Origin: Pseudobdellovibrionaceae bacterium
GTDB lineage: Bacteria > Bdellovibrionota > Bdellovibrionia > Bdellovibrionales > Bdellovibrionaceae
Length of the DNA stretch: 46,642 nucleotides
Assembly (NCBI GenBank): GCA_021731025.1
Contig: JAKFYD010000043.1
Coordinates: 1 to 46,642 of the forward strand
Reading direction: 5' to 3'
Below the pieces are notes generated by a model. That model saw only the letters and a list, made by a program, of their open reading frames with translations. It did not search any database and had not been told where the DNA came from. Both the position numbers and the translations under genes were made by a program. Positions 1-46,642 of this stretch are shown here, in pieces; within the stretch, counting starts at the first letter, position 1; each line of letters opens with the position of its first letter.

Positions 1-138
1 GATGGCAAGTGTCACGTGACTGAGTATCAAACAGTGATTAAGTACTGTCCCCGTTGTGGTCGCTGGAACCGCGGGGAAGAGCCTAAAGATCTTCAGAAAG
101 CCAGAGTTATTTTTGGCACGAATGTAACGAAAATTTGA
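1..138 (+). CDS. C-terminal end of an unidentified gene with a CPRCG motif
   Basis: Reading from base 1 there is an open frame of 45 codons that ends in TGA at 136-138. The visible tail contains Cys at residues 4, 16 and 19, the last two in a CPRCG arrangement typical of a zinc knuckle, followed by a polar end. The start lies outside the window, so I cannot name the family. It is followed closely by a RAYT transposase on the same strand. It may be a real gene end or a chance open frame; the zinc-type cysteine spacing favours a real one. Confidence 0.45.
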   Translation, partial: DGKCHVTEYQTVIKYCPRCGRWNRGEEPKDLQKARVIFGTNVTKI

Positions 139-173
139 CATCGCTCCTAATCTTTGCTAAAAATTCGAAGCGC

Positions 174-746
174 ATGAAAAAGTCCACTCAAACATCTTTT
201 CTAAAAGATAAAATCCCGAAGCATTTCGGCGGAAGTTTCCTTAAAGGAAATGCAAAAACTCCGCGTCCGCTTTCTACAAAGCACTCGCTCCATCTTGTTT
301 TGAAATCTGAACAGGCTATGGGGAAGAACTCGATGCTCCAGAAACGAAATGTCGAGGCTATTGATCGTATCCTGCGAAAGCAGGCCGAGAAATGTGGAGT
401 TAGAATTTATCACCTCGTGAATGTGGGAAATCATATCCATTTAGTCATCAGAATTACCCGCTTTCATCTTTATAGGAAATACATTCGCTCTGTCACAGGC
501 TTGATCGCAAGACATGTGACTCAAAAACAAAGAGGCACTGCCACCGTGGCAGTAAAACCAAGCTCAAGCGCAAATCGAAAGAAGAAGTTCTGGGTCGCCC
601 GCCCCTTCACTCGATTGATCAACTGGGGCAAAGATTTCAAACGTGTCTCTCAATACATGAACAAAAATCACCGACAAGCTCTTTTCATCGCTTGGGGATT
701 TGAGACGACGAATCTAGAAGATATCTACCTATTAAATACGGGCTAA
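174..746 (+). CDS. REP-associated tyrosine transposase (RAYT, Y1/IS200-like)
   Basis: This encodes about 190 residues of the Y1_Tnp/IS200-like fold. An HUH motif is visible (NHIHLVI), and the likely catalytic tyrosine lies in VSQYMNKN near the C-terminus. The N-terminus (MKKSTQTSFL, then FGGS and RPLSTKHSLHLVL) is the layout usual for RAYT proteins of Bdellovibrio. I chose the ATG at 174 because the protein begins there in family style; a TTG at 135 would add 13 residues overlapping the previous gene. RAYT proteins act on single-stranded REP or BIME repeats and are usually single-copy and domesticated. No clear REP pair flanks this gene within the visible sequence, and no IS ends are seen. 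Confidence 0.78.
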   Translation: MKKSTQTSFLKDKIPKHFGGSFLKGNAKTPRPLSTKHSLHLVLKSEQAMGKNSMLQKRNVEAIDRILRKQAEKCGVRIYHLVNVGNHIHLVIRITRFHLYRKYIRSVTGLIARHVTQKQRGTATVAVKPSSSANRKKKFWVARPFTRLINWGKDFKRVSQYMNKNHRQALFIAWGFETTNLEDIYLLNTG

Positions 747-884
747 CACTTTACCTATTCAGAACAAGAGATCCCATAACAACCCGGCCTTTCGAAGAGC
801 TAGTCGCACTAAGGCTTGATCTTCTCTAGCCGTGATTCAAACAATAGAAAGCAAACAACCATCACTCAGACTGAAGGGACCTCA

Positions 885-1361
885 ATGAAAAAGACTTTGA
901 AGATAGTATTGATTGGATTTAGTAGCATCGTCGTCATAAGCATTCTTTTTGTGATTGTGAGCGCTACATTTTTCGGTGATAAAATTGTTGGTAATTCCAA
1001 GACGAACTTGGCTCGCGCTCGTCAATCCGAAGCAAAAACTGTTTTACTTGGAATCTATGCCAGTGAAAAAATGTACCAAGTCGAAAAAGATGCTTTCACT
1101 GATGACTTCAATGCCTTGGAATATGAGGCCGACGGACAAAGCCAGTATCTTTGTGGATTTTATCAAGGCAAGTCTTCTCCGAAAAAAGGGCCCGGTTATA
1201 ATTATGTCGGCAAGGCGACACCCGAAGATATTCCGGCAAATGCCGTGGTCAGCAAAGACTCGTTCACTGTTGCCTGTGTGGGTTACCCTGATCCCGAAGG
1301 TCCACTGGATGTTTGGACTATCAATGAAAAAAGAGAATTGATCGGGAAAAATCTCGAATAA
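885..1361 (+). CDS. Pilin-like membrane-anchored protein lacking a prepilin peptide
   Basis: 158 residues. The ATG at 885 follows a GAAGGGAC Shine-Dalgarno-like stretch and opens a single N-terminal membrane helix (residues about 5-30). After it, the sequence SEAKTVLLGIYASEKMYQ, then the FTDDFNALEYE stretch, resembles the alpha1-C helix and following loop of deltaproteobacterial type IV pilins (AKTNL..IYTAEKAY..E...Y). The GFTLIE-type prepilin cleavage site is absent, so the protein is probably an anchored pilin-like domain rather than an assembled major pilin. Two cysteines (in YLCGF and VACVG) could form the C-terminal disulfide common in pilins. A hairpin follows the gene. The pilin assignment is by pattern only. 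Confidence 0.6.
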   Translation: MKKTLKIVLIGFSSIVVISILFVIVSATFFGDKIVGNSKTNLARARQSEAKTVLLGIYASEKMYQVEKDAFTDDFNALEYEADGQSQYLCGFYQGKSSPKKGPGYNYVGKATPEDIPANAVVSKDSFTVACVGYPDPEGPLDVWTINEKRELIGKNLE

Positions 1362-1392
1362 AATATCTCTATAGCCTTATTCTCCAATAGAG

Positions 1393-1434
1393 CTCGATCT
1401 TCGAAAAACCAAGCTCGACCTTTCGAAGATCGAG
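1393..1434 (+). terminator. Perfect 14-bp inverted repeat, probable terminator of the pilin-like gene
   Basis: CTCGATCTTCGAAA at 1393-1406 pairs perfectly with TTTCGAAGATCGAG at 1421-1434 around a 14-nt loop. A moderately T-rich stretch (AAGTTTCTTTTTG) follows, so it can act as an intrinsic terminator about 30 nt after the stop codon. It could equally be a protein-binding palindrome. Confidence 0.55.
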
Positions 1435-1861
1435 AAGTTTCTTTTTGACGTTTCACAGACTTTCATCGCGAATAAAAAGGGAAATATTTTCCTTATCCCC
1501 TCTGGGCCTGCCTTACATATAGGTAAGATTTCTTCATTGGCCCATCACCTAGATCAGACTAAAGAATAAAGTTTCACGACAAATCATCAAACTGGCCTGA
1601 AGCACTGTCAAGAATTCGTCGTAGGTCCCGAACTTCAATACATCAAGATTAACTCGGTTTCAGGAAGAACCGGAGAGTGTTGGTCACATTCTCCTACTAG
1701 ACAAGAAAGGGGGGCCTTCAAGGAAGAAACTTTAAAAGAACAGAGATTGTTCACAAACTCTTTAAAGAAAATGAGTTTGGGCTCTAAAAAAATAACTAAG
1801 GCTCGGAGGCCGCCCCGTAAAAAGGGAGATCACATAACGATCACACAAGGAGGAATTTGAA

Positions 1862-1879
1862 ATGATTAAAACTAATTAA
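1862..1879 (+). CDS. Five-codon leader peptide MIKTN upstream of flagellin
   Basis: ATG at 1862 starts the peptide MIKTN and stops at TAA 1877-1879. It has its own near-ideal Shine-Dalgarno (AAGGAGGA, 1847-1854) eight bases upstream. The flagellin Shine-Dalgarno begins one base after its stop codon, at 1881, so ribosomes ending here would terminate on the flagellin initiation region. This geometry suggests translational coupling or a leader control. No rare-codon or amino-acid run suggests classical attenuation. It could be accidental, but the strength of its ribosome site argues otherwise. Confidence 0.4.
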   Translation: MIKTN

Positions 1880-1893
1880 CGGAGGAAATACTA

Positions 1894-2727
1894 ATGGGAA
1901 TGCGTGTAACGACAAATATATCTGCGATCAATGCACAAAGAAACTTGGTCGGCAGTCAACGATCCATCGGAAAATCGATGGCTCAATTATCTTCGGGTAA
2001 CCGAATCAACATCGCCGCTGACGATGCCGCTGGGCTAGCGATCTCTGAACGATTGAAAGCTTCAATCCGTTCAAGCGCACAAGCTCAACGAAATGCGAAT
2101 GACGGTATTTCGATGGTTCAAACTGCTGAGGGCGGTCTGAATGAAATCGGAAACATCATCGTTCGTCTGCGTGAGTTAGGTATCCAAGCTGCTTCTGACA
2201 CTGTAGGTGATACAGAGCGTGGCTTCCTGGATAAAGAGGTTCAACAATTGAAATCAGAGATGCAACGTATCGCCGCTGCAACAACTTGGGGAGATACCAA
2301 ATTGTTAGACGGTTCTACTCCAACATTTGATTTCCAAGTTGGTATCTTTAATAGCTCTGAAGAAGATCGCATCTCTTTCGACGCTTCACAAAATGTGGCG
2401 ACTTTAGATGCTTTGGGATTGGGTGGTTTAGATTACACTCATAAAGAAGGCGCTCAAGAAGGTTTAGCGAACTTAGACGTTTCCCAAAATATGGTGAACG
2501 GATACCGCGCTAACTTGGGAGCTCTCCAAAATCGATTGACTTCAACAGTTGATAACTTGGGTGTATTGCAAGAGAACATGAGTGCAGCAAACAGCCGTAT
2601 TCGTGACACTGACGTTGCTCAAGCATCTTCAGAGATGACTCGAAACAACATCTTGTTGCAAGCTGGTACTGCGACTTTGGCTCAAGCGAACAGCGTGAAC
2701 CAATTAGCTCTTAAACTTATTGGCTAA
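1894..2727 (+). CDS. fliC: Flagellin
   Basis: 277 residues forming the filament subunit. The conserved N-terminal D0/D1 domain (TTNISAINAQRN, then SSGNRINIAADDAAGLAISERL) and the C-terminal D1/D0 domain (SRIRDTDVAQASSEM, then QAGTATLAQANSVNQ) are complete. They are joined by a short linker, so the variable D2/D3 domains are missing, as in other minimal flagellins. The ATG at 1894 is preceded by GGAGG at 1881-1885; a second ATG two codons later is too far from that site. A strong terminator follows directly, so the gene is monocistronic. Bdellovibrio genomes carry several flagellin paralogues, so the exact paralogue cannot be named. Confidence 0.95.
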   Translation: MGMRVTTNISAINAQRNLVGSQRSIGKSMAQLSSGNRINIAADDAAGLAISERLKASIRSSAQAQRNANDGISMVQTAEGGLNEIGNIIVRLRELGIQAASDTVGDTERGFLDKEVQQLKSEMQRIAAATTWGDTKLLDGSTPTFDFQVGIFNSSEEDRISFDASQNVATLDALGLGGLDYTHKEGAQEGLANLDVSQNMVNGYRANLGALQNRLTSTVDNLGVLQENMSAANSRIRDTDVAQASSEMTRNNILLQAGTATLAQANSVNQLALKLIG

Positions 2728-2751
2728 ACACTAGATAGTTTATTATCGTAG

Positions 2752-2781
2752 AAAGGGGCGAAGTTATTCGCCCCTTTTTTT
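2752..2781 (+). terminator. Rho-independent terminator of flagellin
   Basis: AAAGGGGCGAA (2752-2762), a GTTA loop, then TTCGCCCCTTT (2767-2777) and a continued T run. This is an 11-bp perfect stem, about 25 nt after the stop codon. Confidence 0.93.
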
Positions 2782-2796
2782 ATTGGGAAGATCCAA

Positions 2797-4521
2797 CTAT
2801 TTTCCGAGCTTATGCACATTGTTTTTAATTCGATCCATCACCTGAAAAACACTGACCGAGTTTCCACCCTTTAAATCTTTTCCTTGCGAAGTCACCCACA
2901 AATGGGTCCCATCGGCACTCAGACTTAAGCCCACGGGATAAGAATCCACCGGAAGACGGGCTAAAACCGTCAAATCATTTGCACTGACCACGGCCACTTC
3001 ACTGGTATTATTGACCGCAATAAAAAGATATTTCCCATCGGGACTAGGTTTAAAACTTCGCACACCTAAGCCAACAAATTTTTTCTGAAAGAGATCGCTT
3101 TTAGCAGTAACACGCACCTTGGCTGCCGTTTTATCCTTCACTAAATCTATCAGAGCTTGAGTTTTAATTTTCGCGATGCTGCCTGAAGAATTACAACCAA
3201 TGTAAAGATCTTCTCCATTCGGAGAAAGATGAATATCACGTGGACCTGGCTGAATTCCAAAAACTGTTCCGCGATAAATCGGAGGCTGACCTTCTTCCCT
3301 GTTTTTAAGATCGAAGATGGCAATTCCCCCACCCTTCATGCGGGCTGCAAAAAGATAAGCTCCGTCTTTAGAAAACTCGAGACCACGAACACAAAAACCG
3401 CAGTCCTTGTCGCGATTCGATTCTAAATTCTTCAAAGACAAGCGTTCGCCAACAACCAGCAAATGTGCTTCCTTAAACTCTTGAACTTTGTCTGAACGGA
3501 TGTCGTAAAGACCAATCGTGTTGTCTCCCCAATTTGAAACGGCTAACCATTTTCCATCCGGAGAGGACGCGATGTATTTTGAAATCGATCCCGTTCCCAT
3601 CACACGAAGAATTTTATCAGTGCTCGTATCAATAACCGCCATGGCCGAAGGCTCAAGGCCAAGATCGTCAAAACTGCGCCGATAATAAGTCACCCAAAGG
3701 TATTTTCCATTGTGAGTAAGCACGGCCTCAACCGGTTTTCCGCTAAACACTTTTGGTTTTTTATTTTTGAATCGGTAGTCAAAAGGAGGCGTGCTATCGA
3801 TCAATGCTTCGTTCTCGGCATTAAATTTATGCTTGATCACCGAAATTTTTTCCAAGCCATTGCTTTTAAGAACAACCGTTTTCGAACCTTCTAAGGAGTT
3901 GACGTAAACTCGAGTCCCATCCTTTGAAAAGTTCACGGACTTCGGCGAATCAATGTCTAAATCGTAATGGTCTAACAGTGAACTTGGCTTTGGGTTGTAA
4001 GATTGCCACCGCGCCACCATTAAAATTTGCAAGGGACCATCGGCAGGTAAAGCTTCTTTAAGAAGTTCTACTTTCGTGCGAAAAATGCGGTCGGTTTTTT
4101 CGCCTTTAATCATGGATACGTTGCTTTCGGCCGCCGGAAGAAATTCCCCCACCTTTTCGTGATTGGGATTAATTTTTAAAACCTTTTTCCAAGTGTCGAC
4201 GACCTTAGCCCACTCACCCAGTTTCCAGTAACTCCAACCGATTTCATACAGACAGCCTTGGCAATTGGGATCCACCTTAAGACACTCTTGATAAAACTCT
4301 AAAGCTTTTGGGGTATTATTGTCTTTCTGAAGTGCGAAAGCTTTTTTGAAAAATTCTTGGGATTCTTTTTTTTCGCAGGTGGCTTCTTCACCCAAAGATT
4401 GAAATGAAATCAATAAAATTAAAACCGCCGAAAACTTACTGAGTTTCGCAATTGAATTCCCTATTTTTAAGAATTCCCGCCAGGTAAGGCCATTTCGATT
4501 GCATTTTTGACAAATTTTCAT
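2797..4521 (-). CDS. Exported TPR and YVTN/YncE-type beta-propeller protein
   Basis: 574 residues when started at the ATG 4519-4521, which has GAGGAAG upstream; an earlier ATG at 4560 lacks such a site. A hydrophobic signal segment (SAVLILLISFQSL) near residues 30-43 suggests export, preceded by a longer than usual basic stretch. Next come two or three TPR helices (ALEFYQECLKVDPNCQGCLYEIGW region), then a long run of propeller repeats of the type SPDGKWLAVSNWGDNT, SPNGEDLYIGCN and SPDGKYLFIAVNN, ending with LSADGTHLWVTSQG. This matches surface or periplasmic YVTN-repeat proteins, generally used for binding rather than catalysis. Its 5' end overlaps the upstream gene by about 85 bases, so the two are probably co-transcribed. 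Function unknown. Confidence 0.8.
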   Translation of the reverse strand: MKICQKCNRNGLTWREFLKIGNSIAKLSKFSAVLILLISFQSLGEEATCEKKESQEFFKKAFALQKDNNTPKALEFYQECLKVDPNCQGCLYEIGWSYWKLGEWAKVVDTWKKVLKINPNHEKVGEFLPAAESNVSMIKGEKTDRIFRTKVELLKEALPADGPLQILMVARWQSYNPKPSSLLDHYDLDIDSPKSVNFSKDGTRVYVNSLEGSKTVVLKSNGLEKISVIKHKFNAENEALIDSTPPFDYRFKNKKPKVFSGKPVEAVLTHNGKYLWVTYYRRSFDDLGLEPSAMAVIDTSTDKILRVMGTGSISKYIASSPDGKWLAVSNWGDNTIGLYDIRSDKVQEFKEAHLLVVGERLSLKNLESNRDKDCGFCVRGLEFSKDGAYLFAARMKGGGIAIFDLKNREEGQPPIYRGTVFGIQPGPRDIHLSPNGEDLYIGCNSSGSIAKIKTQALIDLVKDKTAAKVRVTAKSDLFQKKFVGLGVRSFKPSPDGKYLFIAVNNTSEVAVVSANDLTVLARLPVDSYPVGLSLSADGTHLWVTSQGKDLKGGNSVSVFQVMDRIKNNVHKLGK

Positions 4522-5125
4522 TGAAAGGTGCTTCCTCTTTTTCAACCAACTTCTCCACATTTTTTATTTCACTCAAGCAAGAAGGGTTTGCATTGACGGA
4601 GCTCAAGCAGTTGGAAGACAAATGGAGTTTAAGTTCACCTAATCTTTTCACTTGTTGGTGCAAAGAACAAATCTTTTTTAAATCCTCGGACAAGGGCTGC
4701 CACCATGACTCACGTTGGTCTTCAAAACTTTTTATCCGCTTCAAAACAGTTTCATTCAGTTCATGAAGAATTAATAAATTCTGACGAGCTTTTTGATAAG
4801 CCTTTGGATAAACATAGGCCCATAATTTATTGTTAACCCAGTCCTGCATTTTTTCGGCACGTCCACGGGAACACGAAGAAGCTGCCGGAACCGCAGTCTT
4901 TGGAAGATAACCTTCGTTATTGATCCAAGCCCAAAAATAAATGTCGCCCTTATGATCATTTTCAATCTTCTGCAGCAGCCTTTCGTATTCAAGAACCCCG
5001 GCCGTAACGGCGCAGTCCCAGGCTTCGGTCACGTAGGGTCTCATGATCAAAAGACTGAGAGCAAACAAGACTAAGCTCAGTCCTAGCCCTGCTAAAAATT
5101 TGGATCGAAGAATGGGGGAAAACAT
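4436..5125 (-). CDS. Single-pass membrane-anchored protein of unknown function
   Basis: 229 residues with one N-terminal membrane helix (about residues 10-28, GLGLSLVLFALSLLIM) and a mostly helical, charged remainder outside the membrane. Six cysteines are scattered after the anchor (WDCAV, SSCSR, KICSL, SNCLS, PSCLS, FNCET), which suits an oxidising, extracytoplasmic location. The ATG at 5125 follows GAAGGGA. It is the first gene of a two-gene unit with the TPR/propeller gene, which starts inside it. No family is recognised. Confidence 0.72.
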   Translation of the reverse strand: MFSPILRSKFLAGLGLSLVLFALSLLIMRPYVTEAWDCAVTAGVLEYERLLQKIENDHKGDIYFWAWINNEGYLPKTAVPAASSCSRGRAEKMQDWVNNKLWAYVYPKAYQKARQNLLILHELNETVLKRIKSFEDQRESWWQPLSEDLKKICSLHQQVKRLGELKLHLSSNCLSSVNANPSCLSEIKNVEKLVEKEEAPFNENLSKMQSKWPYLAGILKNREFNCETQ

Positions 5126-5322
5126 CGACTTCCCTTCGGAAAACTCGACTTTTAAATTGAATACTTTTTGAAGATTTAGCTTGGGAAAAAGGCCAGACCT
5201 TGGACTTGAACCTCCTGGAAGCTTTTGGGGCCTAAGCTTTGGCGGGAAAACTCGACTTAAGAAAGCACTTGTTAAAACCGAGAACTCAAGGTCAAGCCGA
5301 CTTCAAGATTCAAGGAGGATCT

Positions 5323-6105
5323 ATGAAAACCATGATTCCAATTTATTTATTGCTGGCCATACTTTCACTGACTTTGGCCACTTCCTGCGCCCGCAAGGGT
5401 TTCGAGACATCCCAGCTTTCAAAAACAACCGACGAAAATAACGGCAATGGAAATGGGAATAACCCACCCGCTGGGCCCAGCGATCTTGCCGAGCAAATCA
5501 GCAACTTGGATATGAGGTCTTATGTGGCTGATGGAGGTTTTGGCAGCGCTGACCCTATGACCGACCCAAATCCTGTGACCGATTTAGACAAAACAGGTTC
5601 CGGCCAATTAGTGATTCGCTTACCCCTCGGAGTCTCATCGATCTTTTCAGTCGGAGCCGGTGGAACGCATCAAAAATACAAAGACATCACCTTCGCGATC
5701 GAGGGAAACTTAAAAACGGGCTATCGCCTTGTTGTCAAAATTCCTCTTAAGTACATCCTTAGAACCGAACAGTTTGAGACTGCTGCACCCGGTCGTCTTC
5801 CCAATGGAGATGCAATTCCCGCCATCCCCTCGGGAGAGCTTCCCCGACTGGATATCACGGTCAATCCTAACAAAAAGGAAAAGGTCTATCTCTACTTGAA
5901 CAAGAATTTCGTCGGTATTCTTTTCGAGTCCAAATTCGACCCTGGCTTTGATTTGAAATATAATCTGACCGACCAAAACCGACTTAATACCTTGGGCCAC
6001 TTTTACCTGATGCAGGCTAAGAATAACGCCCCCGCCGCCTTCATGGTTTTGTTCCCGATTTCAGACGAAGTTTCGACCTTATTGGACAAGTACTTCCTGA
6101 AGTAA
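5323..6105 (+). CDS. Lipoprotein with Asn/Gly-rich linker, unknown function
   Basis: 260 residues. The ATG at 5323 is preceded by AAGGAGGA. The signal peptide ends in a lipobox (LATSC) with the lipidated cysteine at residue 22. A flexible Asn-Gly-Pro linker (NGNGNGNNPPAGPSD) then leads to a folded domain of roughly 200 residues without recognisable motifs. The region starting DMRSYVADGG to the end is rich in beta-strand patterns. Such linker-bearing lipoproteins are frequent in Bdellovibrio envelopes. It stands alone between a divergent unit and the histone-like gene, with a hairpin after it. Confidence 0.75.
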   Translation: MKTMIPIYLLLAILSLTLATSCARKGFETSQLSKTTDENNGNGNGNNPPAGPSDLAEQISNLDMRSYVADGGFGSADPMTDPNPVTDLDKTGSGQLVIRLPLGVSSIFSVGAGGTHQKYKDITFAIEGNLKTGYRLVVKIPLKYILRTEQFETAAPGRLPNGDAIPAIPSGELPRLDITVNPNKKEKVYLYLNKNFVGILFESKFDPGFDLKYNLTDQNRLNTLGHFYLMQAKNNAPAAFMVLFPISDEVSTLLDKYFLK

Positions 6106-6130
6106 ATAAAACTGATTGAAAATATTTGCC

Positions 6131-6175
6131 TGACCCTCTGATTATCGATAATCTCAGGGGGTCATTCCAATTTTT
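6131..6175 (+). terminator. Probable terminator after the lipoprotein gene
   Basis: GACCCTCTGATTATC (from 6132) pairs with GATAATCTCAGGGGGTC (6147-6163), with a small bulge, and is followed by CATTCCAATTTTTATT. The hairpin is about 25 nt after the stop codon. Confidence 0.65.
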
Positions 6176-6189
6176 ATTAAGGAGTCCCC

Positions 6190-6669
6190 ATGGCGAAAGC
6201 TAAGAAAAAAACCACCGCTAAAAAAGCAAAAAAGAAAGTAACTAAGAAAGCAGCTCCTAAAAAAGCTACGAAGAGCACGAAGAAAAAGTCGACTCCTAAA
6301 AAGGCGACGAAAAAATCAGCTTCGAAAGCTAAATCGAAGAGCACAAAAAAAGCGACGAAAAAATCCAGCGCAAAGAAATCGTCTCCTAAAAAATCAAAGA
6401 AATCTTCTCTGGCTGGTGGAGCTGCAGGCGCCATTGGTTCGCGAGGTAATGATTCTTTAGATGATCTTTCTAAAGAGTTCGATGATGAAGGCGAGATGGA
6501 TACCATGGTGGGCTTAGATGATGAGCCAAGTCCCGAGGAAGATGACAACTGGGAAAGTGCCGAAGAAGAGATTGGCAGCGCTACAGTCACAAGTGATGAT
6601 GACGATTCCGATGACCTCGATAAAGATGATGACGACGATCTCGATGATGGAGAAGAAGGCTACTTCTAA
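6190..6669 (+). CDS. Histone H1-like lysine-rich protein with acidic tail
   Basis: 159 residues with sharply divided charge. Residues 1 to about 75 are almost only Lys, Ala, Ser and Thr in repeats such as KKATKK and KKSAS, like the C-terminal tail of eukaryotic H1 and bacterial H1-like proteins (HctB, AlgP class). After a short Gly/Ala hinge (AGGAAGAIGSRG) the rest is dominated by Asp and Glu, ending in long acidic runs and EEGYF. The first half should bind DNA or RNA non-specifically; the acidic half could mask it or bind basic partners. The ATG at 6190 follows AAGGAG. Its own promoter region and terminator suggest independent expression. Function beyond nucleic-acid binding is inference. 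Confidence 0.8.
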   Translation: MAKAKKKTTAKKAKKKVTKKAAPKKATKSTKKKSTPKKATKKSASKAKSKSTKKATKKSSAKKSSPKKSKKSSLAGGAAGAIGSRGNDSLDDLSKEFDDEGEMDTMVGLDDEPSPEEDDNWESAEEEIGSATVTSDDDDSDDLDKDDDDDLDDGEEGYF

Positions 6670-6703
6670 TAGCCCTCCCCTGTCCCTGAAAAAAATTCAC
6701 TCT

Positions 6704-6732
6704 AAAGCCGCTCCTTTGAGCGGCTTTTTTTG
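6704..6732 (+). terminator. Rho-independent terminator of the histone-like gene
   Basis: AAAGCCGCTC (6704-6713), loop CTTT, GAGCGGCTTT (6718-6727), then a T run to about 6732. Confidence 0.92.
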
Positions 6733-6822
6733 TTTTAGCCCCTAACCTCTACTGATTTTTTTTATCTTTGACATGAACCCCAAGCTGGACGATTTTTTAA
6801 ATGATTCTTCAAGGGGGTGAAT

Positions 6823-7386
6823 ATGATTAAGAGTGCTCAATATTTTAAAATGCTCATCCTGATGATATTCGGACTTTCTTTATTCCTGGTCGAAGCTCAG
6901 GCTGACGATCAGATCACACCTGCGGATTACCGAAGTTACTCCACGAATGAACACACCCGCCTTGAAATAGTTAATGTTCAGAAAGCCCAAGAAATCTATA
7001 ACCTCATGCGATTGCCTGAGCTTGAGCAAACCCCGACTCCCGCAGAAAATAATAAATTTAAATCATTCTCGAACAGCACTTCGGATTTCTTTTTCTTTTG
7101 TGGCGCTGTCGAAGGCAATTCTTTTGTCTGTTATTTTCAAATAAAAAAAGTCGCCTCCGATCGTCTCTTTGAATCTCCCTCGGCCACTTCACTTAAACTC
7201 AATACAGCTTCAGACTCTGAAAAGTGGTCAGAGATTCTTCCGGCACAAACTAGCCCCGACGGAAGAAACATCAGCTCTTTTATTATCGAAAATTATCTAG
7301 AAACATACTGCGAAAAAAGTTCTGCGAATGGAGAAACCATTTGTCACGTGACGATCTACAAAAAAGATAAGGCCGAACTCTTTTAA
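6823..7386 (+). CDS. Small secreted protein, unknown
   Basis: 187 residues. AAGGGGG at 6811-6817 supports the ATG at 6823 over the in-frame GTG at 6817. An N-terminal signal peptide (MLILMIFGLSLFLVEAQADD) with likely cleavage after AQA predicts a periplasmic or secreted product. The mature part has four cysteines (FFCGA, FVCYF, YCEKS, ICHVT), which could make two disulfides, and no known motif. It converges with the sigma-54 activator gene, and its stop codon sits inside a hairpin that may end both transcripts. Confidence 0.7.
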   Translation: MIKSAQYFKMLILMIFGLSLFLVEAQADDQITPADYRSYSTNEHTRLEIVNVQKAQEIYNLMRLPELEQTPTPAENNKFKSFSNSTSDFFFFCGAVEGNSFVCYFQIKKVASDRLFESPSATSLKLNTASDSEKWSEILPAQTSPDGRNISSFIIENYLETYCEKSSANGETICHVTIYKKDKAELF

Positions 7387-7395
7387 AGTTCGGCC
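7371..7395. terminator. Hairpin over the stop codon, probable bidirectional terminator
   Basis: GGCCGAACT (7371-7379) and AGTTCGGCC (7387-7395) form a 9-bp perfect stem whose loop contains the end of the plus-strand gene (TAA, 7384-7386). On the minus strand the hairpin is followed by TTATCTTTTTTG, so it suits termination of the convergent activator gene at least as well. Confidence 0.6.
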
Positions 7396-7423
7396 CTAGA
7401 CTTATTCATTTTATTTAACTGAA

Positions 7424-8497
7424 TTATTTAAGTGGTTTTGTGTGCACAGCGAATTTTTCGAATTCTCCGTACTCGTGCAGTTTATTGTAAAGCGTTTTGA
7501 TGGTAATTCCCAAGTTGTTAGCAGCTTGAGTTTTGTTCCCACCGAAGTGACCTAAAGCTTTCAAAATGTAACGCTTTTCAATTTCATGCAATGTGATTTG
7601 TGGATCATATTCCATCGAGTCCTGAACTTTTTCAGGCATGCGAATATGCTCTGGCAAATCATTCATCATGATTTGATGGCCTTCCGATAAAATTTGTAAA
7701 CGTTCGCAAACATTTTGAAGTTCACGAATATTTCCTGGCCATTCGTATTTCAACAGCGCCGTCATTGCTTCTTCGGAAACTGTACGACCACGATTCAAAT
7801 AAGCATGTTGCGAACTATTCAAAAAGTGATTGATCAATGCAGGAATATCTTCCTTGCGTCGGCGCAAAGGCGGAGCACTGACAACAATCGTGTTAATACG
7901 GTAGAAGAGATCTTCGCGGAAATTACCTCTTTGAACTTCAACATCCAATTCACGATTGGTTGCTGAAAGTAATCGGATGTCGACTTTCACAGGATCTTTA
8001 CCGCCAACACGGTAGATTTCACCTTCTTGAAGGAAGCGCAATAATTTTGATTGAATACCGGGAGCGAGCTCACCAATTTCATCCAAGAACAAAGTTCCAC
8101 CATTAGCAACTTCAGCTAATCCAGTTTTTTTCGTGTAGGCTCCTGTGAAAGAACCTTTTTCATGTCCAAACAACTCGCTCTCGAGAAGAGTCTCTCGTAA
8201 AGCACCACAGTTGATAGCAACAAAGGGTTTATTTTTTCGGTTTGAACGATCATGAACCGCGCGAGCGATCAATTCTTTACCTGTTCCAGACTCACCCATG
8301 ATCAGGATGTTGGCTTGCGAAGGAGCTACGCGATCAATCATCTTGATCAAGTTTCCCATCACTTCTGATTGATAGATGATTTGTTTACCAGCGTCTTGTA
8401 CCAAAGGCTTAGCGACTGGAGCATTTCCCCAAGTCATTTGTCCTGAGTTTTGACTCGATGGTAATACAGTGGTCGAGGAATTAGAATTCTCGTTCAT
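7424..8497 (-). CDS. Sigma-54-dependent activator lacking a regulatory domain
   Basis: 357 residues from the ATG at 8497, which follows AAAGGCGGAACGT. The AAA+ core shows Walker A GESGTGKE (68-75), the sigma-54 contact loop as GSFTGA (115-120; the usual form is GAFTGA), Walker B GTLFLDEIGEL and the R-finger region (FREDLFYRINT). A Fis-type helix-turn-helix closes the protein (NKTQAANNLGITIKTLYNKL). Only about 45 mostly polar residues precede the core, so there is no receiver, GAF or PAS domain; control would have to come from its level or a partner, as in PspF-type activators. Target promoters are not evident here. Confidence 0.9.
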   Translation of the reverse strand: MNENSNSSTTVLPSSQNSGQMTWGNAPVAKPLVQDAGKQIIYQSEVMGNLIKMIDRVAPSQANILIMGESGTGKELIARAVHDRSNRKNKPFVAINCGALRETLLESELFGHEKGSFTGAYTKKTGLAEVANGGTLFLDEIGELAPGIQSKLLRFLQEGEIYRVGGKDPVKVDIRLLSATNRELDVEVQRGNFREDLFYRINTIVVSAPPLRRRKEDIPALINHFLNSSQHAYLNRGRTVSEEAMTALLKYEWPGNIRELQNVCERLQILSEGHQIMMNDLPEHIRMPEKVQDSMEYDPQITLHEIEKRYILKALGHFGGNKTQAANNLGITIKTLYNKLHEYGEFEKFAVHTKPLK

Positions 8498-8614
8498 ACG
8501 TTCCGCCTTTCGAATTAAGATGTAAGAGCAGAGGGCCAAAGTGAGGGTGGTATCGACGTTCAACTTCCAGCTACGTTCAGCCGTCTCACTTTGAAACACT
8601 GCGTTATGTAGTGC

Positions 8615-8644
8615 AATATATACGAGGTCCTGTGTTTTTTTCAA
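8615..8644 (-). promoter_or_regulatory. Possible sigma-70-type promoter of the activator gene
   Basis: On the minus strand TTGAAA (8644-8639) and TATATT (8620-8615) are 18 bases apart and point at the activator gene, giving a leader of about 110 nt. An overlapping TATATA would give a 16-base spacing. Confidence 0.35.
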
Positions 8645-8700
8645 GGAAAATATTGCACAGCATTATATTTTTTCCTTAACAATTGCGAAGGGTCTTCATC

Positions 8701-9603
8701 TTGGCGAAACTGGGCTCACTCGATCTTCCTGACTTAATTTCTAAGTTCCTGAAACGGCTCGAGAACATTGATTCTTGTTCTGTCCATACTTTGATCAGCT
8801 ACCGCAGGGACTTAGAACAGGCTTTTGAGTTAGACCCTGAAAAAATTACCGAATTTTGCCCGCATATTCAGCAAAACCAGCTTCTCACCCGGGCTCGTTT
8901 GGCTCAAAACCGATGGGCCCAGCTGAGCCTTTCGTCGCGGAACCGTAAAACAGCGGTCCTGAAAAGCTTCTTTCATTATCTTTTTGATGAAGAGCTGACC
9001 TCTCAGGATTGGGCCCACTCCTTAGTGAGCCCCAAAGTCCCACAAAAGATTCCTCACTTTATATCTGTCGATGAAGCCTTGGGGGTTTTGCAAACTTTAG
9101 AATCATCTTCCGAGCCCAATACAGAAATTCTGTTTCATCTTCTTTACGGAGGAGGTCTGCGGGTCAGCGAAGCCTGTAACTTAAAGTGGAATAATATCGA
9201 TCGCGAACGGGGCAATATTCGTGTCCTTGGAAAAGGGGGAAAAGAAAGAATGGTTGTTCTTCCTTCGCGCTCCATAGCTGTGCTTCAGCAGAGATTCAAA
9301 TCAGAAATGCCTTCCCCCACCAGCTATCTTTGGGGAAATCAGGCTCTGAATCCGCGAACGGCCTACCAAATGATACGCGATCTGGGTGGAAAAGCAGGGC
9401 TGACTCACCGACTGCATCCCCATGCCTTAAGACATAGCTTTGCAACCCATTTGCTGAGCAGTGGAGCTAATCTGCGAACACTTCAAGAACTGCTCGGGCA
9501 TCAAAGTTTGCAAGCCACTCAAAAATACACTCATTTAGGGATGGATCATCTCGCTCGAGTGATGGAAAAGAGCCATCCCCTTGGTCATAAAAAATCATCT
9601 TAA
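8701..9603 (+). CDS. Xer-type tyrosine recombinase
   Basis: 300 residues. An N-terminal SAM-like core-binding domain (about 1-100) precedes the catalytic domain. All catalytic positions are visible: Arg in GGGLRVSEACNL, Lys in GKGGKERMVVLP, HxxR in HPHALRHSFATHLL, the second His in ELLGHQSLQATQ, and the Tyr nucleophile in KYTHL. XerC/XerD resolve chromosome dimers at dif; which of the two this is cannot be decided here. TTG at 8701 (with GAAGGGTC upstream) gives a family-like start; TTG at 8683 would add six residues. It sits alone, convergent with recO, without integron or phage features, so a housekeeping role is likelier than an integrase. Confidence 0.88.
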   Translation: MAKLGSLDLPDLISKFLKRLENIDSCSVHTLISYRRDLEQAFELDPEKITEFCPHIQQNQLLTRARLAQNRWAQLSLSSRNRKTAVLKSFFHYLFDEELTSQDWAHSLVSPKVPQKIPHFISVDEALGVLQTLESSSEPNTEILFHLLYGGGLRVSEACNLKWNNIDRERGNIRVLGKGGKERMVVLPSRSIAVLQQRFKSEMPSPTSYLWGNQALNPRTAYQMIRDLGGKAGLTHRLHPHALRHSFATHLLSSGANLRTLQELLGHQSLQATQKYTHLGMDHLARVMEKSHPLGHKKSS

Positions 9604-9624
9604 GAGATTAAACCTTATACAGGC

Positions 9625-10224
9625 TCAGTGAGCTGTTGCTGTCGTGATGTAATCTTGGACCCTAGATTCCAGCGGCGTGAGCTTTCCAGTGAGAAGATCC
9701 TGGCGATCTTTGAGTTCATGGTGATTTTGAATCTGCGCTTTTAGAAAGGGTCCCATCCAAGGTTCGAGAGTGAGAACTCCCTGTTGCATCATGAACTTCA
9801 AATAGAACTGCACTTTTAAAATATCTAAGTGTTCTGTCGTTTCGATGGACTTCAAAGTATGACCCAATAGATTGTACAGAACTTCTGAATTGGAATCTCC
9901 CTGCTGGCTGACTTTCTCGATGCAATTGATAACTTGCAGAGCGAACTCTAAGGTTTCGTAAGTGCGACGTATAGCTACAAAGTCATGAATAATTTGAGCG
10001 TCTTTCAGAAGATGCAATTCACTGCTGCCAAAAGGTTTTTGATAAGTAAACAAAGCTTGATGAGTCGGCTCGAGGACTCCTCCACCGAAACGTTTTTTAC
10101 TTTTTAAAGCACCCCGTGCTAAAAACGAAAATTTTTCCCCGCCCGCAGAAAGGGCATGAATAATTAAATCCGCTTCCATGTATCTAAGTTTTCTGAGAAC
10201 AAAAAACGGGGCCTTAAAATCCAT
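9625..10224 (-). CDS. recO: DNA repair protein RecO
   Basis: 199 residues. RecO anneals DNA and helps load RecA with RecR. The N-terminal OB-fold (KAPFFVLRKLRYMEADLIIHALSAGGEK, then ARGALKSKKRFGGG) and the helical C-terminal half are typical, including the conserved FLARGA and RRFGG-like segment. The zinc-binding CxxC pair seen in some RecO proteins is missing, as in the E. coli type. The ATG at 10224 overlaps the stop codon of the upstream gene by one base (TAATG), and GGAG lies just before it, so translation is coupled; a TTG at 10236 is less likely. Confidence 0.85.
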   Translation of the reverse strand: MDFKAPFFVLRKLRYMEADLIIHALSAGGEKFSFLARGALKSKKRFGGGVLEPTHQALFTYQKPFGSSELHLLKDAQIIHDFVAIRRTYETLEFALQVINCIEKVSQQGDSNSEVLYNLLGHTLKSIETTEHLDILKVQFYLKFMMQQGVLTLEPWMGPFLKAQIQNHHELKDRQDLLTGKLTPLESRVQDYITTATAH

Positions 10225-11213
10225 TAGAAACTCCAAGCTTGTGAGTTCTTCAACTCTTCATACGTCTTTCGCAGACTTTCGGCAAACCCATTTCTGTGGA
10301 GGAGCTCAGAGCTCACAATAAGAAGATCACGCAAGGTTTCATCTTGAGGGGAATTTTTCCACCAATTCTTGAACATCTTAACGGAATTCCACTGACAGAG
10401 ATGAGGTGACCACAAATTAAGATTAAACTGATCCGAAGCAGAGAAACCTAAACTTTGTGACAAAGTATGGCACATCAAATCTCCAGTCACACCGGGAAGA
10501 ACCACCAAACTTCGATCATAGATTCTTTTTTGCCCGGACCAAGGAAATTTAAAGTCTTTCAAACTTTCTTCAAATTTCAAAATCTCTTGAGGGAATTCTT
10601 TTTTATTTTCCAAATGCTTTAAGGCGATTTGAACTTCTTTCGCTGACCAATCCATTGTGGAAGCGATGATCGGTGGAACTTTGAATTTTGCTCCCGAACG
10701 CACATAAGATAAATTAGCATTCACAGCACAGATTCTGACCGAGTAGGGATTAAGATCCACGGCCTGAAACAGATGAGCTGCGTGAGAAATGCGGATGAAG
10801 AAAATCTTTTTATCATTCAGTGCTGAATCGAGCTCTGATAAATCTTGGACTTCCCCGGTGACGGGATGATCTTCGCAGGCCAAGACAAAAACAGTGTCTT
10901 TCTTAAGTGTCTGCACCCATTCGGTCCAACTGGCGTGATGCTGCTGAAGTGACGAAGAATCCATGCCTTGAATCTGGTAAGCTTCCCGCAAATAATGAGG
11001 CTGAATAAACTCGATGTAAGGATCGTTGCCTTTGATGAAGCCAACACTTCTCTTGTGCGAGTACAACTGGGACAAGCCCACGGCCGTTTCGTAAACAGCA
11101 TGTCCCAAGCCACGGTAGAACTTCATCCCTTGCTCTGAAGGCACCTTCAGCTGCTCACGGAATTGGTCGTTCAGTCTTTCCCAATTTTCAGGAACAAATA
11201 AATCTCGAATCAT
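10224..11213 (-). CDS. Conserved-looking protein coupled to recO, possibly aminotransferase-fold
   Basis: 329 residues, no signal peptide or membrane helix, so cytoplasmic. I do not recognise a family with confidence. The middle has a faint likeness to fold-type I PLP enzymes (CEDHPVTGEVQDLSEL followed by IRISHAA), but no candidate PLP lysine in a clear motif is visible, so any relation would be to a catalytically dead member. It is the first gene of a two-gene unit with recO, overlapping it by one base. Confidence 0.65.
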   Translation of the reverse strand: MIRDLFVPENWERLNDQFREQLKVPSEQGMKFYRGLGHAVYETAVGLSQLYSHKRSVGFIKGNDPYIEFIQPHYLREAYQIQGMDSSSLQQHHASWTEWVQTLKKDTVFVLACEDHPVTGEVQDLSELDSALNDKKIFFIRISHAAHLFQAVDLNPYSVRICAVNANLSYVRSGAKFKVPPIIASTMDWSAKEVQIALKHLENKKEFPQEILKFEESLKDFKFPWSGQKRIYDRSLVVLPGVTGDLMCHTLSQSLGFSASDQFNLNLWSPHLCQWNSVKMFKNWWKNSPQDETLRDLLIVSSELLHRNGFAESLRKTYEELKNSQAWSF

Positions 11214-11324
11214 GCATTCAATTTAACATAGGCTGCGCGACCTTTGTCGATCCACACTGGGAAAATTGGGAAAAACTGGACCCACTGTAAGGAAGCATCT
11301 AGAATGAGCCATCAAGGAGCGAGC

Positions 11325-11960
11325 ATGGTCATAAAAAGTCTTTTCACGACAATCGTAATTTTATTTTCCTATTCTAAAGCGCAGGCTATTTTAGAAGCGC
11401 GATTAACTTATGGCTCATTAGCGAGCAATCCTCAACTGAGTGATGTTTATACCGGTTCAGCCAGCGAAGTTCCTGCGGTCGCTCCGAATTATGGCCTGGG
11501 AGTTGATGCCCTGATTATTTTTCCTGTCGTTGGATTCGGATTTGGCGCTCGCTACGAAAATTTAGGTTTCAAAGTCGACAATGCGGGTCTCGAATATAAA
11601 ACTTCAACGACCAGAACAGCTTTGCTGGTAAATTACCGACTTTTAAATACATTTTTTTTCTTGGGGCCCATTGCCACTTACGGAATTTCTCACACCAACA
11701 ATATGAAGTGGTCTGTGTCCTCGCCAGCTCTCTCGGTTCCGACGACGGCGAAAGGTGATTTGATCCCCCAAAGCTCAACCTCCTACAGTTTAGGTATCGA
11801 GGCCGGAATCAAAATGCTCAATTTCCTTTTAGGAGCCGAAGTCGGCTACGAAGATTTCAAATGGAAAAAAATGACAGACTCCACAGGGAATCTAACCACA
11901 ACTCCCGATCTCAACATGAACGGCGTTTACACAAAAGTCATGTTCGGCTTCGGAATTTAA
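11325..11960 (+). CDS. Outer-membrane beta-barrel protein
   Basis: 211 residues. The ATG at 11325 has AAGGAG upstream and opens a signal peptide ending AQA (residues 1 to about 22). The mature part consists of alternating amphipathic strands with Gly and aromatic residues (VVGFGFGARYENLGFKVD, LLVNYRLLNTFFFLGP, LLGAEVGYEDFKWKKM), ending VMFGFGI, which fits an eight- to ten-strand outer-membrane barrel of the OmpA/OmpW size class. The specific family is not identified. It converges on nuoI and the two stop codons overlap inside a palindrome. Confidence 0.72.
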   Translation: MVIKSLFTTIVILFSYSKAQAILEARLTYGSLASNPQLSDVYTGSASEVPAVAPNYGLGVDALIIFPVVGFGFGARYENLGFKVDNAGLEYKTSTTRTALLVNYRLLNTFFFLGPIATYGISHTNNMKWSVSSPALSVPTTAKGDLIPQSSTSYSLGIEAGIKMLNFLLGAEVGYEDFKWKKMTDSTGNLTTTPDLNMNGVYTKVMFGFGI

Positions 11961-12481
11961 ATTCCTGACTTGTGTCTTTCTTCGTCGTCGACATGAGACA
12001 AAATCCCGCCCTTTAAGTTGGGTCGGTAGGCCAGATGATTGATGTCGTAAATAAAATTGGTTCCGGTAACACCTGGAGTTTGCCACTCTGGTCCCATACG
12101 AACGGCATCCACAGGGCAAGCTTCTTCACAGTAGCCACAGAAGACACAGCGAAGAATATCGATCTCGTAGCGAACAGGGAATTTCTCGACGCTGGGATCT
12201 TTGTGTTCACTGGCGACAATCTTAATACATTCGGCAGGACAAGCTGTCGCACACAACATACAAGCTGTGCAACGAAGTGATCCATCTTTTTTAACCGTCA
12301 AAACATGATTCCCTTTGAACCGCGGAGAGTATTCATATTTCTCTTCAGGGTAATTCAATGTGGGCATTTGCTTTCGATTCAACAAATTTTTAACCAAATG
12401 GCTCATGGTGATGTAAAGACCGGTCATAATCCCGGGTAAATACCAGCGACTTTTTTCCGATGTGTTTTGAACAACGCTCAT
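11957..12481 (-). CDS. nuoI: NADH-quinone oxidoreductase subunit I
   Basis: 174 residues. It carries the two [4Fe-4S] clusters N6a and N6b that pass electrons toward quinone. Both ferredoxin motifs are intact: CTACMLCATACP and CVFCGYCEEACP. The N-terminal amphipathic part (LPGIMTGLYITMSHLVKNLL) is the segment that lies on the membrane arm. Its start overlaps the end of nuoG by four bases (ATGA). It is the last gene of the operon; no membrane-arm gene follows. Confidence 0.96.
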   Translation of the reverse strand: MSVVQNTSEKSRWYLPGIMTGLYITMSHLVKNLLNRKQMPTLNYPEEKYEYSPRFKGNHVLTVKKDGSLRCTACMLCATACPAECIKIVASEHKDPSVEKFPVRYEIDILRCVFCGYCEEACPVDAVRMGPEWQTPGVTGTNFIYDINHLAYRPNLKGGILSHVDDEERHKSGI

Positions 12482-14064
12482 AAACTTCCTCGTCTGTAAA
12501 CAAACTCGTTTTTCTTTCGGTGTTCCAGCCGAACAATATCGGCTCGTCGATCAGCTTCAATGAAAGTGTCTTGCTGAGGAACAACTTCAACCGTAATATT
12601 TCTTCCCGCCAACAAATCTGTAACTTCAGCTAAGGTCAAAGCTTCTGAAACCACAGTTGTGACCCTGTGAAATTTTTGTTCGAGACCTTGGTGGTTAACA
12701 AAAGTTCCTGATTTTTCAATGTAGCTTTTCATGGGGATTTGCCAGATTTGTCCAGACATTTGATCCAATTCAGGATGGCGAGCTGAAGACAACCAAATCA
12801 AATTTTTAGCTTTTGCGAAAAGGCCAAGCTTTTCTTTGAGGTCAGGATAAACTGCAAAATTTTCTGGAGCCGCAACCACTAAAGTTTTCACTGAACCTGA
12901 CTTAAGATCTGTTTCTAACTGACCAAAAGATCCTGACAAGGAATGGCTTTCCAAAACTTTGAGTAGACCTTTTGTGTTCGGATTTTTATCACCACGAAGC
13001 AAAAGCCCATCAAAATCGTTGAAAATTTCTTTGTTGTTGATCCAATGATAGATTTTTTTCGAATTAAAATCTTTCACGAAAGTGTTCACGATCTTTTCGT
13101 ACTCTTCTGAAGTGTACTGTCCTGTCAATACGAGAGCGACATCACCACCTGCAGACTTAACTGCACTGCTGGCATCTTTAGCCATCGCGCCGGCAGTCAT
13201 CTCGGTCCAGTCTCCTTGGCCCGATTTCTTTTTCCCTTTTAAGAGGCGAACTTCTTTATTTACAAATTTATAAACATCGCGACCTTCATCGCACATCCAG
13301 TGGCCATTAACTTCAGGATTGTACATGGGCTTCACACGGAAAAGACCTTCTTTGTTGAAGTAGACTTTAACATTGCAACCTGTACTGCAGCCATTGCAGA
13401 TCGTGTTCGAGTCTTTGAGATACCAAACCCGTTGGCGGAAGCGGAAGTCTTTCGAAGTCAATGCTCCGACAGGGCAAATATCAACAGTGTTCAGAGAATA
13501 TTTATTATTTAATTCTTTTCCTTCGGCCGTGCCAATTTCACTGCGGTCGCCACGGTTGAAGATTCCTAACTCGTTTGTTTTGGAAACTTCATCGGTGAAA
13601 CGTACGCAGCGAGAGCACAAAATGCAACGCTCAGAATCCAGAACCACTGTTGGACCCAAGTCGACCACTTTGTGTTTTTTAACTTTTCGTTCGGCCATTT
13701 CGGGATCGTATTTCCCGAACTCCATGTACTGCTCTTGCAGTCCACATTCGCCGGCTTGATCGCAGATAGGGCAATCCAAAGGATGATTGATCAAATGGAA
13801 ATCCAAAACCCATTTCACACCATCGCGAATTTTTTCGGATTTATTGCTGACCTTCATTCCTTCAGTCACCACGGTATTACAGGCGATCTGAGGTCGAGGA
13901 TTTCCTTCGATATCAACGATACAAAGTCGACAAACCCCAGCCACGCTGAGCCCAGGATGATAACAGTAATGAGCAATGGGTTCATTCATCTGGTACATGG
14001 CCTCCATGATGGTGGCTCCAGCTTTAACCTCTATCTCTTTGCCATTAATAGTGCATTTCGGCAT
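12478..14064 (-). CDS. nuoG: NADH-quinone oxidoreductase subunit G (short form)
   Basis: 528 residues, much shorter than the roughly 900 of E. coli NuoG. The N-terminal [2Fe-2S] domain (CYHPGLSVAGVCRLC), the His-ligated cluster (HPLDCPICDQAGEC) and the N4-type cluster (CILCSRC with ICPVGA) are present. A further CxxCxxxC-x27-C set (CNGCSTGC to WMCDEG) matches the N7 ligand pattern. The following molybdopterin-oxidoreductase-like domain is cut down and would not bind a cofactor. The ATG at 14064 has AAAGGAACG upstream and overlaps the end of nuoF by 20 bases. Confidence 0.95.
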   Translation of the reverse strand: MPKCTINGKEIEVKAGATIMEAMYQMNEPIAHYCYHPGLSVAGVCRLCIVDIEGNPRPQIACNTVVTEGMKVSNKSEKIRDGVKWVLDFHLINHPLDCPICDQAGECGLQEQYMEFGKYDPEMAERKVKKHKVVDLGPTVVLDSERCILCSRCVRFTDEVSKTNELGIFNRGDRSEIGTAEGKELNNKYSLNTVDICPVGALTSKDFRFRQRVWYLKDSNTICNGCSTGCNVKVYFNKEGLFRVKPMYNPEVNGHWMCDEGRDVYKFVNKEVRLLKGKKKSGQGDWTEMTAGAMAKDASSAVKSAGGDVALVLTGQYTSEEYEKIVNTFVKDFNSKKIYHWINNKEIFNDFDGLLLRGDKNPNTKGLLKVLESHSLSGSFGQLETDLKSGSVKTLVVAAPENFAVYPDLKEKLGLFAKAKNLIWLSSARHPELDQMSGQIWQIPMKSYIEKSGTFVNHQGLEQKFHRVTTVVSEALTLAEVTDLLAGRNITVEVVPQQDTFIEADRRADIVRLEHRKKNEFVYRRGSL

Positions 14065-15334
14065 ACGTCGTTCCTTTAACTTTTGAGCGGCCTTCACGGA
14101 CGAAGAATTCAAACTCTTCACGGAATTTACTAACAAAACTGATAACGGGTAATGCGGCCGCATCTGAAAGCGCACAAATAGTTCGCCCTTTCATATTGTC
14201 AGCCACACGCAACAGCAGATCAATATCTTGCAAACGACCACGACCTTCCAAGATGGAATGCGTGATTTTGTTCAACCAGCCTGTGCCTTCGCGACAAGGA
14301 GTGCACTGACCGCAAGATTCGTGATGATAAAAGTGCATCAGCACTCCTAAAAGATCGACCATGCATTGAGAATCATCGATCACGATCACGGCTCCTGAGC
14401 CCAACATACTTCCCATTTGAGCAAGACATTCGTAATCCAAAGTCGCCTGAGTGCATTCTTGCGCGGTCAATACCGGAGCAGAAGATCCTCCTGGGATAAC
14501 CGCTTTCAATTTGCGACCAGGACGAAGGCCTCCGCCCTCTTTCATAATGAGATCCATTAAAGGATAAGCCAATGGCACTTCGTAATTTCCCGCCTTCATT
14601 ACATTTCCACTGAGTGAAAATAATTTTGTGCCCGGCGATTTTTCCGTACCGTATTTGCGGTAAGCCGTAGCTCCATCTCGAAGAATTGGAATAACAGCTG
14701 CAAGGGTTTCAACGTTGTTTACGATGGTTGGTTTTCGAAGGTAACCTTGAACTGCAGGAAAAGGTGGTTTTAATTTCGGCTGACCTTTTAAACCTTCCAG
14801 TGAAGAAATCATTCCAGTTTCTTCACCGCAGATATAAGCACCGGCTCCACGATACACATCCATATCGTGATCAAAACCAGATCCTAAAATATTTTTTCCT
14901 AAGTAACCGGCTTTATAAGCCTCTTGCACGGCTTCAACGAGACACTGATACGGATAATCGTATTCACCACGAATGTAGATGTAACTTTTTTTAGAGCTAA
15001 TTGCGAAAGAAGAGATGATCATACCTTCGATCAATTGATGAGGAGCTCGCTCCATCATCAAGCGATCTTTAAAAGTTCCTGGTTCGCCTTCATCGGCATT
15101 GCAAAGTAAATAGCGAGGTTCATTATTTTTAGGTAAAAATCCCCATTTAGTTCCTGTTGGGAAACCCGCGCCACCACGACCGCGCAAACCGCTGGCTTTC
15201 ACTTCGTCGATGATTTGTTGAGGTTGCATTTTCAAAGCCTTGGCCAACATCGCATAGCCACCATTGGCCTTGTAACCGTTAAGTCCTCGGAAATCATCTA
15301 AGTGATAAAATTCGGTGAGAAGTTTTGTTTCCAT
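14045..15334 (-). CDS. nuoF: NADH-quinone oxidoreductase subunit F
   Basis: 429 residues. This subunit binds NADH and FMN and begins electron transfer. The glycine-rich nucleotide site GLRGRGGAGFPTGTKWGF, the FMN-contacting CNADEGEPGTFKDR and the second glycine-rich segment are intact, as are the [4Fe-4S] N3 ligands (ESCGQCTPCREGTGW plus the distal Cys in RTICALSD). Its ATG at 15334 abuts the stop codon of nuoE. Length and motifs are normal for the family. Confidence 0.97.
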   Translation of the reverse strand: METKLLTEFYHLDDFRGLNGYKANGGYAMLAKALKMQPQQIIDEVKASGLRGRGGAGFPTGTKWGFLPKNNEPRYLLCNADEGEPGTFKDRLMMERAPHQLIEGMIISSFAISSKKSYIYIRGEYDYPYQCLVEAVQEAYKAGYLGKNILGSGFDHDMDVYRGAGAYICGEETGMISSLEGLKGQPKLKPPFPAVQGYLRKPTIVNNVETLAAVIPILRDGATAYRKYGTEKSPGTKLFSLSGNVMKAGNYEVPLAYPLMDLIMKEGGGLRPGRKLKAVIPGGSSAPVLTAQECTQATLDYECLAQMGSMLGSGAVIVIDDSQCMVDLLGVLMHFYHHESCGQCTPCREGTGWLNKITHSILEGRGRLQDIDLLLRVADNMKGRTICALSDAAALPVISFVSKFREEFEFFVREGRSKVKGTTYAEMHY

Positions 15335-15808
15335 CTATTTCATTCCTCTTAAAATATTCATCGCTGATTCCGGAGTTAAACTTTCGTAGTATTTGTCATT
15401 CACTTGCATCATAGGCGCAGTTCCGCAAGAGCCTAAACATTCCACTTTAGAAACAGTAAAACGTCCGTCTTTGCTGACTTCGCCAAATTTAGCGTCAAGT
15501 TCTTTACAGATATGATGTGCCAACTCTCGACTGCCATTCACAGCACAGGAAATGTTTGTGCACACTTGAACATGGAATTTGCCAACGGGCTTTTGATTGA
15601 ACATGGTGTAAAATTTGAAAACTTCAGCGATCTTTGATTCAGGAATGTCCATCAACTCACTGAGATGTCGGATCACTTCCGTGCTAATCCAGCCTTTATT
15701 TTCTTTTTGAGCAATGTACAAACTCGGAATGATCGCCGAATCTTTTGATTCGTAGCGAGTCAGTTCTTTTTTTACAGCACTTTGAGCTTCCGCTGATAAC
15801 TGAAACAT
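15335..15808 (-). CDS. nuoE: NADH-quinone oxidoreductase subunit E
   Basis: 157 residues with a thioredoxin-like fold binding the [2Fe-2S] cluster N1a. Ligands are visible as two pairs, CTNISC and CLGSC. The preceding helical part (SELMDIPESKIAEVFKFYTMFN) is diagnostic. It sits between nuoCD (33-base gap) and nuoF (no gap), completing the NADH-dehydrogenase module E-F-G. Confidence 0.96.
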   Translation of the reverse strand: MFQLSAEAQSAVKKELTRYESKDSAIIPSLYIAQKENKGWISTEVIRHLSELMDIPESKIAEVFKFYTMFNQKPVGKFHVQVCTNISCAVNGSRELAHHICKELDAKFGEVSKDGRFTVSKVECLGSCGTAPMMQVNDKYYESLTPESAMNILRGMK

Positions 15809-15841
15809 TTTTTTACCTTTCCCTATTTCTTCCCGTAGGAA

Positions 15842-17524
15842 TTAGCGATCTAATTCTCCAGCAATAACATTCATACTCGCCACGGTGGCAATCGCATCAG
15901 CAAGCATCGCTCCCTTAACTACGTGAGGGAATGACTGATAAATGGCAAAGCATGGAGGTCTTACTTTTAATCGGTAAGGATTTGCACTGCCATCACTGAC
16001 CAAATAAAAACCAAGTTCACCATTGGCTGCTTCCGTTGCATCATAGATTTCCCCAGCCGGTGGCCGAAGTCCTTTAATAACCAACATAAAGTGATTCATC
16101 AGGCCTTCAATATTTCCGTAAACATCTTTTTTCTCTGGAAGAACGATACCTTTATCGCGAATGGTGAAATCTCCTCCCGGAGGATTTTTACAAACTTGTT
16201 CAACGATGCGAATGGATTGCTTCATTTCTTCAATACGCACCAAATAGCGATCGTAAATATCTCCGCTGGTCCCAACGGGAACATCAAAGTTCAGCGCATC
16301 GTAGCCGTAGTAAGGAGTTGTCTTACGTAAATCTAAATTAACGCCTGAAGCTCGCAACAACGGTCCTGTGTAGCCCCAAGCAATAGCTTCCTGAGCAGTA
16401 ACAGGGCAAACGCCTTGAGTGCGCTTGATAAAAATTTTGTTATCAATCATCAATTTCGAAATTTCATCAACGCCCGCGCGCATTTCTTTACAGAAAGTGA
16501 GAACGTCATCGAACCAACCTTCGGGTGCATCTTGAGCCATGCCCCCAACCCGGGTCATTGCTACGGTTAAGCGGGCTCCACAAAGTTTTTCAAAAAGAGT
16601 GTAAACTTTTTCACGGTAAGTGAAGAGATGAAAGAAGGCCGTTAGTGCTCCTAAATCCACGCCTCCAGTGCCCACAGAAATAATATGATCGATGATGCGC
16701 GAAAGTTCGCACAAGATCACTCGCATCGCTTGAGCTTTCGGAGGAATTTCAACGCCCATCAATCTTTCAACGGTTTTACAATATCCAACGTTGTTCATAG
16801 GAGCTGAGCAGTAATTCAAACGATCGGTGTAAGGAATCACCTGATTGTAAGGATGAGTCTCTGCCATTTTTTCAAAACAGCGATGAAGATAACCAATTTC
16901 ACAAGCGGCACGCACGATAGTTTCACCATCGAGTTCGGCCATGACTCGCAAAGTTCCGTGCATTGCGGGATGAGAAGGTCCGATGTTAATGGGAACTAGG
17001 TTTTCATTGAGGATGTCACCATTATCATTTTCACTGCTATCAAAACTGATAGGTAAAGATTCAGTGCAAGCCTGTTGGTGATCCGCTTCGTAATCTTTGC
17101 GCAAAGGATGACCAACAAACTGGTGATGAGTCAGAATTTTTTTTAAATTAGGATGGCCAGCGAATTTAATACCGAACATGTCGTAGGCTTCTCGTTCGAA
17201 CCAATCAGCGCCGCGCCAGATGGGCAAAGCAGACTCAACCGATTCACCTTCGCCCACTTGGGCTTTGATTCTTAACCGAGCGCCTTCACGCGATGAAAAC
17301 AAATGATAAACAACATCGAATCGCTTTGGACGATTGGGATAATCAACTCCGCAAATATCCATTAAGAAATCAAATTTTCCGGTTTCACGAAAGTAACGCA
17401 AGACCGGCGCAATTTGTTCTTTGGGAATTTCAAGAACGTCATCACCAAAATTATGACTGAACTTGAAATTTGCCGTATTGAATTTCTCGGAAAGAAATTT
17501 CGTTAATTCATCGATTTTTGTCAT
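15842..17524 (-). CDS. nuoCD: NADH-quinone oxidoreductase fused subunit C/D
   Basis: 560 residues. The N-terminal part (about 1-145) is the 30-kDa NuoC domain, ending with the signature region [22 protein letters not shown] and HPLRKDYE. The rest (from about 170) is the 49-kDa NuoD domain, with [28 protein letters not shown] and the quinone-site end. Fusion of C and D occurs in E. coli and many other bacteria. The start overlaps nuoB by 17 bases. Confidence 0.97.
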
Positions 17525-18077
17525 GTGGATTTTTCCAATTGTCCCGCCATGGGCGAGGTTGTTGAGTTGCGATCATTCTTTGAAGAGCCATGACACCGTC
17601 AAGCACGGCTTCAGGAGTTGGCGGACAACCTGGGACGTAAACATCCACAGGAATCACTTTGTCAGCTCCTTGCAAGACGTGATAGGCGCGATAGAAGCCG
17701 CCCGAACTGGCGCAAGCCCCCATCGACAAAACATACTTGGGCTCGAGCATCTGTTCATAAATTCGCACAAGCACTGGAGCCATTTTTTCTGTGATTGTTC
17801 CTGCGACCAAAAGCAAGTCAGCCTGTCGCGGAGAAAAACGCACGACTTCGGCACCAAAGCGGGCCAAATCATAACGTGGTCCCATTACAGACATGAGCTC
17901 AATGCCACAGCAAGCAGTTCCATAGGGCAAAGGCCAAAGGGCATTTTTTCTTCCCCAGGCGACGATGGCATCCAGTCTTGTCGTCAGTGCGAAAGATCTC
18001 GAAATATCTTCCGACGGAACTGGAGTTTGTGAGTTTTTTAAAACTGGTTCGTTGGTTGTTACGGATGATGTGGACAT
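17508..18077 (-). CDS. nuoB: NADH-quinone oxidoreductase subunit B
   Basis: 189 residues, carrying the terminal [4Fe-4S] cluster N2 next to the quinone site. The paired cysteines (TACCGIE), the third (GACASSGG) and fourth (VPGCPPTPE) ligands are intact. About 35 residues before the conserved core ([19 protein letters not shown]) are poorly conserved. The ATG at 18077 follows GAGGTGAG. It is the first gene of the operon; nuoA, usually upstream, is not present here. Confidence 0.96.
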
Positions 18078-18148
18078 GCCTCACCTCACTTTAAAATTTT
18101 CATTTAGGTAGAAGGTTATTTTTACCGAATTCGCCGGCGACTGACAAT

Positions 18149-18164
18149 ATTATAAGCGTTATAA
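18149..18164 (-). promoter_or_regulatory. Candidate -10 and operator of the nuo operon
   Basis: On the minus strand a perfect TATAAT (18154-18149) lies about 70 bases upstream of nuoB; no good TTGACA-like -35 is seen at 16-18 bases. The -10 overlaps a symmetric TTATAA-N3-TTATAA (18150-18164), which could be an operator. Confidence 0.4.
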
Positions 18165-18279
18165 ATCACTCGATTTTTTCATTCCAACGCAACCGCTCGC
18201 AAAACTGACTTTTGAGTTTGCCCCCTCCCCTCATTTTGCCTAAACTTTTCTCAACGATAATGACTCCAAGGAGGGGAAA

Positions 18280-19782
18280 TTGAAATTAGATTTAAACCAC
18301 CGTTTCGGCGCTTTGATAGCGGCCACCTTGCTTTGCTTTTCAGCACATGCAGTAACATCTGAATCCAAAAGCGAAGAGTATTTAATTAAGCTGTCAGTTA
18401 CAGACTATAAAAGCATTTCAGGTTTTTCGAGTGATCTTAAGTCGTTAGGCTTAAAACAAGAAAGAATTTCAGATCAGTGGGTTTTAGCCACAGGGACACC
18501 TCGACAAATCAAAAGCTTGATGAATGTTAAATCGCAAAGAAGTATTGAATACATTCAACCCAACTATAAAATTTCGCTCATCGAGAAATATCAAATCGAA
18601 GACTCTTTGCGCCGTGCCGCCTTGCAGCGCTTTTTAAGTCGGAACCCTCAGCTCAATGACCGAAAAATTGGTGCTAAAGATAATCCTGATATTCCGCCAG
18701 CTCCTTCGCCGACTTCAGGTATTGATCCGCTTATGGATAATCAATGGGGTATGTTAGATATTGGAGTTTTTAATGCGGGAAGTGCTCCACGCGAAGCCAA
18801 TTCCATCGTTGTTGCCGTGATCGATACCGGAGTGGATTACACTCACGAAGATCTATTGGCAAACATGTGGAGAAATCCTGGCGAATCAGGAGTTGATGCT
18901 CAAGGAAAAGATAAAGGCACTAACAATGTCGATGATGATCACAATGGTTACATTGATGATGTTGTTGGTTGGGATTTTTCTCGAAATGATAACAAACCTT
19001 ACGACATGTCTAGCTCGACATTTGGAACTTTACTTGGCGGAGGAAACCCTGGCCACGGAACTCATTGCGCGGGCAATGTTGCGGCTCGAAGAAATAACAA
19101 TGTCGGCATTGCCGGAGTTGCATCGAATGCGCAAATCATGGCGATTCGATTTTTGAGCGAGAAAGGTCAAGGTCGAACTTCTGATGCTATCAAAGCTATT
19201 AAGTACGCCGTTGATAACGGAGCCAAAGTTCTTTCGAATTCATGGGGCTCTGAAGGTGAAAACACCAGCGAGGGGCAAGAGAACAAAGCTCTACAGGATA
19301 TGATCGCTTACGCTCAGGAAAAAGGTGTCCTGTTCATTGCTGCTGCAGGAAATGGACACAATGGTAAAGGTTACGACAATGACAATGACCCCCGTCCTGG
19401 TTACCCTGCAAGTTACCAACACGACAATATTATCAGCGTAGCCGCTATCGATGAAAATGATCAATTGGGAACTTTTTCAAACTGGGGAGCTCGCTCTGTA
19501 GATCTTGCTGCTCCCGGAGTTAAGGTTTATTCAACGATGGTTGGAAATCGTTACTCGAATAATGTTGTGAATATTTTTGGACTTAAAATTGGTTGGGACG
19601 GAACTTCAATGGCAACTCCTCACGTTGCAGGAGCTGCAGCTCTTTACTGGTCAGAGCATCCCAACAAATCTTGGAAAGAAGTTAAGGCCGCTATTTTAGG
19701 TTCGACGAAAAAAATAGACTCGCTCTCTAATAAAACCACCACTGGTGGAAAATTAGATGTGCAATCTTTAATGCGCTACTAA
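18280..19782 (+). CDS. Secreted subtilisin-like serine protease (S8)
   Basis: 500 residues. Initiation is TTG at 18280, with AAGGAGGGG upstream. A signal peptide (to about residue 26, ending SAHA) and an inhibitory propeptide-like region (YLIKLSVTDYKSISGF, about 35-110) precede the catalytic domain. The triad is visible: Asp182 in VIDTGVDY, His259 in GHGTHCAG, Ser443 in GTSMATPHVAG, with the oxyanion Asn in AAAGNG. An insertion rich in Asp and Asn (about 210-225) may bind calcium. Secreted subtilases are abundant in predatory bacteria, where they degrade prey protein; that role is inferred. It is followed by a strong terminator. Confidence 0.95.
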   Translation: MKLDLNHRFGALIAATLLCFSAHAVTSESKSEEYLIKLSVTDYKSISGFSSDLKSLGLKQERISDQWVLATGTPRQIKSLMNVKSQRSIEYIQPNYKISLIEKYQIEDSLRRAALQRFLSRNPQLNDRKIGAKDNPDIPPAPSPTSGIDPLMDNQWGMLDIGVFNAGSAPREANSIVVAVIDTGVDYTHEDLLANMWRNPGESGVDAQGKDKGTNNVDDDHNGYIDDVVGWDFSRNDNKPYDMSSSTFGTLLGGGNPGHGTHCAGNVAARRNNNVGIAGVASNAQIMAIRFLSEKGQGRTSDAIKAIKYAVDNGAKVLSNSWGSEGENTSEGQENKALQDMIAYAQEKGVLFIAAAGNGHNGKGYDNDNDPRPGYPASYQHDNIISVAAIDENDQLGTFSNWGARSVDLAAPGVKVYSTMVGNRYSNNVVNIFGLKIGWDGTSMATPHVAGAAALYWSEHPNKSWKEVKAAILGSTKKIDSLSNKTTTGGKLDVQSLMRY

Positions 19783-19809
19783 AAAAATAATTTTTACATG
19801 AGATATTTT

Positions 19810-19838
19810 AAAGAGCAGGTGACCCCTGCTCTTTTTTT
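19810..19838 (+). terminator. Rho-independent terminator of the protease gene
   Basis: AGAGCAGG (19812-19819), a five-base loop, CCTGCTCT (19825-19832) and a run of T. It lies immediately before the next gene on the same strand. Confidence 0.9.
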
Positions 19839-19854
19839 ATGTAAAGCTTTCTCT

Positions 19855-20346
19855 ATGAAAAAAATTATTCTATTAATAACGATGTATTGTGGACTGGCTC
19901 AAGCGGCACCCTCTGGCCCTTTGGGTTTAGGTGTTATTTTCGGCAACCCAACAGCACTGACAGGAAAATATTTAGTTGGGAATGGTCGCGCCTACGATTT
20001 CGGTTTAGCTTTTTCTTTCAGTGATTATATTTTGCTTTATGGCGATTATCTTGTGCCTTTTACAAAAGGCTTTGGTTCTCGAGATAAATTTGTTTCTCAG
20101 TTGATACCTTACTACGGAGTTGGAGCCATCGCGGTGACGACGACGAAAGACCGCAATAAAGACGATCATTATCTTGGGAAAAAATCGGGATCCTTCGGTT
20201 TAGGTTTACGAATTCCGCTAGGAATCGAGTGGCGACCTTCTGATCCTGCCTTTGGTTTTTTCATCGAAATCGTACCGGGAATTTCCATCGTGCCAGAAAC
20301 ATCGGCTATGTTCCAAGGCGGCGTGGGACTAAGGTACTTTTTCTAA
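19855..20346 (+). CDS. Outer-membrane barrel-like protein, similar to DUF3996-type proteins
   Basis: 163 residues. A short signal peptide ends AQA (residues 1-17). The mature protein is a series of Gly/aromatic strands (LGLGVIFGNPTALTGKYL, AYDFGLAFSFSDYILLYGDYL, FGLGLRIPLGIEWRP, FFIEIVPGISIVP) ending LRYFF with a C-terminal Phe, as in outer-membrane barrels. The order of motifs recalls the DUF3996 family known from spirochaetes; I could not confirm this by search. The ATG at 19855 lies only about 20 bases after the upstream terminator, so it may depend on read-through or a promoter inside the upstream gene. Confidence 0.68.
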   Translation: MKKIILLITMYCGLAQAAPSGPLGLGVIFGNPTALTGKYLVGNGRAYDFGLAFSFSDYILLYGDYLVPFTKGFGSRDKFVSQLIPYYGVGAIAVTTTKDRNKDDHYLGKKSGSFGLGLRIPLGIEWRPSDPAFGFFIEIVPGISIVPETSAMFQGGVGLRYFF

Positions 20347-20359
20347 ACCCAAGGCTTAT

Positions 20360-21004
20360 TTACCCAATTTTCAAATTTTGAGTTTTCCCCGAATATTTTT
20401 CGAAAGCGGACTTACGTTGTTGTATGACGTCTTTTAGTTTTTTAACAATATCCGAAATTTTCCATAAGCAGGTCCGCAGTTTTTCTGTGCTTTCACCGTC
20501 ACCGCTTGATTGTGGATTCAGGTAAGTCAATGCAGCAGAGACCATTCCGATAATTTCTTGATTGCAAGTCGTCACGATATCGTCCAAGGCCATCAGTTGA
20601 TTCAGCTCTGATGTTATTCGGGAAACCTCTGACAAAGTCAGGTGGGTGGTAATACGAGAAACGGCAACGTCGAAATTAATAGGCTTTGTGATGTAGTCAT
20701 TGGCTCCATCGCGAAGGCAGTCGATGATATCTTCGTTATCTCCACGAGCCGTGACCATGATGATCGGCAGTTCAATCGCATTAAATTTTTTCCGAATCTC
20801 TTTGAGGACCTGCGTGCCAAATCCCCCGGGCATCATGATATCCATCAGAATTAAATCGACAGCTTGTGTATTGGCAATCTCAAGGCATTCCTTCCCTGAT
20901 CTAGCTTCGACAATCCTAACACCCCATTTATTCGATAATATTTGGCTCAATAAAGACCTATCGATATCGCTATCATCCACAATAAGAATCGTTTTGTTTT
21001 TCAT
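20360..21004 (-). CDS. Response regulator with a histidine-less DHp-like C-terminal domain
   Basis: 214 residues. The N-terminal receiver domain is complete: acidic pair Asp10/Asp11, phospho-acceptor Asp55 (LILMDIMMP), Thr85 and Lys107 (TKP). The C-terminal part (about 130-200) resembles the two-helix dimerisation domain of histidine kinases: LDDIVTTCNQEI, where the kinase form would be NHEINNPL, then a second helix (LWKISDIVKKLKDVI). The phosphorylatable His is replaced by Gln149 and no ATPase domain follows. It may dimerise or interact with kinases. The ATG at 21004 follows AAGGTGAG. Possible partners are not adjacent. Confidence 0.85.
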   Translation of the reverse strand: MKNKTILIVDDSDIDRSLLSQILSNKWGVRIVEARSGKECLEIANTQAVDLILMDIMMPGGFGTQVLKEIRKKFNAIELPIIMVTARGDNEDIIDCLRDGANDYITKPINFDVAVSRITTHLTLSEVSRITSELNQLMALDDIVTTCNQEIIGMVSAALTYLNPQSSGDGESTEKLRTCLWKISDIVKKLKDVIQQRKSAFEKYSGKTQNLKIG

Positions 21005-21228
21005 CGGCTCACCTTTTTAATCAGAGATCACAATGGCGTCGTGATGACTTATCGGCAAGCTTCGCTGAAGGTTGATGTTTTGCCCTTGGTCTTGAATCTG
21101 CAAATATGAGTCTCACCAGGGATCTACGAGGTTTAAAAGCAAATAACAGCTTTGTAGGCAGAAGCTTTCGCGAAGATCCCGCAAAATGTTTTAACTGTCG
21201 AAAACTTGGACAGTTTGGATGGAGCTCT

Positions 21229-22848
21229 ATGAAAATTTCTATTTTGCTATTCAGCCTATTAGCCTCCTTTGCTTTTGCAGCCGGCACTTATGACCATTGG
21301 GCTTTACACTTATTTCGAGCTTATGAATATAAAACTCCAATCACAGAAATCGGGGAACCTTACATTGCTATTCACGAAGCTGCCAAAGGGCAAAGCAATG
21401 ACATGCACTTGATTCATTCCGGAGTTGCCGCGCTTTACAAGCGCTTAGAAATGATCGAGCGAGCTCAAAAAAATATTGAACTTGAATACTTTATTTTCAG
21501 TCTTAAAAAGAAGAATCCAAAGCCTACGGAAAATGGAGAAGAGAGATCTGTAAAATTTATTTTGAACAAATTGATTGATAAGGCTGTCGCTGGCGTCCAA
21601 GTGAGAATACTTGTAGATAAATCATTCGCCGTTCACCAATTTGATGACGAGGCTGTGACTGCAGTAAAGCGTATCATTGTTGAGCGACAAGGAGATCCCA
21701 ATAAATTCCAAGTCCATTATTACAACAGCATGTTTTACTTCGTGAATGATTTCATCAGCATCTCTAATTTCCGGAATCATCGCAAACTTCTTTCGATCGA
21801 TGATCAAGAAGCCATCACTGGCGGTCGAAATATTGAGGACAAGTATTTCGATCTCGATCACAGCTACAACTTTCTTGATCGTGACATTTGGGTTAAAGGC
21901 TCTGTGGTTCCGGTGATGCGAACCAGTTTTGATAAATTTTGGCGAGCTGGAGTCGTTGATAAAGCCAACGTCGATCTGCAACTTTTACGCGAACCCAGTG
22001 AAAAAGAATTATCCGTTAAAAAGCTCTTACAGATGTCAGCCGCTGATCAAGCTTTACTAGGTCGAGTGATGAGTATCGGTAAAGCTTCTTATGAAACTTC
22101 ACAAACCCACAGCTGCCCAAAAACAATCTTTGCTTCTGACAAGCCCCTTCCTCATGTGATGGCTCGATGGTGCTTAGAAAATTTTGACAAAAATTCCATC
22201 TGTGAAAAAAATTACAAGGAAGAGTATCGAATTACCGAACGAGTTATTGGACAGTTCGTTCGATCATTAAATCATGGCGACGAACTCTATGTCGAGTCCC
22301 CCTATGTGATGCTCAACACTCGCTCGGGAAATTTACTGAAGTATTTAACGGAAAAAGGAATCAAGCTTCATGTATCTACAAACAGTTTGGCTTCAACAGA
22401 TGCCACCTATGCGGCAGCAGCCTTTTATCGCGAAGTAAATAAATTTGCGAGCTCTGGAATAAAAATGACAATTCATGGAACTGATTGGCGCCCAACTGAA
22501 TTTCTTGCCGAACCTGAAGTTCGCAATGCTCGCTGGGGCCATCACGTTAAGAGTCACCTTTATGGCAATAAAGGAATGTTTGTTGGCACCTACAATGTGG
22601 ATAACCGCTCAAGTTTTTACAATTCGGAAATGGGACTTTTCTGCTCAGGGAGCCCAGGCTTGAATGCAGATTTGAAGCACGAAATGTTAGGGATCATGAA
22701 TGATGTCGGTTACCGTTTGCACAACCGCAATCATGCCGTCGATTCTCGCAATCAAAAACAGAATCCACTGGGAAAAGATGGCGATGAAAAAAAACTTTCA
22801 ATGTATCTGCAGATGATTCCTGTTTATTTATTGCAATTTTTGTTTTAG
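21229..22848 (+). CDS. Exported phospholipase D / cardiolipin synthase-like protein
   Basis: 539 residues. The signal peptide (LLFSLLASFAFA) favours the ATG at 21229 (TGGAG upstream) over in-frame starts from 21106. The first HKD motif is intact: His184, Lys186, Asp191 in NHRKLLSIDD, followed by GGRNIEDKYF. The second has His439 and Lys441 (HVKSHLYGN), but Gly446/Asn447 replaces the Asp; the downstream GTYNVDNRS is normal. PLD-family enzymes transfer phosphatidyl groups through a His intermediate, so transphosphatidylation or phospholipid hydrolysis is plausible. It is the first of three closely packed genes for exported proteins; the next starts seven bases after its stop codon. Confidence 0.88.
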   Translation: MKISILLFSLLASFAFAAGTYDHWALHLFRAYEYKTPITEIGEPYIAIHEAAKGQSNDMHLIHSGVAALYKRLEMIERAQKNIELEYFIFSLKKKNPKPTENGEERSVKFILNKLIDKAVAGVQVRILVDKSFAVHQFDDEAVTAVKRIIVERQGDPNKFQVHYYNSMFYFVNDFISISNFRNHRKLLSIDDQEAITGGRNIEDKYFDLDHSYNFLDRDIWVKGSVVPVMRTSFDKFWRAGVVDKANVDLQLLREPSEKELSVKKLLQMSAADQALLGRVMSIGKASYETSQTHSCPKTIFASDKPLPHVMARWCLENFDKNSICEKNYKEEYRITERVIGQFVRSLNHGDELYVESPYVMLNTRSGNLLKYLTEKGIKLHVSTNSLASTDATYAAAAFYREVNKFASSGIKMTIHGTDWRPTEFLAEPEVRNARWGHHVKSHLYGNKGMFVGTYNVDNRSSFYNSEMGLFCSGSPGLNADLKHEMLGIMNDVGYRLHNRNHAVDSRNQKQNPLGKDGDEKKLSMYLQMIPVYLLQFLF

Positions 22849-22855
22849 GAGCTTT

Positions 22856-24469
22856 ATGAAACTCGTGTTGATCCTATTTTCTTTAATAGCTTTACAAGAT
22901 GTGGCCCAAGCCCAAGTGATGGCCCAGGCTGAGCTTCCGACCTTTCATTCGCGCAAAGATAATCCCGAGGCTTTGAAAAGAGCCGATGCTGTTGATGCTG
23001 CTGAATTTAATAAAGAGTATGAGAACTTTATTACGGTGCTCGAGAAAAATTTTGTCTTTCGCGAAAGTGTTCGAGAACTTTTGCGCAAGTACCCAACAGC
23101 CGAGCGCAGTGGGGAAACTTATCAAAAGTGGGTTTATACCATCGTTGGTAGTGCCAATGAATATCTCGAAGCCCGGAAGAATTTTTTAAGTATCGCTACC
23201 AAATACAGCGTTTACGAAGATCGCTGGAACGACAACACTTTACCTCTATTAACAAAGAAAAAAATGATGCTGGCCGTAGCTTCAGCCCTAGTTCTTTATG
23301 ACAATTATTTTGCTGTCATCAATGTCGTCATTCAAAACGACGATATTAGACGGATCTTAAATCAAGGTGATGAAACGAACAAAATTCCCAAAGGAATTTT
23401 AGATTCTATTGCTAGCCAAGCGAAAAACATGGATTTACGAAATAAACTGTCTCGACAAATTCACGCCTACGACAAATTTATTTCGAAGTTTCCGGCCAAC
23501 CAGATAGACGAGCAGCTTTACTACTTATTTGGTGTCGTTAACTCTTCAGCGAGCTATAAAACATTTCGAGAAGGTGTGTTCAGTCAGATATTGGAATTTT
23601 TGCTTATCCGACTGAATGACGGGCCAACATGGCTTCGCGATGCAACCTTATCCCGCCTTCCTCGTTGGCTGATGAACCTTATCAGTGAAAAGTTCGGCAA
23701 CACTGTCGGCCTCATTGAAACGCGAAAAGGGAAAATGCATCCTCAAGTTCAACCTCAGCTTGTACATTGGATTGAACCCCAACTGAAGCCTTTGGATATT
23801 CTGCTCGAGAAGACCCCATTTCGTTTAACGGATCGTTTTATTCCTGGGCACTGGGGACATGTGGCGATTTGGATTGGATCGCGCAAACAGCTTGAACAGG
23901 AAGGTCTTTGGGATTTGATCACTGATGAAAAACGGCAACCCGCTTGGCGAGCAATGCCCTTTGGAAAAAGAAAGCGCATTATCGATGCTCTTACAAATGG
24001 CAAAGTTATTTTAGAGGCCCTACGTCCCGGTGTTCAGCTGAATTCCTTGGGACATTTTCTCAATGTTGATGATTTTTTGGTAGTTCGGCCTCAGTATCTG
24101 CAAAATAATCTCGAGCGCAAAGCTGAGCTTATCGCTCAGACATTGACTCATTTTGAAAAAGAATACGATTTTAATTTTGATGTTAAAACGGCTGACAAAA
24201 TTGTTTGTTCAGAACTTGCTTACTGGACTTTTCCCGATATCAATTGGCGCACAGAAACGGCCTTAGCAATGACTGTTGTCTTGGCTCGGCAAAGCATTAG
24301 CCCCGACAACATCATTCATACTGTTTTAAATCAGAAAGATAAATTTTCTCCGGTTATGCTTTTTCATGACGGAAAAGAAGTTCCCGAAGAAGGATTAGGG
24401 TTTTACAACGAGCTCTGCGCTCTACAAAGGGACAGTACTTTGAATACAACAAGCAAAGGTTGCCTATGA
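22856..24469 (+). CDS. Exported protein with permuted NlpC/P60-like (YiiX-type) domain
   Basis: 537 residues. A signal peptide ends AQAQ (about residue 20), followed by a helical region of some 270 residues with no family match. From about 310 on, the pattern is that of circularly permuted papain-like enzymes of the YiiX/LRAT group: FIPGHWGHVAIWIGS with His335 first, and later KIVCSELAYWTF with Cys451. In this class the Cys is C-terminal to the His, as here. Members act on peptides or acyl groups, so a lipid or peptidoglycan substrate is possible. It lies between the PLD-like gene and the toroid gene, and its TGA overlaps the next ATG (ATGA). Confidence 0.82.
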   Translation: MKLVLILFSLIALQDVAQAQVMAQAELPTFHSRKDNPEALKRADAVDAAEFNKEYENFITVLEKNFVFRESVRELLRKYPTAERSGETYQKWVYTIVGSANEYLEARKNFLSIATKYSVYEDRWNDNTLPLLTKKKMMLAVASALVLYDNYFAVINVVIQNDDIRRILNQGDETNKIPKGILDSIASQAKNMDLRNKLSRQIHAYDKFISKFPANQIDEQLYYLFGVVNSSASYKTFREGVFSQILEFLLIRLNDGPTWLRDATLSRLPRWLMNLISEKFGNTVGLIETRKGKMHPQVQPQLVHWIEPQLKPLDILLEKTPFRLTDRFIPGHWGHVAIWIGSRKQLEQEGLWDLITDEKRQPAWRAMPFGKRKRIIDALTNGKVILEALRPGVQLNSLGHFLNVDDFLVVRPQYLQNNLERKAELIAQTLTHFEKEYDFNFDVKTADKIVCSELAYWTFPDINWRTETALAMTVVLARQSISPDNIIHTVLNQKDKFSPVMLFHDGKEVPEEGLGFYNELCALQRDSTLNTTSKGCL

Positions 24470-26400
24470 AAAACTTCCGATTAAACTTTTCATTCACTTT
24501 TATCATCATGAGCTTTATCGCTCCAATAGCCCAAGCAGATCGCCCCTTAGTCATTGGGCCGACAACGTCTATTGAATTGTCGCGCATTGATCAGATTCTG
24601 GTCCGCTGTGGAGCTGAATCCGTCGATGGCAGAAGTCGATTTATGGAAGAAGTCGTCAAAAAGGCTCAATACTTTTTTACAGAAAATTCGAATATTGAAA
24701 TCTGCAATACAAATTTAGTTTGCTCTGCAGGCACAAGCACTTGGTTTAACATCGATGATATCGAAAATCTTTCTTACCGAGAACGTGCCCTACGCATGGT
24801 TTACGAGAGAATCATGCAAAGTCCACGTGGACTATCATCAAATAATGCCAGCCGCCTGATGAAAGCCTTGTCAACTGCATTGCCTTTGTTCAGTCGTCAC
24901 TACTTTGGCCAAAAAATAAAGCTTACTGATAATGCGGTCAATGAAATGAATCAAATTCCTGAAATATTATCTGCGTTGGGATTATACACAGCCAACAAAA
25001 TGGCAGATTCGCGATCTTGCACTGAAAAAATATTTATAGCGAATGAAACCGTTTTTGTTGCTTCAGAGTCATTGCGAAAAAGTTTAAAAGAAAAAGAAAA
25101 AATTTTCGATCAAAGAGCTCAGCAATCGATCAAAAAATCTGGCGATAATTTAGTTGGTGACTCTGGTGATACTTTACTTTGGAGCGGAATTTACATTGCC
25201 TCGCAAGCACATCGCTACAAAGTGACTGGTGACAAGGAAGCTATTCGCAACATGGAACCTTCACTGTGGGCTTTCCATGAATTGCACAAAGTCACGGGCA
25301 ATAAAACTTTAGTTGCTCGTCGTATGCAGAAACAACCCGATAAAAATAAAGAACTTCCCAAAGAGTGGTTTCGTGGAGCCGCTGGTTACGAAGACTATAT
25401 TTGGCGAGGTCATGTCTCTTGGGATATGTATTTAGGTTATCTTTACGGTATAGCTGAAAGCTGGGATGTCATTAGCGATCAAAAGCTAAAAGCAGTTCTT
25501 AAGGAAGATTTAAGGGAAATCGCTTTAGGATTTATTGAAAATGGCATGGCCATCTCGGGTTTCGACACTTATTTATCTTCTGATCCTGATGGATGTTTTA
25601 TTGATCATCGTCAGTGTGGCATTTTAGAACGCCTCGGAAAAAATGCAGTTCATTACTTTGCTGTCAAAACTGGGAATGCTCTTCGCTCTCTCGTTCTTTT
25701 GCAAACCGCCAGTATTGTCACTGAAGATGCAGAAATCAAGAAGGCTCACCAATCTTTACTTGATCATGCTTGGTGGATCTATGCACAAAAATATGGACTG
25801 ACCCGAAGTGAAAAAATCATTGGAAAAATTCTTGTGCCGACAAATCTTTTGGTGGACGCCGTTCATGGCAAAGAAGTGGACGTCAATTTGGATACTCTGC
25901 TGGATCCCGTGGGTTCAAACTTAGGTCATCTGACTCATTACATTTTGACCCGGCAGGAAAAGAACCCTAAATTAAAATCAATTTACCTGACTGGATTCAA
26001 AAATATCGTCCATGAAAGTGTTAAAAATGATTACAACTCTTTTTGGAATTTTCAATTAGCTTCGTTGCAAGGGAAAAACTACCGCGCGTCTGAAGTAGAG
26101 GATTCCCTAGAAAGCCTTTATCGATTTCCCCTCGATAAATACGAACAGCGAACTAACAGCTCGAATCCTGATATTCCAAAATACAAAGGCGTATCAGCAA
26201 AAGGCTTTTTCAAGAGCAACGATACTCCCTGGTACTCTTATGAGCCGATTCCCTTGGATATTCGCCCAATGCATGGATTTGCGTGGCAAAATAATGCCTA
26301 CCGTTTGGATGGAGGTTATGAAGAAGCTTCTCCTGGTGTTCCGTTCTTAGCTGCTTATTGGCTGGGACGAATGTCTGGTTTTATCGGGAGCGAAGACTAG
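24466..26400 (+). CDS. Exported (alpha/alpha)6-toroid-like protein
   Basis: 644 residues from the ATG at 24466. The signal peptide ends IAQA (about residue 25). The central part has hallmarks of six-hairpin toroids: DTLLWSGIYIASQAHRYKVTGD, followed by RGHVSWDMYLGYLYGIAESWDVI, helices with aromatic and acidic surfaces. Such folds include glycoside hydrolases, epimerases and lyases; I see no family-specific catalytic signature. It ends the three-gene operon and is translationally coupled to the previous gene. Its stop codon overlaps that of the opposing lipoprotein gene in a shared CTAG. Confidence 0.75.
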   Translation: MKNFRLNFSFTFIIMSFIAPIAQADRPLVIGPTTSIELSRIDQILVRCGAESVDGRSRFMEEVVKKAQYFFTENSNIEICNTNLVCSAGTSTWFNIDDIENLSYRERALRMVYERIMQSPRGLSSNNASRLMKALSTALPLFSRHYFGQKIKLTDNAVNEMNQIPEILSALGLYTANKMADSRSCTEKIFIANETVFVASESLRKSLKEKEKIFDQRAQQSIKKSGDNLVGDSGDTLLWSGIYIASQAHRYKVTGDKEAIRNMEPSLWAFHELHKVTGNKTLVARRMQKQPDKNKELPKEWFRGAAGYEDYIWRGHVSWDMYLGYLYGIAESWDVISDQKLKAVLKEDLREIALGFIENGMAISGFDTYLSSDPDGCFIDHRQCGILERLGKNAVHYFAVKTGNALRSLVLLQTASIVTEDAEIKKAHQSLLDHAWWIYAQKYGLTRSEKIIGKILVPTNLLVDAVHGKEVDVNLDTLLDPVGSNLGHLTHYILTRQEKNPKLKSIYLTGFKNIVHESVKNDYNSFWNFQLASLQGKNYRASEVEDSLESLYRFPLDKYEQRTNSSNPDIPKYKGVSAKGFFKSNDTPWYSYEPIPLDIRPMHGFAWQNNAYRLDGGYEEASPGVPFLAAYWLGRMSGFIGSED

Positions 26401-27404
26401 TTCACGTCAGCCGGTAGGAATTCCACGCGAATATCATCATCGGCTTTGGGTACACTGGCGCCATTAAAACGGATCACGCGGATTTCGGGAATGTAGGACC
26501 ATCCTGTTGCAGGATCCTTTGGAACTAACTGTTGATTGACGTAAACACGAATGGAATCCAAAGCAGGAACCTGGCTTAAACGATAATCCGTTAGGTACTC
26601 AACCAAGCGGGCTTTAATGCTGCTGATCGCACCCGACAAATTGGCCTGACAGATCGATTCAATTTTTCCATTACTTTTTTGCGCCATTTCCATTTGCAGA
26701 GCGCCAACTTCTTTAAATCCAGTAAGATCTCCACCCGTGCAAGGATCGCCGGCACTGATAAAGCCAATGAAGTTAAAAATCCAGCTGCGCTGTCCGTTGG
26801 ACCAAGTGGGCTTCAACTGATCTAAAAAGTCAGAATAAAATTTGGTTCGATCCTTGGAGGTTGGAGTTGTATCGATGTTATCACTTTTGTCGTTTTCATT
26901 GCTGATGTAAACGATCACTAATAAAGAGTCTTGACGAAGAAAGCCTTGGCCTTCGCCCCCCTGATATAAAGGAGAGAGTACATTTTTAATGGCTTGCAGT
27001 CCCCGCTCTTGAGTGGCCCCGTCATTTCCCAAAACAATTTTTTCAGTAAGGCGAGCATCAAAGTCTGGAGTATCCAAAGTGATAAATCGAGGTTCACCAA
27101 AAAATCGTCCTGCCATAGGAAACCAATCAGCCATGGTCGTCGATGTTGAAGCAATTCGGTAGTCTAATTTCAACTGCCTCAAAGTTGCCGTCAGAGGAAC
27201 TAAGGAAGCCAGTAATTTAGATTGAACTTTCCCCATGGAATCCGAATTATCGACTACAAAAAGAAAATCCACTTTATTGTTGTACGCTAAATTCTGATTG
27301 AATGATTCAGATGAGGTTGGCACTTGAAAGCTAACATCATTGTTACAAGCACAAAGCAGAAAAGCAGATAAGAAAAAGATTTTTTTTATCCGCAAAAATT
27401 TCAT
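26397..27404 (-). CDS. VWA-domain lipoprotein
   Basis: 335 residues. The signal peptide ends LLCAC, with the lipidated cysteine at residue 20. A von Willebrand A domain follows, with an intact MIDAS start (FLFVVDNSDSMG, DxSxS) and a later loop containing YISNENDKSD. The C-terminal 80 residues (from about LSQVPALDSIRVYVNQ) look like an extra beta domain. VWA lipoproteins bind partners through a metal ion. The ATG at 27404 overlaps the stop codon of the GYF-PilZ gene (TAATG), so the two are co-translated. Confidence 0.85.
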   Translation of the reverse strand: MKFLRIKKIFFLSAFLLCACNNDVSFQVPTSSESFNQNLAYNNKVDFLFVVDNSDSMGKVQSKLLASLVPLTATLRQLKLDYRIASTSTTMADWFPMAGRFFGEPRFITLDTPDFDARLTEKIVLGNDGATQERGLQAIKNVLSPLYQGGEGQGFLRQDSLLVIVYISNENDKSDNIDTTPTSKDRTKFYSDFLDQLKPTWSNGQRSWIFNFIGFISAGDPCTGGDLTGFKEVGALQMEMAQKSNGKIESICQANLSGAISSIKARLVEYLTDYRLSQVPALDSIRVYVNQQLVPKDPATGWSYIPEIRVIRFNGASVPKADDDIRVEFLPADVN

Positions 27405-28216
27405 TAGGCCGCCTTCTTGGTGCTTTCAGCGAAACCTTTGATTTTTTCACGCACAGTCGTACTGATACTGGTGAATTTCACACCGTACTTCATCAGGCCT
27501 TTTTCTTTTTCGCTTTCTTTGACGAAAGTTTTGCTAATGATGTCGCAAACGGCATTGAAAGGAGGGACTCCATCTCCAGGTTGAAAATGAAGGAATAAAG
27601 TTTGGCCCGGTTGAAGATCTGAAGTGTTAATAAGAATGCCTGCCCCGCCAGCGCTGATCTCGAGACTTTGGCCACGAAAAACAGTCTTGTTATTATGGAC
27701 GATCAAGCTGCATCCATATTGTGCTCGCAAATAACGACGACGAAAGAAAACTTCCGACAGATCTATTGGCAAAGCGTCTTTCAATTTACGAATTTCTGAG
27801 TTTTCGAATTCTTTAACTTCAGCAACGCGCTTCCACGAAGGCAGCTTCTGATGCCAAATAAAATCATACTCATACAAAGCTTTTTCTTGAAGCATTTGCA
27901 CGATTTCCAATTGAGAGAAAGGACCATAGTTATTTCCCTCTTTCAGAATGTACCAAGCTTTTTCTTTGTGTGTACCCTCACTCTGATTAACACCCTCTTT
28001 TGGGTGCATTTTATTTTCCAAAGTGGAATTAAATTTTTCAGTGAATAGAGGATGCTCCATCAACAAGACCCAGTCCTGAAGATTTTCATCGTAGACGTAG
28101 TCCATCCAACTGTGCTCTAAACTTTGAATTTTTTTAATTATGTCTTCGATTTTGAACGGACCCGAATAAGAGCCGCCTTTTGAGACATAAAAAATTTTTT
28201 GGCCTTTTACGTTCAC
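27404..28216 (-). CDS. GYF-GYF-PilZ domain protein, likely c-di-GMP receptor
   Basis: 270 residues, cytoplasmic. Two GYF_2-like modules lie at about 6-60 (IFYVSKGGSYSGPFKIEDI) and 85-140 (AWYILKEGNNYGPFSQLEI), each with the GPF turn and a terminal W. The C-terminal PilZ domain (about 155-265) has the RxxxR switch (RRYLR) and, downstream, EISAGGAG in place of the usual (D/N)xSxxG; the SxxG is kept. GYF modules bind proline-rich peptides in gliding and polarity complexes. The gene is co-translated with the VWA lipoprotein, suggesting a c-di-GMP-dependent cytoplasmic partner for an envelope protein. Which effector it contacts is unknown. Confidence 0.85.
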   Translation of the reverse strand: MNVKGQKIFYVSKGGSYSGPFKIEDIIKKIQSLEHSWMDYVYDENLQDWVLLMEHPLFTEKFNSTLENKMHPKEGVNQSEGTHKEKAWYILKEGNNYGPFSQLEIVQMLQEKALYEYDFIWHQKLPSWKRVAEVKEFENSEIRKLKDALPIDLSEVFFRRRYLRAQYGCSLIVHNNKTVFRGQSLEISAGGAGILINTSDLQPGQTLFLHFQPGDGVPPFNAVCDIISKTFVKESEKEKGLMKYGVKFTSISTTVREKIKGFAESTKKAA

Positions 28217-28328
28217 CGGGATACCTCGTTTGCCACCGTCATCAAGTACCGCATCGGTTTAAAGCCCAAGGCACTTAACAGAATTTTCCATGAACGCTCA
28301 GTGTAAAAAGCTAGCCCAAAGTTCTGCC

Positions 28329-28448
28329 GAGCCTTTCCTAGAGTTTAAAGATCAAGGCCGCACGACCGAGGCGACTGAGGCGTACGAAAGTACGTCGCAG
28401 GGAGCCCGAGGGAGGAGAACGCAGAGATTTAAACTCTAGGAAAGGCTC
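28329..28448. repeat. 120-bp element with perfect 21-bp terminal inverted repeats
   Basis: The ends at 28329-28349 and 28428-28448 are perfect inverted repeats of 21 bp (outer bases GAGCCTTTCC and GGAAAGGCTC). The 78-bp core is purine-rich and includes a hairpin CGTAC-GAAA-GTACG at 28381-28394 with a GNRA loop. There is no ORF. The right end abuts and overlaps the phnE stop codon. Length and ends fit a MITE or REP/BIME-type element, or a large terminator without a good U run. Whether copies exist elsewhere in the genome cannot be seen from this window. Confidence 0.75.
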
Positions 28449-29460
28449 ACTTTAAGGCTTCTCGTAAATAGGCTGAGGCCTGGTCCAACATCCAGACGAC
28501 AATGGCAATAACCAAAAAGATACAGCCGACTTCTTGCCATTGGGCTTGTCCCTGATAGGCGATCAGAAGTTTTCCAATTCCACCGCCGCCGACAAAACCA
28601 ACGATCGTAGCCATTCGCAGATTGATGTCCCAACGATAAATCGTGAATGAAATAAAAGGCAAAATTACTTGAGGAACAATTCCAAACCAAACTGTCTGGA
28701 AGCGATTAGCTCCACAAGCTTGAATGCCTTCGATAGGACCCTCGCTGACACTTTCAACAATTTCTGAATATTGCTTGGCCAGTGAAGCTACGGAATGCAA
28801 CATCAGCGCAAGTAAACCTGCAGCAGGACCTATCCCCACCCAAACTGAAAATATAATGGCCCACATGAAGGCTTCAACCGATCGGACTCCGTTCAGAATT
28901 GTTCTTAATAAAAGATAGATCCCAAAAGCCAAGGGTCCCTTCATTATATTTTTTGCCGCTAAAAAGCTAAGGACAAAGGCAAAGGGCAAAGCAAAAGCCG
29001 TCGCCAGAAAAGCCATGAAAATCGTCTCAACCATGCGAAGGATGGCTCGAGGTAAAATAGCTAGATTGGGATGGAAAAGTTCTTTAAAAATTCGAAGGGC
29101 CCCACCGAATCCATCGGGATCTAATAAACTGATCAGTGAAAACTCTGTGATGTATAAACCAACAGCTACGGCTAAAAATAAAACAATCATCGCCTGCCAA
29201 ATCCAAAAACTCTTTAACCGCTCTGGAAGATCGCCTTGTTTTTGGCGCAAAGGAGCTTGGAAAATTTTTCCACCCCAGGTTTGAATTCGCAATGATTTTA
29301 AAAACCAGGACGTCCCGAAAGAAAATGCAAACAGAACTGCAGCCGTTAAAAAAATCAAATTTAAATTCAAAAGCACTTCTTCTGCGGGACGAAGGCCTAC
29401 CACCAGACCGACAGCCAATAGAAACGAAAAATTAACGGCATCAAAAAAGAGACGTTTCAT
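28447..29460 (-). CDS. phnE: Phosphonate-type ABC transporter permease
   Basis: 337 residues with about six to seven membrane helices and the permease signature region (EGPIEGIQACGANRFQTVWFGIVPQVILPF) near the C-terminus, which contacts the ATPase. It belongs to the PhnE/PtxC group. The ATG at 29460 follows GAAGGAGCTC and overlaps phnC by 20 bases. The stop codon touches the 120-bp inverted-repeat element. No C-P lyase or phosphonatase genes accompany it here, so the imported ligand could be a phosphonate, phosphite or another small anion. Confidence 0.88.
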   Translation of the reverse strand: MKRLFFDAVNFSFLLAVGLVVGLRPAEEVLLNLNLIFLTAAVLFAFSFGTSWFLKSLRIQTWGGKIFQAPLRQKQGDLPERLKSFWIWQAMIVLFLAVAVGLYITEFSLISLLDPDGFGGALRIFKELFHPNLAILPRAILRMVETIFMAFLATAFALPFAFVLSFLAAKNIMKGPLAFGIYLLLRTILNGVRSVEAFMWAIIFSVWVGIGPAAGLLALMLHSVASLAKQYSEIVESVSEGPIEGIQACGANRFQTVWFGIVPQVILPFISFTIYRWDINLRMATIVGFVGGGGIGKLLIAYQGQAQWQEVGCIFLVIAIVVWMLDQASAYLREALK

Positions 29461-30214
29461 GAGCTCCTTCGCCGTAAATATTTTTAAACCATTCTTCGTT
29501 TATAGATGACGGTAGACCCACGTAGACTAATTCACCGTTTCTCAGAGCAATAACTCGATCCGCGTACTGTCGCACTAAGCTTAAGAAATGTAAATTACAA
29601 AGAACAGTGATACCCAGCTCGCGATTGATCTTTTTTAAATAATCCATGACCACATGACAAGTTGCTGGATCTAAACTGGCCACGGGTTCATCGGCCAGAA
29701 GCAAAGTTGGTTCTTGAACTAAGGCGCGAGCGATGGCAACCCGCTGTTGTTGTCCCCCAGAAAGTTGGTCGACCCGGGATTCTGCCGCTTCTGCAATTCC
29801 AACCAATTTTAAGGCGGCCATCGCCTTCTGATGATCTTCACGACTGAAACGGTGAAAGAGACTTTTTAAGGTCGGAGTTTCGCTGAGGCGACCCATAAGC
29901 ACGTTGGATAAAACGCTGTAACGAGGAATCAAGTTAAACTGCTGAAAAATCATTCCTATATTTTTTCGTAGATCTTTGATCTCTGAAAAATTCCTTAAGG
30001 CTGCAACATCTTTGCCTTGAAAAATAATTTCTCCTGCCGTTGGTTCGTGCAATCGGTTCAGGCAACGCAGCAGTGTTGATTTTCCTGATCCACTTAGACC
30101 AATAACAGCGACAAATTCACCCTGAGCCACTTGAAAAGAAATATTTTTGAGAGCCTGAGTTCCATTGGGATAAACTTTTGATAATTTTTTAACATCCAAG
30201 ATGGTTTTTGACAT
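29441..30214 (-). CDS. phnC: Phosphonate-type ABC transporter ATP-binding protein
   Basis: 257 residues. Walker A GLSGSGKST, Q-loop region (MIFQQFNLIPRYSVLSNVLMG), signature LSGGQQQRVAIARA and Walker B LLLADEPVASLDP are all present. The wording SVLSNVLMGRL is characteristic of the PhnC group. I chose the ATG at 30214, eight bases after the phnD stop codon, over a TTG at 30226 that overlaps it; neither has a strong ribosome site. It energises the PhnE permease. Confidence 0.92.
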   Translation of the reverse strand: MSKTILDVKKLSKVYPNGTQALKNISFQVAQGEFVAVIGLSGSGKSTLLRCLNRLHEPTAGEIIFQGKDVAALRNFSEIKDLRKNIGMIFQQFNLIPRYSVLSNVLMGRLSETPTLKSLFHRFSREDHQKAMAALKLVGIAEAAESRVDQLSGGQQQRVAIARALVQEPTLLLADEPVASLDPATCHVVMDYLKKINRELGITVLCNLHFLSLVRQYADRVIALRNGELVYVGLPSSINEEWFKNIYGEGAHETSLF

Positions 30215-30222
30215 AATTTCGC

Positions 30223-31128
30223 TCAATCAATCATTTTATCTGTAACATTTTTTAGCTCGTCAAACATAGCACGCATCTCTGCATAATCTTTATCCGAAGC
30301 CTTTTTCAACTCTGTCAGTCCATAGATTTCATCAAAAGCCTTTTTTCCTTGCGGAGTCGACACAAAATTTAAAAAAGCCTCCGCAATTTTTGTTTTCATT
30401 TCTGACGAGAGATCTTTACGGAAAACAATGGGGTCATTGGGAATCGGTGGTGAAAGCTCAATGATACGGACTTTTTTTTCAACGTCAGGATATTGAACCA
30501 AGACCAAACGTCGAGCATCATCAATACGCCCCTGCACCGGCGGAGAATAAAAAGTCGCTCCCGCATCCACTTCTCCTTTATAAACTTTCGTCACCACACT
30601 GTCGTGCTTCATCGCAAAAAATGTTTCTTTGGGATGAATTTTACGATCTCGTAAAGTTTTTAAGGGCAACAGATATCCCGAAGCGGAAGCGGGATCCACG
30701 AAGGCCATTTTCTTTCCTTCGATGTCTTTCAAAGTTTTAATGGAACTGTCCGCACGAGTGATAAACTGTGATTGATAAGTCGGAGAGCCATGGCGAATGA
30801 CAGTCAGGTGAGCTTCCGCTCCATATTTTTTGTGAGCCAAATAATAGCCAAAAGAATTTAATCCAGCGACGTCAGCCCGCTTTGTGCCGAAAGCTTCAAC
30901 AACAGCGACGTAAGATTCGGGAATTTGAATTTCGTATTTATAGGGAGTATTTTTTTCGAGATAGTCTTTAAAAATTTTCGAGTTCGCATCGAGAACTTTA
31001 TTGTCGATCGAAGGAACAAAAATAAGCTTTATGGGATTTTTGGTTGAACCTAGCTCGGCCCGCTGAAATTCACAGCTACCTAAAACAAGCATCGAAAAAA
31101 CCCAAATCACCAGCAGACAGCTTTTCAC
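30223..31128 (-). CDS. phnD: Phosphonate-type ABC transporter substrate-binding lipoprotein
   Basis: 301 residues from GTG at 31128, which follows GGAAGG; an in-frame TTG at 31143 is an alternative. The lipobox LVLGSC puts the lipidated cysteine at residue 19, so the binding protein is membrane-anchored. Family motifs are IRHGSPTYQSQFITRADSSIKTLKDIEGKKMAFVDPASASGYLLP, typical of PhnD/PtxB. It heads the phnD-C-E operon. A palindrome (31161-31180) lies between it and the divergent HAD gene. Confidence 0.9.
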   Translation of the reverse strand: MKSCLLVIWVFSMLVLGSCEFQRAELGSTKNPIKLIFVPSIDNKVLDANSKIFKDYLEKNTPYKYEIQIPESYVAVVEAFGTKRADVAGLNSFGYYLAHKKYGAEAHLTVIRHGSPTYQSQFITRADSSIKTLKDIEGKKMAFVDPASASGYLLPLKTLRDRKIHPKETFFAMKHDSVVTKVYKGEVDAGATFYSPPVQGRIDDARRLVLVQYPDVEKKVRIIELSPPIPNDPIVFRKDLSSEMKTKIAEAFLNFVSTPQGKKAFDEIYGLTELKKASDKDYAEMRAMFDELKNVTDKMID

Positions 31129-31160
31129 TTTGAAACCTTCCAATACAAATTTCTTGAGAG

Positions 31161-31180
31161 CTTGTTAAAAAGTTAACAAG
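31161..31180. promoter_or_regulatory. Palindromic operator candidate between phnD and the HAD gene
   Basis: CTTGTTAA-AAAG-TTAACAAG is a perfect 8-bp dyad with a 4-base centre in the 98-base divergent intergenic region. Its position suits a repressor or activator site acting on phnD, the HAD gene or both. It does not resemble a Pho box. Confidence 0.5.
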
Positions 31181-31226
31181 GATTGAAATCCCCGCCAAGA
31201 AAAGTCTTTGATTTTACTTCAGTTCC

Positions 31227-32000
31227 ATGGCTGAATACCGCCTTATGACGCATGCCAGTCACTCTCTGAAAAAGATGCATCAAGAACTGAAAGAGCTTCA
31301 GCAAAAAAAAGGTTTGGGCCTTGCTGTCTTTGATCTCGATTCAACATTGTTTGATGTGACTCCCCGCTTGGAAAAAATTCTGTTGGATTATGCGCAGGTT
31401 CCCGAGCATCAAAAACAATTTCCGGAACAAGTGCAGTACTTCAAAAATATTCGCATTCTTAAAAAAGATTGGGGCATTCGCGAAATTTTGGTTCGCGCCG
31501 GTCTTGATGGGCATCACCATGAATTTCAAGAAAGCGTACGTGAATTTTGGGTTCAAAACTTTTTTTCAAATGAAGCTTTAGAGCATGATATCCCTTACGC
31601 CGGTGCGGTTGAGTTCGTCCGAAGCATTGCAAGTTCAGAAGTCGAAATTGCTTACCTGACTGGCCGCGATGTTCATCGCATGGGCGAAGGTTCCGAAAAG
31701 ATTTTACGAAAATGGGGCTTTCCCTTAGATAGTGAAAAACAAAAACTTGTTTTGAAACCCCATAAAAGTCTTGATGATGCTGAATTTAAAAGAGATTGGT
31801 TTGTGTCTTTGCCTGAAAGCAAATATCAAAGAATTTGGTTCTTTGAAAATGAACCCGTCAATATTCATTTAATTCGCCAAACGCGTCCCGAAGTTGAAAT
31901 ATTTTATTTTGATAGCACCCATTCGCGTCGGGCGGATCCACCTGAAGATTTACCACGACTTCTTCATTTTTTATTGGAAGAAGAAAAAAAGGAAGAGTGA
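31227..32000 (+). CDS. HAD-superfamily hydrolase
   Basis: 257 residues, no signal peptide. HAD motif I is DLDSTLFD (about residues 36-43) with both aspartates required for phosphoryl transfer. Motif II is seen as YLTGRD, while a conserved Lys (KLVLKPHKS) and an acidic ending (WFFENEP) supply motifs III and IV. The substrate is unknown. It is the first gene of a plus-strand unit whose next gene starts on its stop codon (TGATG). Confidence 0.85.
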   Translation: MAEYRLMTHASHSLKKMHQELKELQQKKGLGLAVFDLDSTLFDVTPRLEKILLDYAQVPEHQKQFPEQVQYFKNIRILKKDWGIREILVRAGLDGHHHEFQESVREFWVQNFFSNEALEHDIPYAGAVEFVRSIASSEVEIAYLTGRDVHRMGEGSEKILRKWGFPLDSEKQKLVLKPHKSLDDAEFKRDWFVSLPESKYQRIWFFENEPVNIHLIRQTRPEVEIFYFDSTHSRRADPPEDLPRLLHFLLEEEKKEE

Positions 32001-32653
32001 TGTTGTATTTAGTGGCTACACCTATTGGTGATTTCAATGAAATTTCTTTGCGGGCTTTGGATATTTTAAAAAAGGCCGAAGTGATCATCTGTGAATCCAC
32101 CAAAGAAACTTCCCAACTTCTAAAATTTCACCAAATCACGGGAAAAAAATACGAAGTGCTGGACGAGCATAGCCAAGCTGACGATCTAAAGGCTCTGTTA
32201 GAGCTCTGCCGAAAGCATGACGTCGCTTTGGTCAGTGACTGTGGAACTCCGGGTTTTTGTGATCCCGGTGCGGATTTAGTTCGTCTCTGCTCCCGAGATA
32301 AAATTCGGGTTCAGTCTGTTCTGGGAGCTTCAAGCCTTATGGGGCTTATCTCGTTGAGTGGCCAACGCCTGGACCAGTTTTTATTTCGTGGTTTTTTACC
32401 GGCAGAAAATAAAGCTCGGGAACTGGCTTTGCTGGAACTGCGTCAACAAAAACAAAATATAATTCTGATGGATACTCCTTACCGTTTACAAAAAACCTTG
32501 AATGATGTTGAAAAACATTTTTCCGAGAAAGAAATTGTTTTGGCCTTGGACCTTTCGACAGAAAAAGAATTGGTTCTTCGTGGAAAACTAGCGCAAATTC
32601 GAAAAAACACTTTGCCTGAAAAAGCGGAATTCATGCTTTTAATATTAAAGTAG
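32000..32653 (+). CDS. RsmI-like 16S rRNA 2'-O-methyltransferase
   Basis: 217 residues of the tetrapyrrole-methylase (SAM) superfamily. The N-terminal MLYLVATPIGDFNEISLRALDILKKAEVIICEST and the glycine motif ALVSDCGTPGFCDPGADLV are typical of RsmI (YraL), which methylates C1402 of 16S rRNA. It lacks the C-terminal extension found in longer RsmI proteins, so it is a short form; the family is certain, the exact target inferred. A GTG three bases earlier is a less likely start. Confidence 0.85.
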   Translation: MLYLVATPIGDFNEISLRALDILKKAEVIICESTKETSQLLKFHQITGKKYEVLDEHSQADDLKALLELCRKHDVALVSDCGTPGFCDPGADLVRLCSRDKIRVQSVLGASSLMGLISLSGQRLDQFLFRGFLPAENKARELALLELRQQKQNIILMDTPYRLQKTLNDVEKHFSEKEIVLALDLSTEKELVLRGKLAQIRKNTLPEKAEFMLLILK

Positions 32654-32659
32654 AGATTA

Positions 32660-35212
32660 ATGATCGAAAAGTTACCCATTGATGAGTATCTTGAAAACAT
32701 TTCTGATCTGTTTAATCAGCACAGCTGCGTGGTTTTATCTGCGGCCCCAGGCGCTGGGAAAACCACTCGAGTCCCCGCATTTCTTGCGAAAAAATCGTCG
32801 GGAAAAGTATTGGTCTTAGAACCCCGCCGTATGGCTGCAGTCGCTGCTGCCTATCGAATTGCCGAAGAACAAAGTTGGATGCTGGGTAAAGAAATTGGTT
32901 ATCAGGTTCGCTTTGAAAATAAAACAAAGCCCGAGACCAAATTGATTTTTATGACCGAAGCCTTGCTGGCTCGGCAAATGCTTTCAGATCCTGAATTAAA
33001 AAATGTCGAGCTGGTTATTCTGGATGAGTTCCATGAACGATCAGCTTCGGTGGATTTAACTTTAGCTTTAATTAAAGAACTGCAGATCATGGGATCCGAC
33101 ATAAAGTTATTAGTCATGTCCGCAACTTTGCAATCTCAAGAAATTTCTACTTACTTACGCCAAGCTCCTGTCGTTGAAGTTCCGGGAAAACTTTTTCCAC
33201 TTCAGCTCAGTCAGCAAAAGGAATCTCAACGTTTGCGTTTGGATAATGTTTTCTTCGATAACCTTAAAGAAAAAATCAAAAAAAATCTTTCAAGAACTAC
33301 AAATGACATTCTTGTTTTTTTACCTGGAGTGGGTGAAATCCGACAGATGCAGAATCGCCTTGGTGAACAAAGCTGGACGCGGGATTGCGATGTTCTAGCT
33401 TTACATGGACGTTTGCCTCTTGAAGAGCAAAGAAAAGTTTTAATACGAGGATCAAAGCAAAGAATTATCTTATCAACGAATGTGGCCGAGTCCTCGGTCA
33501 CTGTTGATGGGGTCGATACCGTTATTGATTGCGGTTTGGAAAAAGTGGCGACCTGGGATCAGCGAACAGATTTTTCTCGACTGGAAGTGCAAAGAGTCTC
33601 TTTGTCATCAGCGCGCCAGCGGGCAGGACGTGCAGCCCGGCAAAAGGAAGGTTATTGCGATCAGATGTGGTCGTCTCAAGATGAATTGTCGATGCCCAAG
33701 GATCGCCCTGCCGAAATTCAAAGAATTGATCTGTCGGAAATTTTACTTTTTCTGGCTCATCATGGAGTTCATGATTTTGAAAAGTTTGACTGGTTTCAAA
33801 AACCAGATCCTTTAAGATTGCGCTTTAGTGTTCAGAAATTAATTCATCTGCAAATTTTAGATTCTTCTCATAAGCTTACCGCTTTAGGAAAAAAAATTAT
33901 CCACTGGCCCTTGAGTCCTGATTTGGCCGTCTTATTACATCACTTCAATGAGCTTCAGCAGCCAGAGCTTGGAGCTCAGATTGTTTCTTGTCTTCAAGAA
34001 AATGATTTTCTGAATATTAAGTCGGAAGAACATCCCGAAGGACTGAGCCTAGAATCCGATTTGAATTTTCGTCTACAAGTTTTGAATGGTGCTTCGAAGC
34101 TAGATCGAGGAGAAATTCATTATTCTTCTTTTGAACGAGTTAAGGAATCAGTGAAATCCTTGCTTCATCACTTTCATCGCGACAATCCGAAGTCGTCAGC
34201 GAAAAGACCGCTGACCTCTGATGAAATTCGAAAAGAAATTTTAAAATGCTGGCCGCACAGGCTCTGCCGGCGCCGAGAAAAAACGGCGAGAGGACTTTCC
34301 ATCAATGGCTATGGAGTTCAAATTTCCAACCAGAGTTTCGTGAAGACGTCAGAATATTTTTTAGCTTTGAATGGCGTTGATGGAACTTCGGCGACGGAGA
34401 CTTTAATCACGATGGCAATCGGTTATAGCAAAGAAGAAGTGATTGAAATTCTGGGCGATCGCGTTGAGCTCCATCAAGAATTAAGTTTCAATGATGAACG
34501 ACAAGAAGTTTTACTCTCAGTGCAGCGTCGTTTGGGAGCTTTTGCTTTGGAGGAAGCTCAGTTTAAAAAACCAAGTTTAGAACAGACGCAGGAGTTGGTT
34601 CCGCAATTAGCTCTGCAGCGCTGGTCTTTCTGGATTAATGAGAATGAAGCTTTTGCCAGTTATTACCGGCGGGTTTTATTTTTGATTCATCATCGCCTCT
34701 TGTTACCTGAAGAAATTCAAAAGGACTTGGAAGATTTTTCTTTAGAAACTTGGAAGGAAGTTAGCTTAAAAGCGGCGAGCTTTGGTGAGACTTCTTTTCA
34801 AAGTCTTATATCTAAAGATTTAATTTATTTTTTTGATTCTCACCTCCCCGCCTCTTTAAAGAAAGTGTTGGAAAAAGAAGTACCTAAATCTTTGTTGCTT
34901 CCCTCGGGGAAAACTCACTCTATTAATTACGAAAAACCGGAAAGCCCCACTTTAGAAATTCGTCTGCAAGAAGTTTTTGGCTGGCCGCAAACGCCGAAGG
35001 TGCTTTTCGGGAAGGTGCAGTTAACGCTTTCTTTGCTGGCGCCGAATTATCGTCCTGTGCAGATCACTCAGGATCTGAGTAGTTTTTGGAAGAACGGATA
35101 TAACGAAGTTAAAAAGGAATTGCGATCGCGCTACCCCAAGCATTCATGGCCCGATGATCCTTTGCAAGCGGCAGCGATTGCTGGTCCTCGGCGGCGGCCT
35201 ATAAAGAAATAA
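32660..35212 (+). CDS. hrpB: ATP-dependent helicase HrpB
   Basis: 850 residues, the usual HrpB length. DEAH-type helicase motifs: Walker A SAAPGAGKTTRVP, motif II DEFHERS, motif III SATLQ, and motif VI QRAGRAAR (often QRAGRAGR). The C-terminal HrpB-specific region (WPHRLCRRR, then PNYRPVQITQDLSSFWKNGY and YPKHSWPDDP) confirms the family rather than HrpA. The cellular role of HrpB is poorly known. It starts seven bases after the RsmI-like gene, as part of the same unit. Confidence 0.95.
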   Translation: MIEKLPIDEYLENISDLFNQHSCVVLSAAPGAGKTTRVPAFLAKKSSGKVLVLEPRRMAAVAAAYRIAEEQSWMLGKEIGYQVRFENKTKPETKLIFMTEALLARQMLSDPELKNVELVILDEFHERSASVDLTLALIKELQIMGSDIKLLVMSATLQSQEISTYLRQAPVVEVPGKLFPLQLSQQKESQRLRLDNVFFDNLKEKIKKNLSRTTNDILVFLPGVGEIRQMQNRLGEQSWTRDCDVLALHGRLPLEEQRKVLIRGSKQRIILSTNVAESSVTVDGVDTVIDCGLEKVATWDQRTDFSRLEVQRVSLSSARQRAGRAARQKEGYCDQMWSSQDELSMPKDRPAEIQRIDLSEILLFLAHHGVHDFEKFDWFQKPDPLRLRFSVQKLIHLQILDSSHKLTALGKKIIHWPLSPDLAVLLHHFNELQQPELGAQIVSCLQENDFLNIKSEEHPEGLSLESDLNFRLQVLNGASKLDRGEIHYSSFERVKESVKSLLHHFHRDNPKSSAKRPLTSDEIRKEILKCWPHRLCRRREKTARGLSINGYGVQISNQSFVKTSEYFLALNGVDGTSATETLITMAIGYSKEEVIEILGDRVELHQELSFNDERQEVLLSVQRRLGAFALEEAQFKKPSLEQTQELVPQLALQRWSFWINENEAFASYYRRVLFLIHHRLLLPEEIQKDLEDFSLETWKEVSLKAASFGETSFQSLISKDLIYFFDSHLPASLKKVLEKEVPKSLLLPSGKTHSINYEKPESPTLEIRLQEVFGWPQTPKVLFGKVQLTLSLLAPNYRPVQITQDLSSFWKNGYNEVKKELRSRYPKHSWPDDPLQAAAIAGPRRRPIKK

Positions 35213-35308
35213 AACTTTTGTATGATGCACTGGTCATCTTTTTGGTTCATATAGTCTCAGAAATCCATCTGGCAGGGAAAGTGCATGATCCATTGATGGG
35301 AGGTTCAT

Positions 35309-35557
35309 ATGAACAAATCAAAAGTTGAAAAAGTTGCGGCGACAACCCTTATTCCAAAAGCCATTCGTGGACTCCGTTTCTCATGGTTGGCCTATGGGGC
35401 AGTTATGTACTTTGGGATCAGATATTTGAACAAAAAAGGTATATTACCTAAGCAGACAGATGCAGCATTAGATATGGTTCATAAAGGTTTGGACTATGCG
35501 AAAGAGCAAATTGGAATTAGTTCTGCGCAATCCAGCAAGGCGTCGGCCCCACACTGA
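35309..35557 (+). CDS. Small single-pass membrane protein
   Basis: 82 residues. GGGAGG sits a few bases before the ATG at 35309. A basic N-terminus (KSKVEKVAATTLIPKAIRGLR) leads to one likely membrane helix (FSWLAYGAVMYFGIRYL), then a charged helical tail and a Ser/Ala-rich end. No family is recognised. The good ribosome site and clean composition make it likely to be real. Confidence 0.6.
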   Translation: MNKSKVEKVAATTLIPKAIRGLRFSWLAYGAVMYFGIRYLNKKGILPKQTDAALDMVHKGLDYAKEQIGISSAQSSKASAPH

Positions 35558-35591
35558 TGATTCGCGGCGCCGAGAAATTACTTAAATCCTT

Positions 35592-36005
35592 TTAATTCCC
35601 AGACGCCCTATAGTGGCGTCTCACTTTTTCTGCGGATAGCTCGTAATTGTAGATTGCGAATTCATCAAGCTCGCCATCAAAAGCAAAGCTGGAATCTAGT
35701 GGCCAACCACCAATTCGAAAAGTCTGATTCAATTTAGCTATGATCGGAATGCCAAACTGAGAACTGTTTTGTAAAACTGAATTGATATAAATTTTATTTT
35801 TTGAAATATCCGAAAGGCTTTGCATATTATTCATGACCGCGACGACATGAACCCAATTGTTCGGCAATGCGGAAATCGAGGTTCCAGAAATTCCGTACAA
35901 ATCACCATTGCCAGTATTAAAACCTAAAATATTTGGACTCGTTCGCCATGTCAGGCCAAATGAACCTGCAGGGCTAAGTATGATCAATGACTGCGCGTGG
36001 AACAA
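35592..36005 (-). pseudogene. C-terminal remnant of a LamG-like domain protein
   Basis: The readable protein looks like the last part of a concanavalin-type (LamG) domain: NNWVHVVAVMNN, FRIGGWPLDSSFAFDGELDEFAIYNYELSAEKVRRHY. The expected preceding strands, signal peptide and start are missing. The homologous part seems to begin near 35972; the earlier codons are antisense to the neighbouring plus-strand fragment. No ribosome site precedes the ATG at 36005. This looks like a gene cut at its 5' end by a rearrangement, though a short standalone domain cannot be excluded. Confidence 0.6.
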
Positions 36006-36747
36006 CTTATGTTCAGGCTGGCATGATGACTATAAAACCATGTCCATTCCTGGAGGAGGAATTCAGCCAGGAAATGGGCCACTTTCTCCTCCAAACTCAT
36101 TCAAGTATATCATGTTCCCGAATGCCTCCCATGGCGGAACCCAACTCGATATTAACTTTGCGCCAGTACGTCGTGTTTTTGTCGGGTTAACGATTAAAAA
36201 CAACGCAGATTTTGTTGGCTATGCTAACGGCAATAACAAAATTTTCCTTATCCGCAACGACGAGACCCCATCCGTCCTAGAGCTATTCACGAATTTGGCT
36301 GATGTTGGCACGGCACCTCCAAAATGGGTTTCTGGACGTGTTGGATATAATAATCAAAATAGTGGTGTCCTCAATAACTGTCACCTTCCTTCGGCATCAG
36401 GTGACTGCCCAGGCGGTGTAAATATGTACCCGAATGTTGCGAGTGGGTCGTGGACTCGAGGCGTATACCACAAAGTGGAAATGGAATTGCAATCATCAAC
36501 AACGAACACGTCAAGAGATGGGATCATTCGGATTTGGTTGGATGGAACCTTGATTTTATCTCACTCAAACGCTAACACCGGTCAGTCTCCTTGGAGTTCA
36601 ATTTCAATTACTCCAACCTGGGACGGTCAAGGGGCAGCATCCTGCTGGAACAAATCAACAAATCCCTATGGTCGCGACTGTTCCAAGCAATGGGAGTGGG
36701 AGATTGACCATTTTTATATCAGTGGCAGCGTTGCACGGGGTTCATGA
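35980..36747 (+). pseudogene. N-terminally truncated jelly-roll (polysaccharide-lyase-like) protein
   Basis: About 255 residues from ATG 35980, which has no ribosome-binding site. The sequence has beta-jelly-roll features: VFVGLTIKNNADFVGYANGNNK, GSWTRGVYHKVEMEL, GIIRIWLDGTLILSH and the ending WEIDHFYISG, which recall heparin-lyase-like or alginate-lyase-like folds. No signal peptide is present, though such proteins are normally exported, so the 5' end is probably missing. The open frame extends upstream to 35857, but that part is antisense to the LamG remnant. Two cysteine pairs may form disulfides. Confidence 0.6.
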
Positions 36748-36773
36748 AAGAACTCTTATAGTAAAATAAAAAT

Positions 36774-37286
36774 TTAAACTTTAGTCGAGCTCCCAATAGG
36801 ATGAGCCGGAATCCCCGACACGGTCACACCCGGCGCGACTTCTTTAATCACCACCGAATTCGCGCCAATGCGGGCTCCATCACCAATATGGATTGGGCCT
36901 AAAATTTTTGCGCCAGCCCCGATGAGAACTCGATTTCCAATGGTGGGATGTCGTTTCGTAGGGTCAAACTTAATTCCTCCCAATGTGACGCCGTGAAAGA
37001 TAATACAGTCATTGCCCACAACTGAAGTTTCACCAATGACCACACCCATGCCGTGATCGATGACCAATCGTTCGCCGATTTCTGCTCCGGGATGAATTTC
37101 GATTCCCGTTAATAATCGTGAAAACTCCGAAACTAAGCGCGACAAAAAAAATAATCCGTCTTTATAGAGAAAATGAGCTATGCGGTGAAAAAAAACCGCT
37201 TTAGGACCGGGATAAAGCAGCGCAATCTCGAGCAGACTCTTTGCGGCGGGGTCGTAACTTTTATAGGCGTTCAAAAAATCCCGCAT
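36774..37286 (-). CDS. cysE: Serine O-acetyltransferase
   Basis: 170 residues, the short form of CysE. It makes O-acetylserine for cysteine synthesis. The left-handed beta-helix hexapeptide repeats and the active-site region [16 protein letters not shown], then [10 protein letters not shown] and [23 protein letters not shown] are intact. The N-terminal helical domain is shortened compared with E. coli. The ATG at 37286 overlaps the stop codon of the YhaM-like gene (TGATG). It is the last gene of the long minus-strand operon. No cysK follows in this window. Confidence 0.93.
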
Positions 37287-38251
37287 CAATACTTATCTTT
37301 CAAATTATCGAGAAGGAAATAACGCTGGAACATTTCATTCATGCGGGACCAGCGATCTGTCGAGTTCTCTCGCTCTTGGGAAACAAATTGATGCAGAGTC
37401 GACATTTTGCTGTCCAGTTCATCAATCATCGCCACCAAGTAGGCCTCGATAAAATGCGGAGTTTTTGGTGAACCATATTCCAACTTGCCGTGATGAGATA
37501 GAACAATGTGTTTGCAGAGATCCCGCAGATCTTGATTGAAGCCTAAGATCTTAAAGCTTTTTCGATCGATCAGCTCGCAAGCGATTTCCATATGGCCAAT
37601 CAGTCGGCCCCGATCCGTGTAACTGAAGCCTTGATCGTAGGAAAGCTCCCACAACTTACCGATGTCGTGAAAGAGGGCTCCGAAAATTAAGAAATCGCGA
37701 TTTAAAAATTCATAATTTTTAGACATGAAATCGAGAATCTTCATGATGGAGGTCACGTGCTCGATCAAACCACCCTTCCACGCATGGTGAATCGATTTAG
37801 CGGCGGGGGCTCGAAGAAACATCGGTTTAATTTCTGGATCTTCGATAACGTCCAGACACAACTGCCGAAGATGATCATTCTTCATTGATTTTACAAAAGT
37901 TAAAATTTCCGCAAATAAGTCTTCGGGATTAAAAGAACTTTGCACCAAAAAATCTTCGGGATTCATTGAAGTATCAACAAACTTTTCTAGCTTATGAACA
38001 ATAAGCTGTTTGCGATTCTGATAAACTTGAATTTGTCCTCGGGTTTTAACCAGATCGCCACTTTCAAATTCTTTATTCACTTCATCGACGTTATCCCAGA
38101 CGCGAGCATCTAAGGTTCCAGTGTGATCGCCCAATTGCAAAGCCATAAAGGGACGGCCATTCTTTCCCATGCTGATTGTTTTTCCGCGCACCAAAAAAAC
38201 GGACTGCACAGAATCTTTATCTTTGAGATCTTTAATTAATTGCCGGTCCAT
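37286..38251 (-). CDS. YhaM-type 3'-5' exoribonuclease (OB fold plus HD domain)
   Basis: 321 residues. An OB-fold nucleic-acid-binding domain (about 15-95, [18 protein letters not shown]) precedes an HD-superfamily metal-dependent domain: [42 protein letters not shown] and [14 protein letters not shown]. This architecture matches YhaM/CBF1, which trims RNA or DNA 3' ends. Its start overlaps the preceding lipoprotein gene by 16 bases. Confidence 0.88.
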
Positions 38252-38889
38252 GCGTCCTCACAAAAAAGCTCTTTTTGATTCGTATCCGTTATTGCGACTT
38301 GTGACAAGTAAGTCTTGCCTTGGTCACGCGCTATAAAAAACCATCGTCCACCACTGACGGTAACGTGCCTGTTACGAGTCGTGTTTAAAGCCAAGCCGGA
38401 CTCTTTCATCGCATTAAAATAGCTGGCTCCGAGCTCAATATACTTATTACAACCCATCCCCAAAATTTCGTCCGCAATTTTACGACGACGGCTTTGGCTC
38501 AGAAAGAAAACTTGAAACTGTTCCGCCTTTTCGATTTCCGTCATATTAAATTTGATATAAAAAGTGCCGCTTTCCTGAGCGATCCACTGCGCGAGATCGA
38601 TCACTCCTCCACCTCGGGGAAGTTCGATAACAAATTTTTCAGCCTTCAGCACTCCATCATTTTTTTGGACGAGCTCGACCTGCATCGGCACAAAAATAAT
38701 CTGATTGTCTTTGTGCTGAACACTTCCTTCAGCGGCAAGTAATTTCCATAGGCTTTCCGGAAGTTTAAAATCTTTTTGCAGGTCTTCAACTTTGATAACA
38801 CGAACATCAACTTTAGCGTCCTCTTTCTTTCCCTCGCAAGCGAAGAAAAAAAAGCTGACAGCCGCAAGAGCGATTATATTTTTTCTCAT
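38236..38889 (-). CDS. Lipoprotein of unknown function
   Basis: 217 residues. A short signal peptide with lipobox FFFAC places the lipidated Cys at residue 18, followed by a charged linker (EGKKEDAKVD). The remaining domain mixes beta strands (QIIFVPMQVELVQ, TFYIKFNMTEIE) with a helix and two late cysteines (GMGCNKY, LFCEDA). No known family. It overlaps the GYF/TPR gene by four bases at its start and the YhaM-like gene by 16 bases at its end, so it is co-translated with cytoplasmic proteins, which is unusual for a lipoprotein. Confidence 0.7.
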   Translation of the reverse strand: MRKNIIALAAVSFFFFACEGKKEDAKVDVRVIKVEDLQKDFKLPESLWKLLAAEGSVQHKDNQIIFVPMQVELVQKNDGVLKAEKFVIELPRGGGVIDLAQWIAQESGTFYIKFNMTEIEKAEQFQVFFLSQSRRRKIADEILGMGCNKYIELGASYFNAMKESGLALNTTRNRHVTVSGGRWFFIARDQGKTYLSQVAITDTNQKELFCEDAWTGN

Positions 38890-40646
38890 TGCGACTCCAA
38901 AGTTTCGCGAATCTCGATAAGAGATCGAAACAGTGGTTCAATGCTTAATCCTTGTCTGATTTTTTGCAAAGCCTCAGCATTTTGGCCTCGCTGGGCAGCT
39001 ACCTGCGCCAATCCTAAATAGGCTCGCGGTGCTGTAAAGGTATTGTTAGTGGCCTTAGTCCACTGAGCCAAAGCGCAGTTTTCATCTTTATTTTCAAAAC
39101 AGAGCTCAGCGTAAATCGAACTTGCCGAAAGAAATAAAATATTCTCGTTCCTTTTAGCAAAGGTGAGAGCTTCGTTGTCCCGGTTCATTTGCTGCATCCA
39201 ATAGATCATCGAATTAATAACATAAGGATCATTGGGAGATTCAGCACGAGCTTCTTCAATCCATTTTTGCGCGTGAACGGCATTTTGATTTTCCATTAAA
39301 CAATGTGCCCGTAATAATTTAGCTTTAAACCCTGTCCTCAGTTGAGAAAGATCGACGCAAATACGATCCAGAATTTCCCAACTGGTCATCTTCCAATCGA
39401 TGCGGGGATCTTTGACGATTTGAATTCCCGCTGCCGGCCTGGCCTCAAGATAGCGATCCACAGCAGCAGAGATAGCGCCTTCATCTTTCAGAATCGATTG
39501 CAATTTTATATTCAAAAGTAAAAGTTCATTTCGAAGCAGCGCTGACTTTTGCAATTGGTTAGGAATTTCCACGACAAGATCACGTATTTCATCCAGCACC
39601 ACTGTTGTCGAGTGCACCATTTCCATCAAAGTGTAAGCACGAACATACAATAAAAGATTAGTGAGCTCGTCTTTTGAATTCACTTTTTTCAAATTAAAAT
39701 AGGAATCCTTATACTCACCTTTACGCAATAACAATAAGCTTCGATTTAAAAGCACAGCCTGATTGAAAGGCTCATAGCCCGCAGCTTTTTGAAAGGACTC
39801 CATGGCTTTAACATCGTCGCCTTCACGCAGGTAGGACAAGCCAATAGCAATATGATGATCAACGATCATTCGCCGATCTTTGATATCGTCAGTCATCAAA
39901 TACTTTTCTAAAATTTTTCGACTGGAGTTACTTTCATTATCATAGACAATTGCCAATAAAGCCATTTGAGCTTGAATGTTGAGCTCGGGCTCTTTTTGAC
40001 TTTTTGCCTTCTTGTAAGTTTGGTAAGCCTTTTCATAAAGGTGCAAAGAATTTAATCGCAAAGCTGAAGTGATGAGAGCCTGATAGCCCTGAGACTGACG
40101 CGATTTTACAAACAGAGCATAGCTTCCATAGCCTAAAAGAATAACGGCGATCAAAGATATCAACACAATTTTCCAGGGACGAGCCTGCGTTTCTGCAGCT
40201 TCCGCCAATTGATCTTTAGTGTAAGCTCCGTAAGTGATATTCGAAGGCTTTGCTCCCGGATTGTAGGACACCGTTTCCTCTTTCAGAGGAACAATATCTT
40301 TTATAAGATCTTCGGTATTTAAGGGATTCGAAACCTTAACTGTTTTTTCATCGAGAGCTCGATCATCATCACTGACATTTTCTGTTTTGGTCTGAGTTTG
40401 TCCCATGGTCATTTGACTGACAGTGGATTCGTTAGAAACGCTGATCACTTTTAATTTGTCGACAGTTTCAGCTAAGTCCTTGTGTTCGCGAATATAAGCC
40501 CAACGCCCTGTGGGCTTACGAGCTTCATCCAATAAACTGATGTGTTTTTCTTTAAGGAGCTCAAAGATGTCTTTTGTCGTGTAAGGACCCATGATCCTTG
40601 TCGACGACTTGACCAACCAAATTTTTTCTTCCTTGAGCTGTTCCAT
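38886..40646 (-). CDS. GYF-domain, transmembrane, TPR protein
   Basis: 586 residues from the ATG at 40646. An N-terminal GYF_2 module (IWLVKSSTRIMGPYTTKDIFELL, ending RWAYIREHKD) is cytoplasmic, followed by a disordered linker (about 70-150), one membrane helix (IVLISLIAVILLGYGSYALFV) and a long TPR array (YEKAYQTYKKAK, KAMESFQKAAGYEPFNQAVLL, AEALQKIRQGLSIEP) that would lie outside the cytoplasm. The membrane-spanning layout links an internal peptide-binding module to periplasmic scaffolding, recalling GYF proteins of myxobacterial gliding machinery. It lies 11 bases after purH. Confidence 0.78.
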   Translation of the reverse strand: MEQLKEEKIWLVKSSTRIMGPYTTKDIFELLKEKHISLLDEARKPTGRWAYIREHKDLAETVDKLKVISVSNESTVSQMTMGQTQTKTENVSDDDRALDEKTVKVSNPLNTEDLIKDIVPLKEETVSYNPGAKPSNITYGAYTKDQLAEAAETQARPWKIVLISLIAVILLGYGSYALFVKSRQSQGYQALITSALRLNSLHLYEKAYQTYKKAKSQKEPELNIQAQMALLAIVYDNESNSSRKILEKYLMTDDIKDRRMIVDHHIAIGLSYLREGDDVKAMESFQKAAGYEPFNQAVLLNRSLLLLRKGEYKDSYFNLKKVNSKDELTNLLLYVRAYTLMEMVHSTTVVLDEIRDLVVEIPNQLQKSALLRNELLLLNIKLQSILKDEGAISAAVDRYLEARPAAGIQIVKDPRIDWKMTSWEILDRICVDLSQLRTGFKAKLLRAHCLMENQNAVHAQKWIEEARAESPNDPYVINSMIYWMQQMNRDNEALTFAKRNENILFLSASSIYAELCFENKDENCALAQWTKATNNTFTAPRAYLGLAQVAAQRGQNAEALQKIRQGLSIEPLFRSLIEIRETLESQ

Positions 40647-40657
40647 CAACTTCTTTC

Positions 40658-42211
40658 TTAATGCCTAAAATGCCTTGTCCCCGTTAATACCATTTGTAAC
40701 CCAAGCTCTTTTGATCGGGAAAGAACTTCCTGATCCTTGAGTGAGCCACCAGGTTGCACAACCGTTTTTATTCCACTGCGAGCAATGATCTCGATAGAAT
40801 CAGGAAAAGGGAAAAAAGCATCGCTAATAAGAACTGCGCCCTCGGCTTTGGGATGGTGATCCTTCATGCGCTTGATCGCTTGTTCGACCGCATCCACGCG
40901 GTTCACCTGCCCCATTCCCAAACCTATGCTCTGACCATTTTTTACCAGAGCAATCGAATTGCTCTTTAAGGATCCACAGATTTTTTCACCAAAAAGTATA
41001 TCTTGTTCCAAATTCTTATCGACTGCAGGACCGAAAACTTTCCACTGACTGATATCAGCATTGAAAGCGTCTTTGTTTTGAATGACCACTCCGCCGAAGA
41101 TGGTTTTCACTTCCCAATCGTTCGCTTTCTTAAAAATTTTTTCACTTTCGAGAAGACGTAAATTTTTCTTTTTAGAGAGTATTTCTAAAGCTTCATCATC
41201 AAAAGCCGGTGCCAAAACGCATTCCAAGAAAATTTCATTCAAGAGTACGGCTTCTTGCTGGCGCACGGGACGATTGAAAATAATTATTCCCCCGAAGACA
41301 CTGACAGGATCGGCTGTTAAGGCTTTTTTCAATGCTAAGCTTGGGTCTTTATCTAAACCAACTCCACAGGGATTATTGTGTTTAACAGCAACCGCTACGG
41401 GTTCGGAAAATTCTTGATTTAAAGATAAGCCGGCTTCTAAATCCAACAGATTATTGTAGGATAATTCTTTACCTTGCTTCTGCTTCATCTCTGAAAAACC
41501 AAAGGGAATTCCGGGAAAACTGTACCAATTCGCTTTTTGATGGGGATTCTCCCCATAGCGCAAGCCTTGATGTTTGCGTAAAGGCAAAGTGAATTGAGAA
41601 GATTCAAAATTTAAATGCGAAAAGGGCTGATGAAGATTTTCGGATTCGGCTGATAAGGTCGAAGCGATCAAAGAGTCATAGAAAGCTGTATGGGCGAAAA
41701 CCTTTGCAGCTAGTTTTTGCCGGCTGGCTAAATCTATTTCCTGAGCTTTTTCCTGAACCCAGGAATAATCATGAGGATCGCAGACCACTGTGCAAAATTT
41801 ATGATTTTTAGCTGCAGCTCGTAGCATTGATGGCCCACCCACATCGATTTTTTCAATCAAACCCGGTAAACTGGATTTTGTTTTTAGGGCTTCTTCGAAA
41901 GGATAAAGATTAACGATCACCAAATCAAAATTTTGCAATTTGTAATTCTCGAGAACTTTTCGGTCCTCATCTTTATCCAAATTGGCCAACAAACCCATGT
42001 GCACGAAAGGATGAAGAGTTTTTACTCTTCCCCCCATGACTTCGGGAAAACCCGTTTGTTCGCTGACGTCGACAACCTGAATTCCATTTTCACCAAGATA
42101 CTTGGCTGTTCCTCCTGTGGATACAACTCGAAGCCCCTGTTTGACGAGGGGCTTAAGAAATTCAACTAAACCTGTTTTGTCAGAAACACTGACCAGAGCA
42201 TTTTTAAACAT
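40658..42211 (-). CDS. purH: Bifunctional AICAR transformylase / IMP cyclohydrolase
   Basis: 517 residues, normal length. It performs the last two steps of IMP synthesis. The N-terminal cyclohydrolase (MGS-like) domain shows SVSDKTGLVEFLKPLV, VSTGGTAKYL, GGRVKTLHP. The transformylase domain has RYGENPHQKA, the catalytic KHNNPCGVG and the end motif QPGGSLKDQEVL with TGTRHFRH. Its ATG overlaps the stop codon of the mlaD-like gene by one base (TAATG), so a purine gene is embedded in an envelope operon. Confidence 0.97.
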   Translation of the reverse strand: MFKNALVSVSDKTGLVEFLKPLVKQGLRVVSTGGTAKYLGENGIQVVDVSEQTGFPEVMGGRVKTLHPFVHMGLLANLDKDEDRKVLENYKLQNFDLVIVNLYPFEEALKTKSSLPGLIEKIDVGGPSMLRAAAKNHKFCTVVCDPHDYSWVQEKAQEIDLASRQKLAAKVFAHTAFYDSLIASTLSAESENLHQPFSHLNFESSQFTLPLRKHQGLRYGENPHQKANWYSFPGIPFGFSEMKQKQGKELSYNNLLDLEAGLSLNQEFSEPVAVAVKHNNPCGVGLDKDPSLALKKALTADPVSVFGGIIIFNRPVRQQEAVLLNEIFLECVLAPAFDDEALEILSKKKNLRLLESEKIFKKANDWEVKTIFGGVVIQNKDAFNADISQWKVFGPAVDKNLEQDILFGEKICGSLKSNSIALVKNGQSIGLGMGQVNRVDAVEQAIKRMKDHHPKAEGAVLISDAFFPFPDSIEIIARSGIKTVVQPGGSLKDQEVLSRSKELGLQMVLTGTRHFRH

Positions 42212-43590
42212 TAGAAAGGTGACCTCGATAAAAGTAGTTTTAAATCGTCATTGGTTAAGAACAATCCAGCGCCGATATATCCAGAACGCTGATTGCTTTT
42301 ATCCAAAGCATCCGAAAGTCCACCAGTCAAGTAGAAGCCATAAGACATCATGTATCGAGCTGAAAACCGCAGGTTGGCTTTTTCTAAATTGAAAGCCTCG
42401 AAAGAAAGCCGGGCTCTTTTACGCCAAAAATTGTAGTCCAAACCAAAACCGCCCGAGGATTCAATCATCCCCCCTTTAACTGTCCAATCCCAAAAGTTTT
42501 TCGCAAACAAAGCGGTGAAGCGAGTTTTATTGTAATGTTTCATCACCGTTGTAGTATCAGAGATTATAGAACCGCCCGAAGAGATGGTCGTATCATTTTT
42601 TTCGACAACACCCGCAGGATCATCAATGATGGCTAAATAATAATAACGATCAAGCCCGGGTTGAATTTGAATACCGATATGAGATTTGGTAGCACCGAAA
42701 GTGCTGAGGTAATCTCCGTGAAAATCAAATCCCGTTTGTATTCGGCCAGCGGCATCGAACAGTCCGCTGACTCCTTGAATCGCGGTGTTCAATTCGTCCA
42801 CCGTCGTTTCATCATTGATCAGCTTCCCGATGGTGCCTTCACCGTTATTAATTTTCGTCGAGATCTCATCAATATTTTTCATGGTGGAATCAAGTCGCGT
42901 TAAAGTTTTCTTCCAAGTTTTTTTCAGACCGGTTTCGCTTTCATCGTTAACCAACTCATCGATCGTTGTCGTGATGTTATTAACTTGGTCCACAATTTCG
43001 CTGATCTGTTCTTTATTTTCGCCAGTGACTTGCTTAAGATCATCCGTCACTTTTTCGATATTTTTCATAATGCGACCAAGGACATGTTTGTCATTGCCAT
43101 CTTGAGAAATGGATTCGCGCACGACTTCAGCAACAGCCTTCAAAGATTTAGCAATGTCTCCAACTTGGGTCATGATGTTATCTAAAGAGCCTTGGTCATT
43201 GATAATCATGATTTGCGAGCCATCAGATAAGGGAGGATCAACAGGATTCCCCGGAGATATCTCGACATGTTTATCTCCTAAAATTCCGATGGATTTAATG
43301 GCGACAGCCGCCGAAGTCGTTAAGGGAATATCTGATTTCACGGTGATTTCGACACGGGCCTGGCCATCTTGAAGTTTAATTTCTTTAATCACACCCACAT
43401 TGATGCCGGCTGTTTTCACCGAGGAATTTTTAATAAGGCCCGCCGCATTGGGCATAAGAAACCAAACCTTATGTGGGCTTCCCAAATAAGAGGGATCATC
43501 ACTCACTTGCATGGACATATAACCGATCAGTCCACCAACGATGATCACTAAGGCGCCCACTTTGAATTGAACCGAAGTGAGAAAGCTCAT
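42211..43590 (-). CDS. MCE/MlaD-family lipid transport protein
   Basis: 459 residues. One N-terminal membrane helix (FKVGALVIIVGGLIGYM) precedes a single MCE domain (about 35-120, VWFLMPNAAGLIKNSSVKTAGINVGVIKEI, SIGILGDKHVEI). A long helical, coiled-coil-like stretch follows (about 150-280), then a beta-rich C-terminal region (from GRIQTGFDFHGDYLSTF to GYIGAGLFLTNDDLKLLLS) resembling an outer-membrane barrel end. E. coli MlaD has only about 180 residues, so this longer form may bridge inner membrane to outer membrane. It overlaps mlaF by four bases. Confidence 0.88.
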   Translation of the reverse strand: MSFLTSVQFKVGALVIIVGGLIGYMSMQVSDDPSYLGSPHKVWFLMPNAAGLIKNSSVKTAGINVGVIKEIKLQDGQARVEITVKSDIPLTTSAAVAIKSIGILGDKHVEISPGNPVDPPLSDGSQIMIINDQGSLDNIMTQVGDIAKSLKAVAEVVRESISQDGNDKHVLGRIMKNIEKVTDDLKQVTGENKEQISEIVDQVNNITTTIDELVNDESETGLKKTWKKTLTRLDSTMKNIDEISTKINNGEGTIGKLINDETTVDELNTAIQGVSGLFDAAGRIQTGFDFHGDYLSTFGATKSHIGIQIQPGLDRYYYLAIIDDPAGVVEKNDTTISSGGSIISDTTTVMKHYNKTRFTALFAKNFWDWTVKGGMIESSGGFGLDYNFWRKRARLSFEAFNLEKANLRFSARYMMSYGFYLTGGLSDALDKSNQRSGYIGAGLFLTNDDLKLLLSRSPF

Positions 43591-44357
43591 GCGTGCGGGC
43601 TATCCTTTCTCATTCCTTTAGAGACGAATTTTTTCACAAGTTCATTGTTACTGTTATAAAAGTCATCTGGTGTCCCATCTAAAAGCACGCGTCCTGCATC
43701 GAGCATGACAATTTCGTCTGCAATTCGAAAGGCTGCATGTAAATCATGCGACACCATCACCGAAGTAACTCCTTCACGACGTTTATGTGTTTCCAAGATC
43801 AAATTATCCACCATTTCCGTCAGAATGGGATCTAATCCTGTGGTCGGCTCATCGTAGATCAGGATTTCTGGATCTAGGGCGAGAGCCCGAGCTAAACCGG
43901 TTCGCTTCTGCATTCCACCGCTGATTTGGCTGGGTAATTTCCCAAAGTGTTTTGGATCTAAACCGACTTGATGCAATTTTTCGTGAGCAATTTCACTGAT
44001 TCGACTGGCTGACAAATCACGACGGTGCTCTTGCAAAGGAAAACTGACATTCTCAAGAACCGTCATGTCGTCAAAGAGAGCTGCCGATTGAAATAAAACA
44101 CCAAAATTGCAGCGAAACTTTGTGAGATCGTCAGAGCTCAATCGACTTAAGTCCTGCCCCATCACTTCAATTTGTCCTGAGGTTGGTTTGTATAATCCCA
44201 GAATATGTTTCAGGACCACACTCTTACCTGTGCCGGAAAAACCAATGATCGCCGTTAGACTTCCTTTTCTGACACTGAGATTTAAGCCCTTAAGAACAAA
44301 ATCTTTGCCATCAAAAGATTTTTTTACGTCGACGAGACGGATAACATTTTCAGCCAT
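43587..44357 (-). CDS. mlaF: Mla-type ABC transporter ATP-binding protein
   Basis: 256 residues. Walker A GFSGTGKS, signature ISGGMQKRTGLARA and Walker B ILIYDEPTTGLDP are characteristic of MlaF-type ATPases driving phospholipid transport with MlaE and MCE proteins. The start adjoins the stop codon of mlaE directly. Confidence 0.93.
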   Translation of the reverse strand: MAENVIRLVDVKKSFDGKDFVLKGLNLSVRKGSLTAIIGFSGTGKSVVLKHILGLYKPTSGQIEVMGQDLSRLSSDDLTKFRCNFGVLFQSAALFDDMTVLENVSFPLQEHRRDLSASRISEIAHEKLHQVGLDPKHFGKLPSQISGGMQKRTGLARALALDPEILIYDEPTTGLDPILTEMVDNLILETHKRREGVTSVMVSHDLHAAFRIADEIVMLDAGRVLLDGTPDDFYNSNNELVKKFVSKGMRKDSPHA

Positions 44358-45137
44358 CTACCCACTACTCCCCGTCACAACGTAATAAATACGAATCATA
44401 TTTGTTAAAAAGTAATCCAAGATAATAATCGACACCATGCTTTGAACCACACCTTGATTGGTAGCTTCGCCAACGCCTTTGGCTCCCCCCGTAGTATTAA
44501 ATCCTCGATAAGTACAAATCAAAGCAAAGACCAAACCGAAGACGGCTGATTTTATTAAGCCTTCATTGATGTGACGAATCTCTATCGTTTCACGAATGCG
44601 TTGCCAGAAAACGGCTTCGTCCAATTCCACCAAAAAGACGACTAAAAAATAACTTCCCATCATTGCGACGAAATCAAAAACAGCAGTTAACAAAGGCATG
44701 CAAATCACAGCTGCCAAAATTCTGGGTGCAATCAAATATTGTTTAGTATTTACACCCATCACGTCCAGGGCATCAATTTGTTCATTCACTCTCATGGTGC
44801 CCAATCGTGCAGCCATAGCTCCACCGGCACGAGCCGCAACAATCAAGCCTGTTAATACAGGTCCAAGCTCACGAGATATTCCCAGGGCAACTGTAGGTCC
44901 CACGAGATTGACGGCATTGATAATTTTAAATCCTAAATAAATTTGAAAAGATAAAGCTAAGCCCGTGAACAAGCTGGTCAGTGCAATAATTCCGATGGAT
45001 TGATTGCCAATAAATTCCATGTGACGAACAATTTCCATGGTTCGATAGGGTTTTGTAAAAAGCAAACGAGCGCTGTTCGAAAAGAAAATCGAAATATCGC
45101 CCACTTCTTTCACAAAACTTTTAAGATATCCACCCAT
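44358..45137 (-). CDS. mlaE: Mla-type lipid transport permease
   Basis: 259 residues with five to six membrane helices and the MlaE signature region (ISRELGPVLTGLIVAARAGGAMAARLGTMRVNEQIDALDVMG). It works with the adjoining ATPase and MCE protein. The ATG at 45137 lies just after the alr stop codon; a GTG at 45143 overlaps that stop. Confidence 0.93.
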   Translation of the reverse strand: MGGYLKSFVKEVGDISIFFSNSARLLFTKPYRTMEIVRHMEFIGNQSIGIIALTSLFTGLALSFQIYLGFKIINAVNLVGPTVALGISRELGPVLTGLIVAARAGGAMAARLGTMRVNEQIDALDVMGVNTKQYLIAPRILAAVICMPLLTAVFDFVAMMGSYFLVVFLVELDEAVFWQRIRETIEIRHINEGLIKSAVFGLVFALICTYRGFNTTGGAKGVGEATNQGVVQSMVSIIILDYFLTNMIRIYYVVTGSSG

Positions 45138-45139
45138 GA

Positions 45140-46309
45140 TCACAGCTGACTTTCACTTTCTATCTTGTGGGCCCATTCCCCTTTGTAAATTCGTGGCACA
45201 CGTTCGCTGACGCTGGTCAAAACTTCCCAAGCGACAGTTTGTCCTGCAGCGGCCAAATCCCGAGCCGACAGCACTTCATTTTTTTCACCTTGCCCGAAAA
45301 GAATCACTTCGGAATTTTCTTGGGCTGTGGTTCCTGAAATATCGAGCATCAGATAATCCATGCAGACATTGCCAACAACAGCAGCTTTCTTCCCCTGACA
45401 AAGAGCAAAACCGCGATTGGAAAGCGCCCGGTGATAACCATCAGCATAGCCAATGGGAACCACCGCGATACGTGCAGGAGCTGCAGACTTCCACGTGTGA
45501 TTGTAAGAAACCCCGCGACCTGCAGGAACTTCGCGTATTACCGCGATCTGAGATTTCAAAGTCATCACAATTTTTAATTCCGAAAATTCTTCGCTGACTC
45601 CGGGATTATATCCATAGAGCATAAGCCCAGGGCGCAAGCCCCATTTTTTTTCACTCCAGGTCGAGCTGCGTTGATTTTTTCGCAAACACAGTTGAGTTAA
45701 AATTCCACCGCTGTTCAAAACGTGAAAGGGAACTTTGAAAAATTGAAAAACTTGCACAGCTTGTTCAAAATCGCGAAACTGCTGATCGGTCATATCCAGA
45801 TGAACAGAGTCCTCACCCGAAACAAGATGGGTCAGCACTCCCACTAAATGAAGTTTTTTTTGATTTTTAATTTTTTCAGCCAAGGTGATCGCTTCGTTGA
45901 CATCAAATCCCAACCGGTTCATCCCGGTGTCAAATTTCAAATGAAATTTCTGTCCTGGTGGAGCGACTGTTTCCAGAGCGTGAAATTGTTCCCAAGAGCT
46001 CACGACCGGAGTCAGTCTATTTTCAATCATGACTTCCGCACCTTCGCGATCAAATCCGCGAAAAACTAAAATCTCTGCTTTCACGCCAAAGCGTCGAAGC
46101 AGGAGCCCCTCTTCGATCAAACAAACACCAAGATGTTGGGCTCCCCAACTTTCTAAGGCTCTTGCGATCATCACATCACCGTGGCCATAGGCATTGGCTT
46201 TAACCATGGGACAAATAAAATGCCCGGGAAAATTTTTTTGCAAAAAATCCCAGTTCGCTTTCAATGCATCCAAATTAATTTCTGCAAATGTTTTTCGAAG
46301 CAGCTTCAA
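45140..46309 (-). CDS. alr: Alanine racemase
   Basis: 389 residues. It makes D-alanine for peptidoglycan with PLP. The PLP lysine is Lys37 (PMVKANAYGHG) and the second catalytic residue is the Tyr in RGVSYNHTW; the C-terminal domain (VPIGYADGYHRALSNRGFAL, VGNVCMDYLMLDI) is normal. Initiation is TTG at 46309, which overlaps the stop codon of the upstream GGDEF gene, so translation is coupled. Confidence 0.95.
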   Translation of the reverse strand: MKLLRKTFAEINLDALKANWDFLQKNFPGHFICPMVKANAYGHGDVMIARALESWGAQHLGVCLIEEGLLLRRFGVKAEILVFRGFDREGAEVMIENRLTPVVSSWEQFHALETVAPPGQKFHLKFDTGMNRLGFDVNEAITLAEKIKNQKKLHLVGVLTHLVSGEDSVHLDMTDQQFRDFEQAVQVFQFFKVPFHVLNSGGILTQLCLRKNQRSSTWSEKKWGLRPGLMLYGYNPGVSEEFSELKIVMTLKSQIAVIREVPAGRGVSYNHTWKSAAPARIAVVPIGYADGYHRALSNRGFALCQGKKAAVVGNVCMDYLMLDISGTTAQENSEVILFGQGEKNEVLSARDLAAAGQTVAWEVLTSVSERVPRIYKGEWAHKIESESQL

Positions 46310-46642
46310 GATTTAGCTCCCTCTGCAGGAATAAAATCTGGCTTATGACCAGTGGGAGCTTTAAAGAAGCAAACTTTATTTCCCCCTTTGCTCATAATGA
46401 ATTGCAAAGAGCGACCCGCACCTTCGTCTAATTTCTGAATGGTGGAACACATGCTGGGATATTCACAAGCACCCAAACTGATCGTCATTTTTAAACCATT
46501 ATTAATAAGAGCATTGGTCTCGACGGTGCGCCGAAGTCTTTCGGCACGAACTTCCGCTTCAGCCTTGCGACAGTTGGGTAAAATGATTGAAATTTCATTT
46601 TCGCCCGTTCGACAAGCAACATCGTGGGATCGGCTGGACTTC
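46306..46642 (-). CDS. C-terminal part of a degenerate GGDEF domain protein (partial)
   Basis: The open frame reaches the window edge; 111 residues are visible. They fit the second half of a GGDEF domain: HDVACRTGENEISIILPNC, then AEVRAERLRRTVE, then MTISLGACEYPS and GRSLQFIMSKGGNKVCFF. The signature that would be GG(D/E)EF reads TGENE at 46594-46608, so diguanylate cyclase activity is unlikely, and it may act as a GTP sensor or protein partner. The N-terminus, and any sensor domain, lies outside. It heads the visible part of the minus-strand operon. Confidence 0.8.
   Translation of the reverse strand, partial: KSSRSHDVACRTGENEISIILPNCRKAEAEVRAERLRRTVETNALINNGLKMTISLGACEYPSMCSTIQKLDEGAGRSLQFIMSKGGNKVCFFKAPTGHKPDFIPAEGAKS

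Follow-up and report, generated by a model that had tools for sequence, protein, structure and literature searches.

A conserved basic-then-acidic H1-like protein in the Bdellovibrionaceae that may pair nucleic acid binding with a competing and docking acidic tail

The C-terminal domain of AlgP, chlamydial Hc2, and the Burkholderia-type proteins of NF038053 are bacterial H1-like proteins with Lys/Ala-rich, repeat-like basic regions of variable length, and neither a conserved acidic half nor an aromatic C-terminus is mentioned in the parts of their descriptions that were compared. AlgP of Pseudomonas is described as acting on the spacing of polyphosphate granules (PMC9239181). Disordered acidic tails that dock partners or compete with nucleic acid are known from SSB and Hfq: in Hfq, the acidic tip is a competitor of nucleic acid and keeps DNA from aggregating (PMC5606850), and in SSB, no fewer than 17 partners are recruited by an acidic tip of 9 residues (PMC7145534, PMC10018359). 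For Bdellovibrio, a review of the chromosome names HU, IHF, Fis, Dps, and two histones (PMC11318664), and in nucleoid proteomics of the attack phase, the histone Bd0055 and Bd1238 are named as DNA-binding proteins of high abundance (PMC10627809). The term H1-like is absent from the main text of the review as well as from that of the proteomics paper; as is stated for AlgP, Lys-rich proteins are possibly under-counted after trypsin (PMC9239181). A literature search, largely outside subscription journals, revealed no such Bdellovibrio protein in titles or in the opening lines of abstracts.

The window analyzed here, a whole stretch of 46,642 nucleotides of contig JAKFYD010000043.1 from a Pseudobdellovibrionaceae bacterium (GCA_021731025.1), contains a gene for an H1-like protein that has an acidic half in addition to the basic one (Table 1). 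The sequence-only reading had described about 75 Lys/Ala/Ser/Thr residues followed by an Asp/Glu-rich tail, and this was confirmed. Residues 1-74 comprise 34 Lys, 12 Ala, 13 Ser, and 9 Thr without any Asp or Glu (K/A/S/T, 92%), and residues 89-159 comprise 23 Asp and 12 Glu, that is, 35 acidic residues, together with 2 Lys. The net charge is +35 through residue 87 and −34 thereafter. The charge segregation was 69, compared with 37 in the best shuffle, and 0 of 20,000 shuffles reached 69; the bipolar organization is thus borne out by the coordinates, the composition, the charges, and the shuffles. The H1-like character is likewise supported by the Lys/Ala-rich, low-complexity basic region of this protein and its relatives. 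An AlphaFold model from the single sequence (mean pLDDT, 57) was disordered at low confidence, and its sole short helix spans residues 90-97; no fold resembling the globular winged-helix domain of H1 was seen in this low-confidence model. The protein is small and, as far as the model can indicate, probably disordered.

Table 1. Positions of the bipolar gene, its parts, its putative signals, and its neighbors in the window.
Feature	Coordinates	Strand	Basis or remark
Upstream lipoprotein-like neighbor	5239-6105	+	likely start 5323; no Pfam match
Proposed −35 box TTGCCT, vegetative-type promoter	6126-6131	+	conservation upstream of family orthologues
Inverted repeat GACCCTCTGA...TCAGGGGGTC overlapping the promoter	6132-6163	+	0 expected in shuffles
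Proposed −10 box TAATCT, 17-nt spacer	6149-6154	+	pattern scans, conservation
Likely ribosome-binding site AGGAG	6180-6184	+	sequence
Bipolar H1-like protein, CDS with stop	6190-6669	+	159 aa, ATG start
Basic half, Lys/Ala/Ser/Thr, residues 1-73	6190-6408	+	composition
Gly/Ala linker LAGGAAGAIGSRGN, residues 74-87	6409-6450	+	sequence; pLDDT minimum at residues 76-83
Acidic half, residues 88-159	6451-6666	+	composition, charge segregation, alignment
Conserved block SLDDLSKEFDDEGEMDTMVGLDDEP, residues 89-113	6454-6528	+	F97 in 97% of 59 family proteins
Aromatic anchor W121	6550-6552	+	Trp 80%, hydrophobic 97% of 59 family proteins
C-terminal tip EGYF, residues 156-159	6655-6666	+	EGY unvarying in 44/44
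Intrinsic terminator of the bipolar gene	6704-6735	+	hairpin and T-run
Sigma54-activator-type AAA+ protein with Fis-type HTH	7424-8644	−	Pfam
XerC/XerD-type tyrosine recombinase	8683-9603	+	Pfam

Pfam gave no match to the protein at E ≤ 0.01 and only implausible ones up to E 10, no NCBIfam model passed its cut-off, and none of the PDB sequences matched the family profile at E ≤ 0.01. Among individual models, the linker histone H1 domain (PF00538) gave no Pfam match up to E 10, a range in which HMMER filters drop weak matches. The Pfam Hc1 and Hc2 models were absent from the matches of the protein, NF038053 did not match it and stayed below the cut-off in two of the four proteins scanned, and neither the histone fold (PF00808) nor the OB fold (PF00436) was matched. 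The same genome encodes its own SSB on contig C79 and has a weak PF00808 match on contig C23. The best NCBIfam similarity was to NF004560/PRK05901, which we take to be the principal sigma factor of actinobacteria, with E-values of 0.00055 for the window protein and 1.4e-6 for a relative. The scores of 19.1 and 27.7 bits stand against a cut-off of 711, the match covers the first 190 of 516 model positions, and it looks compositional. By this below-cut-off match, the N-terminal region of PRK05901 has a comparable basic-then-acidic composition; however, that region is part of a sigma factor, whereas no sigma domain is present here. Judged from these searches, the protein family is new to Pfam and NCBIfam: the H1-like kind itself is known, and the bipolar, aromatic-tipped form is new.

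The Bdellovibrio histone HBb/Bd0055 belongs to the same phylum and has a presumed role in the nucleoid, but it has a DNA-binding histone fold, for which the bipolar protein gave no match. The tails of SSB and Hfq sit on a folded domain, whereas the present tail is attached to a basic low-complexity block. The acidic run ends in a C-terminal Phe, as in SSB, in 90 of 95 distinct class proteins, but the last residues are EGYF and not of the IPF type found in the SSB of the same genome (GGDEIPF). HMGB1 of eukaryotes has folded HMG boxes, unlike the present protein, which has no credible Pfam domain. The two are alike in that HMGB1 joins a basic DNA-binding part to a disordered autoinhibitory tail (PMC5606850).

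A search with the single sequence matched 47 of the 66 genomes of the bacterial family. With a profile of 44 distinct family proteins (A1) and the reading of loci, orthologues were found in 61 of the 66 genomes. Every copy read was bipolar, which agrees with the expectation of the sequence-only reading that orthologues carry both halves. In one of the 61 (G006), the frame is broken within the basic half. No orthologue was found in G031, G043, G049, G056, and G057, of which G043 and G056 are less than 80% complete. Locus L002, from Bdellovibrionaceae bacterium UBA5009, showed 86% identity over residues 89-116, and it puts the window within or close to the Bdellovibrionaceae. Within its own genome, the protein matched only itself at E-values up to 10. 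An antisense ORF (6177-6590, minus strand) overlaps the Lys-rich coding sequence and is taken as a by-product of the Lys-rich composition. The orthologues of the same architecture, together with the terminator-like hairpin and T-run downstream at 6704-6727, indicate that 6190-6669 is a real gene.

The alignment of the 44 family proteins begins with an unvarying MAK, and its last position is Phe in 42 proteins and Ile in the remaining 2. Among the 59 distinct family proteins, each residue of the final E-G-Y-F is kept in 97-98% (Y, 98%; F, 97%), and a further tail position preceding a Glu is Phe in 71% and hydrophobic in 85%. The hydrophobic positions of these 59 tails are among the best kept, whereas the acidic runs vary in length. 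In the 36 distinct class proteins from other families, the final Y is present in 86% and the final F in 92%, and a V-P-S-L-E-E-I ... N-P-F-like block separates the halves in many. Trp occurs in only 1 of these 36 tails, so that the W anchor is a feature of the family. Every one of the 95 distinct class proteins has a hydrophobic last residue, namely Phe in 90, Ile in 4, and Met in 1, and EGYF is the usual end. The tip codons differ synonymously (GGT/GGC/GGA/GGG, TAC/TAT, and TTC/TTT), which points to selection on the protein.

The 95 class proteins had been selected by a charge filter, and the presence of a tail among them is therefore partly by construction. Two less biased tests were a locus search anchored on the neighboring sigma54 activator and a DNA-level search for the pattern [D/E]EGYF-stop. 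The anchored search used the sigma54-activator protein as the query in 34 class genomes (30 without a profile match and 4 with only a weak one), and the loci were screened for Lys/Arg-rich ORFs only, other Lys/Arg-rich frames being set aside by eye. The locus was found in 19 of the 34 genomes, and an H1-like ORF in 9 of the 19; all nine, including that of G048, which was already known through L151, have an acidic tail with YF as its end. No H1-like ORF was present in the other 10 loci, some of which are on short contigs. In 143 class genomes, the DNA pattern occurred at 85 places in 78 genomes, compared with 21 for the reversed control. By their coordinates, 76 of the 85 places are at the 3' end of a bipolar gene and 9 are elsewhere, two of the latter being second copies just past the stop codon of the bipolar gene (G039 and G061). 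This second EGYF-stop coding copy, immediately downstream of the gene, is in frame in L008 (G061) and out of frame in L044 (G039). In the genome of the window, the pattern occurred once, at the 6190-6669 gene, and the reversed control pattern likewise occurred once. Orthologues without the acidic tail, to which the sequence-only reading had pointed as evidence against itself, were thus sought, and none was found among the 61 family genomes read or the nine ORFs of the anchored search.

The same reading had regarded the two halves as self-complementary, and on this point it was not supported. In the pooled family set, the charges of the basic and acidic halves were correlated with a rho of 0.57 (n = 58), although these values are not independent. 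Across 29 family sister pairs, the charges changed in the same direction in 11, in opposite directions in 12, and uninformatively in 6, with an r through the origin of 0.32. In the other families of the class, rho was 0.25 (n = 35, p = 0.15), and of 17 sister pairs 9 changed in the same direction and 7 in opposite directions. The coefficient of variation there was 0.45 for the basic half and 0.18 for the tail (n = 35); in the family itself the two halves vary equally (0.16 and 0.15). Nine proteins from other families combine a basic half of +61 to +88 with a tail of only −22 to −43. Rows L023 and L095 (f1/class) were dropped from the comparison, and the basic-half values of L119 and L118 are underestimated owing to a late automatic start and a contig end. 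A separate earlier charge comparison gave the same picture as the sister-pair analysis. Charge compensation between the halves was rejected, the sister pairs giving it no backing. Since the charges of the halves do not change together, self-neutralization is probably not the target of selection. As far as these sequences indicate, the tail has the character of a fixed-size module and not of a matched counter-charge, at any rate in the other families of the class, and it is probably the tail size and the hydrophobic anchors that are maintained by selection.

Across the phylum, 188 of 368 genomes, those of the class included, matched at E ≤ 1e-5, and Lys-rich-then-acidic proteins were present in other families. 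Beyond the class, 20 such proteins were read, of which 2 have Phe and 4 have Tyr as the last residue, and neither a sigma54-activator nor a Xer gene was found in their 15 long loci. Because these ends are rare and both neighbor genes are absent, the proteins beyond the class were not counted as orthologues. Eight Lys-rich-then-acidic proteins of family f12 (L128, L130, L132, L133, L134, L137, L138, and L139) have, by eye, a tail motif of approximately (Y/F)G(Y/F)GW(G/D)Y, which differs from the GYF end of the class. Sequences beyond the phylum were covered by one contig scan, which returned one locus in all, and tblastn against viral contigs detected no relative of the protein. Short matches to the basic half only, at 14 loci, were mostly other proteins with Lys-rich stretches on SWIB-like, GroES-like, or peroxiredoxin-like sequences; two (L151 and L153) were true bipolar orthologues. 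The others include a second H1-like family (L140, L141, L142, L143, L144, L149, and L152; open frames of 128-161 aa) with a Lys/Ala-rich N-terminal stretch and, by eye, an apparent SWIB-type domain. Lys-rich H1-like N-terminal extensions were also noted by eye on a GroES-like protein in two genomes (L147 and L148) and on a peroxiredoxin-like protein in one (L146). Another basic-then-acidic protein (L145:2052-2900) continues into a C-terminal part that contains Cys (CKVRDCDQI...CRYHYLLLWKKI).

The promoter assigned to the bipolar gene in Table 1 rests on conservation across the upstream regions of the family. With at most one mismatch allowed, TTGCCT-N17-TAATCT was matched nowhere else in the window, against a chance expectation of 0.52; a generic sigma-70 scan listed other sites and not this one. 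The family form, TTGCC-N18-TANNCT, was perfect in 28 of 56 upstream regions compared with 0 of 1,120 shuffles, and it was present with at most two mismatches in all 56 compared with 193 of 1,120 shuffles, although it was derived from the same, mutually related sequences on which it was scored. The attack-phase FliA consensus is reported as TTAAG-N16-CCGATA (PMC3627812). In 44 of the 56 upstream regions, at least 4 of its 11 positions are mismatched, and it occurred with at most two mismatches in 5 of 56 compared with 14 of 1,120 shuffles, so that there may be a few FliA-type exceptions among the family orthologues. From its sequence, the promoter looks vegetative and not of the attack-phase FliA type, and the link to the predatory attack phase suggested by the sequence-only reading is weakened accordingly. 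An attack-phase role may still hold, because about one third of the mapped attack-phase promoters (48 of 140) are reported to have no FliA box (PMC3627812).

The inverted repeat that overlaps the promoter has a similar and perfect counterpart at the same position, and only there, in all four genomes of genus g4 scanned. By eye, it is missing in other genera; genus g4, L007, and L151 have repeats of differing sequence in this position. An operator is the less likely reading because the register shifts between genera, many genera have no repeat, and a T-rich stretch follows; these features make an overlapping terminator of the upstream gene the simpler reading, and the repeat is probably its stem. 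Terminator-like sites numbered 3 in a 900-base stretch against 1.0 expected, and hairpins with T-runs comparable to that downstream of the bipolar gene were seen by eye after many of the family orthologues.

Neighboring genes were counted in 46 class loci of at least 7 kb holding an orthologue (24 from the family and 22 from the rest of the class). A sigma54-activator gene was nearby in 31 of these (15/24 and 16/22, respectively), and a XerC/D gene in 27 (14/24 and 13/22). Relatives of the lipoprotein-like gene were found in 10 of the 24 family loci and 5 of the 22 others, and also in many shorter loci, with identities of 24-36%. At 5257-5283, approximately 40 nt ahead of the likely start of this gene, there is a FliA consensus with one mismatch (TTAAG-N16-CCGAGA); with up to three mismatches, the consensus has 136 matches in the window compared with 112 expected. 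On this sequence evidence, the lipoprotein-like neighbor may be under attack-phase control.

Rather than simply condensing DNA, the protein would, as the sequence data suggest, bind the chromosome and carry its own brake and a hook for docking. The reading that we tentatively prefer by analogy, at somewhat less than an even chance, is that of an H1-like protein binding nucleic acid, with an acidic tail that acts as a competitor of DNA and, in the manner of SSB, also as a docking site for a partner. It would be a nucleoid protein of the H1-like kind, Lys/Ala-rich and disordered, whose basic half and acidic tail make up a single unit. On the analogy with other H1-like proteins, the basic half most likely binds nucleic acid, and it would bind DNA (or RNA) regardless of sequence. 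Like the acidic tip of Hfq, the tail probably competes for the lysines, and its competition with nucleic acid would keep binding loose and reversible and would prevent aggregation. The anchors F97 and W121, the F-E-D-L-like block of the relatives, and the end ...DGEEGYF probably serve, like the SSB tip, to dock a partner, which would be a folded one. The partners of SSB need not recognize this tip, because it ends in GYF and not in the IPF of the SSB of the same genome.

This preferred reading is consistent with a bipolar orthologue in each of 61 of the 66 family genomes, with the hydrophobic last residue in 95 of 95 class proteins and the placement of 76 of 85 [D/E]EGYF-stop sites at a bipolar gene, with well-kept hydrophobic positions beside variable acidic runs, with the greater variation of the basic half outside the family, and with a model that is disordered except for one short helix; the Hfq (PMC5606850) and SSB (PMC7145534, PMC10018359) accounts supply precedents. 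Against it, H1-like regions can serve other polyanions, as described for AlgP (PMC9239181), the anchors differ between families with Trp absent from 35 of 36 other class tails, and the nucleoid proteomics names Bd0055 and Bd1238 rather than an H1-like protein (PMC10627809). A more far-reaching version, which we consider doubtful, is a class-wide chromatin protein that combines an H1-like DNA-condensing block with an SSB-tail-like recruitment hook, docking of which would free the lysines from autoinhibition. A pure polyelectrolyte device in line with the sequence-only reading, in which the tail is only a counter-charge, the diblock self-neutralizes or phase-separates with DNA, and the details of the tail sequence are irrelevant, would account for the near-perfect neutrality of the window protein, the predicted disorder, the pooled family correlation, and the weak positive r over the family sister pairs. 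It is nevertheless unlikely: the sister pairs disagree in direction, the nine strongly basic class proteins have tails far too small to balance them, and the strictly kept anchors and tip are not needed for a counter-charge.

The tip could also be a degradation signal by which a Lon- or ClpXP-like protease clears the protein at a phase change of the life cycle. Such an arrangement, a disordered protein whose hydrophobic C-terminus is conserved, is common among degrons, and the second EGYF-stop just past the first in two genomes fits it as well, but the other conserved anchors of the tail are left unexplained and we regard a degron as decidedly unlikely. In eukaryotes, core histones are bound by acidic arms that carry aromatic anchors, and on this precedent the tail might be a chaperone-like arm that couples delivery of the Bd0055/HBb family histone to DNA. 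PF00808 was matched at E ≤ 0.01 in 63 of the 66 family genomes; however, G031, G049, G056, and G057 have a histone match with no bipolar gene found, many of the histone matches are weak, and 97 of 368 phylum genomes pass the family cut-off while that of the window fails. The co-occurrence is uninformative since both genes are near-universal in the family, and a chaperone-like arm appears very unlikely. A target other than the chromosome, either another polyanion or a machine (polyphosphate granules, ribosomes, or RNA polymerase), has AlgP as a precedent (PMC9239181) and could draw on the similarity to NF004560, as the acidic disordered residues 132-179 of M. tuberculosis SigA are reported to be required for its function (PMC10011835). 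That similarity is far below the cut-off and compositional-looking, a sigma domain is absent, and such a target is quite unlikely.

If the class-wide chromatin reading were true, the acidic tail, with its aromatic anchors and its nearly constant GYF end, would recruit the histone HBb or some specific enzyme to the nucleoid. The protein also offers a clean test case for the control of disordered diblock proteins, in which point mutations of the tip and anchors would separate the effect of charge from that of docking. According to a review, further, as yet unidentified proteins may share in the packing of the Bdellovibrio chromosome (PMC11318664). The bipolar protein is a conserved candidate for a part in the packing and unpacking of this chromosome, and it has no Pfam or NCBIfam name.

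Follow-up and report, generated by a model that had tools for sequence, protein, structure and literature searches.

A palindromic element at the phnE stop codon

Is the 120-bp palindrome beside phnE a structure fixed at this one site, or is it one copy of something that moves? The element lies at positions 28329-28448 of the window (i.e. the whole 46,642-nt stretch of DNA that was analysed, from genome assembly GCA_021731025.1). A sequence-only reading had described 21-bp ends pairing without mismatch, a purine-rich core with a GNRA-capped hairpin and abutment to phnE, and all of these features were recovered. The left arm (GAGCCTTTCCTAGAGTTTAAA; 28329-28349, + strand) and the right arm (TTTAAACTCTAGGAAAGGCTC; 28428-28448, + strand) are 21 nt long, 100% complementary and spaced 78 nt apart, and together form the outer helix. 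The last two bases of the right arm complement the GA of the phnE stop codon TGA (28447-28449), such that the right end of the element overlaps the end of this gene (BPD_transp_1; 28447-29460, - strand). As the C-terminus REALK is retained in relatives, phnE is not truncated. The next gene downstream (GYF_2 + PilZ; 27404-28216, - strand) runs in the same direction as phnE and lies 112 nt past the far end of the element. A block of a VWA-like gene and the PilZ gene beside phnE (window positions 26397-28216) appears inverted in another genome of the same genus (G001, locus L132).

Within the arms, the left half of the conserved core (GATCAAGGCCGCACGAC plus CGAGGCGA; 28350-28374, + strand) comprises the first internal loop and the 5' side of helix 2, is nearly invariant in 15 copies and contains an AAGGC motif that is retained in other genera. 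The apical stem (28375-28400, + strand) consists of CTG/CAG, an A.G mismatch and GGCGTAC-GAAA-GTACGTC, with the hairpin proper at 28379-28396 and the GAAA loop at 28386-28389; the pairs of the tip covary and the GAAA loop is not retained in other copies. The right half of the core (GGAGCCCGAGGGAGGAGAACGCAGAGA; 28401-28427, + strand) carries an AACGCAG motif also seen in other genera. The predicted RNA fold of the element had an energy of -62 kcal/mol as compared to -31.4 +/- 3.5 for shuffled sequences (z = -8.7), a stability reached by 0/200 shuffles. Neither for the window nor for ten copy-bearing loci did any Rfam covariance model match the element above its gathering score. Terminator prediction did not call the window copy itself; one weak site straddled its outer end.

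A multi-copy family with covarying arms

This is the only copy in the window. The genome as a whole contains 15 complete copies, together with fragments and a sister family that has arms of its own. Family elements are about 105-135 nt long and consist of variable paired arms, a variable tip and two conserved internal-loop motifs (i.e. RAGGC on the 5' side and RACAACGMAG or AACGCAG on the 3' side). Alignment of the 15 copies showed that the core, purine-rich on the + strand, is almost invariant and that the arms, the left arm included, differ in sequence from copy to copy while remaining paired over ~21 bp, after which pairing stops. Several copies with conserved ends had been named as possible support for mobility; the copies were found, with end sequences that differ and pairing that is kept. 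In a 39-pair structure, 95% of cells were paired and 23 pairs had changed on both sides, giving a covariation score of 0.50 versus 0.17 for shuffled data. Covariation was also detected in 29 of 41 pairs of a Bdellovibrio copy set. An origin of the arms in the host flank was rejected, as the arms of different copies align with one another. Sister-family copies were nested within copies of the first family in two cases, at C9 34895-35120 (L016, L020, L058) and C55 5455-5606 (L027, L059); hence 2 of ~8 sister-family elements lay inside first-family elements, far above expectation for such small targets.

Search models were built from the own-genome copies (R1) and from 34 Bdellovibrio copies (A2 and R2). 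Approximately half of 66 genomes of the bacterial family were matched by these models, with 1 to about 50 copies each. About 30 copies were present in a Bdellovibrio genome of 3,782,950 bp, which we take to be B. bacteriovorus HD100, and none in G001, which is only 81% complete. The flank of phnE was inspected in 29 relatives and contained no element; as gene order there has changed, the phnE site is not readable as a clean empty site. A single copy at a conserved position, the state that would have favoured a fixed RNA or terminator, is thus not what was observed. Given the multiple copies and the lack of a copy after phnE in these 29 relatives, the idea of an RNA or terminator that is unique to this site was rejected.

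Placement of copies behind stop codons

On the core strand (+ in the window), it is the right end of the element that adjoins a stop codon, and the gene concerned is encoded on the opposite strand. The distance between the two was within 5 nt for 57 of 75 copies, as compared to 12.7 expected if copies could lie at any position within these intergenic regions. No such preference for stop codons was exhibited by the other end (4/46 versus 10.3 expected). Most ordinary terminators found in these sequences started 20-60 nt behind the stop codon, with a few close ones in Bdellovibrio. All three stop codons were abutted and TAG was enriched (25/61 versus 53/256, P = 0.0016). A sequence-specific target was rejected, since all stop codons occur, TAG being merely enriched, and spacers vary by several nt. 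Abutment to all three stops, unexplained by a sequence target, may reflect selection. The upstream genes are unrelated (e.g. thioredoxin, an ABC-F-like protein, a DksA-like protein, chorismate synthase and cation efflux), and a regulon was rejected on this ground.

Gain or loss and probable replacement between sister species

Comparison of the presumed HD100 genome with a presumed Tiberius genome provided orthologous sites that were occupied in one species and unoccupied in the other, so that the empty sites in relatives sought after the sequence-only reading do exist; the change at each site may be either a gain or a loss. At L091 and L375, a terminator ends in a T-run that is immediately followed by the element, and the sister has the same terminator without the element. 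At L377, a terminator has been retained and the element is located between it and the stop codon. At L098/L327 and L390/L385, one species has the element after the stop codon where its sister has an ordinary terminator, and internal or half deletions were observed in the sister at L378 and L391. No clear target duplication was found at the sites read, a possible TAA duplication at L392/L386 being the only candidate, and neither a transposase nor an excision product was found. Where a site was occupied in both species, element identity was either similar to that of the flanks (0.91-1.00) or far lower. Four orthologous pairs had element identities of 0.71-0.87 and flank identities of 0.90-0.95, with compensated pairs; such low identity together with compensated pairs at shared sites points to replacement by another copy. 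Tandem copies were present in a genome presumed to be that of strain W. At L379 900-1800 (G060), tandem copies lie ~135 bp apart in a single orientation, and several such pairs occur in this genome.

Replichore polarity and strand preference of the fold

Of the 147 copies listed for four complete chromosomes of Bdellovibrio, 143 obeyed one replichore orientation, allowing one orientation switch per chromosome at a fitted switch point. All 30 copies fitted in the presumed HD100 genome, in which the switch coincides with the change in GC skew at 1.85-2.05 Mb. Gene direction does not account for this polarity, as merely 166 of 299 sampled genes (55%) were co-directional with replication. Genes abutted by a copy are transcribed in the direction of fork movement, and genes on the lagging strand (45%) almost never carry a copy. 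Agreement in polarity, judged by GC skew, was found for 19 of 21 neighbourhoods in the draft genome of the window. In a Geobacter genome 33 of 40 agreed, a rough figure as the matches include a subset (AATACCAATTCC...) that may be another or a flipped repeat. That copies behind stop codons almost always point one way relative to DNA replication suggests a spread that takes place at the replication fork.

Read along the core strand, mismatches in the arms were G.U in 119 cases and A.C in 15, counts that are inflated by shared descent. The core strand was more stable than its complement for 15/15 own-genome copies and 35/36 Bdellovibrio copies, a preference obtained with RNA energy parameters and nearly the same with DNA parameters; in the sister family of the window's genome the preference was absent (5/9). 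The core strand is the leading-strand template and corresponds in sequence to the nascent lagging strand; this better-folding strand is antisense to the abutting gene.

A proposed mobile hairpin and its rivals

We give an even chance to the reading that the phnE-adjacent element represents a non-autonomous mobile hairpin, inserted as a single strand in a fork-coupled manner and later used as a terminator at some sites. Spread would require a strand-specific step coupled to the fork, in which a single-stranded hairpin (DNA, or RNA/cDNA) would be recognised by its fold and core motifs. An enzyme supplied in trans would place this hairpin behind co-directional genes, at their 3' ends, and the hairpin would then in many cases replace the intrinsic terminator. 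The copies of Bdellovibrio sensu stricto carry CCTTTTT, which together with the inner stem might be capable of termination; the family in the window has no T-run, and the replacement step would be weaker there. Pairing of the arms would be kept because, as proposed, only folding copies are copied on and copies at a site are replaced by others. Weighing against this reading are the failure to find a transposase, a clear target duplication or an excision product, the strand preference opposite to that of the IS608 model, and the tight abutment to all three stop codons, which may be a product of selection.

The main rival is a structured 3'-end element kept by the host (i.e. a terminator, an RNA 3'-end or a fork/transcription boundary device), whose orientation and abutment are selected and which spreads by occasional ectopic gene conversion rather than by transposition. 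This we consider unlikely; in its favour are the abutment to stop codons, the exchange with ordinary terminators at L098/L327 and L390/L385, the positions conserved between sister species and a core that is invariant over unrelated loci. Such a device fits poorly with copies without a T-run in the window's genome and in G024, with better folding of the strand that lies antisense to the gene abutted, and with the near-absence of copies from lagging-strand genes. Patchy copy number (zero in the same-genus G001), the placement of elements behind or before retained terminators at L375, L091 and L377, and the tandem and nested copies also count against it. Intrinsic terminators themselves resemble the element in their position behind stop codons, in their exchange between sister species and in the inner stem plus T5 of the Bdellovibrio copies; they differ in that the window family has no T-run, orientation is tied to replication and the core is conserved. 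Copying through RNA, in which a core-strand RNA would be reverse-transcribed in trans as for a SINE and joined at the fork to yield the polarity, appears improbable. It would suit the better fold of the core strand with its tolerance of G.U, and a cDNA or RNA end could join at the nascent lagging strand, whose sequence the core strand has; however, DNA energy parameters show the same strand preference.

Less probable still is a REP/REPIN-like sequence moved by a RAYT (TnpA-REP), such as the gene at window 174-746, which the sequence-only reading had named as a conceivable partner. This RAYT-like gene had a Pfam Y1_Tnp score of 22.9, just under the cut-off of 23. The copies are indeed dispersed intergenic palindromes, TAG precedes many of them, their own genome has Y1 transposases (8 matches), and IS200/IS605 enzymes, a precedent for hairpins with fork polarity, have the lagging-strand template as their substrate (PMC6006769). 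Against this, counts of Y1_Tnp (PF01797) and of elements were not correlated across the 66 genomes (Spearman rho 0.10, P = 0.41), zero Y1 matches were obtained for three genomes that carry 44-48, 19 and 6 copies, and nine genomes with at least five Y1 genes have no element. The partnership with the gene at 174-746 was therefore not borne out, and the earlier observation that no sequence in the window links the two holds, as no copy lies beside the RAYT and the window has a single copy. Like REP/REPIN-BIME sequences with their RAYTs, the elements are many, dispersed, intergenic, palindromic, fold as single strands and lie near gene 3' ends. They differ in length (120 nt versus 21-65 nt for REPs), in having a conserved core within variable paired arms, in strict replichore polarity, in the lack of a link to Y1 transposases and in having no fixed GTAG foot: GT[AG]G does not occur as a conserved motif, TAG, TAA and TGA all precede the arm and the first base is variable.

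Several known systems share some of these properties with the proposed mobile hairpin. IS200/IS605 elements (IS608, ISDra2) likewise combine fork-polar placement with hairpin structures, but they carry a transposase gene (tnpA), which a 120-nt element is too short to encode. Their strand preference is also the opposite of that inferred here: the better-folding strand is the leading-strand template and not the strand transposed in the IS608 model, so that the route would be no direct copy of that model. The original suggestion of a MITE- or BIME-like unit or a structured RNA comes close as regards multiple copies, occupied and unoccupied sites, nested and tandem copies and a covarying fold. MITEs are alike in being short and non-coding, with inverted ends, no gene of their own and presence or absence at orthologous sites of sister species. 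Unlike MITEs, the elements have ends that differ between copies rather than conserved terminal inverted repeats, no target duplication that was clear where sites were compared and no parent transposon that could be found. The 127-bp ERIC-type palindromic repeats of enterobacteria are of similar size, intergenic and multi-copy. As an indirect comparison with these, 5,426 E. coli genomes were searched and contained no element-like sequence at E 1e-3. Sites of the attC type were considered and dropped because the conserved part of the element is internal and no arrays were seen.

Distribution across phyla

A pattern scan of public genomes returned >119 stretches, for which the chance expectation was about 0.1 by our own estimate. 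Most were in Desulfobacterota, including Geobacter, and others were in records titled Nitrospirae, Methylomirabilota, Rokubacteria, Gemmatimonadetes, Acidobacteria and Phascolarctobacterium. All 12 of 12 pattern-positive public genomes also contained model matches, with 2 to 148 in each, and copy number was patchy between genomes. Collections of phage, plasmid and E. coli sequences contained no match to the element. It is possible, and we propose it tentatively, that these sequences constitute a multi-phylum class of non-coding mobile hairpins with replication-polar insertion at co-directional 3' ends, machinery yet to be found and replacement of intrinsic terminators. If so, one small folded family would shape gene 3' ends in predatory bacteria, Geobacter, Methylomirabilota and further groups. 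The near-perfect replichore polarity would be a genomic record of fork-coupled insertion. It would become testable which enzyme moves palindromes without genes where RAYTs are unsuited, and how a mobile element replaces terminators harmlessly. A covariance model of the family would annotate many intergenic regions that are now blank.

No description of the structure, the sequence, the abutment to stop codons or the polarity was found in the open-access papers searched. Palindromic multicopy intergenic sequences are noted without explanation in Geobacter genome papers (PMC2700814, PMC2996986); these are alike by description only, and the element matches one Geobacter genome 40 times. An RNA-seq paper on HD100 lists 8 sRNAs.

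Further sequence features were noted around individual copies. Two arm classes, GAGCGTGTTTGAAAAGTC and CAGGGGTTACGCCTA, occur with a related core in one genome (G024; L111-L130). A far-flank motif of Bdellovibrio copies, CTTGGTT..GGGG, was checked and is not general. In Bdellovibrio, a second repeat, AAAAGGTGCCTGG..ACTTTTT, recurs downstream of and adjoining elements at L392, L371, L378 and L391. A purine riboswitch match (51 bits versus a cut-off of 37) lies near an element at L070 1892-1987. A Geobacter subset (L426, L429, L430, L432, L434, L435, L437 and L440) starts with (A/T)ATACCAATTCCACATCAAGGCGCT or a similar sequence and may represent a different or flipped repeat.
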